In this document: positions 1-64,000 of the stretch, in pieces
How the letters are laid out: each line of letters starts with the position of its first letter
How positions within the stretch are numbered: the first letter of the stretch is position 1
Assembly: GCA_002221725.1 (NCBI GenBank)
Contig: NJFT01000109.1
Coordinates: forward strand, 62,001-126,000
DNA from: Scedosporium boydii
Lineage: Eukaryota > Ascomycota > Sordariomycetes > Microascales > Microascaceae
DNA: 64,000 nt
Reading direction: 5' to 3'
Made by a program: the position numbers and the translations under genes
The notes under the pieces: generated by a model
What the model saw: the letters and a program-made list of their open reading frames with translations, nothing else
Database searches by the model: none
Told to the model about the DNA's origin: nothing

Positions 1-282
1 ATGGAAACGGCATATTTTCTTTCTTTTTGCAGGGCGAGGGTAGAACTACCGTGGCAGCATGAAGCCCGGGTAGGGTGAAAAAAAGAGACATGGAATTCAT
101 TATACAACTGGCGCAAAAAGGGAACGTTTTGCCATTTGCCGTTGGCTCGGCATCTGCCCACGGTTGGAAGGCTATGTGTGTGTCACTCAATACATGATTC
201 TTCGAACCATTTCTCCTGCAAGTTCCTGTTCAGTCGAGGCCTCGAAGATGGAGCTGTGATATGTGGCATGGTTCTCTGGGAG
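1..282. other. left-edge non-coding stretch
   Basis: No coding region is supported here. Because the first gene lies on the minus strand and ends at 283, this stretch is most likely its 3' UTR and downstream flank. The short open frames present show no protein-like character. Confidence 0.5.
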
Positions 283-963
283 CTAGATGAACTTCTGGTA
301 GAGCTTGGGGTCGACTTTCTTAGCGTGGTCGGCTAATGATCTGAAGTGCGCATAGACACCGGAGGCTTGGAACTGCTCGTGTTCTTCAATGGAAGTCCAC
401 CCGTGAAATACCAGAAGCTCTTCGGTGTCGTCATCCTCCTTTTCGAGCCTCCACCCCGACTTGAAGTCATATTTCCCACCAGCCTCGCGAAGCACATTGC
501 TAACCTCGTCAAACTTGGCAGCAAACTGCTCCTTATCCGTCGTTTTCACCGAGTACCGATAAATACTCAAAACGGGGCTAGCCAAAGGCGACGACGTAGC
601 GCTCTCGCCGTCAACCTCGGGGAAAACGGCAGGGTCGATATGGAAGAGCAACATCTTTTTCTCACCCTCGGCAACGATAAGCGGTCCCAATTTTTCCATC
701 ATCCCCTTGTTCTCCTCCGTTCCGATCCAGTCCCAGTGAGCTAAAGGGGAGTCCCACTGCGCCGTGATGAGAATGGCTGATGGGTCCTCGACCTGCTGGA
801 GCATGCCGACGCCGCGGTTGAGTCGGCTGGTGGGGCTCTCCTGAATGTTTTGCTTTAGGGCCCAGCCGTCTTGGATGTTTTGGCATTCTTCGAGGAGTTG
901 GCGGGTCGAGGGGTCCAGTGGACCTCCCGTGAGGTGCATGAGTGCAAATTCGGTGACTGGCAT
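283..963 (-). CDS. hypothetical protein, dimeric alpha/beta-barrel (ABM-like)
   Basis: Single-exon gene of 226 residues starting at the ATG at 963. I see two similar halves of about 100 residues. Each ends in a segment pairing a hydrophobic strand with Trp and a charged turn (ITAQWDSPLAHWDWIG near residues 67-82; VFHGWTSIEEHEQF near 184-197). That layout is typical of fungal proteins with two ferredoxin-like alpha/beta-barrel (antibiotic biosynthesis monooxygenase-type or stress-responsive) repeats. There is no signal peptide and no membrane segment, so it is probably cytosolic. No catalytic residue can be assigned, and the fold is inferred from pattern only. It stands alone, with 3 kb of gene-poor DNA upstream. 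Confidence 0.7.
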   Translation of the reverse strand: MPVTEFALMHLTGGPLDPSTRQLLEECQNIQDGWALKQNIQESPTSRLNRGVGMLQQVEDPSAILITAQWDSPLAHWDWIGTEENKGMMEKLGPLIVAEGEKKMLLFHIDPAVFPEVDGESATSSPLASPVLSIYRYSVKTTDKEQFAAKFDEVSNVLREAGGKYDFKSGWRLEKEDDDTEELLVFHGWTSIEEHEQFQASGVYAHFRSLADHAKKVDPKLYQKFI

Positions 964-3900
964 AGCTCACTCTTCTTCAATTGTTGCGAGTAGTGTGCCG
1001 GATTGCATTGAGGAAGTGTCAAAAAATAGCTGGATGAGAGAAAAGGTTCAAAGACCTGGCCTTTCGATGAGATACAAAGCCCTACCTAGGGCTTGATCTG
1101 CAAGTTTGAGTGCAGCGGCTATGGTCAGGAGGTGTTACGTAGGATGGTGATGCCTGATGTGTTACATCGGCACTCTTCATGGAGCGTCGTGAGAGGGACG
1201 GACAGGCTGCTGCGGGGATTAGTTAGCTCATTGGCATCAGGCAAGGCTAGATACGCAAGCCGAGCTGTACGACAGTGCCATTTAAATGGATTCACTCTGA
1301 AGCATAACGCTTACGAAGTTGGTCGACGACAAGGGAGTTCCACAACTGCATTGTCAAAGGTCGCCTTCAATTCACTCGTTTCATTGTTGTCCCGTCGCCC
1401 AACTTCATCGCTTAGTCATCTATCACTTGGTTATCGGTCTTGGCGTTTCTATGGTTTCTTACACCCAAGTCTTGGCACCTGAAGCACGTGAGTTCGCAAG
1501 AGGTCGACCGCGAATTGTCCAGGACTTGACTGCTGGTACTTCGTAGGTACTACACAACGACAACATACGAAACTATTGACACTCCGTAAATCGGGAGCTT
1601 TAGTGTCTCTTAGTGGTAACCGGAGCCTCGTGTTCAATCAATCAGGGAGCAACGATTTCAAAACCGCTCAATTTCCAGCGCTCGTTTCCCAGTATTAGCG
1701 AGTCTAGCGTGGTGGAAATAGGGGATCCGGGCAGTCTCCGGTCTGGAGAAAGCGACGCAATGGTTCCCACCCTTTCGATAGAGAACCATTGCGGCATAGG
1801 GTGTGTGGGCCCATCGGTTCTAAGCTTTCCTGGGGTGCACAAGGCGGGCGATGGAGCGGATTGATGTGAATTGGAGGGTTTTGAGGATTGTCCACGCGGT
1901 TTTCCTTGCTCGTTCATGACTCCCAGTCTGAGGTCGGAAGGGAGACGATCGAGATGAAAGAAGAAAAAAAAAATTCAAAAAAGCTCTCATGATCCTTGCG
2001 GTTCCGAGACCAGCGAATTGGGAGTGAGGTTCCAGATGTAACCCAACATCCTGGACCCCTTGTCTTGTCCCCAATTAAACGGGCTGGATATTATCGCCGG
2101 GCTCATCCCGGGTCCAACATCATAATACCATTCACCAATTGATCGCCATTGAACTGTTTTGCTTCCTCAATAATAATAGTTTACGGAGTATTAATACAAG
2201 GAAGTGCCTGATGATAGCGGCGTAGCCTATAAAGTATGATCCATTGATGATCGTTGAAGATTCGGTATCCCCTGAGCCCCTCTTCTCGGCACCGCCATGG
2301 AACAAGACGTAATCGACCCAAGCTTCTCCGCGAATGACATCGATCAATGTCCTTGGGAGGTTGCAGCTTGTACCTTGTGCTACGCTCGCATTGGATGATT
2401 TGTCTGGTACGGCGTATCCCCTCCCGTCCATGTCTTCCCCAACAAGATGCAGGACCGGGACAAGACCGCGAATAATCTAGAAGACCTTGACGACACAACC
2501 TATTCCGGGTTACACATTGCTGCGGGTTCTTTGTTCGTGAGAGGAAGATGAGGGAAGATGGGGGCGTGAGACACGGAAACGACCGGCCGAGATGGGAGTG
2601 GAGGCAGCAGGATTATCAATAAGCTACATTGATAGATATATCGGCGATGTACGAAGTGTGTACTTTGTTGGAGCCTAGTCGGCAAAGGTGCTAATCGTCC
2701 AGGTTCTCAATTTCGCACCAAGAAGCTTGGGTGTCCGGAATGAGGTCTTTATATTGCCGTCCAAGCTCTGACCATGACCAGGCAATGCCGCTTGTAGCCA
2801 GGTATTTTGGAGATGAGATGAGCCCCTCGACATGGTTGTACTCATCGGCTCCGATTGATCAATTCATTGATCTTGGGAAGCAAGCCATTCTCTCCTTGGA
2901 CAATGGGCAATTAATACTCCGTACAAATTGCATGATAGATGGTAAATCCCCGCAATTTGCCAATGCTTGTAAACCACGAAGTACCTTTTCTTGATTATTC
3001 CGCTGCCTAATTCGTAGCTTCCTTGTTCCTGAGTCGTGAGTTTCACTCGGGTCCTTCCAATTGACGTCGAGACTTGGCTCGATTAATAAAGCAAGTGCTC
3101 CTCACGCCCCCCCCAAAATCCCCAAGCCCCCTTACCTGGTCCAGCGTCAGGCAAGCCTAGCCCAGCCAGTCCCCGGCCTGGACCCACGATGGTTGGGATG
3201 GTGTGGTTCAGGTGTGGTTCAATGGTTCCCCCAAGTACCTGGGAAGTTTTTCTCAGATTGGCCCCCTTCCGTCTCCTTCGTGTCCTTCGTCTGGATTCGT
3301 CCATTCGTCCAAAAAAGCCGTCACCTGCCCCTCGATCTCAACAATCTTTGCCATACCCGCACCACGCATCACGCATCAATAAGATCAAATTCCCTCTCTT
3401 CACCGCTTGCTTGCATCTTCCAATTCTTGCATTTGGCTCTTGGCTCGTCGACCTTCAATCTCTGCGAAACATCTCCGTAGGCGCATCCACGTTGCTGCTT
3501 CAAGTGTTCTGCGTTGCGTACCACTAAGGTGCGAGCTGAGGTATCGCGATTCGTGATTCATCAATTATTATTATAATAACCCCCATTCCGGTCCTTTTCT
3601 TATATCCCCTAGACACCCTTTCTCCGCTCGGTTTGCGTTTTCGGAAACTGCCTCAACGCCCCTTGCTTCCTCTCTTAGAGCCCCATTTCCTTTCCATCCG
3701 CCTCTTGGACGATTCAACACCTGTCCCGCCAGCTACTGCGCATCTCCCTTCCTCTCCGAAAGAGCTTCTCCTTTTCAAAGCATCGCCAGATTTGTTTCTC
3801 GAAGCAGCTTACGCCATCGAAGTAACACAGCCTCTTGCGTCTACATCACTAAAAGGTGTTCCTATTTCCTCTGACGACGACACCACCTACGTACTTTCAG

Positions 3901-3996
3901 TCTCGACTCCCCAACCACACCCGCCCTCTTGTCTTCGCAAGCTTGGTACGACGAGTACTTCCTTCTGATATATACGTTTCTTAACTGCCCGCCTAC
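964..3996. other. 3-kb gene-poor interval upstream of mevalonate kinase
   Basis: No gene is supported. The largest open frames (such as 1093-1482 plus and 2132-2431 minus) have no recognisable domain, and frames overlap on both strands. The last ~900 bases are pyrimidine-rich and C/T-tracted, as in fungal promoters and 5' leaders. A 111-codon open frame at 3633-3968 ends 28 bases before the mevalonate kinase ATG. It is rich in Pro/Ser/Leu and is more likely leader sequence than a gene, although it could act as an upstream ORF if transcribed. Confidence 0.5.
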
Positions 3997-5684
3997 ATGC
4001 CGGAGCCATTGCACCTACCCAACGGCGCCAATGGCACGTCGGGAGGGTCCCGCCACGTCAATGGCGGGAACGGTCTTGCCGTGAGGCAAAGGTCGCAGAG
4101 GAAACAGTCGAGCCCGATGCTGCCGGCATTTATAGTGTCGGCGCCCGGCAAAGTCATCATGTTTGGCGAGCATGCAGTTGTGCATGGCAAAGTAAGTTAA
4201 TAGATCCGAATTTATATTACATCCCGCATCCTAGCGACTGCTGCAAGTGTAAGCGTGGGCAGAGTCACTGTCTCTAGGTTGGGTCTGAGACAGGATACAG
4301 AAACGTCATGTCAGAGAGAGGTTGCAGACGTATATGTGACAGGCGACCGTCTTATCTGGGTTAGCATCATGGCTGTGCGCTGACAATTGTGCTTGGTCTC
4401 TAGGCGGCGATAGCTGCGGCCATTTCGCTGAGGTCATACCTCCATGTCACGACACTGTCCAAGTCGAAGAGAATTGTCACGCTTCGATTCCCCGATATCG
4501 ACTTCCTGCATACATGGAACATTGACGACCTGCCGTGGTCCATCTTCCAAAGGTCTGACAAGAAAAAGTACTACTATGACCTCGTCACGACTCTCGACCC
4601 CGACCTCCTAGCTGCTGTCCAGCCCCATCTCGCCGACGTCTCTCTACATAAGCCCGAAGATATACGCAAGATTCACCGAAACTCGGCTTTATCATTTCTC
4701 TACATTTTCCTGTCTCTCGGGTCGCCCTCGTTCCATGGCTGCATGTATACCCTGCGCTCTACAATTCCCATCGGCGCTGGCCTCGGAAGCAGCGCGTCCA
4801 TCGCCGTTTGCCTGTCAGCGGCGCTACTCCTGCAACTTAGGGCGCTCTCGGGCCCACATCCGGACCAGCCGCCGGACGAGGCGAGACTACAGGTGGAGCG
4901 GATTAACCGATGGGCCTTTGTCGCTGAGATGGCCACCCATGGCAATCCATCGGGCGTGGACAACACCGTCTCTACCCAGGGCAAGGCCGTGGTGTTCCAA
5001 AGGACGGACTACGGCAAGCCCCCTACCGTAAGCCCCCTCTGGGACTTCCCCGAACTGCCACTTCTCCTCGTCAACACGAGACAGGCCAAGTCTACGGCGC
5101 ACGAGGTAGCAAAGGTGGGCAAGTTGCGCGACACGCACCCCAAGCTCGTTGGCAACATCCTCGACGCCATCGACAAGGCGACGCGGACGGCGTCGGACCT
5201 CCTCGAGGACCCCGAGTTTGACCCTGAGGAGGTGGAATCCCTTCGCAAGGTGGGTGAGCTCATGACGATAAATCATGGGTTGCTCGTGGCGTTGGGTGTC
5301 TCCCATCCTAGGCTAGAGCGCGTCCGCGAGCTCGTCGATCATGACGGCATCGGCTGGACGAAGCTTACAGGCGCTGGAGGTGGTGGGTGCTCCATTACGC
5401 TGCTACGGCCGGACGTGTCGGCGGAGAAGCTTAGGAAGCTTGAAGAGAAGCTTGACAAGGAGAATTACGAAAAGTTTGAGACTACGCTGGGCGGTGATGG
5501 TGTTGGCGTCCTATGGCCTGCGGTTCTTAAAAATGGGCTTGAGGATGACGACGAGGGCGGGATGGAGATTGATGTGGAAAAGTTCCTCAACGCGGATGGC
5601 ATCGCGGGTGTCGAAAGGTTGGTGGGTGTTGAGGGTGCCGGACGAGGCGAAGGGTGGAGATTCTGGAGCGTCGAGGGTCGTTGA
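3997..5684 (+). CDS. ERG12: mevalonate kinase
   Basis: Two exons, 3997-4191 and 4404-5684, separated by a 212-bp GTAAGT...CTAG intron. The protein has 491 residues. It phosphorylates mevalonate to 5-phosphomevalonate in the sterol/isoprenoid pathway. It belongs to the GHMP kinase family: an N-terminal strand APGKVIMFGEHAVVHGK ends exon 1, the ATP-binding motif IPIGAGLGSSAS lies near residues 186-197, a conserved acidic region with GNPSGVDN near 246-252 holds the expected catalytic Asp, and the C-terminal glycine-rich motif LTGAGGGGC lies near 386-394. The first ~40 residues are a variable low-complexity leader, usual in filamentous fungi. The second exon is open from base 4404, so the gene begins well upstream of the internal Met at 4743. 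The identification is firm. Confidence 0.96.
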
Positions 5685-7594
5685 AAGTATGGGAACGGAA
5701 CAAGGACGGAACAAGAGGTAAAAAAGCAAAAAAAAAAGGAAATACTAATGTAATACGGGTTATAGAGAGGGAGGGACATTGGGCGCAGGAGGTCACTTCT
5801 TGGTATTTCTAATTTGAGGACTCTCAGAGAGGAACAGGTGGAGAGAGAGAGAGAGCACGCAAGTATCGGAGTGAGACTTGGGAAATGGAGCTCTCTCCTG
5901 GTCCCGCAATCATTCTCCCGCTTACCCTTGTCTCCCTATCTTGGAACCTTCGTTGGGGTGCTCACAGTCCTCCTCCCCACCTCCCCAGATGTGGGGATGC
6001 GAGGACGGGGTATTCCGCAATCGGGGATGGATTGAGATTGTGCTGGGGGGTTCGTTACTACGATTCGACATGTGCTTGGATTCTTGGTTTTTCCGTTTGC
6101 TTGTATTCATTTTAGATATAATGCCCTTGGGGCCTACGAGCTTGACACGATGATTAATATGAGAATAATAAAGCGGAGAGAGTGCAGAGAGTGCCAAGAG
6201 AAGAATGAGATGGGGATTTTGATAGTCATTGGTGACGCAACCGATGGGTCAATTGATGCCGATCGTTGTCTTTTGCTGTTGGGAACCGAGAACGGACAAA
6301 AGCAAACCGACACGGCATTATCAATTAGCAATTCTACTTTGTAGGGGGGAAACGACAGGAAAAAAGACAGGGAGCACGGATAAGAGACTTGAGAGTCATC
6401 GGGAGTTCTTGGACCTAGACCGCGGCTTGGGCCCAGACCCGGGGCCTAGACCGATTTGCGCCATGGGTTCCCGAAAGCGTATCTCCCAGAGCGGGCCAAG
6501 GCCCTCAGCGCTGGGCTACGTACACTACTTCGTAGGCTCTGGCTCTCTGCGACTCTCTGCGACTCTCTGGTAAACTAAACAACGAAGTATTGCAAACTAA
6601 ACCTAGGCCAGGCAGTTGGGATCAAATATTGCCGTGCCCACTCACCAACCCACTGCAACGCCATCCAGACAGGGTAAACACGTTCCAACATTGAACGAAC
6701 AGGCCAAGCACCCGCAGCCCGCCGACCGACACAGTGGCGAATGGCGAATGGCGAGTAACCAGCTGGTTTTTTTGTTTTCTTCGTTTGCCGCTGAGCTGGA
6801 CCGCTGAAAACGATCAGGTGCAGCGCCTAAACTTTGCTAAGGTTCGTACCCAACCCTTGTCCGGCCCGCCCTATTTTGGCGTTAATTTCAGGCTCTGATC
6901 GCACGTGATGGCGGTCACTTGAGGTTTTCGCCGTGTTGGCAGCGATGATTTGATCCTTCCATCGTCCGAGGTCGCCCGTCGTTCCAGCCTCTCATTGCTG
7001 GTAACTGGGCCCTGGCAGGTTTGCTGCAGAGCAAATGGTACGGTGGCACCGAAAAGAAGGAAAAAAAAAAAGAGAAAAAAAAAATTAAACAGAAAAAAAG
7101 GGACCCGGGAAAACAAAGAAGATTGAAGAACGAGTGACGCCAGAGCTTGGCTCTCTCAGCCCAGCGCAGGATCCCGGCAGTAATTCGCACGCTAGAACAA
7201 TCGAATTTTTGAATCTGGTCCCTTTCATGTTTGTCCTATGTCCTTTGTCCCTCCGGCCCCCCCCAAAAGAAGACCCAACGTTAAAAGTCTTATACCACCC
7301 CATGCCCCCATTTTCGAAGAGAGCCCGTTTCCTGTCCCGCGGCTTGCTCTTCCTGCTTTCCGAACTTCAGAGAATTTTTTTTCTTTTTCTATCATGGAGT
7401 TTGGAATGAAACCAGCAGTTCTTTGCCTGAATTCCTCTCGAGGTCGAAAAAGAGATTGGTTTGCCGAAGACGTCTTTTTACATTGAATTGACCAAGAAGC
7501 ATTTGCAACAATTCCCGTTTCTCTCCGCCTTGTCTCTGTTCCCTACCCACGCATTTTAGCAGCATAGGCGACAGGAAGAAGAACGAAAGGAGAT
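5685..7594. other. intergenic: ERG12 3' end and RAM2 promoter
   Basis: No gene is supported. The proximal part is the likely mevalonate kinase 3' UTR. At about 6537-6570 there is a short imperfect tandem repeat of CTCTCTGCGAC. Between 7000 and 7600 long A-rich and C/T-rich tracts precede the prenyltransferase start, as in fungal promoters. Short open frames on both strands overlap and look random. Confidence 0.5.
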
Positions 7595-8161
7595 ATGCCG
7601 CCCAAATCTACTACTAGGACCGCTGTGTCCAAGGCGAAGAACCCTGAGCCTAGCAAAGGTGAGTGACAGAGTGATTCTTGTTCTCTTTTTCCTCTTCCGT
7701 TTTCCCCTTGTCCCCTTGTCGACCAAGTCCAATGTCTTGGTAAAACACCCCACCATCAGGACCATCAGGACCAGCAGGACCAGCAGAAACTATCAGAAAC
7801 ATGAGAACCTTCAAATGTCGTCAGCAACGTCAACGATAATTGGAAGCTTCTCTTCCTTTTCTTTTTTCCCCCCTTTTCTCTCGATTTTCTGTTTCTCTGC
7901 CTGATGCGTTTCTGCCCCGCCACCATTGTCAAGCAACCATTAGAGACCTTGTGTGTCGTCCCGTTTGAGTTTTTGGGGTTTCGTGGTCGAAGCTCAATCA
8001 GGGGAGCACCGACCGCATTTCACATTCCAGTCGTGAGGGGTCCATCTGCTATCAAATCCATCCCTTGCTTTCCCACTTCCCGCTTCCCACTAGCTCACAA
8101 GCCCTTGCTTCCCTTTTTCCTACTCCGTACCTCGGTCTCGTTTCTTCTTATCCCACCCCGC

Positions 8162-8194
<33 letters not shown>

Positions 8195-9935
8195 AAAAAT
8201 AAAATCCTTTTCTTCTTCTGCCGAGTCTGGGCAAAAACAAAAAAAACTCACACATTTATAGAAGATACACAACAAAGTGCCGAACCAGCTTCGGTAAACG
8301 AGCTCTCTAAGCGCCGCTACTACCAAACCAACCCCGTCACGAAACGAATCGAAACCGACGGCCTCACAGCTCTCACCCCCACCGAGCGCCAAACCTGGGC
8401 CAACGCCCAATTCCTACCCCGCGTCGCCGGCAAGCAGACGAACCTGCCCGCCAAGGTCGAGAGGGAGTACTGGAAGCAGGTAGCCAAGGACAACATCCCC
8501 ATCCGATCACTAAGGAAAGGATACACGTGGGGCAGCGACAAGACCGGACGCGACGTGGGAGAGTACACGCCCGAGGACTTCGAGGCCCGGAGGCGGAAGC
8601 AGGATCGTTTGGCGGCGCTGACGATTGAGCACGAGAGGTTCTTGTCGAGGAGGGAGCTACAGGAACGAGGGGTTCGCGATAGGAAGGGAAATCTTTACGT
8701 GCTTACGGAGGAGGATATTGAGAAGGAGAAGAGCAGGAGGAAAGAGATGGCGCAGCTGAATCGGGAATTGTATGATGGTGGTCGGCCGAGTCGGTATGCG
8801 ACAGACCCGGAGTGGGATGACGTCGTTCCTATTCCTGCCGTCGAGCCGGAGAATGCTCTAGCTGCCATTGCCTACCCAGATGACTATGCTGAAGGTAGAT
8901 AGTTTTCTTCTTCTTCTCTCTTTCTTCTAACTTCATCTCGCTGTTAGATTTTCTTCTTTTCTCTTCGTCTTCTTTTTTTTTTTTATTTTTTTTTTTTACC
9001 TTTTCCTTTTCTCCCAAGAGCACGACTCAACTAACAAAAGCCAATCCCCTTTCTTAGCCATGTCCTATCTCCGTGCCGTGATGGCCGCCGAGGAATGCTC
9101 CCCCCGCTGCCTCCGCCTAACCGAACACATCATCTCCATGAACGCCGCCCACTACACCGTCTGGCTCTACCGCTTCAAGATCGTCTCAACACTAAACATC
9201 CCCGCCCCGGACGAGATCGCCTGGCTCAACGAGGTGGCCCTCGCCCACCTCAAAAACTACCAAATCTGGCACCACCGCCAGCTCATCATCGACCACTACT
9301 ACCCGCAGATCGCCTCCGACGCGGACGCCCTCAAGAAGCTGGGGCGGTCGGAGTCGCAGTTCATCACCACCATGCTCGCCGAGGATACGAAGAATTACCA
9401 CGTTTGGTCGTACAGGCAGTACCTCGTGCGCAAACTTAACCTATTTAACTTGCCTGAGCTGCTCTCAACGCAGAATCTTATCGAGGACGACGTAAGGAAT
9501 AACTCGGCCTGGTCGCACCGTTTCCTCGTTGTCTTTTCGGACCCTGAGGCTTCAACGCCAGGGTCTCACGCTACCGAGTATGACGCTAAAGTCTCCGCCG
9601 CGACGGTGGACCGCGAAATCGCCTACGCGGAGGAGAAGATCGCGCTGGCGCCGCAGAACCAGGCTGCGTGGAATTACCTGAGGGGAGTCCTCGTCAAGGG
9701 CGGAAGAAAAATGAGCGAGGTTAAGAGCTTCTCCGAGGGCTTCGTGACCGGGCTGGGCGACGAGGACGCCGAGGAGGTCAAGAGTTCGCATGCGCTGGAT
9801 TGCTTGGCTGAAGCTTTCCTCGAGGAGGGAGATAAGGAAAAGGCGAATTTATGCCTCGAGAGGCTAGCCACTCGGTGGGATCCCATTCGGGCTGGTTATT
9901 GGAAGTATCGACAGCAGCTTGTTGAGGTTGCCTGA
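7595..9935 (+). CDS. RAM2: protein farnesyltransferase/geranylgeranyltransferase I alpha subunit, N-terminally extended
   Basis: Three exons: 7595-7658, 8262-8894 and 9058-9935, with introns of 603 and 163 bp. The protein has 524 residues. The C-terminal ~324 residues are the alpha subunit common to farnesyltransferase and geranylgeranyltransferase I, which attach isoprenoids to CaaX proteins. Five prenyltransferase-alpha repeats are visible through their Trp/Arg cores: HYTVWLYR, YQIWHHRQ, NYHVWSYRQ, NSAWSHRF and QAAWNYLR. The usual fungal start (DPEWDDVVPIP followed by AIAYPDDY) occurs only at about residue 202. Ahead of it lie ~180 charged, basic residues of unknown function, preceded by an MPPK leader. 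All three exons join in frame, so one gene is favoured. The first intron is unusually long and contains a CTTT microsatellite and a GGACCATCA-like tandem repeat; an alternative start inside exon 2 cannot be excluded. Confidence 0.9.
8166..8194. repeat. CTTT microsatellite inside RAM2 intron 1
   Basis: About seven CTTT units lie in the 603-bp first intron of the prenyltransferase alpha gene. They add to its pyrimidine richness upstream of the TTTATAG acceptor. Confidence 0.8.
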
Positions 9936-10298
9936 GGAGATGAGCATAATGGGAATAATGCGATGGAAAAGAAAGGTTAGAAAGGGTACATGCAGTCATT
10001 TTTCCTCCTTATCATTTTTTGCTGGGCTTGTATCATTTATCATTGATCATTTACATGCGGTTAAAGAGGTCGGATAGACAGATGGGAGGGACAAAAAAGT
10101 GTAGTGTAGTTTGTCAAAGACGGCGCGCATTTATATTGGGTCGAAATCAAATGCTATTCCAATGAAAGCCAACAAGTTTTTCCAAATTTCCTCTTCTATA
10201 AAACTCCGTTTGTGTGTTTGTATCCATGGCCCAAGATGTCCTTTTTTGTTTTTCCTTTTTCGAATCTCATGACAATAACTCCTCCCCGTTTTCTAAAT
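9936..10298. other. convergent 3' ends of RAM2 and MTR2
   Basis: Short interval between two genes running toward each other. It is AT-rich, with runs of T and A suited to 3' UTRs and polyadenylation. No gene is seen. Confidence 0.5.
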
Positions 10299-10911
10299 TC
10301 ACAACGTCCTAAAATTCTGCGACATAATCAACCACCTCCTCAACCCCCTCGGCGCATTCCTCCCCAACGCCTCCCAATTCGGCACCAGCACAAAAACCTC
10401 ATTAAACGCCTTCCTGACGGCCTCCCTCCCTTTCCCGAACTGCACCCTCCCCGTCACCTGGACCAGCAGGCTCATCTTGGACCCGTTCCTGTCGGCGGCG
10501 ACGGGGACGTTGGGGGCGGCCTCGGACGCGAAGCCGAAGGCCGGGTTGACGGCGTGGGCGTCGAAGGATTCGACCTCGTAGCGGCAGGCGGGGCCGTGTT
10601 CGGCTACTAGTTTCTCGTAGTCGGCGGGCGTGGCGAGGACGGTGCCGTTGATGGATATGTCGGCTGTTAGGGCGCCGGAGGTGGTGTAGGGTTTGCTGGA
10701 GTTGATGTAGAAGTGGGAGATGGGGGAGGGCGTGGAGAGGGCGTGGTAGTAGCTTTCTACGAAGGCTTGGGCGCCTGTGGGAAGAGAGTTAGCGTTTGCT
10801 GGTTTGCGGTCCGGGGGAAGGGGAGGAGGAGAGTGGGCGGATGGAGAGCTGGGGGTATCTCTTGCCTTCGCTGGCGACTTTGACTTGGGTATCTTCGGAG
10901 GGTAGAGACAT
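10299..10911 (-). CDS. MTR2: NTF2-like mRNA export factor Mtr2
   Basis: Two exons: 10866-10911 (ATG at 10911) and 10299-10774. The protein has 173 residues. The start MSLPSEDTQVKVASE followed by GAQAFVESYYHAL is the N-terminal helix of an NTF2 fold. Later come DISINGTVLATPADYEKL and YEVESFDAHAVNP, typical of fungal Mtr2. Mtr2 pairs with Mex67 in the nuclear mRNA export receptor (family knowledge). The 91-bp intron has a GC donor (GAAG|GCAAGAG) and a CACAG acceptor. Reading straight through shifts frame into a stop, and no GT donor nearby restores the family pattern, so a GC-AG intron is the best model. The gene is divergent from the mitochondrial MetRS gene. Confidence 0.85.
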
Positions 10912-11539
10912 GGTTCTTCTAAGGTGTTGGGTGGAGGTCGTGGGAATGATGCGCTCGCTTGATGACAGTTTAGGAGGAATAGAGTAGGCAGCGACCTTGT
11001 TTGGAAGCCTAGCGAGAGAGCTTGAGGAGAAGCGCACGGTTTTGTATGGCGTCTTTCTGCTTCTCTCGCCGAGTTTGCGACCCGCTGTGGGGGTGTTGTC
11101 GATCTTGTAAGAATAAGTTGATGTTTTGTGAAGTGATAAAAGATGCGAAGTCGAGAGTTGAAGAGTCTCGTGTGGTGAACAATCAACTGAGTTGAAGGTG
11201 GAAGGTGGGGGTGGGGCTCCGAGACTTTGGACAATGACTTGGGGTGATGAAATAATATGTACAGTAAAGAGAATTTTCAATCAGCACTGTTAGTCTTATC
11301 GATTAGCTCCAAATTTTTGGAGGCATGTGAGCATTGACCAGTCGCAGCACTCCAAACCGCGAAGTACCTCGTTACCTGCTTCGACCTAGACTTGCACCTC
11401 GAGAGAGAAAGTCACCAGATATCGCGAGAGCTTCCCCAGAAAACGAGACCCGGCTGGATGCGCGAGATTCCGATGCGCAACAGTTTTCGACAACTCTCAA
11501 TGCCCATTCTGGGAGCCATATAAAACACAACACCTCGCA
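10912..11539. promoter_or_regulatory. shared divergent promoter MTR2 / MSM1
   Basis: A 628-bp region separates the two divergent ATGs and must hold both promoters. I see no defined operator. Open frames on the minus strand here are extensions of the MTR2 5' leader. Confidence 0.45.
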
Positions 11540-13584
11540 ATGCAGTTGCTAAGGATACCTGCTCAGTGCAGGATCCTGAGCAGGCATCAAAGCCGCGCCC
11601 TACCAGTCCGAACCTCTCGAGCCTCCATCCCTAATGCTTGTCGCCATGCCTTCCTTCAGAGGCGGTTCCAGTCCTCCGCTGTTGAGGCCGGGGAAAAGCC
11701 GTTCTACTCGACGACGCCCATCTTTTACGTCAATGCCTGTAAGGTCCCCCGACTCTCGCATATTTCTACACCCTAGTCCCAAAAGCTAAACATCACGGAC
11801 AACAGCTCCCCACATCGGCCACGCACACTCCATGGTCCTCGCCGACGTCTTCAAGCGCTGGGCCACCCTCCAAGGCAAACGCGCCATCCTCTGCACCGGC
11901 ACCGACGAGCACGGCATGAAGATCCAGCGCGCCGCCACCAAGGCCGGCCACCCGCCCAAGGACTTCTGCGACACCTACGCGCAAAAGTTCCGCGAGATCG
12001 CCGACTCCCTCACCCTCTCGGAGCACGACTTCATCCGGACGACCGACGCGCACCACGTCGCGGCCGTGCAGCAGTTTTGGAAGGAGCTCAACGATAGGGA
12101 TCTGATATATGAGACCACGCACAAGGGGTGGTATAGCGTGAGCGACGAATGCTTTTACCCCGAGAGTATGATCCAAAGGTCGTTCGTGCCGGAGACGGGT
12201 AAGGTGATTTGGTCGGCTGTGGAGAGCGGGAGCGAGGTGGAGTGGGTTGAGGAGAAGAATTATCATTTCCGGATGACGGCGTTTAGGGATCAGTTGTTGG
12301 ACTTTTATAGGGCGAATCCCGATTGGATCACGCCGCAGCACAAGATGAGGGAGGTCATCTCGTGGGTCGAGAACAACCTCGAGGACCTTTCCATCTCGAG
12401 GCCGTCGAACAGGCTTTCGTGGGGTATCCCCGTGCCGGACGACCCAAGCCAGACGGTCTACGTATGGGTCGACGCCCTCATCAACTACATCAGCAACACG
12501 GGCTATCCGAACTGGACCCCCGAAATCATGCGCGAGCGGGGGTGGCCCGCCGACGTGCACGTCATCGGCAAGGACATTCTACGCTTCCACGGCGTGTACT
12601 GGCCCGCCTTGCTCCTCGCGCTCGACCTCCCTCTACCGAAGCACCTACTGACGCACGCGCACTGGACGATCGGCGGGAGGAAAATCTCCAAGTCGGCGGG
12701 CAACGGCGTTTCACCCATCTTCGCCGTCGACAGGTTCGGGCCCGATACTGTTCGGTTCTTCCTCATGAGGAAGGGCGCCATTAGGGACGACTCGCTCTTT
12801 GAGAATGGCGAAGTGGCGAGGGTGTATAGGACCGATTTGGCGGGCACGTTTGGGAATTTGTTGTCGAGGGTCATGAAGACGAAGAGGTGGAGCGTGGTGT
12901 TGGCTGTGCAGACGGAGACGGCAAAGAGTGGTGAGACCGAACCTTGTCCGCTGGGTCTGGAGACTCTGCGTGAGAAGGTGGCGGCTGAGATGGATGCTCT
13001 GCGTCCGGACAAGGCCCTTGCGCTCATCATGGATACCCTCACAGAGGTAAATCACGTACCCCTTTCCCCGCCCCCTTCTTCATTTTCTCTTTTTCCACTT
13101 TTCTAGACTCGAAACTAACAAGACGACCAAGGCCAATAAATACATGTCCCAAACCGAACCCTGGAACCTCTGCAGCCCAGCCGCAAAGCAGGACCCCGCC
13201 AACCTCGCCCGCCTCAGCTACGTCATCTTCACCCTCGCCGAATCCTTCCGCATCTCCTCCATCCTGCTCCTCCCCTACATGCCCGAGCGCGCCTCCGAGG
13301 CCCTTGACCGCCTCGGCGTCGACCCCGAGAAGCGCACGTTCGAGTACGCCGTGCGCGGCGCCGATAGCACGTACGGCATGAGTCGGAAGCCGAGGGCCGA
13401 GCTCAAGGGTTCGACGGGCTCGCTGTTCCCGCCGCTGGGGGATGAGTTCCCCGAGGAGGAGGGGGAGCCGCTGGTGGAGGATCGGAAGGCGAGGAAGGGG
13501 AAGAGGGAGGGGAAGAAGTCTAGGGGGAAGGGGAAGAGGGTGGGTGAGGAGGCGCCGCAGTCTGAGGGAGCAGAAGTTTTGTAA
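11540..13584 (+). CDS. MSM1: methionyl-tRNA synthetase, mitochondrial
   Basis: Three exons: 11540-11738, 11806-13046 and 13132-13584 (introns 67 and 85 bp). The protein has 630 residues. It charges tRNA-Met with methionine. It is a class I synthetase: the HIGH motif appears as PHIGHAHS at the start of exon 2, followed by CTGTDEHG, FSWGIPVP-like and VYVWVDALINY core segments, and KISKS as the KMSKS loop. Exon 3 starts the anticodon-binding helix bundle (ANKYMSQTEPWNL). The first ~50 residues are rich in Arg/Ser without acidic residues, as in a mitochondrial presequence, which separates it from the cytosolic enzyme. The C-terminus carries an unusual Lys/Arg/Gly tail (KGKREGKKSRGKGKR) that may aid tRNA binding (inference). 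Confidence 0.94.
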
Positions 13585-13885
13585 ATCTTTTTTTTTTTTA
13601 ATTTATTTTGTATGATTAGTGTGATATTTATTTTGGCGTCGCCACTCTTATAGAAAGGGAGATTTTATATATCGTGGGTGCAATGTCGGTTTCCGTTATT
13701 CAATCCAAGTTTAACTCAGCTTGTGTCTTGCTAGCGTCAACAGAGCCCGATTTAGGAACACCAAAACTAAAATCTCATCTCTCAGTCCTTCAACGCCCAA
13801 AAACAGCCAACCCGCCGGAATCATTGTCCAAGAATATCGGAAAACGAAAAAAGCCACCGCCTGAAATGAGATGAAATAAGATATA
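13585..13885. other. intergenic MSM1-NAT9
   Basis: A 301-bp spacer between two tandem plus-strand genes. A T-rich run directly follows the MetRS stop, consistent with a 3' UTR. Nothing else is seen. Confidence 0.4.
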
Positions 13886-14797
13886 ATGAAGTTTAACGAA
13901 CATATTGGTATGTTCCGATCCTCGGAGAAGGCCCCTCATCCAAGGTGCAAAACACACTCACTAACCGCTTCAAGCCGTCTCAACATCACGAGTCCTTCTC
14001 GTTCCATATGAAGCGCACCACGTTCCGCGGTATCACACATGGATGAAGGATGCTGTGAGTAGACGTGCCTCTTATTCAATTCTTTTGGGAAAATGAAATC
14101 TTTTTTATTACTCTCTAGCTGGGGCACTAACACATGGCACCCTTGGAAAAAAAACAAAAAGGAAATCCAACAACTCACAGCCTCGGAACCGCTCTCACTC
14201 GAAGAGGAATACGAGAACCAGATCTCATGGAGGCAAAGCGCCGACAAACTAACCTTTATCATTTGCCTCCCCCGGGACGCGAGTAACGGCGGGGAAAAGG
14301 CTGAAGTGGGGAAGGATGATGCGGAGGAGAGGATGCTCGGTGACATCAACTTCTTCCTGTACGATGATGCCGGAGATGAAGATGACGAGGCTCAAGAACC
14401 TGCTGATCCCGCGAGAGGAGGAAAGGAGAGGAAAGTCTTTGGGGAGGTGGACATTATGATTGCGGAGAGTGGCCAGAGGGGACAGGGGCTAGGAAGGGCG
14501 GCTCTGAGGGCTTTCCTGGCGTTTATACGGACGAATTTGGAGAGAATACTCGCGGAGTATGCGGGTGCCTTTTGCCAGGGCAAGGGCGAGGAGGTGAGGT
14601 TGACGAAGCTCGTGGCCAAAATCAAGGAGAGGAACGTCTCGAGTAGGGCCTTGTTTCGGAGTTTGGGGTTCGTGGAGGTTGGGGCTGCTAACTACTTTGG
14701 AGAGATTGAGATGGTCTTGGAAGGATTTACGAAGGGGCGCTGGCGTCTGGAGGAAGAAGAAAGGTATAGGGAGATAGAGTACAGGATGGAGAGTTAG
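13886..14797 (+). CDS. NAT9: GNAT acetyltransferase, N-acetyltransferase 9-like
   Basis: Three exons: 13886-13907, 13975-14054 and 14162-14797 (introns 67 and 107 bp). The protein has 245 residues. The joined N-terminus reads MKFNEHIAVSTSRVLLVPY, then EAHHVPRYHTWMKDA, EIQQLTASEPLSLEEEYE and SWRQSADKLTFI, the diagnostic order of NAT9 proteins. The acetyl-CoA-binding segment is RGQGLGRAALRAFLAFI, and the C-terminal NVSSRALFRSLGFVEV is the GNAT motif B region. NAT9-type enzymes acetylate protein substrates; the fungal target is unknown. The second acceptor (CAAAAAG) is purine-rich and weak, but is the only one that restores the family frame. An acidic insert (about residues 110-125) precedes the CoA motif. 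Confidence 0.88.
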
Positions 14798-15186
14798 AAG
14801 GGGAACGGTCAATATGGCGAATGATTGCTCTTCGGACGAGAATCATACTGGCAACAAGCGGTGCTTTACACTGCAAGTCGCCGTCGACGACATCCCCGAT
14901 AGCTCGACAGACTCGAGTTGAGTGAACTGGCATCCACCAACCTGTCACCACCCGGAGTCGTCGTGACGCTCGCTACCAACGCCGGCCCCGAGTAGGTTGT
15001 CTAAGCAGTGTTAGTGAATGCCGATGCTCCTTTCGAAGACTTGGCTATTATCGTCTCCTATGAATGCCTCACCTCGGGTGCTCACAAGTCACAGCTCTCC
15101 GCCAAATGGCTCACACCTTGAACCGCCCGGAGGACGCAGACAAACGATCCAACCTGGAAAGAGAAACACAAGACAATTGACACAAG

Positions 15187-15245
15187 AAAATAAAATAAAA
15201 TAAAATAAAATAAAATAAAATAAAATAAAATAAAATAAAATAAAA
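15187..15245. repeat. AAAAT pentanucleotide microsatellite
   Basis: About twelve perfect head-to-tail AAAAT units. It lies just outside the tRNA-like relic on its 3' side as read on the minus strand, where A/T tails of retroposed Pol III elements are usually found. Confidence 0.95.
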
Positions 15246-15310
15246 GGATGATAAAAAAATAAGAAATAAAAACAGGACCCGCCGGTGCCAGCTTCTGAAA
15301 AATCCCATTA

Positions 15311-15375
15311 CACCTTGGCCCGAACCGGGTTCGAACCGCGGAGACCTCTAGCGCTTTCACCAGCTGCCTAGAGGA
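15311..15375 (-). pseudogene. tRNA-like relic with Pol III A and B boxes
   Basis: On the minus strand, TAGGCAGCTGG (15360-15370) resembles an A box and GGTTCGAACCC (15327-15337) is a full B box. They are spaced only about 22 nt apart, shorter than in a complete tRNA, and no anticodon arm or intact acceptor stem can be folded. A 7-bp hairpin (CCTCTAG/CTAGAGG) spans the D-arm-like part. This looks like a degenerate tRNA or the head of a tRNA-derived SINE, with the AAAAT tract as its possible tail. Confidence 0.4.
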
Positions 15376-18262
15376 GAAAGGATTAACCAGAAGCTTAGCT
15401 GGCAGATCCCGTTAGAAGCGCTGGGCCTTGTTTGTTCCTATATGGTTAACTCGGGCTCGGCGGGTGGCCTGGGTGGCTCCTTCCTCGTATGTTGAGGGCA
15501 TCGTCTCCGGCTCAGTTACTACCTTTTCCTCACGAATGGCTTACCGTTCTTCCCCTGTTGAGGAAAGATGAAGGGCTCTGGCCACGAACCTGGACATGCT
15601 AACTCATAACTCGGATATGATCGATGGAGTGTAAGAGGGGCAAAGGAAAGGCGATCTTCTTCATGGAGCCATGAGGGGAAGGAAAAGAGTAAGAATTGAT
15701 CTCTACTTCTGAGTCGACCCTAAGCTACTTATCGAGATTGAAACTTAGACAGAAGTCTGGGAATGTGAGATTGGGGGAAGACGTGGGTCAACACTCTGAG
15801 GGAGCGAAGACGAGATACGGAATTCATGGATTCGAAAACTACATATACGCTAAGAAGCTGTCTTCTGCGACCGACTCGCCATGGTCATTGTAGAAGCCGG
15901 CTCACTTAACCGGTAAGGAGCATTCTTAGGATACCAACTGGATACACGAAACAACTCCAAAAGACCAGTGGTATCAATGAGTATTCTCTGCCCCATTCGA
16001 GGATGGGCTATTCTAATGAAATATACATACATGTGTCTTCAGAAAAGTGTTAGACAGTAAGCATTCCTCACTGGCCTCGTAACCCAAAGTTGTTCCCGAC
16101 GCGAATCAGGCGCCTCCTCCTCGTCCCGGGAGTCCTCAGCCACCAGGGCCTCAATGGCGGCAACTCGGCCAGAAATGGCCCCAAACTCGGCGGAAAAAAG
16201 GGCGGCTGCCTCGGGGGTAGGAGGAGGGGGGGTGGGCCGCAGCGCCGCTCCGCGCCTGTTCGATCATTCTGCTGATTAGAGCACCAGACTGTTGGTCAAC
16301 GACTCTCAGGTCGAGAAATGGACAAAAGAATGGGAGACTTGCGCAGGGACTAGGCCAGCATGTTCGGGGTCCCGAAGGTGCGGCGGCGGCGGCGCGACGG
16401 CGGTGAAGAGCTGCCGCGCTCTGTTGAAGCGGGCGGGCGTGAGATCTGCACCCGCCCTTCATAATACATGTATACTCGAGTTCCACATCTCCACCAGAGC
16501 ACCTCCTTTGAAACCCGTGGATTACTTTCTCTTGTAAGGCTTAATCCAATCGCCGATATGGCTTCTGACGTCTCCGGGGAGGGCATGGTAATATCAGGGC
16601 CGCTGAATCGACGGAGTTATGGACTTGGTGAACGTTAAGCTGGAGTGTAAGAGGTCAGCTAGCGGTATATCTCATGCGGGCATAGACAGGACGAAACTAT
16701 CAGCAATTCCTGCACTTAAATTCCCGGATTTAGACGACTCGGACTGAGCGGTCCAGTACAACTTGATCGAAATTGTCATAGGAGCGGATATGAGGGTGCT
16801 GAAGCAGAGTATCGGTATGCTGAAGCAGAACAACACGCAAAGATGTCGGTATACGACACCTCTTTTCGCACCGAATTAGAAAAAGATAATGAATTCATTT
16901 TCGTATTTCAGGAGTCCGCAATGGGGAGCGGACCAAATACCACCAACAACAAGAAACATGTCAACAGGAGAAGGTGGATGGTAAATCCAGGGATAGATGT
17001 AAAGGAATAGAAAGAAGGAAAACCCCGAGACGACATGACTGGTGATGAAAAAGAGCATAAGGACGGTCACATGGGAATCGAAGGTGTAGGCAATTATGCC
17101 CTCTTCGCATTCCAGGCAAACTGGTCGCGGATGGGTCCTTCCTGGAAGTGGCATTTTGTAAGAAAGGTTCGTACCGTCCGCGTCTTGGTATCGGCAGGTG
17201 CGTGGTTTGTGGGGGATTCCTGGGAAACCTCTGGGATGGGTAGGATCGACTGGAGTGCAAGGTCAATGGGCTTTGGCTAACCACGGCGCGCTGCCGGAGA
17301 GGGGAAGGGTGGAGTTGGGTTGCTCAGAGGAAGGTGTATTCGAATGATAGCTGGAATTGGAGAGGGAGCACTGGTCAGCGAAGTCGCCAGGATCGCTACA
17401 TTTGACGAATCTAGACCGGATTATGTTGGAAGATTGTGGTCAAGAGGGCAGGAAGTACCAAAGTAAAAACTGCGTGATCTTTATCCCAGGTCAAGTTGGA
17501 GGCCAGAATAGTTTACATGTGAGAGGTCAAGTTGAATCTAGTACATGGAATCTCTAAAGCTAGAGACAGGCACATGTTCATAACTGGCTCTGTAGCTCCT
17601 TCTCACCTTCCTCTCTCACTTTGCGAAATTGCCAAACTTACCAAGCCGTGCAAAATCCTGCCGGGCTTGTTATTTGCTTGTGATATAGCGAATAACAGAG
17701 TGAAGGCGGAAAGAAGTCGAAGTCTGTGCATAGACGAGAGATGGGTCGAGCTGTAAGTCCATAGGTCCAATGTTGTAAATGCAGCCTTTGCTTGCATTGC
17801 TGGGGCGTGTTTTCCGCAGCTAATGTATATTGCTAATGTCAAGCCGGAGAGCAGGAGAGTAAGACGAAAAAGCAGAATGGATAAGAGAAGGGGAGAGAAG
17901 CCTCATCAGCCCAAGGGCTCGAGAACACTCATTCAACGTCCGGGGAATCACCATTTGTGTCCGCAATGCACAAAAATGCGAAGCCTGAGAAGCACCTCGG
18001 GCTACAGAAACCCTTAATAAACCAGGCTATGATTATTCTCTCTCATCTTAGTCCCCGTCTCGGTTCCAGCGGGGGGATATACTAGTACACTTGATACATT
18101 GATCAATAGAGCTTCATGTTTCTCATGGGTATCCTCTATTCCACCTCTCCAACAGAAAAAGCCCCATCCTCTATCTCGAATGCACCCCGTCCATCAAAAA
18201 AAGCGTACATAGCTCATGCAAGAAAGAAGAAGGAAGGAAAAACGCTCGGGATTAAACATCAT

Positions 18263-20116
18263 TTACTCCTTACTCCAAAATTTCCACCAGGGCCTCCTCC
18301 CCTCCCCACTCACCCCCCTCTCCCTCTTAACAACCTCATCCCTCCCCATGATCCTCCAGAAATAAACCGGCACCCCCGCCACCACAAACGTAACCACGAT
18401 CAACGTCTGCAGCGGCTGCGCAAACACGGCCCTGCTGAGCAAGAACAGACTGACGCAGCAGAAGATGATGGGCGTCGTGATCCACGTGCGGTACGGCCTC
18501 TCGAGGTTCGGCTCCTTGACCCGCAGCACGATGACGCCCAGCACCGTGAGGAAATAAAAAGTATACCCCGCCACGCCGTAAAAGGTGAGCAGGGTAGAGA
18601 ACTCGCCGACGATGACGTAGGCGAGCGTGAGGGCGAAATTGAGCAGGAGAGCGTAGACGGGCGTGTAGAAGAGTCCCGCGTCGTCGTCGCCGAGGAGGGA
18701 GCCTAGGCGTTTGGTGAGGCATCCGCGTGTACGTTGCGTCGATAGGTGGTGGTGGGGATCGGGCTGGCGGAAACCGATGCGGCTGAAGAAGGTGGGGATG
18801 TAGCCTTCTTTGCCGGCGGCGTAGATGAGGCGGGAGGAGGTGAAGGTGGATGAGTTGAGGGCGCCGAGGCAAGAGAGCGCGACGATGAGGGCGAAGACGA
18901 AGGAGCCAATGGAGCCGAAGACTTTGGCGCCGAACATGACGGCGACGGTGTTGGTCGCGTTGATGGACTCGAGGGGAAGGACTAGGAAGTAGGAGACGTT
19001 GGCGAGGACGTAGCTGAGAATTACGAGGGGCATCGCCGAGTGTATCACCCTCGGAAGGTCGCGAGTCGGCCGACGGAACTCTCCCACGACGTAGTTGGTG
19101 TTGTCCCAACCATCGTAGGCCCAGAGCCCGGCGTAGAGAGCCACGGCCCAGGCCGACGGGTCTTTCGATGTTCCCTCAAACCAAGGATGATCTTTCCAGT
19201 CCCGACTCGCCTCCCCAGAAGACGAAAATCCCGTCGCCGCGACAACGATGCCGATAACTGTAACGCCAATCAATGCAACAAACTTGAGAAACATAAGCAT
19301 GTCGTTAATCCTCGTCCCCACCTTCGTCGAAATGCAATTCAAAAACGTAACCAATATGAGTCCCGCCATAGCCATCGACTTCGTCACCCACGGGCTAATC
19401 GTCTCTGCGTTGGGGCCTACAATGGCTCGAACGAGATACTCGCCCATGATGATGGCGATAATAGCGGCACTTCCGGGCTTCAGCACAAGCACGGCCACCC
19501 ACGCAAACAAGAACCCCACAATCTCGCCGAATATCTTGGCGAGGTACACCTGCGCACCGCCATTGAGCGGTATCGCGCCCCCCAGCTCCGCGAAGCTGGC
19601 GGCGCCCGTCCACGCCAGCACGCCTGCGACAACCCACACGATGAGCGCCGCGCCAGGCGACCCCACGTTCGAGCTGACCTGACTAGGAGACGAAAAGATG
19701 CCCGATCCGATGATGAGGCCGACGACCAGCGATAACCCGTTCATGTATGTCAGCGACTTGCGCTTCTCTAATGCGGCGCCGCCGAGACCGGCTCCTTGCG
19801 ACCGGAACGACTCCGACACCCCGATGGGCGCGTATCCGCTGGCCCCCGTCGTCGAGCTCAGGGGGAATAGGTTCGCGGCGAAGTCGAAGTTGGACGAGAC
19901 GGAGTAGGACCTCATTCCTCGCGCCGCTGGGTTGGCGCTATCTAGGGGGTCCTCTTGTTCGAGGGAGGCTTGTCGGGAAGAGGAGAAACTTGCCCGTGAG
20001 GAGAGGGCGTTGGACGCGGCATCGTCGTCTCCGAGCCCGCTGGAACTAGCGAGCGAGGCGAGTTCTAGCGAGTCCCGCGAGTGCTGTGGGAAGACGGATG
20101 TATATCCGGCCGACAT
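18263..20116 (-). CDS. L-type amino acid permease (APC/LAT, Mup3-like)
   Basis: Single exon, 617 residues, ATG at 20116. After a ~115-residue Ser-rich cytosolic N-terminus comes an APC-superfamily core. The first membrane helix carries the substrate-binding signature GLIIGSGIFSSPS. Next are TGAASFAELGGAIPLNGG (helix 2-3) and about ten further hydrophobic helices. Helix 6 includes YAGLWAYDGWDNTNYVVGE, typical of fungal LAT/methionine-permease-like transporters. Such proteins import neutral amino acids across the plasma or vacuolar membrane; the substrate cannot be read from sequence. The basic C-terminal tail is cytosolic. The gene is divergent from FAM32A. Confidence 0.9.
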   Translation of the reverse strand: MSAGYTSVFPQHSRDSLELASLASSSGLGDDDAASNALSSRASFSSSRQASLEQEDPLDSANPAARGMRSYSVSSNFDFAANLFPLSSTTGASGYAPIGVSESFRSQGAGLGGAALEKRKSLTYMNGLSLVVGLIIGSGIFSSPSQVSSNVGSPGAALIVWVVAGVLAWTGAASFAELGGAIPLNGGAQVYLAKIFGEIVGFLFAWVAVLVLKPGSAAIIAIIMGEYLVRAIVGPNAETISPWVTKSMAMAGLILVTFLNCISTKVGTRINDMLMFLKFVALIGVTVIGIVVAATGFSSSGEASRDWKDHPWFEGTSKDPSAWAVALYAGLWAYDGWDNTNYVVGEFRRPTRDLPRVIHSAMPLVILSYVLANVSYFLVLPLESINATNTVAVMFGAKVFGSIGSFVFALIVALSCLGALNSSTFTSSRLIYAAGKEGYIPTFFSRIGFRQPDPHHHLSTQRTRGCLTKRLGSLLGDDDAGLFYTPVYALLLNFALTLAYVIVGEFSTLLTFYGVAGYTFYFLTVLGVIVLRVKEPNLERPYRTWITTPIIFCCVSLFLLSRAVFAQPLQTLIVVTFVVAGVPVYFWRIMGRDEVVKRERGVSGEGRRPWWKFWSKE

Positions 20117-21109
20117 GGCTGTGCCGTGGGGAGGAGTAGATGGAAGCGTAGTATGCGGATTGAAGGCGTTCGGTCGTGCGTGTTATAGGTAAGGAGGAGC
20201 CAGTGTCATACGCCTTAATGCTGGCTCGAGTGGTATAAACGGTTCATGGAAATGCAGTCTTCTTTCATAACATGACGGCAAGATGGCTGGTTCTTCGAGG
20301 ACACGATATCGATATCGACGGTATAATGCGGCGGAATTAGAGGTTGTTAAACCTGGAATGAGGAAGAGTCCCAGATATAGGGCAGTAAGCGGGAAAGCGA
20401 TGGCAGGTTTGGAACTGATGATCTCCAAGTTTATGCAACGGAAACAAGTCAATGGCCTAAGCGACAAGATCGTGGAAACACTGGCCCGGTGCTTTAGACG
20501 GGACAAGAAGGAGCTAATGATTGTATGAAGAAGAGCGAATAAGTCGTTTCGAATGTGCACTGGGTGGTATACTTCAGAAAAGGAGGTAGTTCAGTTTTAG
20601 AAAGAAAGTTAAATTGATGATGGAAAGGAGAAGCGCGTGGGACCAGAGTCTCTGCATGCTGAACGATGCGTCCAGATTGAATGGAGCATCAAATCAATTT
20701 GATGGGTTTTAGGCAATGGGATTGCGGTTATTGGCACAAGGTCGTACATTGCTTTGGCACAGGTTCAGGGGTAATTTGAGTGCTAAAGGTCAATTTTTGG
20801 CGTAAAACTTTGTTTAGCCCTCCTAAAGGTGGTGCCAATGAGAGTTCAATCCCAGTTCCTAGCCTTGGCATTTTACGGGATCCTGATTGGTCCCTTCTTC
20901 AACCTTGATTTGCCCCCAGTCACGAGTACAAAGTACATGTCTGTGCGTACCAAGATCTTAAATGGTCAGAGTGCTGCTTCGATTATATAAGCAGAAGTCT
21001 TCAGTCTTCCCTAACAAAAAGGTTAAGTTCACTGACAACTAACCTCAAAGGAGTAGACTCGCTTCCGAGCTTTCTTCCCATCAACCTATCCGCGCCATAC
21101 ACCTCCAAC
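20117..21109. promoter_or_regulatory. divergent intergenic region, permease / FAM32A
   Basis: About 1 kb between divergent start codons, holding both promoters. A TTATATAAG TATA-like element lies near 20983, about 130 bp ahead of the FAM32A ATG. No other motif can be assigned. The 81-codon plus frame at 20283-20528 shows no known domain. Confidence 0.4.
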
Positions 21110-21617
21110 ATGCCGCTCGACGACTACGCCGCTGTAGGCGGAGGCGGTGCTCTCCGCCTTAAGGGTGCAAAGGTAACGAAGCCAAAAAAGAAGAAGAAGA
21201 AGGACAAGGCCGACTTAGAAAAGGCCCTTTCTGAATCTGGTGGCGAATCGCTCGCACTCGTAAAGAAGGACAGCGGCGATGAGGTAGCTGAGAAGAAGAG
21301 CAAGAAGTCGCGAAAGGGAAAGGATGAGGAAGAAGACGAGGAGGAGAATGTGCCCGTTGCGCGCAAGACGGAGGCGCAGCGGAAACTTGATGAAGTTAGG
21401 AGGAAACGAGTAAGTTGGCTCCCCTTGTCCCGTCAACCAAGATATCGTCGATTTGAATTTCGTCTAACTGGTTTGATTATAGTTCCTCGAATTGGCAGAG
21501 AATCCAGACGCGAGACCGGAGCTACTGAAGACTCACAAGGAAAGGGTCGAAGAGCTTAATAGTTTCTTGTCGAAGCTCTCCGAGCATAACGATATGCCCA
21601 AGATCGGGCCTGGTTAA
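21110..21617 (+). CDS. FAM32A-like nuclear protein
   Basis: Two exons, 21110-21409 and 21483-21617, with a 73-bp GTAAGT...TATAG intron. The protein has 144 residues. It opens with a LRLKGAK segment followed by a Lys run (PKKKKKKDK), matching the FAM32A family start. It has a long acidic/lysine middle, and the conserved C-terminus [37 protein letters not shown] is encoded by exon 2. FAM32A proteins are small nuclear proteins; in humans the extreme C-terminus has been placed in the catalytic spliceosome (established knowledge). The conserved tail is intact here. Only splicing gives it: reading through the intron destroys it. Confidence 0.93.
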
Positions 21618-22478
21618 AAACGTCCTTATTTTCGAGCGGTTAAAGCGACGACATTACGGAGTTATATGGGTGCATTTTTGGGGTTTCTGGCATGGCATAC
21701 CCGGGTTTTCATCTGGTTTTGATAGGAGGCTGTACATTATATTGGAAAATAGAACCGGTATTCAACGAGCAGAATATTCCGAGCAAATGTTGTTCAGACA
21801 CAACTTCTTTGGATTCATGGAAAGAGTTCAACAATTACGTGTTATCAACTTTCTCGGCCCAAACAGGGGATTGTTAACCGAATAACCTCCCGAGAAGCGC
21901 TTGAAAAGCTTCCGTGATGCGGCTGTCGTCCTGTTTACTTTTCTTCCAATGCCGCCAACTTTGAAGGGCGGCGTTTGAGATAGCTTCAATGTACCCTGGG
22001 GATATTCTACGCTACTTCATCATCATCTATCTCCAATTCACCTAATTCACACCAGTCCAAACCCCAAGCAGCCATTGATAAAATATGTAAGGATCGTCGT
22101 ATTTACCAAAGTTCGTATGCCTGTCCAAGTCTATGTAGTGGTCATTAAAGTCCGCCCGAATCCGCAATAAATGCGCTGTGCAAATGTCAAATTCCCGAAA
22201 TCTATCCACCTCTTTTCATCTTTGTATGTACAAGCAAACTCCCCAGAGTCCACCAAACTTTCCCTGTTTTGACGTCAGGTTCAGTTGGGGACCATGCAAA
22301 AACCAGTCTATTTTTTTCCTCCTCGGCGTGTTTCTCATCGGGTATATCAAGGACGGACATATATAAAAGGAATGAAATCGGCAATAAAGAAATTGCCTAT
22401 GCAAAAAGAAAAAAACAAAGAACTTTCAAAAAATCGGAACCAATCCGGCTATGCAATTTCAGAGTGTTCAATGAGAAC
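21618..22478. other. convergent 3' flanks, FAM32A and surface protein
   Basis: 861 bp between converging genes. No gene is supported; short overlapping open frames occur on both strands around 22202-22404. Confidence 0.5.
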
Positions 22479-23573
22479 TTAGAGAGCCATGGCCGCAACG
22501 ATGCCGAAGAGCGCGGGGATGATGGCAATAGCGTTCTGCCGGGGGGCGGCGTTCTGGAGCTCGGGATCGGAGCCAGAGCCATCACCCGTGGGCTGGGGAA
22601 CGACATCGTAGTACGAGGTGGAGGTGATCACGGTGACGCCGCCGCCGGGAAGGGTCGAGGTGCGAGTGTTGGTTGTGGCGCTTCGGCTGGTGGTTTGCTT
22701 GTTGGAGGAAGAGGGAGTAGGTTCTATTTTGCCATGTTAGTTGAAATGCTCAAGTTGCCCGCAAAGTACAGTGAGTGTGGTGACTAGTGGGACTAGGTGA
22801 GTGAACCGAATGCCGTTTGCATATCACTTCACATCCCCCGTATGTAATGGAGAGGGGAGAAAGGAGTAAAAAAGAACAAATAAGGCAACAAGAGGATTCA
22901 AAAGGAGAGGGGGAAAAAAAAAAAAATAAAAAAGCTTCGCGTAAGGCTTAAGCTGAATTAAAAAGGTCCCCACGTACCAGGCCTCTTGGACGAGGAAGGG
23001 ACTTGAGAAGAAGAAGAGGGGGAAAGGGTAGAGGAAGGAATAGGATCAGTCGATCCTGGAGAGGAAGAAGACGGCTCGTCCGACGACGTACCAGGATTCT
23101 TGTCGGTAGACGAGGGAGTAGGCTCGGGGGTGCTGGGTTCGGGAGCCTGGCTGGTAGGAGGCGGGTTGCTGGTGGGAGGCTGCGTGGGCTCCTGGGAGGG
23201 CTCCTGGCTGGTGGGCTCGGGTTCCTTCGACGTCGGCGGAGTCTCCGTGGGATCGGAGGTCGAGTTGTTGTTCTGACGCTTGGCGAGCTGGACGAATTTG
23301 TTGCCGAGAGCGTCACTGTTGTCATAGTCAGTCTTCGTGGTCACTTCATCAGATGTAAGGACACAGTGCTGGAGCTTCTCCGGAAAGGCTCCACAGGGCC
23401 TCGGTGGGTACGGACCTGATAATCTGGGCAAAGGTTTGTTCTCCGACCGGCCCATCGTTAACAGCTACATCGTTGACATTGCCGCGGACGCGGACAGGTA
23501 CCTGGGCAGCAATGGCCAAGGAAACCAAGACACTGACGGTCAAGGCAACGAGGAATCGCCTCAGGGTCGTCAT
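22479..23573 (-). CDS. secreted, Ser/Thr/Pro-rich GPI-anchor-type surface protein
   Basis: Three exons: 23416-23573, 22978-23315 and 22479-22723 (introns 100 and 254 bp). The protein has 246 residues from the Met at 23573. That start gives a classic signal peptide (TLRRFLVALTVSVLVSLAIA). A short folded segment follows (TFAQII joined to SDALGNKFVQLA), ending in a dibasic KRQ possible Kex2 site. Next are ~110 residues of Thr/Ser/Pro/Glu repeats (PEPTSQEPS-type) suited to O-mannosylation. Exon 3 adds YYDVVPQPTGDGSGSDPE and a hydrophobic tail (AIAIIPALFGIVAAMAL) after small residues, the pattern of a GPI anchor signal. It is probably cell-wall or plasma-membrane bound. The frame stays open upstream to 23723 with two further Mets, so a longer form is possible. 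Confidence 0.8.
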
Positions 23574-26500
23574 CCTGTTCTTCCGCTGTGTTCCGGGTGC
23601 TCGTGGAGGGTTGGTAGAGTTCTCAAGGGCTCGCTTCTCGTCTATGGTACTCAAGAGTCCGGCCTCAAGGGAGTTGTCACTTGTCGGTGTTTGAGCTGAC
23701 ATTCCGAAAGGAAGAGAAAACAAATGCCTGATGGGAAAGGGAAAGGGTATATATGAGGGAAGGTTCGGAGGGCGAGAAGCTGGTGAAGAGGTACGTCAAC
23801 AAGTTGGTGGTGTGCTTGTTCCTCGGGGTGAGATTGGAGAAGAAAGCGGGTCCAATGAGACAGATCGTGCGTCTAGGAAGCCGAATCAAAATCGACAAGC
23901 CAAGACCAAAACACCGGACAGGAAGGGCTCCAGAAAACGAAGTGGGCAACGAAAGGCCGGTCCGGTCGGCTAGCTTTTGGTTTCCCTTCCGGAATGGGGC
24001 AGCAGTCACTAGAGACTAAAGGGACCCGCGCTAAAGATGATGGCTTGAGGCGATCAGCGTGCGACTTGCATGGCACTTCAGGGCAAAACTTTCGTATCTA
24101 CCTCGAAGGTACGAGACCCTTTTCTTTGACACAGCCAGGCACGTTTAGCCACGACGCTCGATCCGACTAGAGAACGAGACTAAGGGGAAGAAACCTGTCA
24201 GGGAGATGTTTTTAGTGGTGGAGTGTGTTGGATCTTCAGAGACTTCGGAGGAAAAGAGTTCAGACTAAGAGGAAGTCGGCGAGGCCAGGCGTCTTAAACT
24301 TTGATGATGATACGAACGGGCCCCTTGGCCAGTGCCTTGTTCCTTGATACGAAGGAGGTACTTTGCACAAGTGGTACGGGGTGCAGTCCTAACTTGGAAA
24401 GACTCTGGGAGGAGGCGTGGCGTAGGCGTGGGGAGTCCCTTTGAGGCGCCACTGGGATTATTAGCGCAGGTGTGTGAGTGTTTGGGTTGAGCTGACCCCT
24501 GCGAGGTACGAGGTACTCCGTATGATGTCTGTAGTGGGTGGGTTCTATTTACTTCGTACTCATACTTCATCTCGGCCTCGCCTGCAACTGCGGACCTTTG
24601 GACTTTGTCGTGCCCAGGGAGGTTGGTTGAAAAAGTGGAGGTCCAGAAATACTGAGTACATGGAAAGGGTTCAAGGGATGCGGATGGAGGGGATCAATGA
24701 AAGTACGAAGTACGAAGTACACAACATGGAGAATACGACATGACAGCTGCAGGCTTACAGGCATAAAAGTCATAAGATGCAAAGATAATGCCGAGGAGGT
24801 CCATAAACTAATTAGAAGAAAAGTGACGATTGTCCGTCAGTCAGTGTCAACTTCCTGGTTGGGGTTCTGGGGACTGGACTCTCCGCTGTCCAAGCTGCAG
24901 CGGGTTCAGTCGCAAGGATGTGCCACCATGTGTACGACCTTTCGGCTGGGACGAGCCAGTGCGCAGTGCGCCAGGCTCTAGCCGGTATGCCGACTCAGCT
25001 GGGCCGGGATGGGTATTGATCTTCTTGGACTGGTTGGACTGGTTGGCCTGGTGCTCCATACGAAGTCCATTGTTGTACTGCGGTACCAAGGATGAGATGA
25101 GTGGAAACACAGTGAGATACGAAAAAGAGGGACAGCGCCAAGGCAGAAGCGGGGACCCTGGACAAAAATTTCTGGTGGCTGGGGCGAACGAAGTACGGAA
25201 ATGCGTACGAAGTAGCATCAAATACGTCAACGAAGGATTAATGCGAGACCGATGAACAAACGAAGGAAGGTGAAGATATCCTCACTCATCCCATATTCTG
25301 TTTCTCGAAAGTCCAAGTGTCAAAGTGTCACTCATATGGGTGGAGTAATCAACGGCATCTATCAACTCATTCGCAAGCGCAAGCACATCATGAGCACCTC
25401 AGTGACTAGCACTCCTGGAGACTGTCATGTTACAGAGTGAAGTTGCCGACATTGTGCTCCGGTTTCCTTGGAAGGCGTGCAGCTCGAGTTGGTGGGTGGA
25501 TATATTTTGATTCAATACAGTCGTACTTCGTACTTCGTTTTACAAAAGGATCTGATGCTGTGTCAAGACAAGGCGACTTGGCCAATCTATGCACGGAGCA
25601 CCTTAGTGAAATACACGAAGTACAGGATAACTTGAACAGACCCCTCGTCAATTGATGCGTGAAATAACTTCCGAGCGCACTATTCCAAGACGGATCGATC
25701 GGGAAGCTGAAGGCTATAAACTACGAAGTGGTTTATTACTTTGTGACAATAGTGTCCACAGCTTCGTTCATGTTGATCTTAGTGCGCTCAATCGAGATTT
25801 GAGTTCATCAACACTGGTCCACATTGACTTTGCCGTCCTCCACTCTCAGGCACGAAGCGCTATTAATATTGTCTTGAAGTCTTGAAGGTTGAACCAGAGC
25901 TTGCAAGCAGACACAGGTAACTTGTCATTGTATACGGAGGACTGTGTTTTTGTTGGCCTGAGTACCTCGCAGTGTCCACCAATATTGAGGACGTTGATTG
26001 AACTCTCCAACCATTATAATCTAGTCTTCGTCAGTTTCAGGTCGATGAATCGCCGAATGTGGCATCACGTAGTTTACTCAGTAGTTGACGGGTGCATCTA
26101 GCGAAGTACTCCGTAGTTTGGTTAAAAAATGACCACAGAACGCATTGCTTCGGCGTTCGAGCCGCCTCTTCTCAGGACTGCTTCGTCCCTACCTAGAAAT
26201 GGCATCACATCACCAAGCCTACTGATCGTGACACCCAGAATAGCTGCTATCCTAGCACGCAAAATATCGGAGACTACCGAATTACATGCGGTCATAAACG
26301 TTCCGGAACGCTCTTCCACTCATGAACAGGACCCCACTGGGACCTTCGAGCAACTTTCGTTTCGTATTTGGCATTGATGCCCAGGATCAAGTCAAATCGG
26401 AGCGGATGAGGTCGAATATCATCTCCCCTGTGGCCATCACTTGCGACACTTCTTCGTGTCAGTCGATGAATGGAGAAATACGAGCTTCATCGTCGGGTGT

Positions 26501-28228
26501 GGCGAGAACGAAGGAGTTTACGCAACCTGGTCTCCGTGCCGCCGTTCCCATTGGTTGGGGTAGCACTTCCTGCCAGTGGTCCGGCCCACTGTCCAGACGT
26601 GCGGTGGCTGTGTCGATGATGGAGGGAAGAACAGCAATGGCGACGAGACCTTGGGTGTTAAACTCCTCACAATCCAGGATTCTTCACGGTATAAATGACG
26701 GGATTGACGCCTTCATCAATTATTGCTGCGTATAAAATGCACAGGGCTAATAAGACATCCAGTTGTGTAATTTACTAGCGCAGATCTACCGAGTGCGGAG
26801 AATTTGATGATGCTGCGAGATAGTTGATACAAATTAGTGTTGATGTCTCGTTGGCTAGCCAGGGCACCTCAATATTTACTTGGCTGCCCAGTTTCCATTT
26901 AGGAGCTAAAGTGCTATCGATTGCGGGTGTCCGAGCCGTGGGATTGTCTGGGCATGGGATGGTATCAAATATTGAAGCATTGTGACCACTCATCCATATA
27001 TTCTTGCAGGCGTTTGATGTTACGCAACTATCAGTACTTGTCGAGACTCCAAGCCGGCACTTGAAGACTGAGCCATCACCTAATGCAATTGGAGGGGGGG
27101 GTTTCAACGAGCGTTCTAGGCTTACAGTAGGAACCGCGGCCTTGGGATGTGATGACGTGGTCTCCAATTGAGGGTTGTTAACCTTGCCCAAATCGAGCAT
27201 CCATTGCGCTAGCCCCTACAGAAAAGTCCGAGTTGAAGTTCTTCTAAGATCATATCAGCAAAATTAATGCTCGCGGCAGAAGGCTCTCCCTCTGGTTGAG
27301 GCAAAACTTGTAGATGCCCGAAGTCTTCGGTCGATATGTGCTATTCTGGAGCAAAATGAAATTGGTCATATCCTGGGTTTTGTCTAAACCACATGCTGCT
27401 GAGAGCAATGAGAGACGCAAACGATCTGGCCGAGGCGGATGGACGTCTCTTCCCTGCCAGCCTGTGGTCCGGTGGCGATCCACCTCCCCACTTCTCTCGG
27501 CCCAGGCGTGGGCTGGTAGGGCCAGGGAACTGATCTGCTGGCGATAGAAGACAGCTCTGCTGATCCTTGGACTGCGGACCCAACCCATGGTAACATTATG
27601 ACATATGAGCTCGAAGCCTGCAACGGGTAGGCGGCTTCAACGGCCCAACAACGAAATCGAGTGAAGCCCCGTTATGTAATCGTTCCTTCCAATTTCGTTT
27701 CGCTCAAAGCTATTTTAGTGGGCTGATTACGAATTCAGGGGCCACCAGCCCCCTGAAGAGGGAAGCAACAACCAACCTGGAAAAGGAAAACCAGGTTTGG
27801 AAGTACCTTTTCATACTGAGGTACTTAGATCTAATGCAAGGCTCAGGGCCAAGTTGATGTAGCATCTTGGCCCTTCCTTAATGTCGTAACGTGTCAATCC
27901 TCCCAACAGTCAACATTCATGTGATAATCCAACCGGGAACAATGCTTCACAACTGGTTCATGGTCTTATCAATGATGACTGTTGTAGGCTAATGCCAATG
28001 GATCAAATGTCTTTTGGTAACGGCCTTTGTCCACCAACACATCTGAACATTACACCCAACAAATCCACAGAACCGACAACAGCACTCTTAAGATAGGCTT
28101 GCCAAGGTCAGGCATTTCGATCCCAACCCCAACTTCACCATTCAAATCGCAAATTCATCCCTGCCCCCGCTCTTTTCCTCCCATGCCCGATCCATCTTGA
28201 TGACCTTCAACGGAGCAAAGGCCCCGCC
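23574..28228. other. 4.6-kb gene-poor interval
   Basis: No intact gene is supported. Between 24.5 and 26.1 kb the palindromic words TACGAAGTA/TACTTCGTA and TACTCCGTA recur many times. On the minus strand at about 26470-26690 a 70-codon frame with protein-like composition (containing GLVAIAVLPS and SFVLATPDD) ends in a stop. A second frame (26775-27200) lies upstream out of register, which could be remnants of one broken gene. The last ~600 bases are the dolichol kinase promoter. Confidence 0.45.
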
Positions 28229-31014
28229 ATGCCCAAACCTGAGAACTTAGAGAGGACAGCATGGCAGCCTGCCAGCAACCCTGGCAGCTTGGAAGAGGAA
28301 CCCAATCTCAGGCTCCTGTCACGCTCTCCTCATCCCTACCACCGCCAGAGCTTCGAGCTTCTCCACCCGACCGACCGCATCGAATACACGGGCCGATCGT
28401 GCCTGGTGACGCTGACCGCGAACAATGACGAGACCGATACGTCAAACCCGCAGCTCCCGAAGGACTCTCCCCTCGCCAGCGATAGCGGTACTGAGGCCGA
28501 TGATGAGCACTTCCTCAAGGGTCTCCCCGCCCCCAGGGCGAGACTGCATAAGGGTTTGAGAGGCCGCAATGAGACAATATCAGGATCTTCGACGCCCCTT
28601 CTGTCCCCATCTATCCCGGCACATCATGTCGAGGAGCTCGGCGAAAAGTTGCCCGAGGCGATCAACGGCGACAGGCGCTTCGCCGCCAATAGAGTCCGCC
28701 AGGCCCGCCATGTTGCGAGAAGATATGTGGAGGTTGCCCTGTTAGCTGGTCTCATCATGATGGTGTTATCCAACCGTAGAGTGCAGCCGGTAATGAGATT
28801 CTGGTTCCCAGGTAAGCCGAGAGAGCCCGCGCATACAGCCTTGCTGTCGCTCTAGCTCCTGTTAACATCTATTTAGAATGCATCGTGGCGCTCTCCCTCT
28901 TTGGAGTACTGCTAGCTCTCTATCCTCTTCGCCTGGCTCTCTGGGCTCATTTTCATCGCACCCCGATACGCCGCATTCCTTTAAGAGCCCCGATGCAATT
29001 CGATCCCGCGCCTCTGCTTTATCCGCAAACCATCACCGTTCTTACGTCATTCCTCCTCGCGAGCGACAATCCGACCCTAGTCCTCCCTAATATCATCCTC
29101 TGTCTCTGCTCCTTTCCGGAGCAGCTTATCCCATTTACTGTTTCGAATGAAACGTACAACAGCGTTCATTGGGTCCTATCATGTGTGCCATTGTTTTGGG
29201 CCACTTCTCGACATGCGCCTTACCTGGTAGAATCTAGGGACAAGACATGGTCATTGATGGATTCTCATTATGTCACTCCTAGCATGGCTGTCATGCTCTA
29301 TCCTCTCCACGAAAGTTTACGCCGAGTTCTCCGCCACCTCACGACGACCAGTCTCTTACCAGCCGAACTCGAATTATTCTCGATTGCTCTTATTAACCTT
29401 TTACTTCTAACCTCATCTCCCCAGATGAGGATTCTTAAAGCTCTGTTATGGGTTGGCGGACTGGGTGTCTTGGTCCTGTGCGGCCAGGTAATAACCTGGG
29501 GAATATCCTTGGCGCGTGTGCCGAAGTGGCGTTTCAAGAGAGAGCCTCTTCAGTCTTCTTCATCAACGCTTGCTAGGGTCATGCGCCGGCTCCTCTGGTC
29601 GAAGAAGTCTCTTAGAAAGGGCGCCGACAACCGGTCCCGCTCCGCCAACGGTTTGCCTTCCGTCTGGCCCTGGCCCTCTTCGGAAGAATCCGACCTAGAC
29701 TCGCCCGTGTCGAGGTACGACGTTGTGTCCCCGTTTTCGCTGAATAGAGAGGCGGAGGAAGCGACATTACTGGCCAGAACGGGATCGGAACCACCTACAA
29801 ACGGAAAGCCCATCGGGCGGCGGAATACATTCCCCTTTGCTCCCGCTATGGGTAGAGTTAAGCGGCAGCTCGCGACGCATACGCCAGCGGGGCGCAAGAA
29901 GAGATCGACCTCGATGTCCGTCCGTGCATTCTTCAGCTTGACACAGTCACAGGCCGCCGCTAGGAAGTGGTTTTACGCGAGCTACGTCTACCTATGCATC
30001 ATCGGCATCGCCCTTGTCGGTATCCGAACCTATATTACGCGCTACGCCCTAAATGGAGCGGAGGCCATTGGCTGGGTGCTGGGTTACCTCTTTGGAAACA
30101 TCAACTGGTTCCGCTTCAAGGTCGTCAGCGAGAACCTGGACGGGTGGATCTGCCTCCCGCCAAGAACCGACCTTGATGCTGGCCAGTTCTGCCACCAGGG
30201 CTGGGTACAGCACATCCGACTAGAAACCTTTGGCAGCGCTAACACGAGGCTGCTGATTATCGGATACTGGCTCATGATTCTCGTCTTCGGTCTCGTCATC
30301 GTGTACCGCCTCAAGGACGTCTACGAGGTCGACACCCGCCGCAAGGTCTTCCACTTTATGATGGTCGGCATGCTTCTCCCGGCCACCTACGTCGACCCGG
30401 CCTTCGCCGCCCTCGCCCTCTCCGCGGCCCTAGCCCTCTTCCTCCTCCTCGATCTCCTTCGCGCGAGCCAGCTGCCGCCCCTCTCGAAGCCCATCGCTAA
30501 TTTCCTCGCGCCTTACGTCGACGGCAGAGACTTCCGCGGACCCGTCGTAATTTCTCACATCTTCCTCCTTATCGGTTGCGCCATACCCCTCTGGCTTACC
30601 CTCGCCTCGCTCCCGCGCAGCGGTTCCGGCCACCTCGCCGGCTGGGAAATCCCCACGCGCGAAGTCAGCATGGTTTCGGGCGTCATCTGCGTCGGCCTCG
30701 GCGATGCCGCCGCCTCCCTCATCGGCCGACGATGGGGTCACCGAAAGTGGGTCTGGGGCGGTGGCAAGAGCCTCGAGGGCAGCGCCGCCTTCGCCACGGC
30801 CGTGTTCGTCGGTCTCGTATCCGCGAGCCTGTGGTTAAGGGTGGGTAGGTGGCCTGTCCCGGAGGGGAAGCTCCTCAGTTGGCCCATGGAGATGCGGAAC
30901 GCCGGGGTTTGCGCTTCCGTGGCGAGCTTGACGGAGGCGGTGTTGACGGGGGGGAATGATAATGTTATTGTGCCGGTTGTTTTGTGGACTTGCGTCAAGA
31001 GTCTGGGGGTTTGA
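28229..31014 (+). CDS. SEC59: dolichol kinase
   Basis: Two exons, 28229-28811 and 28877-31014, with a 65-bp intron ending ATTTAG. The protein has 906 residues. It phosphorylates dolichol with CTP at the ER membrane, supplying dolichyl phosphate for N-glycosylation, O-mannosylation and GPI synthesis. The C-terminal half is multi-spanning and carries the family motifs GVICVGLGDAAASLIGRR and GGGKSLEGSAAF near the end, the CTP-binding/catalytic region. DTRRKVFHFMMVGMLLP, about 230 residues before the end, is the conserved start of the kinase core. The N-terminal ~190 residues are hydrophilic, and a second hydrophilic loop (around residues 400-560) is Ser/Arg-rich. Both make it much longer than yeast Sec59, as is common in filamentous fungi. 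Confidence 0.95.
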
Positions 31015-31506
31015 GATGAAAACAAACCCTGTTCTGGTTGCGCCGTCCTTTTTTTCCATCTCCGGCTTTTATTGCTGTGTTTTTATAGAATTGGGGACAT
31101 GATACATCTAGCATTGGCGTTGGCGGCGAGGAATTGAATCGGATCTTTTGATGAAGGGTGTCTCCGTATCGGAACGGTTCTTTTTGGTGTTTTGTTTTTC
31201 GCGTCTATTCGGTTTCTACACTAAAGGTAGACGGGAAAGTCTTTGTAAAAATAATAATGGAAATATATAATAATAGATGAGCGGTTTCGAAGACCGCCCG
31301 ATGGCCAGTCTATCGCGTACCAAGACGTCTCTAGACCTTTTTCTTCTTTGTCTTTTCCCCTTTCTATGCTATTTCCGACGTCTAAAGCTTGCAACATGAA
31401 TGCCTTTTGGGCAAAGCAATAATCCGTGAATAACGCTCCTAAGAATAAGTCATTATGATACTGATAAGTGACGCGGTGCGCCGCCGGTCTTAACCGGTCG
31501 CCGGAT
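31015..31506. other. convergent 3' flanks, SEC59 and ORC2
   Basis: About 490 bp, AT-rich, between converging genes. Likely both 3' UTRs. No gene is seen. Confidence 0.5.
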
Positions 31507-33375
31507 TCAAGACTCGATATCCTCCAATATCGCCTCCATCTCGTCTCTCCTAAACGGCACGCTGATAAGCTCCGTGCCCAAGGCGTCTTTCCTACTCGTA
31601 ATCATCTGGTGATCATGGAATCTAAAAAGAAAAGTTAGCCCTCTAGCACACTAAACGCTTAAATCCAAAGAAAGAAAATGAAAACCACAAAAGGGGAGGA
31701 GACAAGCTACTCACTCCCTCAAAAGCTGCCGAAACGCCATCTCCGAACTCGGACAGACAAAAGCCTCCACAGCCTTATTATACAAAATCCTATACTCCAA
31801 CCCAGGATTCTCCCCACCATCTCCCCCCATTCCTCCATCCTCATCCAGCGCCGTCAAGACCTCCGCGACGAGCAAAGCATACAAGCTCCGCGCATTCTGC
31901 GTCAAGCTCTTGAGCACAAACGCAACGGCCTGTCGACCCCCGGCGCGGCGAGCGGCTCTGCCGAGGAGCTCGTGGACGTCGTCGACTACGTCGAGCTCGG
32001 CGGTTAAGGGGGCGAGGGTGGTGGCGTCGTGGAAGGCGAAGTTGAAGGTGGAGCGGAGGGAGACGTCCCAGAGGAAAGGGAAGTCGGGGGTGTCGGCGGA
32101 GCAGATGAGGTGGATTTGGGGGTGGGAGGCGAGTTGGGCGAGGAGGGATTGGGTGGAGGGTTTGCGGAGGGGAGGGGCGTCGATGGAGTTGACGAGGATG
32201 GTGAGGTTGGTTGTGGGGGAGGCGGCGAGGTGGGAGGTGATGGATTGGAGGATGGCAGCGGGTTGGGCGGCGGGGACGGGTTTGGAGGGTTCGAGGGCCG
32301 CCCAGATGGTGGAGAGGATGTCGCGTGGGGTGATGGTGCGGACGTAACCATTCACTATAACGATTTTGGGTCCGGCTTCGTCGTCGCGGCTGGATTTGTT
32401 CTTGGAGATGTGCGTCGCGAATTTGCGCATGAGGGAGCGCTTGGATCCCATTCCGTAGAGACACACCGTAAAACCCTCGGACAGCTCGAATTCCCACTGC
32501 GGGAACGAGTCGACGTGGATGGACTCGAGGAACCGCAGATTCTCGGCGTGCGGGTCCTCGTAGTCCCGCCAGAAGGAAAAGTATTCGTCATGCGTAAGTA
32601 GGTCCAGCGACGCGAGAGTGTTATCCGACGTCTTCACCTTGCCAGGCTTGTTGTGGAAGAAGTACATCTCGTGGGGCGGTAGGTCCCGTGGCGGCGAGGG
32701 TGACTTGATCTTCCTCGGGCGTCCGCGACCGCGACGGGGCGTCGTTTTGGACGGTGTATCTGGCGCGCTGGCCGCAGCGTCCGTCTCTTCTTCTTCCTCT
32801 GACCCCTCGCGGTCGTCGTCGGAAGATTCGTAGATTTGCCGCGCGAGGTTTTCTTGCTCCTCGTCCTCGCTGCCTTCGTCGTCTACCACGTTGCGGATCA
32901 GCGCTCTCATGCTCTTCTTCCGGGCCGAGCGGTCGGCGGCGTTGCGCCTGCGGGGCGTGATGCCATTTCCGTCTAGTAGCCTCGAGGGTGTCACGGCGGT
33001 ACTCGCGCTCGGTCTGCCTCGTCCTCTTTTTGAGGGTGTCTCTGCCTGCCTCTCTGTAGGTGTTGTCGGGGCGACTTTAGGCGGCCTCCCTCTTCGCCTG
33101 GGCGGCGTCGTCGTTGGCTCGGGTTCAGGCGTAGGAGTAGGCTCGGATTCAGGTTCAGATTCGGGCTCGGGTTCGGCAGCATCTACTTCGACTGTGACAT
33201 CTTCGTCATCTTTGGTCGTCGACTTTCTCCTCTTGGGTGCAACTGTGATTTCCTCATCCTCCGCAATCTCTCTCAGCTTGAGAGAAGGGTTGCGCTTCCT
33301 CTTTGGCCTGGGGGCTTCGTGGATACCAGCTGTGTCTTCGTCCACATCTTTCGGGAGGGCTTTTCGTCTCGGCAT
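31507..33375 (-). CDS. ORC2: origin recognition complex subunit 2
   Basis: Two exons: 31715-33375 and 31507-31621 (93-bp intron). The protein has 591 residues. It is part of the ORC hexamer that marks replication origins and loads MCM helicase. The N-terminal ~230 residues are disordered, acidic and basic by turns. They contain three AT-hook-like motifs, near 93-100 (RRRGRPPK), 117-122 (RGRGRP) and 214-222 (RRGRGRPRK), suited to minor-groove DNA binding. The folded ORC2 domain starts near 240, with LDLLTHDEYFSFWRDY, WEFELSEGFTVCLYGMGSKRSL and VIVNGY. Exon 2 encodes the winged-helix end (FHDHQMITSRKD, then VPFRRDEMEAIL). The start is the ATG at 33375; a GTG lies just before it. The gene is divergent from GEP4. 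Confidence 0.95.
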
Positions 33376-33786
33376 CACCTCGGATATGTATTATATCTCC
33401 GTATTTGAATCTTGATTTCTAGTATTCGTCATTGGCTTCGTCTGGTCGGGAGAATAGAATGAATCTGTCTGAATTAATGTGGCATCAATACTTCTACAGC
33501 AGTTGACGCGAGGTTCTCAACGCGCTCAATTGGCTCCAATGAATTTGACCAGGGTGGGATTCAATGTTAAATAGTATAAGTACAATTATTCATACCAATT
33601 CCAATACGTTACAAAGTATAGTTACATATAACTCTAAGCTGGATGGATAAGTCAGCACTCAAGCTCGACGCTGGTTCGAATCCAACTTCACCTCATCGAT
33701 TTGCTTGATCTCGTCGGTTTTCCAGCTTCAGCAATTTCGCAAACGGCGTCACTCGTTCCAATCTTTAATTCTTCATACCGCTTAAA
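33376..33786. promoter_or_regulatory. divergent promoter ORC2 / GEP4
   Basis: About 410 bp between divergent start codons, holding both promoters. No individual element is assigned. Confidence 0.45.
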
Positions 33787-34590
33787 ATGGGTCTCAATCT
33801 AAATCTCTCCGCCTCCTTGAATGTATTCAAGCTCATCACACGACCCTACCTATGTCTCCCTCACCACACCGTACCAACCTTTGCCGACCTGCCCATCCCT
33901 CTAGACTCGGTGCTCAAAGAACAAGGGAAGAAGGCAGATATTCGTGCAGTCGTATTAGACAAGGATGATTGCTTCGCGTTCCCAGACTCCAACGAAGTAT
34001 ATAAGCCGTATAAGGTAGATCCCACCAAGTACAATTTTCTCTTTTTTTTTTTTTTTTTTTTCGTAAGGTCTCAAGCTCGTAGTAACAACTTCTTCAAGGA
34101 ACGGTTTGAGGATTTAAAGCGAGCGTATCCGGGGCGCCGTCTGCTGATTGTATCCAATACGGCCGGCGCCACGTCCTGGGATCCGCAAAGGAAGCTTGCA
34201 GGGGCCGTAGAGAAGGAGACGGGCATCCCCGTGCTCGGCCACAGCGACAAGAAGCCAGGTTGTGGGTCGGAAGTCATGGAGTACTTTCGCCAGTATCCAG
34301 AGACTGGAGTCACTCATCCCTCCCATGTCGCAATTGTAGGTGATCGGCTCACGACAGACATCATGATGGCGAACATGATGGGGGCCTGGGGGTTCTGGGT
34401 CAAGGATGGCGTCGTCCCTCTAAGCAGGAAGAGCATTGTAAGTCCACTCATGACTCCGAGACTGGAATACAGGAAAACTGGAAGGCAGGAGTTGGATCTA
34501 ACGGGCGAATAGTTTTCGAGAATGGAGAGGCAATTCGTCGGATCCATATGGGCAAGAGGATATCAGCCAAATCCTCCGTCTGAATCATAA
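33787..34590 (+). CDS. GEP4: mitochondrial phosphatidylglycerophosphatase GEP4
   Basis: Three exons: 33787-34014, 34099-34437 and 34513-34590 (introns 84 and 75 bp). The protein has 214 residues. It removes phosphate from phosphatidylglycerophosphate in the mitochondrial matrix, the step before cardiolipin. It is a HAD phosphatase: motif I is VVLDKDDCFAFPD, motif II the Ser of LLIVSNTAG, motif III the Lys of KKPGC, and motif IV VAIVGDRLTTDIMMAN. Exon 3 supplies the conserved tail (FSRMERQFVGS, then RGYQP). Intron 1 is in frame and free of stops, with a 20-T run; I place its acceptor at CTTCAAG because the family reads YKPY then directly ERFEDLKRAYPG. Retention would insert a Phe-rich 28-residue stretch. 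Confidence 0.9.
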
Positions 34591-35211
34591 AACTCTTGCC
34601 ATTGTTAGAAAGGCCTTATAGACGCGACAGCTGCAGAGCTTTTGAGATGATGTACATTTTGTATCAATACGCTACGTTCCGTCTCATATTCTTTTTGACT
34701 TACGGACTTGTATTCGGCTCTATTCATAGTAGATGAATAGAATCATGAGAAACGACTCTACACATCACAGCAGGTCTTCCAGTTTGGCATGTATTCTCTT
34801 CGGCACGCCTCCCTAGATATTCGCTCTCTTCCCTAAGTTATTCATGCCTGCTTTGGGATATTCCTCTTCGCCCATGCTATTCCTCTCTTGCTCCACCTAT
34901 TCACTCCTTTCTTCCTCCAACTATTCACTCCTCTCGCACCTTCCCGAGTTCTTCTCTCCCACCCACCCACACACACATTTATGCATTTATACCTGCTATT
35001 TTCGAATTCTCTCCTCGTCTTCTTTTCCTCAAAAATCCTAATATATCTTCTTGATGTATTCCGCAACTGTTTTTCATTCACCAACATCCCTTATCCACTA
35101 TCACACACCTCATCCTACGAGAAGTATAAAGGCTCTTTGCGCAAACATCCACGGCACTCGAGTACACCTACTTCCCTCGTTTTGCACCCGCATCAGAAAG
35201 TAGACGAAGAG
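34591..35211. other. intergenic GEP4 - SANT-like gene
   Basis: About 620 bp of T/C-rich DNA, mostly promoter and leader of the next gene. The downstream reading frame stays open upstream to 34888, but that part is hydrophobic and low-complexity and is best read as leader. Confidence 0.5.
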
Positions 35212-35785
35212 ATGGGAGGAAAATCGTGGTCAAAAGAAGAAGAGGACTATTTCTGGGTCCATATCATCCCATTCTCCCATGTCCGAAGAGGACCCCATTT
35301 GGCGCACCCCGAGCAGAGCTTTGCCCAGCTCGGGAGAAAGATGCAAGATGCATTCGGTAGCCTAGCACGGCGAAGCTACACCGGCGTCTGTCTCGGTATG
35401 TCTTCCGATGGTCCCTAAAGTCTAGATATGCTTCCATTCCATGACCACCACTAACAAGTAAGCAGAGGAACACTACTACAAGAATGTAGTGGAGGGACGG
35501 ATATCGAAGCATGCTCCTAAATATGTTAAGGCTTACAAGGCCCTGGCAGGTAAGTTCATAGTCTCCCCTTTCCCACATTTCCCACAATCTCCTTACTTGG
35601 CGAGAAGATATATAATCAAGACCCGCTAACGTACTCCATATTTTCCAGCTTCCGATCCTCGCCAGCCCCCCTTTATCGCTCGTGTGAGGCGGGAATTAAA
35701 CGGCCTAGGAGAAGCCACCCACCCTGCCACCAAGCCGGGTGCCGAAATGGACTGGGAGCTCGGTGGAAGGGAGGAGACGGAGTAA
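35212..35785 (+). CDS. small SANT/Myb-like protein
   Basis: Three exons: 35212-35395, 35466-35549 and 35649-35785 (introns 70 and 99 bp). The protein has 134 residues. It begins KSWSKEEEDYFWVHIIP, a Trp-acidic-aromatic start like one Myb/SANT helix. It continues SFAQLGRKMQDAFG and RRSYTGVCL followed by EEHYYKN, giving three predicted helices with regularly spaced aromatics. Such short proteins occur in filamentous ascomycetes and often read as half a Myb domain. DNA binding is an inference. The intron phases (1, 1) join cleanly. The start at 35212 is chosen because the domain begins there; an upstream in-frame start would add low-complexity sequence. Confidence 0.75.
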
Positions 35786-36054
35786 ATATTGAGAAGGACT
35801 CCGTGTAGAGTTGGCGTGTAGAGTTGGCGAGCAGTCTCAAGGAGGCTGGCCCCATTGTGTACCAATATTTTTACATAGCGGGTTTGACTTTAATGGATAG
35901 GAAATGGAAGATACCCCATGGTTAAGACTGTTATTTGGGTTGCTTTTTCTCTTTTAGCATCCCAGAGAGATGCTCGTAATTCAGTTATCACAATTCACAG
36001 CGAGACTCTTTACATCTGCATGACTCTTTGATTGTATTCTGTCCGCCCCTAGAC

Positions 36055-36846
36055 TCAACTGCCAAAAGAGTGCTGCGGCCTCAAAACCTCCGCCAAAAAC
36101 GCCATAATGGGAAACATTTCCTCTCTCTTCCGGGGCATATCCACCCCGCTCCGCTCCCACTTCACCCTCCTCACGCTCTCAAACTCCCTCTCAGCGTACT
36201 CCACATCCTCGCTATCGACCTGTACTAGCAAGGCCCTGCTCTTCGACTTTTTTCTCCCACTCAGCGTCGAGACCATCGAAGGAGGCAACGGCCCGCCGAT
36301 AGACACGACGCCCTTCAGTGCACCCCTCCGCGTCCTCGGATCCACCTCTTCATCCCCGACCTCTTCGAGCCTCGGGGGATTAGCGATATCAGCTGCCAAC
36401 CCCAGCGCAAACGATCCTCCTTGCCCAAAGCCGAAAAGAATGATATCATCCATCTCCCACCCCAGCTTCGTAATCAGCAGGCCTCGAATCAAGGTATCCA
36501 GCACCTTAGCCTTGGCGCGCGAGAATCCCGGGTCCGCATCTATGTCCCCCGTTGAAGGATCCAGGTTTATGTCGTCCCCCCAATGGAAGTGGCTAGGTGA
36601 AGAGGACGCTGATTGGTGGGGCAGAAGACTGAGTGGGAGGACGGAGGGCCCGCGGACGGCGATGCTGAGGACGCAGGGGAGGTTCATGCTGCGGGCGAAG
36701 TTGATGAAGGATTCGCTGTCGCCGAAGCCGTGGAAGAGGATGAGGAGGGTTGTGGTTGATTCTGGGGGGGAGGGAAACGATGTGGCGAGGTGGAGTGTTG
36801 GGGCGAGGGAGGTGAAGTCTTCCTCTGTGGGTATTCTGGGAGGCAT
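36055..36846 (-). CDS. phospholipase/carboxylesterase, acyl-protein thioesterase-like
   Basis: Single exon, 263 residues from the ATG at 36846 (MPPRIPTEEDF). It is an alpha/beta hydrolase: the oxyanion-side strand TTLLILFHGFGDSESF comes first, and the nucleophile elbow is GFGQGG. Here the usual Gly-X-Ser-X-Gly serine is replaced by glutamine, so the canonical nucleophile is absent at the expected position. A late segment SRALLVQVDSEDVEYA is where the family's Asp lies. The fold matches acyl-protein thioesterase/lysophospholipase relatives, but the missing serine suggests an inactive or altered enzyme. The frame is open 210 bases further upstream, but that leader lacks domain features. Confidence 0.8.
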   Translation of the reverse strand: MPPRIPTEEDFTSLAPTLHLATSFPSPPESTTTLLILFHGFGDSESFINFARSMNLPCVLSIAVRGPSVLPLSLLPHQSASSSPSHFHWGDDINLDPSTGDIDADPGFSRAKAKVLDTLIRGLLITKLGWEMDDIILFGFGQGGSFALGLAADIANPPRLEEVGDEEVDPRTRRGALKGVVSIGGPLPPSMVSTLSGRKKSKSRALLVQVDSEDVEYAEREFESVRRVKWERSGVDMPRKREEMFPIMAFLAEVLRPQHSFGS

Positions 36847-37633
36847 TTTCTGAGAGAGTTGGGTGTGGATTTGGGCAAACTGATATTTCTCTGTCCTGTT
36901 GGATGTGTTTTTATTTAGTTTGGCGGGTTGGGAATGTGAGAGCGTTCGGTTTGACGTGTGAGTTGTATGGCGATGTTCGGTCCAGAGTTCAGCCCGCCGA
37001 TTCGGAAAAGCTTCATATACCAGCCCACGACAAGAACTCTCGACCGAGCAGCTCAAGTAGATAGCACTGTGGCCCGTGGCCAGGTGGTCGATGGAGGGCG
37101 CAGAAGGTTAGAAATTTACAAATTTTCGAAGCTACGCGGCAAGCGATGAATTCGAGAGAACTGGGCTTTTTGGTACTTTTTCAGTTTTTTACTTTTATTT
37201 TATTTATTATGTCTCTCTCATCTTTTAGCTATGTCGCACTTAAACCAGTAACTCATTCGAATCGTCCATCATCGCCGCCATGCATTAAACGACATTAAAA
37301 GACAAGGGAAACAATTTACTCAATAACGCGAGCCTCGGTTGATCATCGCCTTTCCTACTTTCGCGCGTCTATCTTATCCACTTCCTCGGTGTCATATCCC
37401 ATGTTCGAAGCGGCGCCTCGCCTCATCCCTCGCCGATGGTTGTATCGAGCTATGGGCCGGTTGAGGGTAGACGGTTCGGTAACCGGGAAAGGAGATCTTA
37501 TCCGGCAAGAGTTCGGTCAACGCTTAAGAGTTTATCATAAACAACAAAAATATTCGAACATATCCCCTGTGCACTCAAATATATCCATCCGCCACAAATT
37601 GCTAGTTCTACGTTCTACCTTCAGAATCACGGA
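36847..37633. other. spacer between hydrolase gene and Spok-like gene
   Basis: About 790 bp. The left part is the promoter of the hydrolase gene and the right part the 3' flank of the Spok-like gene. One copy of the 11-bp word CTTTTTGGTAC lies at 37166-37176. No gene is seen. Confidence 0.5.
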
Positions 37634-39988
37634 TCATTTCTCTCTCATCCAAGGCCAGGCAATCTTTCTGCCCATATCTAGTGTGAAAAGAGTCTGCGCA
37701 TTCGACTTGTCCTCCCGCATCTTAGCCCGATGCAGCGCTGCCTCTCTCGACCCGTCTGACGCTGTCGACGAGCCCAAGTCATCATCCTCCAACAGTCGCC
37801 TCCGCTTATTAGGCGAGAGCGCGCTCATAGCCCTGCGGGACGCCTTTGACGAAATGGAGGCCTGGTCGAAATCGATAATGGTTACCTCTCCGGTAGGGCC
37901 CTGCAACACATTGGGCAACCTGATGTCGGCGTGTACTACCCCGAGGCGATGCATCTGATCGAGTATGCTGATGACAGAGTCGACAATACGCTCGCGTGTC
38001 TTGGGGTCTTCAGGTACTGCGAGCTTGGTACCCCCATAAGACAGGAGGAGGAAGTAGATAATGCGCACGTCAATATCATAGTATAGAACCTGATGTAGCA
38101 GCCGGAGGTCGACAGAGCCGAGACACACGGGGATATGGCGGCCTTGTAGAGGCTGAAGCCTCTGGTAGATAGCCTCTTCCTTTTGTAGGGTAGGTACGCG
38201 GCCCCCCGTCACGCCCTTGGCTATAAATGTGTAGCCGTATTGGAGCAGCGTGAGCTGAAACAATGCACCGCAGGCGCCTTCCTGCCCTAGGGTCACAACA
38301 CCCTCCACCAAGGTTCGAGATAGCTGCTGCTGCAGTAGAGTCATCCATTCCGCATATGAGACGGGGTGCTTTTGCCTGCCGGCGGGCCTGTCAGGCATCG
38401 TCCGCGTGTGCAGCAGTTTGTTCGGGCACTTGGTGTCCAATGGCCAGCCATTCACTAATGAAAGGAGGCAGGATGCCGTGCAGTATGGCCTGGTTTGCTG
38501 AGATTTGCCCCTGCCTTTGTCACCAGCACTGTTACCACTACTGCGTGTTGAGCGGCTAGACGACGGGCCTTGCCCTTGTGAGGCTTGCGCTGTCGATCCC
38601 GATCCCGACGCGGAACCACCCCCTTGAGGACTGCCTGCTTGACTCGAACTCCCGGCACTAGGACCCCCGCCGCCCTCGCGTCTACTATGTGATGGAAGAA
38701 CTGGGCCCTGCCCCAGGTCAGGCTGTGGTTGTGGCTTTCTCTTAACCTTTTTAATTGGCGTCGGCACCCAATCAGGACTGCTTGGTATACGGCGGTGCTT
38801 CCTTCCTGGGGGTGTCGAGGGACCAGCCTCTTCCGCCGTCTCTTGCTCGTGCTGCACGATTTTATCCACAATATAGTTGAAATCAACAGCCCAAGTTTTG
38901 CTTGACGTCGTTGCTGCAACACGCTCGTCATTGCTGCGCTGTCTTGTTTGAAGGGTAAGAACAGTGAATGCGAGGACCTGACAGACGGCATTGCTGTAAA
39001 CAGGATCTTCATTAGCCTCGACCTCGCGCGCAGGCCGTGCAAGATGGTAGAATAACCCCTTTGGATTAGTCCAGTCAATCTTGAGAAATACAATCGAATC
39101 ACCATTCGTCACATAGCCATACTCTAGCCCAGCTTCCAGCATATAATGGTACGTCTGTGTGACCGCTGCAGCTGATAGAAGTTCCGCGTAATGCTTGAAT
39201 TTAGCTGGTTCAGCTGTGGGTATAGTGGGCTTGTTGACAACTTCATCGAAAATGTTCATCCTTCGTAGACCCTGTTCAAAGTGTGATGTGTGGAGCTTGT
39301 GGGGTGCTTTATATTCTATCACGTATGAAATTTCCGTTCGACTGTTGGCGTCTCGATATACGCAGACCTGGTCTGTCCGTAGGCTCTTTTCCTTCATATC
39401 CACGCCATCGGTCGGATCGCGGAGGCTACTGGCGCTCGTTGCGAAGTATACCCCATTGCCAATATCAAGGTTGACTTGCTGCGACTGGTAGTGTTTGAGC
39501 TTGGATAAAATGATGCGCACAGGATCCTCGATGCAATTATTCTCAATAAAGACAAGTGAGGGCTCACCCTCGACCCATCGACCTCGGATTCGGTTGCCGA
39601 TAGTCTTTAGGAAGGCAATGCTCTCGAATAGCCGCTCATCCTTAGGGAGCATATGCGATATCTCACTGATGATGTCGATTTGTGTAGAGTCGAAATCGAC
39701 CCATGGAGTAAGGAGGTCTGGACAATGTTTTCTGGTAGGGTTTGTGGTAGGAGCCCTCGAGGTAAGATAGCCGTCGGTAATGAGGACAAGATTGCTCAAG
39801 ACATATTCATGACAGGCTTGTAAATATTCTTCGAGCGTTGTTTCGCGGGTTAGGTTTTGCGCTTGCTCCTTCTCGCGTCTCTCCTGGTCTGCCCGCGCCT
39901 CTGCTTGGTCTGCTCGCGCCTCCGCCTGCTCCTTCTCACGTTCCAGCTGTTCTACCCGACGCTTGAGTTCTTCGAGTGCCGATGGCAT
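37634..39988 (-). CDS. Spok-like: SPOK-family spore-killer homologue (nuclease-kinase toxin/antidote)
   Basis: Single uninterrupted exon, 784 residues. Domain order matches the SPOK proteins of Podospora: (1) a coiled coil at about 3-48 with a duplicated AEARADQ heptad; (2) a PD-(D/E)xK nuclease-like domain at about 90-385 whose likely catalytic residues are D206, E225 and K227 (TDQVCVY, then VIEYKAPHKL); (3) a Pro/Gly/Ser linker at about 385-500; (4) a cysteine motif C503, C507, C521; (5) a kinase-like domain at about 545-784 with K591 (FIAKGV), E604/E605, HADIRLPNV (D688, N693) and IDFD (D706). In characterised SPOKs one gene both kills spores lacking it (nuclease, coiled coil) and protects carriers (kinase). 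All motifs are present and no stop or frameshift is seen, so it looks intact. Drive activity in this fungus is not shown. Confidence 0.88.
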   Translation of the reverse strand: MPSALEELKRRVEQLEREKEQAEARADQAEARADQERREKEQAQNLTRETTLEEYLQACHEYVLSNLVLITDGYLTSRAPTTNPTRKHCPDLLTPWVDFDSTQIDIISEISHMLPKDERLFESIAFLKTIGNRIRGRWVEGEPSLVFIENNCIEDPVRIILSKLKHYQSQQVNLDIGNGVYFATSASSLRDPTDGVDMKEKSLRTDQVCVYRDANSRTEISYVIEYKAPHKLHTSHFEQGLRRMNIFDEVVNKPTIPTAEPAKFKHYAELLSAAAVTQTYHYMLEAGLEYGYVTNGDSIVFLKIDWTNPKGLFYHLARPAREVEANEDPVYSNAVCQVLAFTVLTLQTRQRSNDERVAATTSSKTWAVDFNYIVDKIVQHEQETAEEAGPSTPPGRKHRRIPSSPDWVPTPIKKVKRKPQPQPDLGQGPVLPSHSRREGGGGPSAGSSSQAGSPQGGGSASGSGSTAQASQGQGPSSSRSTRSSGNSAGDKGRGKSQQTRPYCTASCLLSLVNGWPLDTKCPNKLLHTRTMPDRPAGRQKHPVSYAEWMTLLQQQLSRTLVEGVVTLGQEGACGALFQLTLLQYGYTFIAKGVTGGRVPTLQKEEAIYQRLQPLQGRHIPVCLGSVDLRLLHQVLYYDIDVRIIYFLLLSYGGTKLAVPEDPKTRERIVDSVISILDQMHRLGVVHADIRLPNVLQGPTGEVTIIDFDQASISSKASRRAMSALSPNKRRRLLEDDDLGSSTASDGSREAALHRAKMREDKSNAQTLFTLDMGRKIAWPWMREK
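39884..39925 (-). repeat. 21-bp tandem duplication coding coiled-coil heptads
   Basis: Two adjacent 21-bp units (39884-39904 and 39905-39925) differ at four positions and each encodes the heptad AEARADQ or a phase of it, near residues 22-35 of the Spok-like protein. Whole-heptad units let the coiled coil lengthen or shorten without frame loss. Confidence 0.85.
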
Positions 39989-41349
39989 GGGGAATATGAT
40001 GAGAGTAGACGACGATGTGAATTTTACGGGATGATTGGGAGGGAAGAAGGAGGCATCGCGACCTCACGACTCCAGGCAGAGAACCCGTCTCCGTACTGGC
40101 TCTTCCCTTCTGGGGAATAAATGTTAAATGTTCTTGGGAAGTTCCCAAAACCAATCGTTCCTCGGAAAAGATTCGGAAGAATAAGTGCAGCCTACCAGCC
40201 AATCAGGGTTGGCTGCCGACGTTAGTCGAAAATGTTGGCGGCCCGGCCCGGCTGACCTGGCCTGAGTGGGCGGAACAAGTCCCGCAGCCACAGACCACAA
40301 AGGCTGGGATGAAGGAGTATCTGGAGCTCATTTCATCGATTTGACCCTCGACAGAAGGATCAATTGATCCCCATTTTGATTTCAATTTGGACGCCCTTTT
40401 TGGTACGTTTGTTCCCTCTTTTTAGTCTAAAAGGTGGTTAAAAAGGGTCGGCAAGAGCCTTACCGCAATCCAAAGAGCTGGGTGAAAAGAGACGGGCCGT
40501 CCTCCCTATTTCCAACAAGCCCAGAGCCCCTCTCTTCGTTTGTCCTCTTAATGGAGACGATCCGAACAATGGCGAGACCTCGAAGTCGATCGATGTCGGC
40601 CTTGAAGGAAAAGAAACAAGGTTATTAAAGGATAAAGGGAACAGTGAAGGAGTACCAACTTGGGAAGCCCGCGACAGCATTGGTTAGGCGGGAATATGGA
40701 GGAACAAGTCATTGTTGTAGATCCGTAAGGTTAGTTGGATTACCGGCTGCAAGGTTACGCACATACAGGCAGGCATACTTGGTGCTTCGACTGACATCGT
40801 TCGCACTGTGTAGACTCCTCGATTACTCGTACAGATCAGCATACTACTTGCTAGAAATGAAAGCAAACCAATAACTCACCATGGCGGAGCAACCGCCACC
40901 AGATCTCTGCGGACAACTTCATCTTAAAGAGATTCTTCAAGCGGAGGGTATTATCATTCTCAAGTCCCGGGTCGCCGCATGCTCTCCCATCTTCCTCGCC
41001 GCTCATGGCGTCATCCGCAGTTTTGCTTCCAAAACCTCATAGTCATCTTCCTCACCTAGCACGGCACATATCTTGGCGCGCTCCCTTAAGGAAGTTGACA
41101 ACTACCCTCGGCGTTTCACGAAAGTTACCCCTGGTAATCCTCTTTGGTATTGGTAAAGTTGGTTTGATACGGACCCGCTCTTGGTCAATTTGTACAATCA
41201 AAGAACTGGGTACTAGTGCAAGTCATGTCTTCATTACCAAGATCGAGCTTCTCACTAAGGGGCTGTGCTAACATTAAGCAAAGTGCTGAAGGATCCGTTG
41301 CCACAAGAGAGGAGTTCACAGTCATCCTAAATAATCAAGCATTCGATTC
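39989..41349. other. spacer between Spok-like and AAA+ ATPase genes
   Basis: About 1.36 kb. It contains the Spok-like promoter, the second copy of CTTTTTGGTAC (40396-40406), and a 53-codon plus-strand frame at 40881-41042 (MAEQPPPDLCGQLHLKEIL...) faintly like a BTB-domain start but too short to call. No other gene is seen. Confidence 0.5.
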
Positions 41350-44300
41350 TCACGATGGCCTCATCTTCTGCTCCTGCATATACGAATTGTACTCGAGCAG
41401 CCACTCATCCTTGAAACTCTTGCAGTTCCGGAATGCGCGCATCATGTGGCTCTTGGTCAACATGGGCGTCTCACCCTCCGCGTAGTCGGCGCGAGCCAGT
41501 CCCAGGGCCGTGGTTACGATGTTGCGTATCTGCCGGCCGTCGAACTTCTCGTAGTACACGTCCTCCTTGAGCCACTTCATCATCTTCTTGTAGTCCTCGA
41601 TCTTTCCTTGCTCATGCAGGGGGTCGAGGAATCCCCGGAAAATACTCTCCATCTGGGCTGGAATCAGCGGGTTGTACTTGATGGCGATGTGGATGCGCGA
41701 GGGGATGGCGATGTCAAGTTGCTTGATCTGGTTGGTCGTGAGGAACATGATGCCCTGGTAGTACTCCAAGACACGGAGGAAGACTGTCGCACAGATACGT
41801 GTGCACAGTTAGTACACCAGTACCAAACTTGGGGGAATGGTTGTTTGCTAACCTGAAACTAATGCGTTCTTCTCGGTCGACATGCTTACGAGCCTTCCGC
41901 GACTCTCAAGAAAGACGTCGGCCTCGTCTCTATTGCCGCGATGGAGAATTTGTTAGAAATTCCTAGAACAAATGACTAGACAGAGCCGGAAACAGGAGGC
42001 TACATGTGAAGACACGATTGACTACTCATGCATCACTTACATTAGCAGGATAGCTTGCCAAGAAGTAGCAAGCGAAAAGATTTTGGCCAGATTCGCCTCA
42101 ACATGCCTCGCCTTAGTACCAACGTCTGCGACGCTGATGGAGAATAAAGGCTTCGCGCTCGCCTCCGCAATAGTCTCGGCTGTTGAAGTCTTGCCCACCC
42201 CGGGTGGTCCTGTTTTCGTTTTTAAACATATCAGCATGTGGACAAGACGGCTTCTCATGAAGCAAGAACGAAGGAAACAACGGGCGACTAACCGTAAAGA
42301 AGAATCACAAGACCCTTCCCTTTGCCCGGTGTGATATCATCAACCTCCAACCCAGTCTTTCCCCCGTTGACGCTGGACGACGACGAGACGTGACTCCTCA
42401 CGAGGTCAAGCAGCAGGTCCTTCGTTTCGTCTCCGTCGGCAAGTTTCAGCCGGGACCATGGTCCCGAGTTGTCGCTGAGAGGGAGCTTGACGACTTTGTC
42501 GACTTCGAGCTGTGCCCATTGCTTGGCCTTGAGGATGTATCCTAGGACACGGGGAGGGCAGAGCATGAGCTGTTCATCCTCCCAGTCCTCGTCGACCTCT
42601 TGGCGCTGCAGCTGGTCGAACTCTGTCCTGTACTTCCTGCACAGCTCGGTGTTCTTCTGGCAGTCGAGACACATGCAGTCCGTGTCTTCAATCATCTGCT
42701 CTAGGGGTCCGTTTTTTGCGGTTGCAGGGCCGTATTGGAAGTAGGATTCATAATCCACCATGACCCTGCTATCGACCTATGCCGCTGTGTTAAAATAGTA
42801 CTGTGGATGATCCTGGGAATGTTGGCGTGTGAACATGGGATTCCCATACCTGTAAGGACTTAACGACCTTCTCGCTACTACTTTTAGCAGGCCTTCTAGC
42901 AGATCTTCGAGATCGCAGTAGAGCGAACAGGTCAAGCTCGACGAAGAACGGTCGTGGCTTTAGGTCGCCCTGATCCTGCAGAACCCTTGATTAGTACGTG
43001 CCAGCTACGGCTGTGAATGCAGCGTGGCGGAACAGGGTGTGTATGACCAACATCGTCGGTTTGAATTCCGGAAAAGCCTTTCTTATCGAAAATGGCTGGC
43101 CCGTGGTAATCAAACATCCGTCCGCCCTCCTTAGCCCTACACAGTGCCCTAAACGTTCTTCCCCGCTTCAACAGTTTCGCAGTAACGTCGACCTTATCCG
43201 GGTGCAGATGGAAAGGGAAGTACGGTAGCGCTGTGACGGGCATGTGGCCCTCAAAGACCTCGATGGATATCTTCATGGACGTGCGCTTGAACCTGTCGCC
43301 CGTCCAGTCGTACATCCAACAGCGCATGCCCCACGGGTAGAACTGCTGCGTGCTGTCCTCCTCGGGCCACGTGCACCCCGTGTGGCCCTGCACAATGAAC
43401 AGTTGGTCCTGCTTCTGGAACGGCTTGCCGTATACTAGGGTACCTGGGGGAAAGATGGTCCATAGGTCCTGAAACGCGATCATGTCGTTGCTGCGGTAGA
43501 CGTCGCGCGCCTTAAAGTAGTTGTCCAGCCGGATGTCACCGGACGACCCGCCGCTGATGACTCCTAGGAGGAGTTCGAGGTCCCGCCGCGCCCGCTTGTT
43601 ATCCTCGTTCGCGGGTTCCGCTTTAGCTGCTTTTTTGAGTGCGTCCCAGGAGTACACGAGTGCCTCGTAGGGCGAGTGCAGCGCGACGGGTGGGCCGCGG
43701 AATACATGGTCCGGGTACCAGCCAAGGTGAGACTTGAGCAGGTCCCAGAGGTGAGGATCCTTGATGTCGATGACTGAGTTGTCATCTTTCTGGCTGTGGC
43801 TCGGTCCGTGGAGGTACTTCTTCAAGACGAATGCGTACTCGTTAGACGCAGCAGGGGTGTCCTTGACTTGGGACTCCTCTGGTACTTCGACTCGCTCATT
43901 TTTGGACGGGTCATTCTTGCTGATGAGGATCTTGACTCGAGACTTATCTTCCTTCTGTAGGCCAATCCAATGACATCGTCAATCAGCTGTTACTATCACA
44001 TAGTGGAGCGATTCAATCATCTTTCCAATTTACCTTCTCTCCTTCGGGCGCTTCCGAACCGGGACCGCTCTGAGAATGTTTCGAAGTCAGGTCACGTCCA
44101 TACGCAACAAAACCACGGCTTTCCGCATCAGCGAGAATAGGGAACTGAACCTTAACCTTAACACCTTCCGTTGGTGCGTTTGGCATGCCATTTGCCTGAG
44201 CCAGGGCCTCGTGCCTTTTCTCCAATTCTGAGTACTTGGCTTCAAGAATCGCCAGCTTCTCCGCGAGCGACTGTTCAGGGAAACTTGGTTAGTTTGCGGG

Positions 44301-44377
44301 AGGAACATCCCCAAAGCAACTGGTTAGACCAGCGGGACACTTGCCGACAACGACGACCCCTCTGTAGGTCCTGACAT
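41350..44377 (-). CDS. AAA+ ATPase with N-terminal DUF7025-type domain
   Basis: Eight exons (minus): 44339-44377, 44034-44270, 43052-43954, 42850-42975, 42293-42776, 42041-42209, 41853-41929, 41350-41783. The joined length is 2469 bases, 822 residues. A short coiled coil (residues ~15-40) precedes a ~350-residue region with W-rich segments (WYPDHVFRGPPVALHSPYEAL, CTWPEEDSTQQFYPWGMRCW) typical of the domain found before fungal AAA modules. The ATPase follows: Walker A GPPGVGKTST, Walker B ILLIDEADVFLE (split by an intron), sensor 1 FLTTNQ, then an Arg-finger-region IPSRIHIAIKY and a helical lid. Function is unknown; these proteins are highly expanded in filamentous ascomycetes. The first donor (AGT|GTCCCG) and third donor (GAT|GTTGGT) are weak, so those two junctions are provisional. 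Confidence 0.85.
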
Positions 44378-45694
44378 CTTGATGCACCTGGAACCGACAA
44401 AAGCTTGTTGGACTCCGCATGCGATACCGCGCGTGGAAGGACTAGGTACGATTACAGATACCGTCGAAGGAGGGGCTCTCGTTACTTCAGAGGCGGCAGT
44501 TGCAAAGTGAGATATGTCTTAATCTGGAATTGGAGCCACTAGCACTTTATGGAGACCAGGCCACCAAGATGCGAAAGTTGGGGTGGCAGGGGCGTCCCCG
44601 AACTACTTTTAGCACTGAACATCGTACTTGAGGAAACCGTAGCGGCGTCCCAGCAAACACTCCACAAGGCTCGCCTTAACACTGATCGCGGCCCGCTTGT
44701 TACCCCCTAATGCATTGTCCCAGCCGTAGTGATGCAGCTGTCTCCGATTTGACATTTAATGGGGCACTCTAAGTCCAGCCACGGTGCATACGTGGCGTGC
44801 TACGTGTCCGTCGGAATTCCAAATGTCGCTATTGGTAGTTTGCCTAAAGATTATCACCACGGGTCAAGCCTGCTGGTGAATATCTGACCAGGCAGCCAAT
44901 AGCTGTTCTGCGAATATGGTGAAAGCGTACCTTTGCATAACTCTATGCAGTCATCAGCCCGCCTTTGACGGCCAAAGAGTCCACCAGAGCCTCGCACTAC
45001 GAAGCAGCGAATGATCCTAGCTCATCCATTGGGACTTCGATCTCAGCGGCGGATTCAAAGGTAAAGGCACGAAACCATACTCCGAGTGCTAAGAACGAGT
45101 ATTTTATTGGGGGCATACAGAGGCGGACGGTCAAGGGACGAAGGAGAAATGAATCGAGGAGTCGTTCAAGTTGCTGCATGCTGCAAACCTCAGCCCCAGC
45201 CTGGCCATCTTCCCTAATTTACGTAGCCACACCATTAGACTCCACAACGGGGGATAGAATGTAAATTAACGAGCTGGGCGCCTTAGTGCTGCAGTAAGAG
45301 GCCTCCTATTTGATTAGAGTAGGAATTTTCTCCCGTTGGGGGGGGGCTCGCAGGATTCCTGATTTGGGAAGAGAGTCGTATAACCCGTTCCACGTTGCAT
45401 GTAGAGTCCCAGACCTCCCGCGAGATAGAGAATACTATGAAAGACCAGCCCTTGCCGGAATATCCATATGGGCCGTCTCCCCCCCAGCGATGTGTAGTAA
45501 CAAGCCTCCACTCTAAGGAGTCCCCGACTATCCAACTCTCGTCCCTCATGCTTAGCTACAACTGAAATTCCGGCAAAACTCATCTTTGTCCCTACTACCT
45601 CCCTGATATCTGGTGCAAGAGCCTATCAGTAGTTATGAGGCTACCGTGCTTCTCAGAGCCCGGAGCCTGCACAACACGCGACGCGCAGCGAGAA
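44378..45694. promoter_or_regulatory. divergent region, AAA+ gene / STAND-like gene
   Basis: 1.3 kb between two divergent accessory genes. Both promoters must lie here. Short frames (44965-45264 plus; 45314-45583 minus) overlap and show no domain. Confidence 0.4.
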
Positions 45695-47864
45695 ATGGAT
45701 ATGCACCTCAACTCTAAACAACCCACAGAGATACGTGGGCAACTCACGGACGATAATCTGTATACTACCCTTCGCCCTACAAGTTAGCCTGAACCAGTCG
45801 CTAACCCTAAAGTGCTGGCTGTTGTTCAAAGCGCCGAAGTGATACAATCGGAAGATGAGCAGGCCGCCTTCTGTCAGCTGGTAGAGTCTACCGGGAGGTT
45901 CTCCACCACCGAGAAGGCGGTACTTCAGTTCAGGACCGTCGATGAATTCCACGCCTTCTGGGAGGACGCTAAGTGTATCAAGCGCGACATCGAAGCCTCC
46001 AATAAGGATGGAGTCCGTCGATTTGCCCAGGAGTCACGGGAACTCGCGACGACCGCGTCGCAGATCCTCAGCGACATCTCCCCCATGCTTAAGCTTGTCC
46101 AGGACGTCGCGGCGCCTTACGGTGGGATGGCCGTAGGCGTGATCTCGTTTGTCTTCGCTGTATGTTCGGATCCGCTACTTGGACTCAATCCCTCGTGCAT
46201 CTTGCCCAGCCAAGCCCCGGCCCTTCCCGTGTATTAGAGCGTCAAGAATACTAATTGCCTTCTAGGTTGCTGCAAATCGGGATGCTATGGAAGAGCAGAT
46301 TTCGGCCACGTTTGCCGAGATCAGTGACAGCCTCCCCGGACTAAGAGTATATGCAAACATCTATAACGATGAGCATGAGTTAGACCAGCTCCTGCAGACG
46401 AAGATCGTCAAGGCGTATAGGTCTTTCACTACATTTTGCATAGCCGCAACTAAGTTTTACACTCAGGGAACCTTCGGTAAGTTAGGTCATGATGACTATC
46501 CGAACTTACTAGGGGCGTTTGTCCTCAACTAACTTAGGAAAATCGCACTTCAGTCCGATGGGCCATGGCTCTGGTGAGACCAGTAAGCATGGAAGAAAAG
46601 GCTGCGGCGGTGCGAGCTGCGTTAGCAGATATGCGCTGTGTTTGTGAGGCAGAGCTGAACAAGAATGTGTATGTCGTACGGAAACAAAATGAAAACCAGG
46701 CTAGGCTTATCAAAGGTTAGTTGAACACCACATTCACATGGTGTAGTAAAATCTACGCTTGCAGGGTTCTAACCCGAAACCGACTAGGACTCAGGGAGGA
46801 GAGCCAAAGGCAGAGCGGGCAACTCAAAGGTTGGTTGAATTCTAACTCCTAACATGGACATTTTCCAATCTGGCAATCGAATAACCTAAACTGGGGAATC
46901 TAGAACTGAAGAAGCAAAATGAAGAGCTGCAACAGAAAATCAAACGTAAGTTTATTAGGCATTTTACACCTGAAATACCCCAACTTCTCCTCTCTACGCA
47001 CTAGGTGTTGACATCTTAGCTCCGATACGGATAGAGCTGCAGGATGGCCATGACTCCAATCGGCTGGAGGAGATAAGAGAACTACTTGGCCAGAAGACAT
47101 ATTCTGTAGAAGACGAGGCCAAAAGATTCAATGAGTACCGCTCGTATGCCTGCCGCGCCATTTCCCCATTCCTGCAGAGCATGGGAGATGTCCAGCAACT
47201 CTCCAGATTCAAACAGCGGCCCGCTTACCGTAGTTGGAGCACCTCCGAGCATTCATGTATGCTCATCCTGTGCGGGCGCAACCACCACTCGATCCAGGGA
47301 TCCAACTGGTGCTGGCTATCACCCGTGGCCATCGACGTGATTTCCGGCATTCGAAATTCGAACAGCGACGACCACGCGAGCGCGTACTACGTGTTAGGCC
47401 TCCGTCGCGGTGACTTGGTGCCGCAGGTTCTGTCCGCCATCCTCATCCAGCTCCTGCATTCGAACAGGCAGGCCCTGCACAGTGACGAGGCGGGATACAC
47501 CGAGCTCCGCAATGAGCTCCGCAAGTACCAGAAGGAGACCTTCAGCGGCGGGCGCCACACGCATCTCAAAGCCGTGGCGCTGAGGACGCTGAATATGTTG
47601 GGTTCATCTGGGAAGACCATCTACATCGTCCTGGACCGCGTAGAGTGGTGCCAGGTTATATCCGACGAGGAGGCGGAGTCGGCGGACCACCGGGAGAAGA
47701 TCCTTGAGACTATGGTCTACCTGGTGGAAGAGGCGCAAGTCAGGCTTCGGGTACTGGCTGTTGTTAATGCTCTGGCTTTCCCCTTGGAAAAGGTGGACCT
47801 GGGCCAGAAGAGGAATGATAGCGTGATTATCCATACTGCTAAGCAAGGAGAGGCTTGGCGGTGA
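45695..47864 (+). CDS. DUF7708/STAND-like protein with central coiled coil, P-loop absent
   Basis: Seven exons: 45695-45734, 45798-46159, 46266-46476, 46554-46715, 46788-46829, 46904-46945, 47005-47864. The joined length is 1719 bases, 572 residues. The N-terminal ~240 residues are helical (TVDEFHAFWEDAKCI, then PYGGMAVGVISFVFA, VAANRDAMEEQI), like the DUF7708 module heading many fungal STAND/NLR proteins. A coiled coil of three 14-residue repeats follows (about 245-287). The last ~285 residues have NTPase-like strands (CMLILCGRN, IYIVLDRVEWCQ, LRVLAVVNA) but no GxxxxGK[ST], so nucleotide binding is unlikely or atypical. Exon 1 and its donor (ATAC|GTGGGC) are the least certain; all later junctions are phase-consistent. 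It may be an incompatibility or immune-type regulator; this is inference. Confidence 0.72.
46674..46945 (+). repeat. tandem 42-nt coiled-coil exon modules
   Basis: The last 42 bases of exon 4 and the two complete exons 46788-46829 and 46904-46945 each encode 14 residues (two heptads), all cut at phase 1. Peptides are VRKQNENQARLIKG, LREESQRQSGQLKE and LKKQNEELQQKIKR. The introns after the first two begin alike (GTTRGTTGAA), so exon plus intron seem to have been duplicated as a unit. Confidence 0.75.
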
Positions 47865-49653
47865 AGTGGCAGCTGCCACTAGATAATCCTACATGAAGTC
47901 GAAGCTGCTGTAGGTGCCTGGGTTGGTTCATGATACCGATTTTCCTTGGCGGTGGACATTAAGGATGATAATTATATGCTCGAAAGGTCACATGAGATGG
48001 GCTTTCTAATGTGACTTGGCATCGCTCTTAGGATCTAATATCTCCCTATTAAAATGATCCCAGACAAATTTCTGGAATTTGGATGGAGGTGTCGAGCATG
48101 CCGTTTTCTGATTCCTCCAAATCTCGTCACGTGCGCCGGCTATGGCACTACCATGTCCCAATTTCGACGCGTCGTCTTTCGATAAATATCAAGTACTACT
48201 TCCCCCCCAAGCACGTCTTCGATTCTACGTCGAGACAACTTATCATCCCCGTTCCTCTCCCCGACCTTCGAGGCCCTCAATCTCGGAAATTCTGTATCCG
48301 AACTAATCGCGGAAATGCCGCACCTGGAGCGTCAAAGCACGACCTTACCGAGCGCAAGCTTCACATAACTTTTAATATGATAAGTGGCGATGCCCCTGCC
48401 TTAGATATGTCCTCAAATTTAACAACCTTGCCTAAGATAGATATTGCAGCTCATCCGACAGCATCCTACAGTGCTTCTCGCAAATACAAACGCTCACGAT
48501 GAACAGCTAACGAGCAGCCGGCTTCCATAAGAATTGGCGAGGAGCAGCTAGAGTTGACGAAACTATGTGGAAGCAGCTACCAGCCTGCCTGGAAGTGGGG
48601 TTAGAAGTGGAGATTTTTGACGAACGGTTGCGTAGGTCGAGACCAACGGCATATTGGAATGCCTCGTCCAATACGTCGCCTAACCATGCCACTACCAATC
48701 AGGATCATACGCTGGGCGTCAGAGGAGCTGAGCTCCACTTGTCCCTGCCCACCTCCAGGACAGCAGGCTGGCAGATGCAGAAAATGGAAACAGGAGGATT
48801 TATCCAGTTCGAATACGAGCCAACATATCACGTTTCCAGTAGAGGATTCGGGCTAAGCTTTATCTCTCGAAGAGACGCGGCTAAGATTAGCTCGGTAGAG
48901 AGAATCTGTTACAGTCGTGTGAACGTCCATTAGCCTATTCAAAGTCATAAGTTGTATAAGAGTCTAGCTGCGATTTCGCCGAGTTGGCACCCTGGCCGGA
49001 AAGCTGGGAGACGCGTTGCTTTCTCACCTGGTTAGGGATCAGGATATCCGCTGACCCGCTGGGCTCTCGGAGGTGTTGGACGTATTGGGGTAGGTAGCTG
49101 TATGAGGAGATCATGTCGGCCAGATAAGGCGAACTCGTCCGGGACCAAGACTCTCAACCGTGGTACTCTGGTGACTCAAGAATCCCACCCTCGAACTTCT
49201 CTCTGCTTCCCATAGGTGTCAGCCCCTCCCGTCTGCTCTCTGTTCTCCCCCGCTAGCCACGGTGCGAACACACTTTGCCTAATTTAAACTTCTAGGTTAC
49301 AGCACTTAGATAATCTCGCCAGGAAACTCCATTGTATTATTTCACATCAGCTTAGACAACAGAACTAGATTCCCCTCTAAGCTTCCTTCTTTACTCCCCG
49401 AAAGCTCTCCACATACTTGACTAGCTGCATACTTGACTAGCTATTTACGAAGTAAAGCTTCTTTTTTTTTATCTTCTTCTTTTATCGAAGCTAGCGATGC
49501 TTTCGGTCTAGTTGCTATATGCTTCGAGTTCTCCCTAAACTCGTGAGCAGCCACAACCCCTTCAGTGCCTTTCAGCAGTTGTACGAAGGAGCGTAGACCT
49601 TACCTCCGAGTCCCTTCTAGGCTCCTCTCCGGCAGCACCCCTCGCATCAAAAA
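47865..49653. other. 1.8-kb gene-poor end of the accessory island
   Basis: No confident gene. Two open frames on the plus strand (48083-48502 and 48565-48933) have protein-like composition but different frames and no known domain. The last 400 bases are the promoter and leader of the CutC gene. Confidence 0.45.
48083..48502 (+). CDS. possible orphan ORF
   Basis: 139-codon frame beginning with ATG, Pro/Ser/Arg-rich, with no recognised domain, signal peptide or membrane segment. It could be an orphan gene of the accessory island, an exon of a longer gene joined to 48565-48933 by an unseen intron, or chance. I do not recognise it. Confidence 0.2.
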   Translation: MEVSSMPFSDSSKSRHVRRLWHYHVPISTRRLSINIKYYFPPKHVFDSTSRQLIIPVPLPDLRGPQSRKFCIRTNRGNAAPGASKHDLTERKLHITFNMISGDAPALDMSSNLTTLPKIDIAAHPTASYSASRKYKRSR

Positions 49654-50445
49654 ATGCCCCGAATAAACCTAGAAATTCCCATCTTCTCCCCCTCCATCAC
49701 CCCCTCTCTCACCAACGCCGCAACCCGCCTCGAGCTCAATGCTCCAAACTCGTACCCCTCCGGCGGTCTCACCCCGCCCCTCTCAACCCTCTCGGCCCTC
49801 ACCTCCTCCATATCTACCGGGATCCACGTACCCATCCGCGTAATGATTCGCCCACGCGGACCACCACCTCGGCCGAATCATGACTTCATCTACAGTGACG
49901 ACAAGCTGGATACAATGGCGGAAAGCATCCGGACCTTCAAGGCATCGGGACTAATGAGCCGTGAGCGGGGCGACGGGTTCGTCTTCGGAGTGCTATCATT
50001 ACAGGAGAGCTCGCCCGGCGACGGGGCGAAGTTGCCGTCGATAGACTTGTCCGCGAATAAAAGGCTCGTCGAAGAGGCGCTTCCGTACGGATGTGTCTTC
50101 CATCGCGCATTCGACTCTATTCTCGCCACGGGGACGTCGGTGGAAGACGCTGTTGAGAGTTTGTTAACGTGCGGGTTCGATGGCGTGCTCACGTCCGGGG
50201 GCCCGGGAAACGCCGTGGAAAATCTACCTGTATTCCGAGGGCTTGTTGCCTCTGCGAAGGGAAGGCTGGATATTCTCATCGGCGGGGGTGTGAGGGCTGA
50301 GAATGCTGCGAGGATCTTGGAAGCCGTGGGGCCGGGTGACCGGGTCTGGCTGCATAGTTCCTGTCTCGGCAAGTCTGGGACTGATCAAGTTGATGAAGAG
50401 GAGGCTGCTGCATTAGTTCGGGTTATGACCGATAGCTTTAAGTAG
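49654..50445 (+). CDS. CutC family protein
   Basis: Single exon, 263 residues. It is a CutC-type TIM barrel. Visible strands and motifs are RLELNAPNSYPSGGLTP, VPIRVMIRPRG, FVFGVLS, VFHRAFDSI, GFDGVLTSGG and DILIGGGVRAENA, ending with the loop VWLHSSC. These follow the family order, including Glu of LELNAP and the HRAFD motif. CutC was linked to copper tolerance in bacteria; its biochemical role is unsettled. No targeting signal, so probably cytosolic. Family length (about 240-260) fits a complete protein. The 3' end converges on the LCCL gene. Confidence 0.93.
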   Translation: MPRINLEIPIFSPSITPSLTNAATRLELNAPNSYPSGGLTPPLSTLSALTSSISTGIHVPIRVMIRPRGPPPRPNHDFIYSDDKLDTMAESIRTFKASGLMSRERGDGFVFGVLSLQESSPGDGAKLPSIDLSANKRLVEEALPYGCVFHRAFDSILATGTSVEDAVESLLTCGFDGVLTSGGPGNAVENLPVFRGLVASAKGRLDILIGGGVRAENAARILEAVGPGDRVWLHSSCLGKSGTDQVDEEEAAALVRVMTDSFK

Positions 50446-50774
50446 CATATGAATTCCACGCAAGGATAAAATAAAAATCAGTGAGTATCTCTTTATTTGT
50501 GATCTATCCATTCAAATAAGACGTACGCATCTTGAGCCTCTTGGGTAAGGACAGACGCCTCTCGTCCCAACAGAGAGGAGAGTTTAGGCACATATAGCCA
50601 CCGAGCTTCAACTCGCTATCAGATACATCTAATAGGAAAAAAACTTTATGCTGTAAACAAAAAGACCGGGCCAATCCTAAACGCCACTTGCTCACAAAAC
50701 ATGAAAACCATTGAAATCTGCCCCAAAAGAGAGAGGAAAAACTTTAAAAAAAGGATGAAATGGTCTTGTGAATC
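50446..50774. other. convergent 3' flanks, CutC and LCCL genes
   Basis: 329 bp between converging stops, AT-rich; probable 3' UTRs. No gene is seen. Confidence 0.5.
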
Positions 50775-52739
50775 CTATTTTCGATACTTGCGAGCCACGG
50801 CACCAGCATCCTCGTCTTCCTCCACATTCCCGGTCTCACCGCTCACACTAGACGGCCCAGGCGCCATCTGAACCCACTCCTTATCTCTCGTCCAGACACC
50901 AGCCTTGGTGTAATCCAACCCCGTCCGACCATCAAGGTATCCGAAGCGGAAATACTCATTCGCATTGAGATCACCCTTCCTCTCCCAGACGAAGCTATCA
51001 ACCTTGCTCGTCGAATCGTCATAGTAGCCTCGGAACCGCTCGACGTCGTTGACGAGCACGGAGATGCCGTCGTAGGCGATACCGGGAGGATCCTCCCAGC
51101 GGAACGTGATGGTTGACGAGTTGTCACCAAGGGTAATCTCCGGGGCGAGAATCGTAGGCAGTTTGGACCCCAGTTGAGCATCGCCTTGGAGCGCGATATC
51201 GGTCTGCAGCACGGGGTCGAAGCCCCAGCGCGCGATACCGTTAAGGAAAAGTCCGATGAGCAGGCCTTGGTAGAAAAGGGAAGGTCGCATCTGGAGACTC
51301 GTTCCGGGCAGGAACAGAAGAGCAATGATGTAGTGGTGCAACCGCAAATTCAAATCCGGAAGGACGAGACAGACGACGATGGACAGGACGAACAGGGTGT
51401 AGAGCTTGAGATACTTGAGCAGCCGACCTTCCTGGCGGAAGAAGTAGACCTGCGAGCAGACGATGATGAGTAGGACGAGAATGATGCCCGCGAGCGCACC
51501 CCTAGCACCGGGTTGTTGCTGAAGATCGTGTTTGTTGAGCCGTTGGATAGGAATCCAGTTGAACGTGTAGTTTTCGAGGGCCCCCACCCAGCAGGCGCCG
51601 AGCCACAAGACCGTCTTCTCCACCTGCGCCGTGAGACCCTTAAGCGTCCGTCGCACACCCATCTTGTCGTACATGACCCACGCGCAGAACATGGCGGGCA
51701 AGAACTTGCCCAACAAGTTGGAGATGAGGTCGGCAATTGAGTAGTGGCGTGGAGGGTCCGACGCTAGACCGACGTGCCAGAAGATGCCGACGAAAGAGGT
51801 GAAGAAGAAGAGCGTCGAGGACGACGTGAACAACGACATGGCCGTGGTAAACACTACGGAAATGGCGAGAAGGGGCCATCGCATGTCTTTCGCTCGGCAT
51901 TTGATCCCGTCGAGAAACGTGTAAGCGAGGGGGAAGTATGAATCAAAGCCAAGGCTGTCGATGCCGCTCCTTCGCGAGGCCGGGAAGCTGTCATGCCGCC
52001 CGACCAGCGTCACAACACCACAACCTCCCTCGTCGTTTGAGACCACGCCAGCATGAATCGCAGCCCCACAAATATACGAGTCTCCACGGTAGATCGCATC
52101 CTCGTTGGACCCCGGCGCTGCACCGCCGATGACGAAAGGACGGTAAATCGCCGTCTGGTTGCCCACGGCTCTCGGGTTCAGCACGTGGTAGCTTTCACAA
52201 TTCGCTGGGCACCGGAAGGGAAACCCAGTCCCGTTAAAAGGTCGGCAGTCGTCTCCGTTGACGCCGCAATTATTCCCACGACCCCAGTAGGTGGCGCCAC
52301 AGCCGATCGTCTGCGGGTCACCCCATCCCTCAATCTCGCTGGCATATATTTCCTGCCTCTTGACGAGAGCGAATGTGACGATCCAAATGGCGAAAAACAA
52401 CCCCAAGACACCGATGCGCTGCTTCTTTCGAGGTAGGAACCGTTCGACGAGGTAGAGCGGGTACGTCTGCACGTTGGGGAAGATTGGCGTGATGGTATAG
52501 CGAATGCCGCCAGGCGCAGGGCCGCGCGTCCAAGCCACCGTTGACTTCCAGAGTCGACGGACGGCAAAGGGCACCCAACTGTGCCTTTTCTGAGCGGTTA
52601 CTTCGTCCGACCCTGTCGTTCCGTCTGAATCGGACATCTCGAGGCGGGTGTCGGGGATCGGAGCGTCAGGGTGGTCGTCATCGGGTTGGTTAGAGTGGGA
52701 CATGAGAGGTGTGGATTCGTCGTAGCTTCTGCGAACCAT
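50775..52739 (-). CDS. LCCL-domain multi-pass membrane protein
   Basis: Single exon, 654 residues, ATG at 52739. A ~105-residue hydrophilic N-terminus is followed by a membrane helix (about 109-126, VLGLFFAIWIVTFALV). An LCCL domain at about 146-280 has the signature GCGATYWGRGNNCGVNGDDC and further cysteines (C177, C181, C224, C240). Then come roughly seven to eight hydrophobic helices, and a C-terminal extracytoplasmic segment of beta character (ITFRWEDPP, FRFGYLDG). Because LCCL cysteines form disulfides, that domain should face the lumen or outside. The function of fungal LCCL membrane proteins is unknown. It is divergent from QTRT2. Confidence 0.92.
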   Translation of the reverse strand: MVRRSYDESTPLMSHSNQPDDDHPDAPIPDTRLEMSDSDGTTGSDEVTAQKRHSWVPFAVRRLWKSTVAWTRGPAPGGIRYTITPIFPNVQTYPLYLVERFLPRKKQRIGVLGLFFAIWIVTFALVKRQEIYASEIEGWGDPQTIGCGATYWGRGNNCGVNGDDCRPFNGTGFPFRCPANCESYHVLNPRAVGNQTAIYRPFVIGGAAPGSNEDAIYRGDSYICGAAIHAGVVSNDEGGCGVVTLVGRHDSFPASRRSGIDSLGFDSYFPLAYTFLDGIKCRAKDMRWPLLAISVVFTTAMSLFTSSSTLFFFTSFVGIFWHVGLASDPPRHYSIADLISNLLGKFLPAMFCAWVMYDKMGVRRTLKGLTAQVEKTVLWLGACWVGALENYTFNWIPIQRLNKHDLQQQPGARGALAGIILVLLIIVCSQVYFFRQEGRLLKYLKLYTLFVLSIVVCLVLPDLNLRLHHYIIALLFLPGTSLQMRPSLFYQGLLIGLFLNGIARWGFDPVLQTDIALQGDAQLGSKLPTILAPEITLGDNSSTITFRWEDPPGIAYDGISVLVNDVERFRGYYDDSTSKVDSFVWERKGDLNANEYFRFGYLDGRTGLDYTKAGVWTRDKEWVQMAPGPSSVSGETGNVEEDEDAGAVARKYRK

Positions 52740-53590
52740 AGTGTTGTTGGAAATGGGAGGACGTTGCCTGTATAGGCTATGTACGCTATGGGGGGTTTAT
52801 TTTTGGGGGTGTCGATCCGCTATGCGTCTCGCTTCCGCAGGGTGGTGGTGGTCCCGGAAACTCCGGCAAGACAAAAGAGCGTTCAAAGGCTGAATGCGCG
52901 GTAGGCAGCGTAAGCAGCATGAGCAGTGCAACGGTGATGCGGGGCGTGGGCGTTGGCGTCGGCAGACAGGAATGAAGGACTGTTTTACTGGTGATTGTTT
53001 ATATTTACCTAACGAGAGAGAAGTAAGTAGTTTCCCCAGCTGCCGAAGGGATGCCGGGGAATGTCAACTCTTATACTCGGAATGGCCGGACAATGGATGT
53101 TGATAACGGAGGAACCTTCCACCAGTGCGACCGGCGCTGTCTCGGCTGGAAGTTTAAAGAGCATGTCATGTCGCCCAACATCCCTAAAGTCAGGAATTAG
53201 AAGGTCAGGATTCCCCACAGGTGGGGACTTCCTTCCACGATTGGCTCGGATGGGCTGCACTAAGCCCGGTGGACCTGGCCATGCCACTATCGAGGCAGGG
53301 GTGATCATTAAACGCATATCCTCGCATATTTGTCCGAATATCGGCTTTTAGGGTTTAGTCTCAAACCTGAGAGAGAAACGCTTCTCATCGCGACTGCATC
53401 CGTGACCACCTGCCATATTAATCGAAGCCTGAGATCTCGAGATTCACACGATAACAGTCGGTCACTGAAGGGGAACTCGTAGCACCGGAGCGCCCCATAC
53501 GAGGCGGGGTTGCTGTTGTGTAAAGCGCCGCTAAAGAGTGAAAAATATTTTGCCCTGTCATCCCCCTCCGGCGCACGCATATCTACCAGC
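52740..53590. promoter_or_regulatory. divergent promoter, LCCL gene / QTRT2
   Basis: 850 bp between divergent starts, containing both promoters. Small frames on both strands show no domain. The QTRT2 frame stays open upstream to 53510 but without an ATG. Confidence 0.4.
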
Positions 53591-54992
53591 ATGAGTGAGG
53601 GGAACAACTTAATCCCATCTCAAGAATCTGAAGAAATGGGGTTTCAGGTATTGAAGGCAGTGGCCGGAAGCGGCGCAGGCGTGAGGTTAGGCAGACTATG
53701 TCTTCCAAGCCGACTCCCTGTTCAAACGCCTGGTTTCATTGGGCTCACATCCCGAGGCACGCTTCCACATCTTACACCAGATACGATAAAGAAGCACACT
53801 TCGTTCGAGGCAGCATATATGGCGCTTGAGGATTGTACGTTGACGTGACGCGATCCTCCTTTTCAGAATACACATGCGACTAACAGCTCCGATAGTCATC
53901 GAGAAGAAGGACCCGCCCATCTATGTTACCCCTTCTGCGGGGCGTCGTCCCCTTCAGGCTTTCACAGCTTTCCCCAAAGACCACATCCTCATCATGGGCG
54001 CCAGAAGGATACCCCCGGTCACAACCCCTCTAGGAAATGGAAACAAGCACGTGGCTGTGTTCACGTCTACCGGTTTCCGCAACATCCCTATCGAGGAGTA
54101 CAGCAAGAGGATCGCAACGCTGAGGCCAGATATCGCGATCCCTCTCGTGGACCTGCCACATACGAGTTCTACTCCTAATTCCAGGAAACTCATCAAGATG
54201 GTGGACAGGACAGAAGACTGGGTAGACACCTTCCTCAAGAACAGGAAGGACGACCCGGCGACCGCTGAGGGCGTTGCAGTCTTCGCGCCTATCCCCCCCG
54301 TGGAGCGGCCCATCCAATGGCAATACCTCGAGCACCTATCCGAGGAAGTGGCCGATTCCCTATCAGGGCTGGCCATCTACGATGCCGACATCATCCCCGA
54401 CTTATCACATTACAAGTCCCTGGAGGCGCTCCCACGGCTCGTTCTCCAACCTCCGCCCACACCTCATCATGTCCTCCGCCAAATCGCTCTCGGCGCAGAC
54501 ATGTGCCTCGTTCCATTCATCAACGATATGTCAGACAACGGCATCGCTCTAACATTCACCTTCACCCCTCCCACCCAAAACGCAGAAAAACCAGCGGAAC
54601 ACCTCCCTCTAGGCGTAAACATGTGGCCCGTCGAAAACAGCACATCCCTCGAGTCCCCCATGCCCGGCTGCAAGTGCTACACCTGCACGAAGCACAACCG
54701 CGCCTTCATCCGTCATCTCCTCAACGCCAACGAGATGCTGAGCTGGACGCTGCTGCAGATCCACAACCACCACGTCATGAGCGAGTTCTTCGCCGCCGTT
54801 CGGGCGAAGCTCGCCGAGGGGGAGGCAGCGTTTGAGGAGGCCCGCAAGGCGTTTGCGGCGGCGTATGAGCCTGAGTTGCCGACGCCGACGGGTCAGAGGC
54901 CGAGGGCTAGGGGATATCACTTTAAGGGGGAGCCTGGGGAGAAGATTAATGATCCGGCGTGGACGAACTTGAATAAGGAGGAGGGAGAGTAG
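53591..54992 (+). CDS. QTRT2: queuine tRNA-ribosyltransferase accessory subunit 2
   Basis: Two exons, 53591-53834 and 53896-54992, with a 61-bp intron (GATT|GTACGT ... CGATAG|TC, branch GACTAAC). The protein has 446 residues. Splicing gives MALEDFIEKKDPPIY, the family sequence; other acceptors give a stop or wrong frame. It partners the catalytic subunit QTRT1 to exchange G34 for queuine in tRNAs for Tyr, His, Asp and Asn, at the mitochondrial surface in other eukaryotes. Visible marks are FIGLTSRGTLPHLTPD, ILIMGARRIPPV, and the zinc site CKCYTCTKHNRAFIRHLL...HNHH. The C-terminal ~60 residues form a helix plus a basic tail. A second Met at 53636 is nearer the conserved start (GFQVLKAV) and may be used instead. 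Confidence 0.92.
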
Positions 54993-55346
54993 GCTGCGGT
55001 TTAGGTGCTTGAAGAGGACTTTTTAAGTTAGGATATCTAAGTGGCCTTGGTTCAGGGCTCAATATGGATGGGCTTTCCTCCTCCATACTGATGATTCTTT
55101 ACAGCATCGGCGAGGCGCTTTGGTGTTGCATACAGACAATCTGCTGAATAAAAGCAGATGAGTAGAGAGAGAATACAGAGGAATAAACACCAATAGAGGT
55201 TAAGACAGAAATAAAACAGATATACCCGCTCCAAAATATAATTAGCCAATATTCTGTTGCTGATGGAGATGAAGCACTCTGCTCGCTGGCGCTGGGTGCG
55301 GCAGTACATTAATAAGGACGAATAGTTACCAGCAAAAATAACTCAA
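54993..55346. other. QTRT2 3' flank / tRNA 5' flank
   Basis: About 350 bp, AT-rich in its second half. No gene is supported. Confidence 0.5.
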
Positions 55347-55351
55347 GCGGG

Positions 55352-55383
<32 letters not shown>

Positions 55384-55439
55384 CAAAAACTTCGGTTCAG
55401 TCTATCTGAAGGTCCTCGGTTCAATCCCGAGTCACCGCA
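55347..55439 (+). tRNA. tRNA-Phe: tRNA-Phe (GAA) with 20-nt intron
   Basis: A full cloverleaf folds: acceptor GCGGGGA/TCACCGC, D-arm GCTC/GAGC, anticodon stem TCAGA/TCTGA with loop CTGAAGA (anticodon GAA at 55380-55382), T-arm CTCGG/CCGAG with TTCAATC loop, discriminator A at 55439. The intron is 55384-55403, one base 3' of the anticodon at the canonical 37/38 site. It contains TTCAG, complementary to the anticodon region CTGAA, as usual for eukaryotic tRNA introns. Acceptor pair 5-68 is G-A, a mismatch. A and B boxes are intact. Confidence 0.96.
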
Positions 55440-55440
55440 C

Positions 55441-55450
55441 TTTTTTTTTT
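55441..55450 (+). terminator. Pol III T-run terminator
   Basis: Ten T residues begin two bases after the tRNA discriminator, with a second T run at 55454-55460. Confidence 0.9.
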
Positions 55451-55672
55451 GCCTTTTTTTAATCGACGATTCTCTTTTTACTCTCAACCTCCAGCTCTGT
55501 AGTTGACGTTGGCAGTATATTTCGTGCCTAGTCTCTTTTTTCTTTCATATTTTCTTTTTATTTCTATTTTTTCGTTTCTTTGGCTTTTGTGACTTTTTCA
55601 ATGTCTAAGAACGGATGTCGAGTTCGCTTCGTACATAAAACCATCAACATAGTTAATACTCGTTCACTTCCA

Positions 55673-58283
55673 TCATCTCGCCCGAGACCCCGCCTTCAAA
55701 ATCTTCATAGTATTCCTCATCAAATCCGGAATGCCCAAGAATCCCTCCTCCTCCAGCCGCTGCAACACCGCCAACCTATAATCCTGCCACGAAAGCACCA
55801 ATCCCCCATCCTCCCTCAACCTCACCAAGCTAGCCTGCGTCACGGGCCCTGGGTGCCTCGTAGCCAACGCCCTCGGATTCTTCTCGAGCGCTTCGTCCTC
55901 AAGCTGCCTCAGCGCCAGAATGGACTGGAAGCTGAGCACGGGCGAGTGCGAGAGGCCAAAGTACAGGGCGAGCGGGGCGTCCGACCCGGGGAGGGACTCG
56001 ACGTAGTTCTCGAAAACGCGGACGCGGGAGCGCGGCACGAGGCAGCCTAGGGCGTTGGGGTCGGTGTCGGTGAAGGCGCGCATGCGCCAGACACAATTGC
56101 AAATGTCCATGAGGAAGCCGTTGAAGCGGTTGATGTAGTCGAGGGGGTATGTGGAGGAGGTGATGGGCTGGGCGCCCGGGGCAGGGGTCTTTGACTTTTT
56201 GGCAGCCATGGCCATTTGGAACCCTTGCTTGTAGTTGGACAGGACGGTGCAGAGGCGGGAAACGACGGTGAGTGATTGGCTGAAGAAGAGGGTGTATACG
56301 AGCGTGTCCGGGGGGTTGCGGATGGGGACGTATTTGCGGAGGCGCTCGTCGTTGAGGATGGGTATGTACTGCTCTAGGAACTCGATCACGGCGAACTCAG
56401 CCGCGAGGGTCGGGCTGGTTTGCGTGATGGTGAGGGCGAGCTGGTGGGCGTGGTCGACGACCGATGTGATTGTCCTCGGGGCATATTCGAGGACTTCATC
56501 TGAGGCGAGGAGTGACGCGTACCAGTGCCGTAAAAGCTCCGTGTAAAACTTGAGCAGGGACAGTTGCGACTCGGCGCTATTGTCAAGGATACATGTTTCT
56601 AGGGGATGGAATATATTTTCGTAGAGTTCTAGCAAGTGTTAGAAGAAAAGTGGTAAAGATGAAGGGTACTCGAGAACATACTCTCAAACTCCAGAACTGG
56701 AGTGTAAGGGAGGATTCCGAGCACGGAGTCTCGCCCATCATGTCCATTCCATACCTTCAAGAAGTCGACGAAAAAGTTCAGTATCAATGGTGGAAGTTTC
56801 TGCAAAGAAGTTAATGAAATGGCCTCACAAGTCATCGTCCCTAGAGGTGGCCATCTCCCTTACCTTGGTAACAGCGACATACTCACGTAGCACGCCGAGC
56901 ACTTCACTAATAGTACCCGAATCCGCATCTCCAGTCCTGATATCTTGAAGAACCGCAGAAACCCAGTTGTGTATCCTCGTATACGCCTCCTCATCCGGGC
57001 GTAGCAGGAGAAACTTCTGAAGGAGCGGGTCTGCTAGCACAGCAACCAGCTGGTTTGGCAACATAATGGTTTCGAGGTGCTTGACAAATGTCGTTGCGTT
57101 GTTGATTTCCTCCAGAGTTACCGATTGCTAAACAAGCCAAAAGTAAGTGATGAATCCTGAAAGAGAAGGGGACCAACTAAACTCACTTCCGTTGCATGTG
57201 CCGTGCGGACTGATGGTATGACAGCTGCCTTTGGCCTCCCAAAGTATTTGTGGCGAACTTGGAAGCCACTTTGAGGTGCAGTGGCCGCATTTTCTCGGAT
57301 TTTTTCTGAATGGGTAGCCTGTATCTCGTCTAATCTAAGTCGCCAATCGACATCCGGATGCTGGTGAAGATGTCGGTCAGCATGGATGTGCGAGGAATAT
57401 GTGAAATGGGGGCGTGAGCGTCAACGAACCTTGAAGGCGGATGCTCGTCCCCTGACGGCATCGCCGACGATAATCTCCGGGTAGTAGTCCTTGTAGACTC
57501 TCAGAAGACCAACTAATGCAGGGTCTTTGCCAGTCTGACGTGAGAGTTCAAGTCTAACCAGATTAGCTTCGGAAGCAGACTTGAAAAATCTACAAACCAA
57601 GCCGCCTAAGACTTACACCGCCTGGATCCTATAAGGTTGGACATGTTTCCGCCGAGTAACGAGCGCCAAGAGATGGCAAAGCTGTGGTCTAGACTACAGT
57701 CAGAATTTGCAGCTTTCGTAAGTGGGAGGAGGGGAGGGAAGAAGCGGGATAGCGGCGCAAGCTCGCTCCGCACCTTATGGCTGCCACGTCAAGCAGATTG
57801 AAGAGAACGGGATACGCCCTCGATAGGATACTCGGTGCATCAATTACATGGTAGATCATGACCAACCACCTCAACAGCGCGGCCTGAATGGGCAGCGAGG
57901 GCTTGAGCTCGCCGATACCCAGGCAGCCCACTACCTGGAGCACGACATCGCTCGAGACGGCGGATGCGGGGTAGAGATTCCTAACAATGGAGCCCAAGCT
58001 CGCCTGGTCGAGGTGGCTCGTCTGCGTTAGGAGGGCGATAAGGTCCTTGAGAGGGTCGGGCAGCAGGCCGTGTTGGTAGGCCGCCGAGGCGAGCTTGTCA
58101 ACAGTCGGCCTGATGGGGGCCCCACGACGTTTGGCGGGAAGTTTGGAGGCTGCGGGATGTCAAAGTTAGAAGGTCATGTATGCATGACGGAATATCGTGT
58201 CCTTATACCTTATACTTACCAGTTACGACATCTTCGATCAAGTTGTTGAGCTCGCTCTGGCTGTCGACTTCCATCTCCATCAT
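55673..58283 (-). CDS. inner kinetochore protein CENP-I (Mis6/Ctf3)
   Basis: Eight exons (minus): 58220-58283, 57774-58149, 57617-57688, 57430-57553, 57187-57360, 56864-57127, 56682-56799, 55673-56628; introns 53-85 bp. The joined length is 2148 bases, 715 residues. It belongs to the CCAN inner kinetochore and helps place CENP-A. Conserved landmarks are ASKLPAKRRG, HLDQASLGSIVRNLYP, PIQAALLRWLVMIYHVID, QLCHLLALVTRRKHVQPYRI, LLRVYKDYYPEIIVG and SAFKHPDVDWRLRLDEIQ, all helical-repeat segments of the Mis6 family. Each junction was chosen to restore these. The last exon holds the C-terminal helical half. Start at the first of two adjacent ATGs. The frame is open a little further upstream but reaches a stop without another ATG. 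Confidence 0.93.
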
Positions 58284-61200
58284 GGGACCTTGGAGGAGGT
58301 ACGCCTCTGTGGGCGCCGGCTGCGAGGTTGCGGCGTAGATTCGGAGGGCGACGCAGCAGTCAACAATTCTATGATGCAACTAATACAGAATTATACCGAG
58401 ATATAAGTAGTGCTAAGTAATTATCCCCTTACTCGTCCCTTATGTTGATATTTGCTTTCGGGTCCAGTCTGTGATGGTTGTTGTCCGCTCCAGTCGCGTC
58501 CAAGACGTGTTTGGTCCCAAGTATCTGAAACCAGCCGACAGCAACTGTCCAACGGTCACAACCCCTCCCCATCTCAAAAACTCTCTTTCAGTCTCACTGG
58601 TCGGCCGCCGCCCTCACCGTCGGTCCGTCCCACAAGAAAGCGGAGGATGTCTCAACGGGATGATTAACACGACAGATACTTTATTGTTCACTTTCTTATA
58701 CTCCGATGGTTATGGGCAATAAAAATCACTGACTCGTGTTGGCTGGCTACAAATGACATCATCCACAACTTGTTCTGATTTCTATGCATACAAGCAGTCA
58801 AGAAGATTATGAACGAATGTACGAACCTGTGATACACAGCAAGGGAGCTGTATTGCCCAGGATGAAGGGAGTCCAGTGCTCTCGCGCTTTCTCATGAGCC
58901 TTCATCCCTACTTCGTAGGCTCTTGGGCAAGTTTGGTCTTTTCCTCCTTTGGAAGATATCAAATGCGGGGATAGATCACAAGAATGCTACCCAAGGCATG
59001 CAAGACCTCATGATGGCAGACCAGCTTCCATGCTCACCTGCCCCAAAATTGTCTACTTCATAATCTACTTCGTAGTCGCCCCTCTAGCCGAAGGGGAGTC
59101 GGCCGCCGGATGGAAAAGCAGAACTGGGAGGGGGGAGGCGAAAGACAAAGTCGAGCGGGGTTTTTGGTGGAAGAGCACGACAGGAAGGAATGTGTAAGAG
59201 GCCTGTTTGGGCGACCAAGGCAAGGATTCTGGCACTAGCGATGCCTTTAATTGCCAGCTACGGGATGAAATGGAGGTGGGGGTCAATATTAAACGGGGAA
59301 AGCGAGGGCAGTTCAAGCACAAGCAGGGTGCCGCAAGAGGGAAAAACAATGCGTGCATCGATCGGGGTTCGTGTTTCATCGCAGCTCATGTGCTCGGGAG
59401 GTTGTAGATCGGCAGAACTGGGAGGGGAGATCGTCCGGGATCGTGAGATGGGATGGTACTTCGGCATTGTGGATGTTTTCTTCAGAGGAGAGGCCGGAAA
59501 AAGAAGAGCAAAGTAAAGCAAGGGAAATCGAAGATAAAGCGGAGACAAAGGTAAACCGAAAAATAGAAGAGAGGCACACTAACTCTCCTTTACCTCGTCC
59601 GAAGTACAAATGGCTCGTACAATGGCATTCGACATCGCACACAAACCTTAATCCAAGTGGCACAAGTTGGCACAACCCCCAGTATCGCCGTCTCGGCCGT
59701 AACTGGACCCAAATGAATCTAGGCTCGAGTGACACAGGAGCGGCAAAAGCGGCCATGCCATTATTTACTAAATGACTCGGGGTGGGTGTTGGAGTCTACA
59801 CCTGGTGTAAACCAATTTAACTGTCTTCGATACGGCATCTCAGCCGTCGGATGAGAGTGGCAATTTGCAATGGCACTAACGGAGTCGTCCTGATGCCTCC
59901 CAATCAACCTCGTACTTCGTACTTGAGATATCAATTGATGGCGTTTTTGCCCAGTTCCCAATTGCCTATGCTCCATCCCAACAACCCCTGCTCGGGAGGT
60001 TGGCAGTCTGGACAAAAAACAGGCAATACCAAAAAACTCGACTGTGCCGCATTGATGCGGACACGGGTTGCAGAGACGACATCACGGACAACTCACCGCT
60101 GCATGGTGCTGATGGGAGGGCATCCGCTCTCTCTCAATCGGCGACTTGCACATTAGAGGCCTGTTCGTATAACAAATAAAGATCAAGATCAATAAGTACC
60201 GAGTAATTCGCGTGTGGATGATGTATTTTATGCCATATTGCCATCAGCTTCTCAACCCATCCCAAACCAGACCAGCAATGGCATGAATACACCGAGAGGG
60301 GCAAGCGGTAAATGCTTGGCCAGGCCAGCCAGGCCAGCCGGACCCATGCTGACATGTCACCAGACTCACCACTTGAGTATCTCACTAGCAGAATCTTGCT
60401 GATGAGTGACTTTGATCAGCACCTCAGTTGGCGAAATGGGAGCTTTAGGCCCTGGGCTGCCTGGGACCCCAAAGTAAACCTTGTGTTACCTGTCGTGTAA
60501 CCAGCAGAACAGGACCTCAACCTCGGTCAAGAGGAAAATCAATAAATACCTGTATGAAGTAAGAAGGGGGTTAGGACCACCTGATGGACCATTTGGAACC
60601 ACCATTTCGGCCTACCTCAGTGGCCGGTCCTTCCTCCTTCCCTCCCCCTTTTTCTAGGCTGGTCGACCGCATACTTCGTACAGAAACCACACTGGGTTCG
60701 TGTTGACTGTCCTCGCACATGTGGGCATGTGCGATACGAGCCGTGTGGGACACTGGTACCCAAGGTCTCGGAGAGATATGACATGATTGTCGGCTTTCAC
60801 TCCCTCATCAGGACCAGAGTACAAACCTGGCCCATCACGAATTGCCTCTCGCCTCGTGGTCTGTTGGGAAAGTGGTAGCATCACAATCACATAACCACAT
60901 GCACCCATTGCATTGATCCCATCCCAGAATTTATTCCCTGGAAAACTCTGCAGCAGCTAAACTAGCTCCACAACATCGGGGTATACGGAGTACATTTTTA
61001 CTTGGCAAGAAGTATACCAAGAAGGAAAGAAAGGACACCAGTCTCATTCACATAAACTATTACTGGCGAATCCATCACGAACCATCAAGCATCCAGAGAA
61101 ATGTGCAGGCAAGTGGGTCTTTGGAGGCATTTGATCAAACAATCAATCGCACCGGGGGGTGCGGACTACGGAGTACTTGAGAGGTCCGTCCTACGGGATG

Positions 61201-64000
61201 GGGGCTAATTACCCCCAAATTTCCAGTGAGACAAATTTACGAAGTACTTCGTACTTTGCGACACCATTGCCACACATGACAACGAAGTAATACCAAGTAC
61301 ACAGGCACGATGGAAGACGACCCAAAGGTTTAAGTACCTGCTGGGCTGTACTTTGGAGTATAATCAATTCATGTACCGCGTACATGAAATCCATCCCTCT
61401 GCCCTTCCTCCGTTACAGATCCCCTCCAATGCTCGCCCATCATCCCGCCCAAAGTTAATGTGAGTACCTGCATAGATCAATCAGAAAGATTAATTGAAGC
61501 CGAGGAGCAAGGGAAGCACAAGTCAATTATGTCGTTTACACATCACAAGGAGGAGATTGGAATCGGATTTGGTTGGTCTAGGTTGTAATGTACCTATGTA
61601 GCCTAACCTACGAAGTACTAACTAATCTAGTACCATACCTCCTCGCAGGGCAGATGGTCGCAGAATCAATGCTCAATGCCTGGGCACAATACCACGCTGG
61701 CGATAGCCGAAGGAAGAAGTCTAGAATGGCGGATACTAACATAGCGTATTCCCTCACCCTAATCTTACCACATAGCGTGCGAAGGTACTAATTAGTACTA
61801 TTATCTCGGATTCCGGAGTAATTGCCCCGTCGAGTCTGGGCAATGAAAGGATCTTGATGAGGATAGCAAAACCCAAGACTTCGGATGCTGGGGTTTCCTA
61901 GAATGAGTAGATACGGCAAGCCGACTGCACTGCGAATACCGAGGTAGGTAAGTGTGGGAGAGTGTAGAATTGATGGACAAAGGTCTTGATGGAATTGTGC
62001 CTTGATTGGGGCCAAACTTCACACCGCTCCATCCGTGTGTACCCGAGTGTAGCGTTTTGGTCAAGAGGGCAAGAGGGTCGTCGTTATGTTTACGGGCAAC
62101 GGACAAATCGACTTGCACAAGCGCGCTTGAGGAAAAAGAAGGTGAAACAACTTATATCCAGGCGTCATTCTCTGGCTCCTTGTTGGTTGTCCGCCCGCCA
62201 CGAGGACAATCCTGTGCACCCAAAGGCTGTTGGTATTAGTTTGTTGGAAGTTGGGGGGAAGGACCCAAGGCTCTGGTTCTGAGCAACCGGTGGCCCCACT
62301 AATGTTCGGTCGGTCCTTTTCCTTCCCATGCCTGGCCTGGCCATACTCATCCTCGCTTGCTGGCCGCCCTGGTCAACCCCAGGCCTCCAGAGGCGGGTCC
62401 AATATTCTTTCTGGTGGTGTCTGTCCCAGACTTTCCAAGGCTGGCTCTGCGAAGGAATCCAGGGTCGCATTCGGAGCATGGAGTTATTAGTCATTCAGAG
62501 CCTTCTCGTGCAACAATTTCCGACTGAAGGTCAGCCCTGGCTTGACTTGTGGGAGCATACGCCGCAATGTTGCAGAGCTGTAGTGTACTTACCAAATGGT
62601 TTTGTGTTGTTAGTTGTTACAATTTTCGTGGAACTGGCCCCGCCATCCGTCCTGCTGGAGGTTTCTTCGTAGAACGCATAGTGTACACTAAGATACTTGG
62701 AAGCGGACCGCACAATGAACCACGCTACACTCGTTTCGTGGAGACAGACAAGGGGTACGTAGTCAGGCCCGGCCAGTGTCATGTGTTTCATTAAGGCCAC
62801 CGGTACGCAACCTCCCCCCAAATTATACTAGCGCAATCTCCGGCTGTCGGTCCTTGGCAAGATTCGGGTGCTAATGTCTCAACTGGACTAAAGGGCCAGT
62901 GAAAGTGGATGGCTGGATGCTACATCCACCACTTACGTGCATGCCGCAGCTTCCTTCTTCAAGGGTAATAATGGGGAAACACCTGAGGAGACTCTGCGTT
63001 TGTGGTACGACTTGTCAACGTTAGATTTGATGACACCTTTACTTATTGCTTTTTTCTGTGCCACCTGTGCGACGAGCAGGCCCAGTAAAAGAATACGCTA
63101 CATGTGTACTTCGTACCCTCTCATTCAGTGACGCACGCGAACATTACTCCGTAAGTTCAGGTGATGCAGCCTTTTTCCTTTTTGTCTTTTTTTCCCCTCC
63201 CCTCTTATTGACACAGTGAGTAATTTTTTGTACTACTGATGAAGCTTTCGATCCGACTTACTTTTGAAGCCACTTGGGAGTCTGAATGTATTACCCTCCT
63301 CCGCTTTGGTGTGACCAGCTGGCCAGCCCTCCCGCCCTCTCCAGGCCCTGCGTCGTCTAGTTGAGGTGGGACGAGTGTGGTGATGGCTGATCGGTGCTTG
63401 GCCCGTTTTCTGGACATCCTACCGCATTTAGTAGTAATTTATCTGCCTGCAACAGAGGGGGATGGGGACTGCAATACTTGTAAACATTAACTTGAACCTG
63501 GCCCACCTCGCTCAGGTCACCGCTTTCCTTGTTGTGACCTCTCGAAACCCGAGGAATCTTACGAAAAAGAGTTACCTATTCTTTCATGCGAATGCACGAA
63601 GTAAGTAGTCGGCGGAAACCCTCCCCTCGTCGCACACATTCGCCAGCTCCGTACGACTTTTCACTATTAGCCTTAAACGGTGTGTACCTCACTACCTTCG
63701 TACTTCCTACCTCGTTTTGGTGTGTTTTGTGTTCCCTTCTCTCCTCAATCGTGCTTTCCTGCAGAATTAGTGACAGATACCCTTGTGCCTGTGCTACATC
63801 AAATCACTTTGCTGCATCAACCTGCCCATCCAAAGTGGCTCTTTCCATTTTTCTCCTTGCTGACGCCCGCCCGCCCAGTCCCGGCTTCCGTCACGACATC
63901 TACGTCTCTACGTCTCTGCGTCTCTGCGTTTCTACCTTTCTCTTTCACCCTTGCGCCTGCTGAACATCCGAGAGCAAGCATTGCGCCTTCCCAGTCCTGC
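58284..64000. other. 5.7-kb gene-poor right end
   Basis: No gene is supported over this span. Open frames (up to ~125 codons) overlap on both strands and match nothing known. The DNA is rich in TACTTCGTA/TACGAAGTA and TACGGAGTAC words (for example 58911-58919, 59058-59066, 59915-59926, 60671-60679, 60983-60991, 61233-61250, 61608-61617, 63107-63115) and has short GGCCAGCCA repeats near 60319-60340. The final 350 bases are C/T-rich with a TCTACGTCTC-type tandem repeat (about 63898-63935), as in a promoter or leader of a gene lying beyond the window. Confidence 0.5.

What the first reader, a model, noticed from the sequence alone, without database searches (positions are those of the whole stretch)
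37634..39988. Intact SPOK-type spore-killer homologue
The 784-residue, intronless protein has the full SPOK layout: N-terminal coiled coil, PD-(D/E)xK nuclease (D206, E225, K227), a three-cysteine motif with +4/+14 spacing (C503, C507, C521), and a kinase with K591, HAD-N and IDFD intact. In Podospora a single such gene acts as both meiotic poison and antidote. All catalytic positions are kept, implying a possibly active selfish element in this fungus. Only the architecture is seen; drive is inferred.
Basis: partly seen in the sequence, partly recalled or inferred. Interest (0 to 1): 0.9.

Follow-up and report, generated by a model that had tools for sequence, protein, structure and literature searches.

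The report
Intact SPOK-family fungal toxin-antidote gene
An unnamed fungus carries one undamaged gene of the known spore-killer (SPOK) family, a predicted DNA-cutting toxin and its antidote kinase in one protein; it belongs to a branch of the family scattered over distant fungi, but whether it kills spores here is untested.

Summary
It is a SPOK-family protein: the eight best homologues cover 98-100% of it, and 103 aligned relatives share the nuclease, Cys-cluster and kinase residues. It is 37-41% identical, in best local alignments, to relatives of the Podospora-containing clade. SPOK1-4 themselves were not retrieved. It lies in a separate, fully supported branch of 21 sequences from four fungal orders; that branch conflicts with taxonomy, in part modestly. 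Models show a restriction-enzyme-like nuclease part and a kinase. The coiled coil differs by one heptad from its 93% relative, a family trait. The gene sits alone among housekeeping-type genes, with no Starship captain found on the contig. Best reading: a complete, possibly active toxin-antidote selfish gene. Activity and drive are inferred; 2 of 6 tested Fusarium homologues were toxic in yeast (PMC12693581). A new member of a known kind.

The parts
37634..39988 (-). SPOK-family gene, 784 codons, single open frame
39848..39985 (-). N-terminal coiled coil (residues 2-47, one long helix in the model)
39874..39922 (-). 21-bp heptad repeat in the coiled coil, 2.4 copies; two AEARADQ units here, three in the 93% relative P0001
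39434..39847 (-). domain 1 (residues 48-185); modelled together with the nuclease at pTM 0.91
39038..39433 (-). PD-(D/E)xK nuclease core (residues 186-317): D206, E225, K227, Q278xxxY282
   Evidence: Pfam HSDR_N_2 19 bits, below its cut-off
38489..38827 (-). linker (residues 388-500), mostly low confidence in the model, with basic patch KKVKRK 413-418
38366..38482 (-). cysteine cluster C503-x3-C507-x13-C521-x5-H527-x13-H541
37814..38356 (-). kinase domain (residues 545-725): K591, E604, H686-A-D688, N693, D706-F-D708
37005..37144 (.). dispersed repeat just 3' of the gene, at least 39 further copies in the genome (neighbouring feature)

Best explanation
A complete SPOK-family single-protein toxin-antidote gene, acting as a selfish element. 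Shown here: an intact frame; all checked catalytic residues; the order coiled coil, nuclease, Cys cluster, kinase; a kinase fold for residues 543-784 and a restriction-endonuclease-like arrangement for about 55-370 in the models; membership of a branch scattered over four fungal orders. Inferred from SPOK1 and SPOK3 experiments: the nuclease damages nuclear DNA of cells that received the protein but not the gene; the kinase with its Cys cluster neutralises this in cells that keep making the protein; so nuclei or spores without the gene die. Inferred: it arrived at this place as a lone gene between housekeeping genes.
For: 784-aa intact frame with all 17 checked catalytic or ligand positions. 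The counterparts are needed for killing (K240) and resistance (D667, C493/C497/C511) in SPOK3 (PMC6660238, passages). SPOK1 acts through DNA disruption in E. coli and yeast (PMC9972908, Discussion read). 132 homologues at E <= 0.001, best 93%. Branch of 21 rows with 100% SH-aLRT in a quick tree of 63 rows and 100/100 in a careful tree of 25 rows. With named rows only, AU tests reject one clade for the ten Hypocreales rows (p 7e-42) and for the three Ophiostomatales rows (p 4e-4). The nuclease stretch is the most conserved of seven regions in all five comparisons made. One-heptad length change in the coiled coil against P0001, like the variable repeat of Podospora Spoks. An alpha-box mating-type gene lies in the genome, so a sexual cycle is possible. 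Basic patches fit a nuclear protein. GC3 of 0.564 is the lowest of 11 genes measured in the window, a weak hint of foreign origin.
Against: No activity shown. 4 of 6 tested Fusarium homologues did nothing in yeast despite conserved sites. Only this copy of the branch was found in the genome, and one published view takes single-copy homologues as non-driving. No captain found on the contig; DUF3435 matches are on C21, C102 and C199. No presence/absence data. Most of the tree conflict rests on two rows: without P0007 and P0020 the Hypocreales test gives only p 0.022; parts of the tree follow taxonomy (Durotheca with Hypoxylon; Beauveria with Cordyceps); Geosmithia has five copies, so old duplication and loss may explain the conflict. 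dN/dS could not be computed: no DNA of P0001 was at hand.
Confidence: 0.55

Rival explanations
1. A fixed SPOK-like gene that no longer drives, or has been kept for another role, as Vogan et al. suggested for their single-copy clade I. The protein is intact because it is useful, or because decay has not begun.
For: Only copy of its branch found in this genome, between housekeeping-type genes; no captain found on the contig. Clade I view in PMC6660238 (passages). Intact residues without yeast toxicity in 4 of 6 homologues.
Against: The branch is scattered over four orders and conflicts with taxonomy; five copies in one species; coiled-coil repeat changes length between close relatives. No Fusarium protein was listed in this branch (candidates limited by shared words), so it is probably not clade I, which holds F. 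solani 82228.
Confidence: 0.28
2. A maintenance toxin-antidote that acts in vegetative nuclei (loss of the chromosome is punished) and not at meiosis, as proposed for Fusarium accessory chromosomes.
For: SPOK3 is toxic in vegetative cells; mitotic model in PMC12693581 (section read).
Against: The gene sits among housekeeping-type genes (ORC2, MetRS, prenyltransferase alpha, TGT) and not on an evident accessory contig; a mating-type gene is present.
Confidence: 0.1
3. An antidote-only resister whose nuclease is dead through changes outside the catalytic residues.
For: A resister allele with changes in the nuclease exists in Podospora strain A (PMC6660238, passages); within this branch the Hypoxylon protein P0008 has Q at the nuclease glutamate (225) but keeps the kinase Lys, Asp and Asn.
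Against: All nuclease residues and QxxxY are kept here; the nuclease stretch is the most conserved of seven regions in five of five comparisons.
Confidence: 0.05

Closest known systems
Podospora SPOK1-4 (single-gene spore killers)
   Same: No intron in the coding region; coiled coil with variable repeat, domain 1, PD-(D/E)xK with QxxxY, unstructured linker, Cys cluster C-x3-C-x13-C-x5-H, kinase with catalytic Asp (SPOK3 K240, Q294, C493, C497, C511, D667 against K227, Q278, C503, C507, C521, D688 here; SPOK3 numbers from PMC6660238).
   Different: On a separate branch, 37-41% identical to members of the Podospora-containing clade; DFD where 76 of 85 rows outside the branch have DFE; second His 13, not 7, residues on; no captain on the contig; drive untested. 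SPOK1-4 sequences were not at hand for direct alignment.
FuSpok1/FuSpok2 of Fusarium poae (toxic in yeast)
   Same: Same architecture; F. poae family member P0135 is 38.6% identical over residues 47-729 and keeps 16 of the 17 checked sites, with E for D708.
   Different: F. poae holds many copies, many on accessory chromosomes (PMC12693581); here one copy of another branch. That P0135 is FuSpok1 or 2 was not established.
Spok-N of Nectria haematococca (NECHADRAFT_82228)
   Same: A distant homologue (34% to SPOK1, PMC4022471, passages) that killed in P. anserina, so divergence of this size is compatible with killing.
   Different: Not retrieved here; placed in clade I by PMC6660238; no resistance in P. 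anserina and no effect in yeast.
Type IIG / type I restriction nuclease domains (BpuSI, DrdV, EcoR124I HsdR)
   Different: No methyltransferase or motor domain (recalled for these enzymes); a kinase in their place. Foldseek itself gave no match at E <= 0.001.

Membership tests
SPOK family | One protein joining a PD-(D/E)xK nuclease and a C-terminal kinase, coding region without intron | tested here: met
SPOK family | N-terminal coiled coil with a repeat of variable length | tested here: met
   helix 2-47; 21-bp repeat, two AEARADQ units against three in P0001
SPOK family | Nuclease residues D, E, K and QxxxY | tested here: met
   D206, E225, K227, Q278, Y282
SPOK family | Cys cluster C-x3-C-x13-C-x5-H and a second His | tested here: met
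   C503, C507, C521, H527, H541. The x7 spacing printed for SPOK3 is x13 here. The column is His in 93 of 103 rows and P0135 also lacks x7, so I do not take the spacing as defining.
SPOK family | Kinase residues Lys, Glu, catalytic Asp, Asn and DF[DE] | tested here: met
   K591, E604, D688, N693, D706-F-D708
SPOK family | Direct kinship to Podospora SPOK1-4 | tested here: inconclusive
   SPOK1-4 not among the listed hits (120 shown of 132, 219 and 576). Species that PMC6660238 names for the Podospora-containing clade (Polytolypa, Beauveria bassiana, Metarhizium rileyi) gave proteins 37-40% identical in best local alignments.
SPOK family | Killing and resistance in crosses or in vegetative cells | not testable with these tools
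   needs expression and crosses
SPOK family | Nuclear localisation | not testable with these tools
   only basic patches seen: KKVKRK 413-418, NKRRR from 727
Starship cargo | A DUF3435 captain on the same element | tested here: not met
   PF11917 matches in the genome lie on C21, C102 and C199, none on C109; a strongly diverged captain is not excluded

The most novel reading that the evidence does not exclude
The branch that holds this gene is a third, separately travelling SPOK lineage (Hypocreales, Xylariales, Glomerellales, Ophiostomatales) that can drive as a single gene inserted among housekeeping genes rather than as Starship cargo, with its own toxin-antidote specificity (DFD kinase). 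In it 'domain 1' and the nuclease form one type-IIG-like cutting module, dimerised by a heptad-repeat coiled coil whose length sets self-recognition.
Probability: 0.15. Interest if true: 0.75.

Novelty: new member of a known kind. Interest (0 to 1): 0.4.

Why it matters
SPOK genes are a rare case in which one protein is both poison and antidote, and how the antidote works is still open (PMC9972908, PMC12693581). A far-diverged, intact branch with the catalytic residues kept gives natural variation to test which parts set who kills whom. If active, it would show that such genes need not travel in giant Starship transposons. The model also suggests, without proof, that the unexplained first domain belongs to the nuclease.

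Tried and rejected
Starship cargo: not supported for this locus, no DUF3435 match on the contig.

Local duplicate of another SPOK-like gene in the same genome: rejected, the five own sequences put in the tree fall in a far clade with Plectosphaerella (some are long branches, one row is a part only).

Target-site duplication around the gene: CTTTTTGGTAC occurs at 37166 and 40396, but a shared word of that length or more arose in 15 of 300 shuffles of the near flanks and 42 of 300 of the wider flanks, and the left copy overlaps the T-run end of a dispersed repeat. Not used.

RIP damage: TpA/ApT is 0.77 in the gene and 0.74 in the window, no sign of it.

tRNA gene inside the dispersed repeat: ARAGORN (bacterial code) finds none in the window or in eight fetched copies.

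Rfam over 36000-42000: one match below its gathering score only, a snoRNA family.

First AU tests: Hypocreales p 7e-47 and Ophiostomatales p 6e-8, but they were unfair, because rows of unknown species (window, P0001, P0004, P0010, P0016) counted as outsiders and P0019 was torn from its sister P0016. Repeated with named rows only: p 7e-42 and 4e-4; without P0007 and P0020 in the Hypocreales set p 0.022.

Retrieving Podospora SPOK1-4: not listed by three protein searches (120 shown of 132, 219 and 576).

C109 positions 40001-62000 were fetched (L009-L011) but not analysed. dN/dS: no DNA for P0001.

Rows dropped: P0012, P0018 and P0019 of the branch were not put in alignment A2, so the residue counts cover 18 of 21 branch rows and 103 sequences in all. 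The tree used 57 of 343 retrieved homologues, the window protein and five own sequences; those used 24 and 20 homologues.

Full report
Observation. The frame at 37634-39988 (-) has 784 codons, ATG start and no internal stop. In an alignment of 103 sequences the three Cys, H527, the kinase Lys and the kinase Asp are invariant. Shuffles of the protein give the Cys-His pattern 2 times and the kinase loop 2 times in 20,000. Pfam sees a weak kinase (APH 27.2 bits and Kdo 22.7, both just over their cut-offs; Pkinase 24.9, under) and HSDR_N_2 at 19 bits, under its cut-off.

Family. A search of 5.8 billion proteins gave 132 homologues at E <= 0.001 (120 listed; only the 7,995 candidates sharing most words were scored). 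They run from 93% (P0001, unnamed source) through Durotheca rogersii 61%, Sodiomyces alkalinus 60%, Beauveria, Geosmithia morbida (five proteins at 47-57%), Niveomyces, Grosmannia, Sporothrix and Cordyceps militaris. The 120 listed rows carry the same precomputed Pfam family PF27653, which is not in the local Pfam result for the window protein. SPOK1-4 were not listed in any search. As stand-ins I used proteins of species that PMC6660238 names for the Podospora-containing clade (Polytolypa hystricis, Beauveria bassiana, Metarhizium rileyi) and the Fusarium poae family. Best local alignments give 37-41% identity; for several they cover residues 47 to about 420 only.

Anatomy against SPOK3. PMC6660238 (passages read) gives a coiled coil in the first 40 residues, PD-(D/E)xK 219-240 with K240 needed for killing, QxxxY 294-298, and C493/C497/C511 and D667 needed for resistance. 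The window protein has the counterparts K227, Q278, C503/C507/C521 and D688 in the same order and similar spacing. The second His of the cluster is 13 residues on, not 7; P0135 of F. poae also lacks the x7 spacing. One difference marks the branch: the residue after Asp-Phe is Asp in 17 of 18 branch rows, against Glu in 76 of 85 others.

Tree. In a quick tree of 63 rows the window protein and P0001-P0020 form a clade of 21 rows with 100% SH-aLRT and a stem of 0.98 changes per column. A careful tree of 25 rows repeats it at 100/100. Named members come from Hypocreales, Xylariales, Glomerellales and Ophiostomatales; the order was looked up for eight species and is recalled for the rest. With named rows only, the AU test rejects the ten Hypocreales rows as one clade (log-likelihood 130 lower, p 7e-42) and the three Ophiostomatales rows as one clade (47 lower, p 4e-4); leaving P0007 and P0020 out of the Hypocreales set, p is 0.022. 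The groups are taxonomic, but I had seen a tree before testing. Some parts agree with taxonomy: Durotheca with Hypoxylon, Beauveria with Cordyceps. Horizontal transfer, or old duplication and loss, would explain the conflict; PMC6660238 leaves the same choice open for its clade II. No Fusarium protein was listed in the branch, so it is probably not clade I of that paper, which holds F. solani 82228; this is an inference from the list.

Signs of a live gene. Of seven regions the nuclease stretch is the most conserved in each of five comparisons (P0001, P0002, P0003, P0006, P0135); against P0001 it is 96.8%, Cys cluster plus kinase 94.2%, the linker 87.8%. The coiled coil contains a 21-bp repeat; the window has two AEARADQ units, P0001 three, which accounts for 784 against 791 residues. 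Variable coiled-coil repeats are a stated trait of Podospora and clade II genes. I could not compute dN/dS. In the branch, P0008 (Hypoxylon) has Gln for the nuclease glutamate and Asn for D708, and P0020 (Geosmithia) has Cys for the QxxxY tyrosine, while both keep the kinase Lys, Asp and Asn; they may be antidote-only forms.

Locus. Neighbours are housekeeping-type genes: ORC2, PGP phosphatase and an abhydrolase on one side, an AAA-lid/DUF7025 protein and CutC on the other; MetRS, a prenyltransferase alpha subunit, an amino-acid permease and TGT lie further out. No DUF3435 match on C109; three other contigs have matches, two of them with stops. A dispersed repeat lies at 37005-37144. GC3 of the gene, 0.564, is the lowest of 11 genes measured. 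The genome has an alpha-box mating-type gene. Other SPOK-like sequence lies on seven contigs, C14, C79, C116, C128, C140, C46 and C94, with stops in the matches of the last two, and a short kinase-loop match on C127. The five put in the tree fall in a far clade; the frames on C79 and C116 keep all 17 sites checked.

Mechanism. From SPOK1 and SPOK3 work: the nuclease causes DNA damage (PMC9972908, Discussion read) and the kinase and Cys cluster give resistance (PMC6660238). I think it most likely that this protein works the same way. My estimates: family membership about 0.95; a working toxin-antidote about 0.5; drive in this host about 0.3. The tempering fact is that 4 of 6 Fusarium homologues did nothing in yeast (PMC12693581, section read).

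Novelty. SPOK homologues are widely reported: a 282-sequence alignment in PMC6660238, 437 in Fusarium in PMC12693581, and a patchy spread over Pezizomycotina in PMC4022471 (section read). Searches for papers holding SPOK terms together with Geosmithia, Durotheca, Sodiomyces or Ophiostoma showed no paper about this branch among the titles listed (20 of 26 and 12 of 31); the figure with the published SPOK tree could not be seen. So: a new member of a known kind, from a branch that deserves a test.

Noticed in passing
window 37005-37144, extending to about 37175; further copies in L020-L027: A dispersed repeat of about 140-190 bp with at least 39 other copies in the genome (40 scored at most). 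Eight fetched copies share a TATA-like stretch, stretches like tRNA A and B boxes (consensus recalled) and a CTTTTTG end, so it may be a tRNA-derived SINE; the window copy is decayed; ARAGORN calls no tRNA in it.
   Followed up: partly
own genome C14, C79, C116, C128, C140, C46, C94 (L002-L008, L012-L018): At least seven other places hold far-related SPOK-like sequence; frames on C79 (867 codons) and C116 (590) keep all 17 checked sites, the matches on C46 and C94 contain stops, C128 is split over three frames.
   Followed up: partly
P0008 (Hypoxylon sp. NC1633) and P0020 (Geosmithia morbida): Branch members that keep the kinase Lys, Asp and Asn but have changed nuclease-side positions (Q at 225; C at 282): candidate antidote-only forms.
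   Followed up: no
P0018 (Cordyceps militaris): A SPOK-like protein annotated as a DHH1-type RNA helicase, 1212 aa with helicase Pfam domains; perhaps a gene-model fusion.
   Followed up: no
own genome C21, C102, C199: DUF3435 (Starship captain-type) matches; those on C102 and C199 have stops inside, those on C21 have none.
   Followed up: no
own genome C211:1156-1590: Alpha-box mating-type gene near a contig end; no HMG-box match on the same contig.
   Followed up: no
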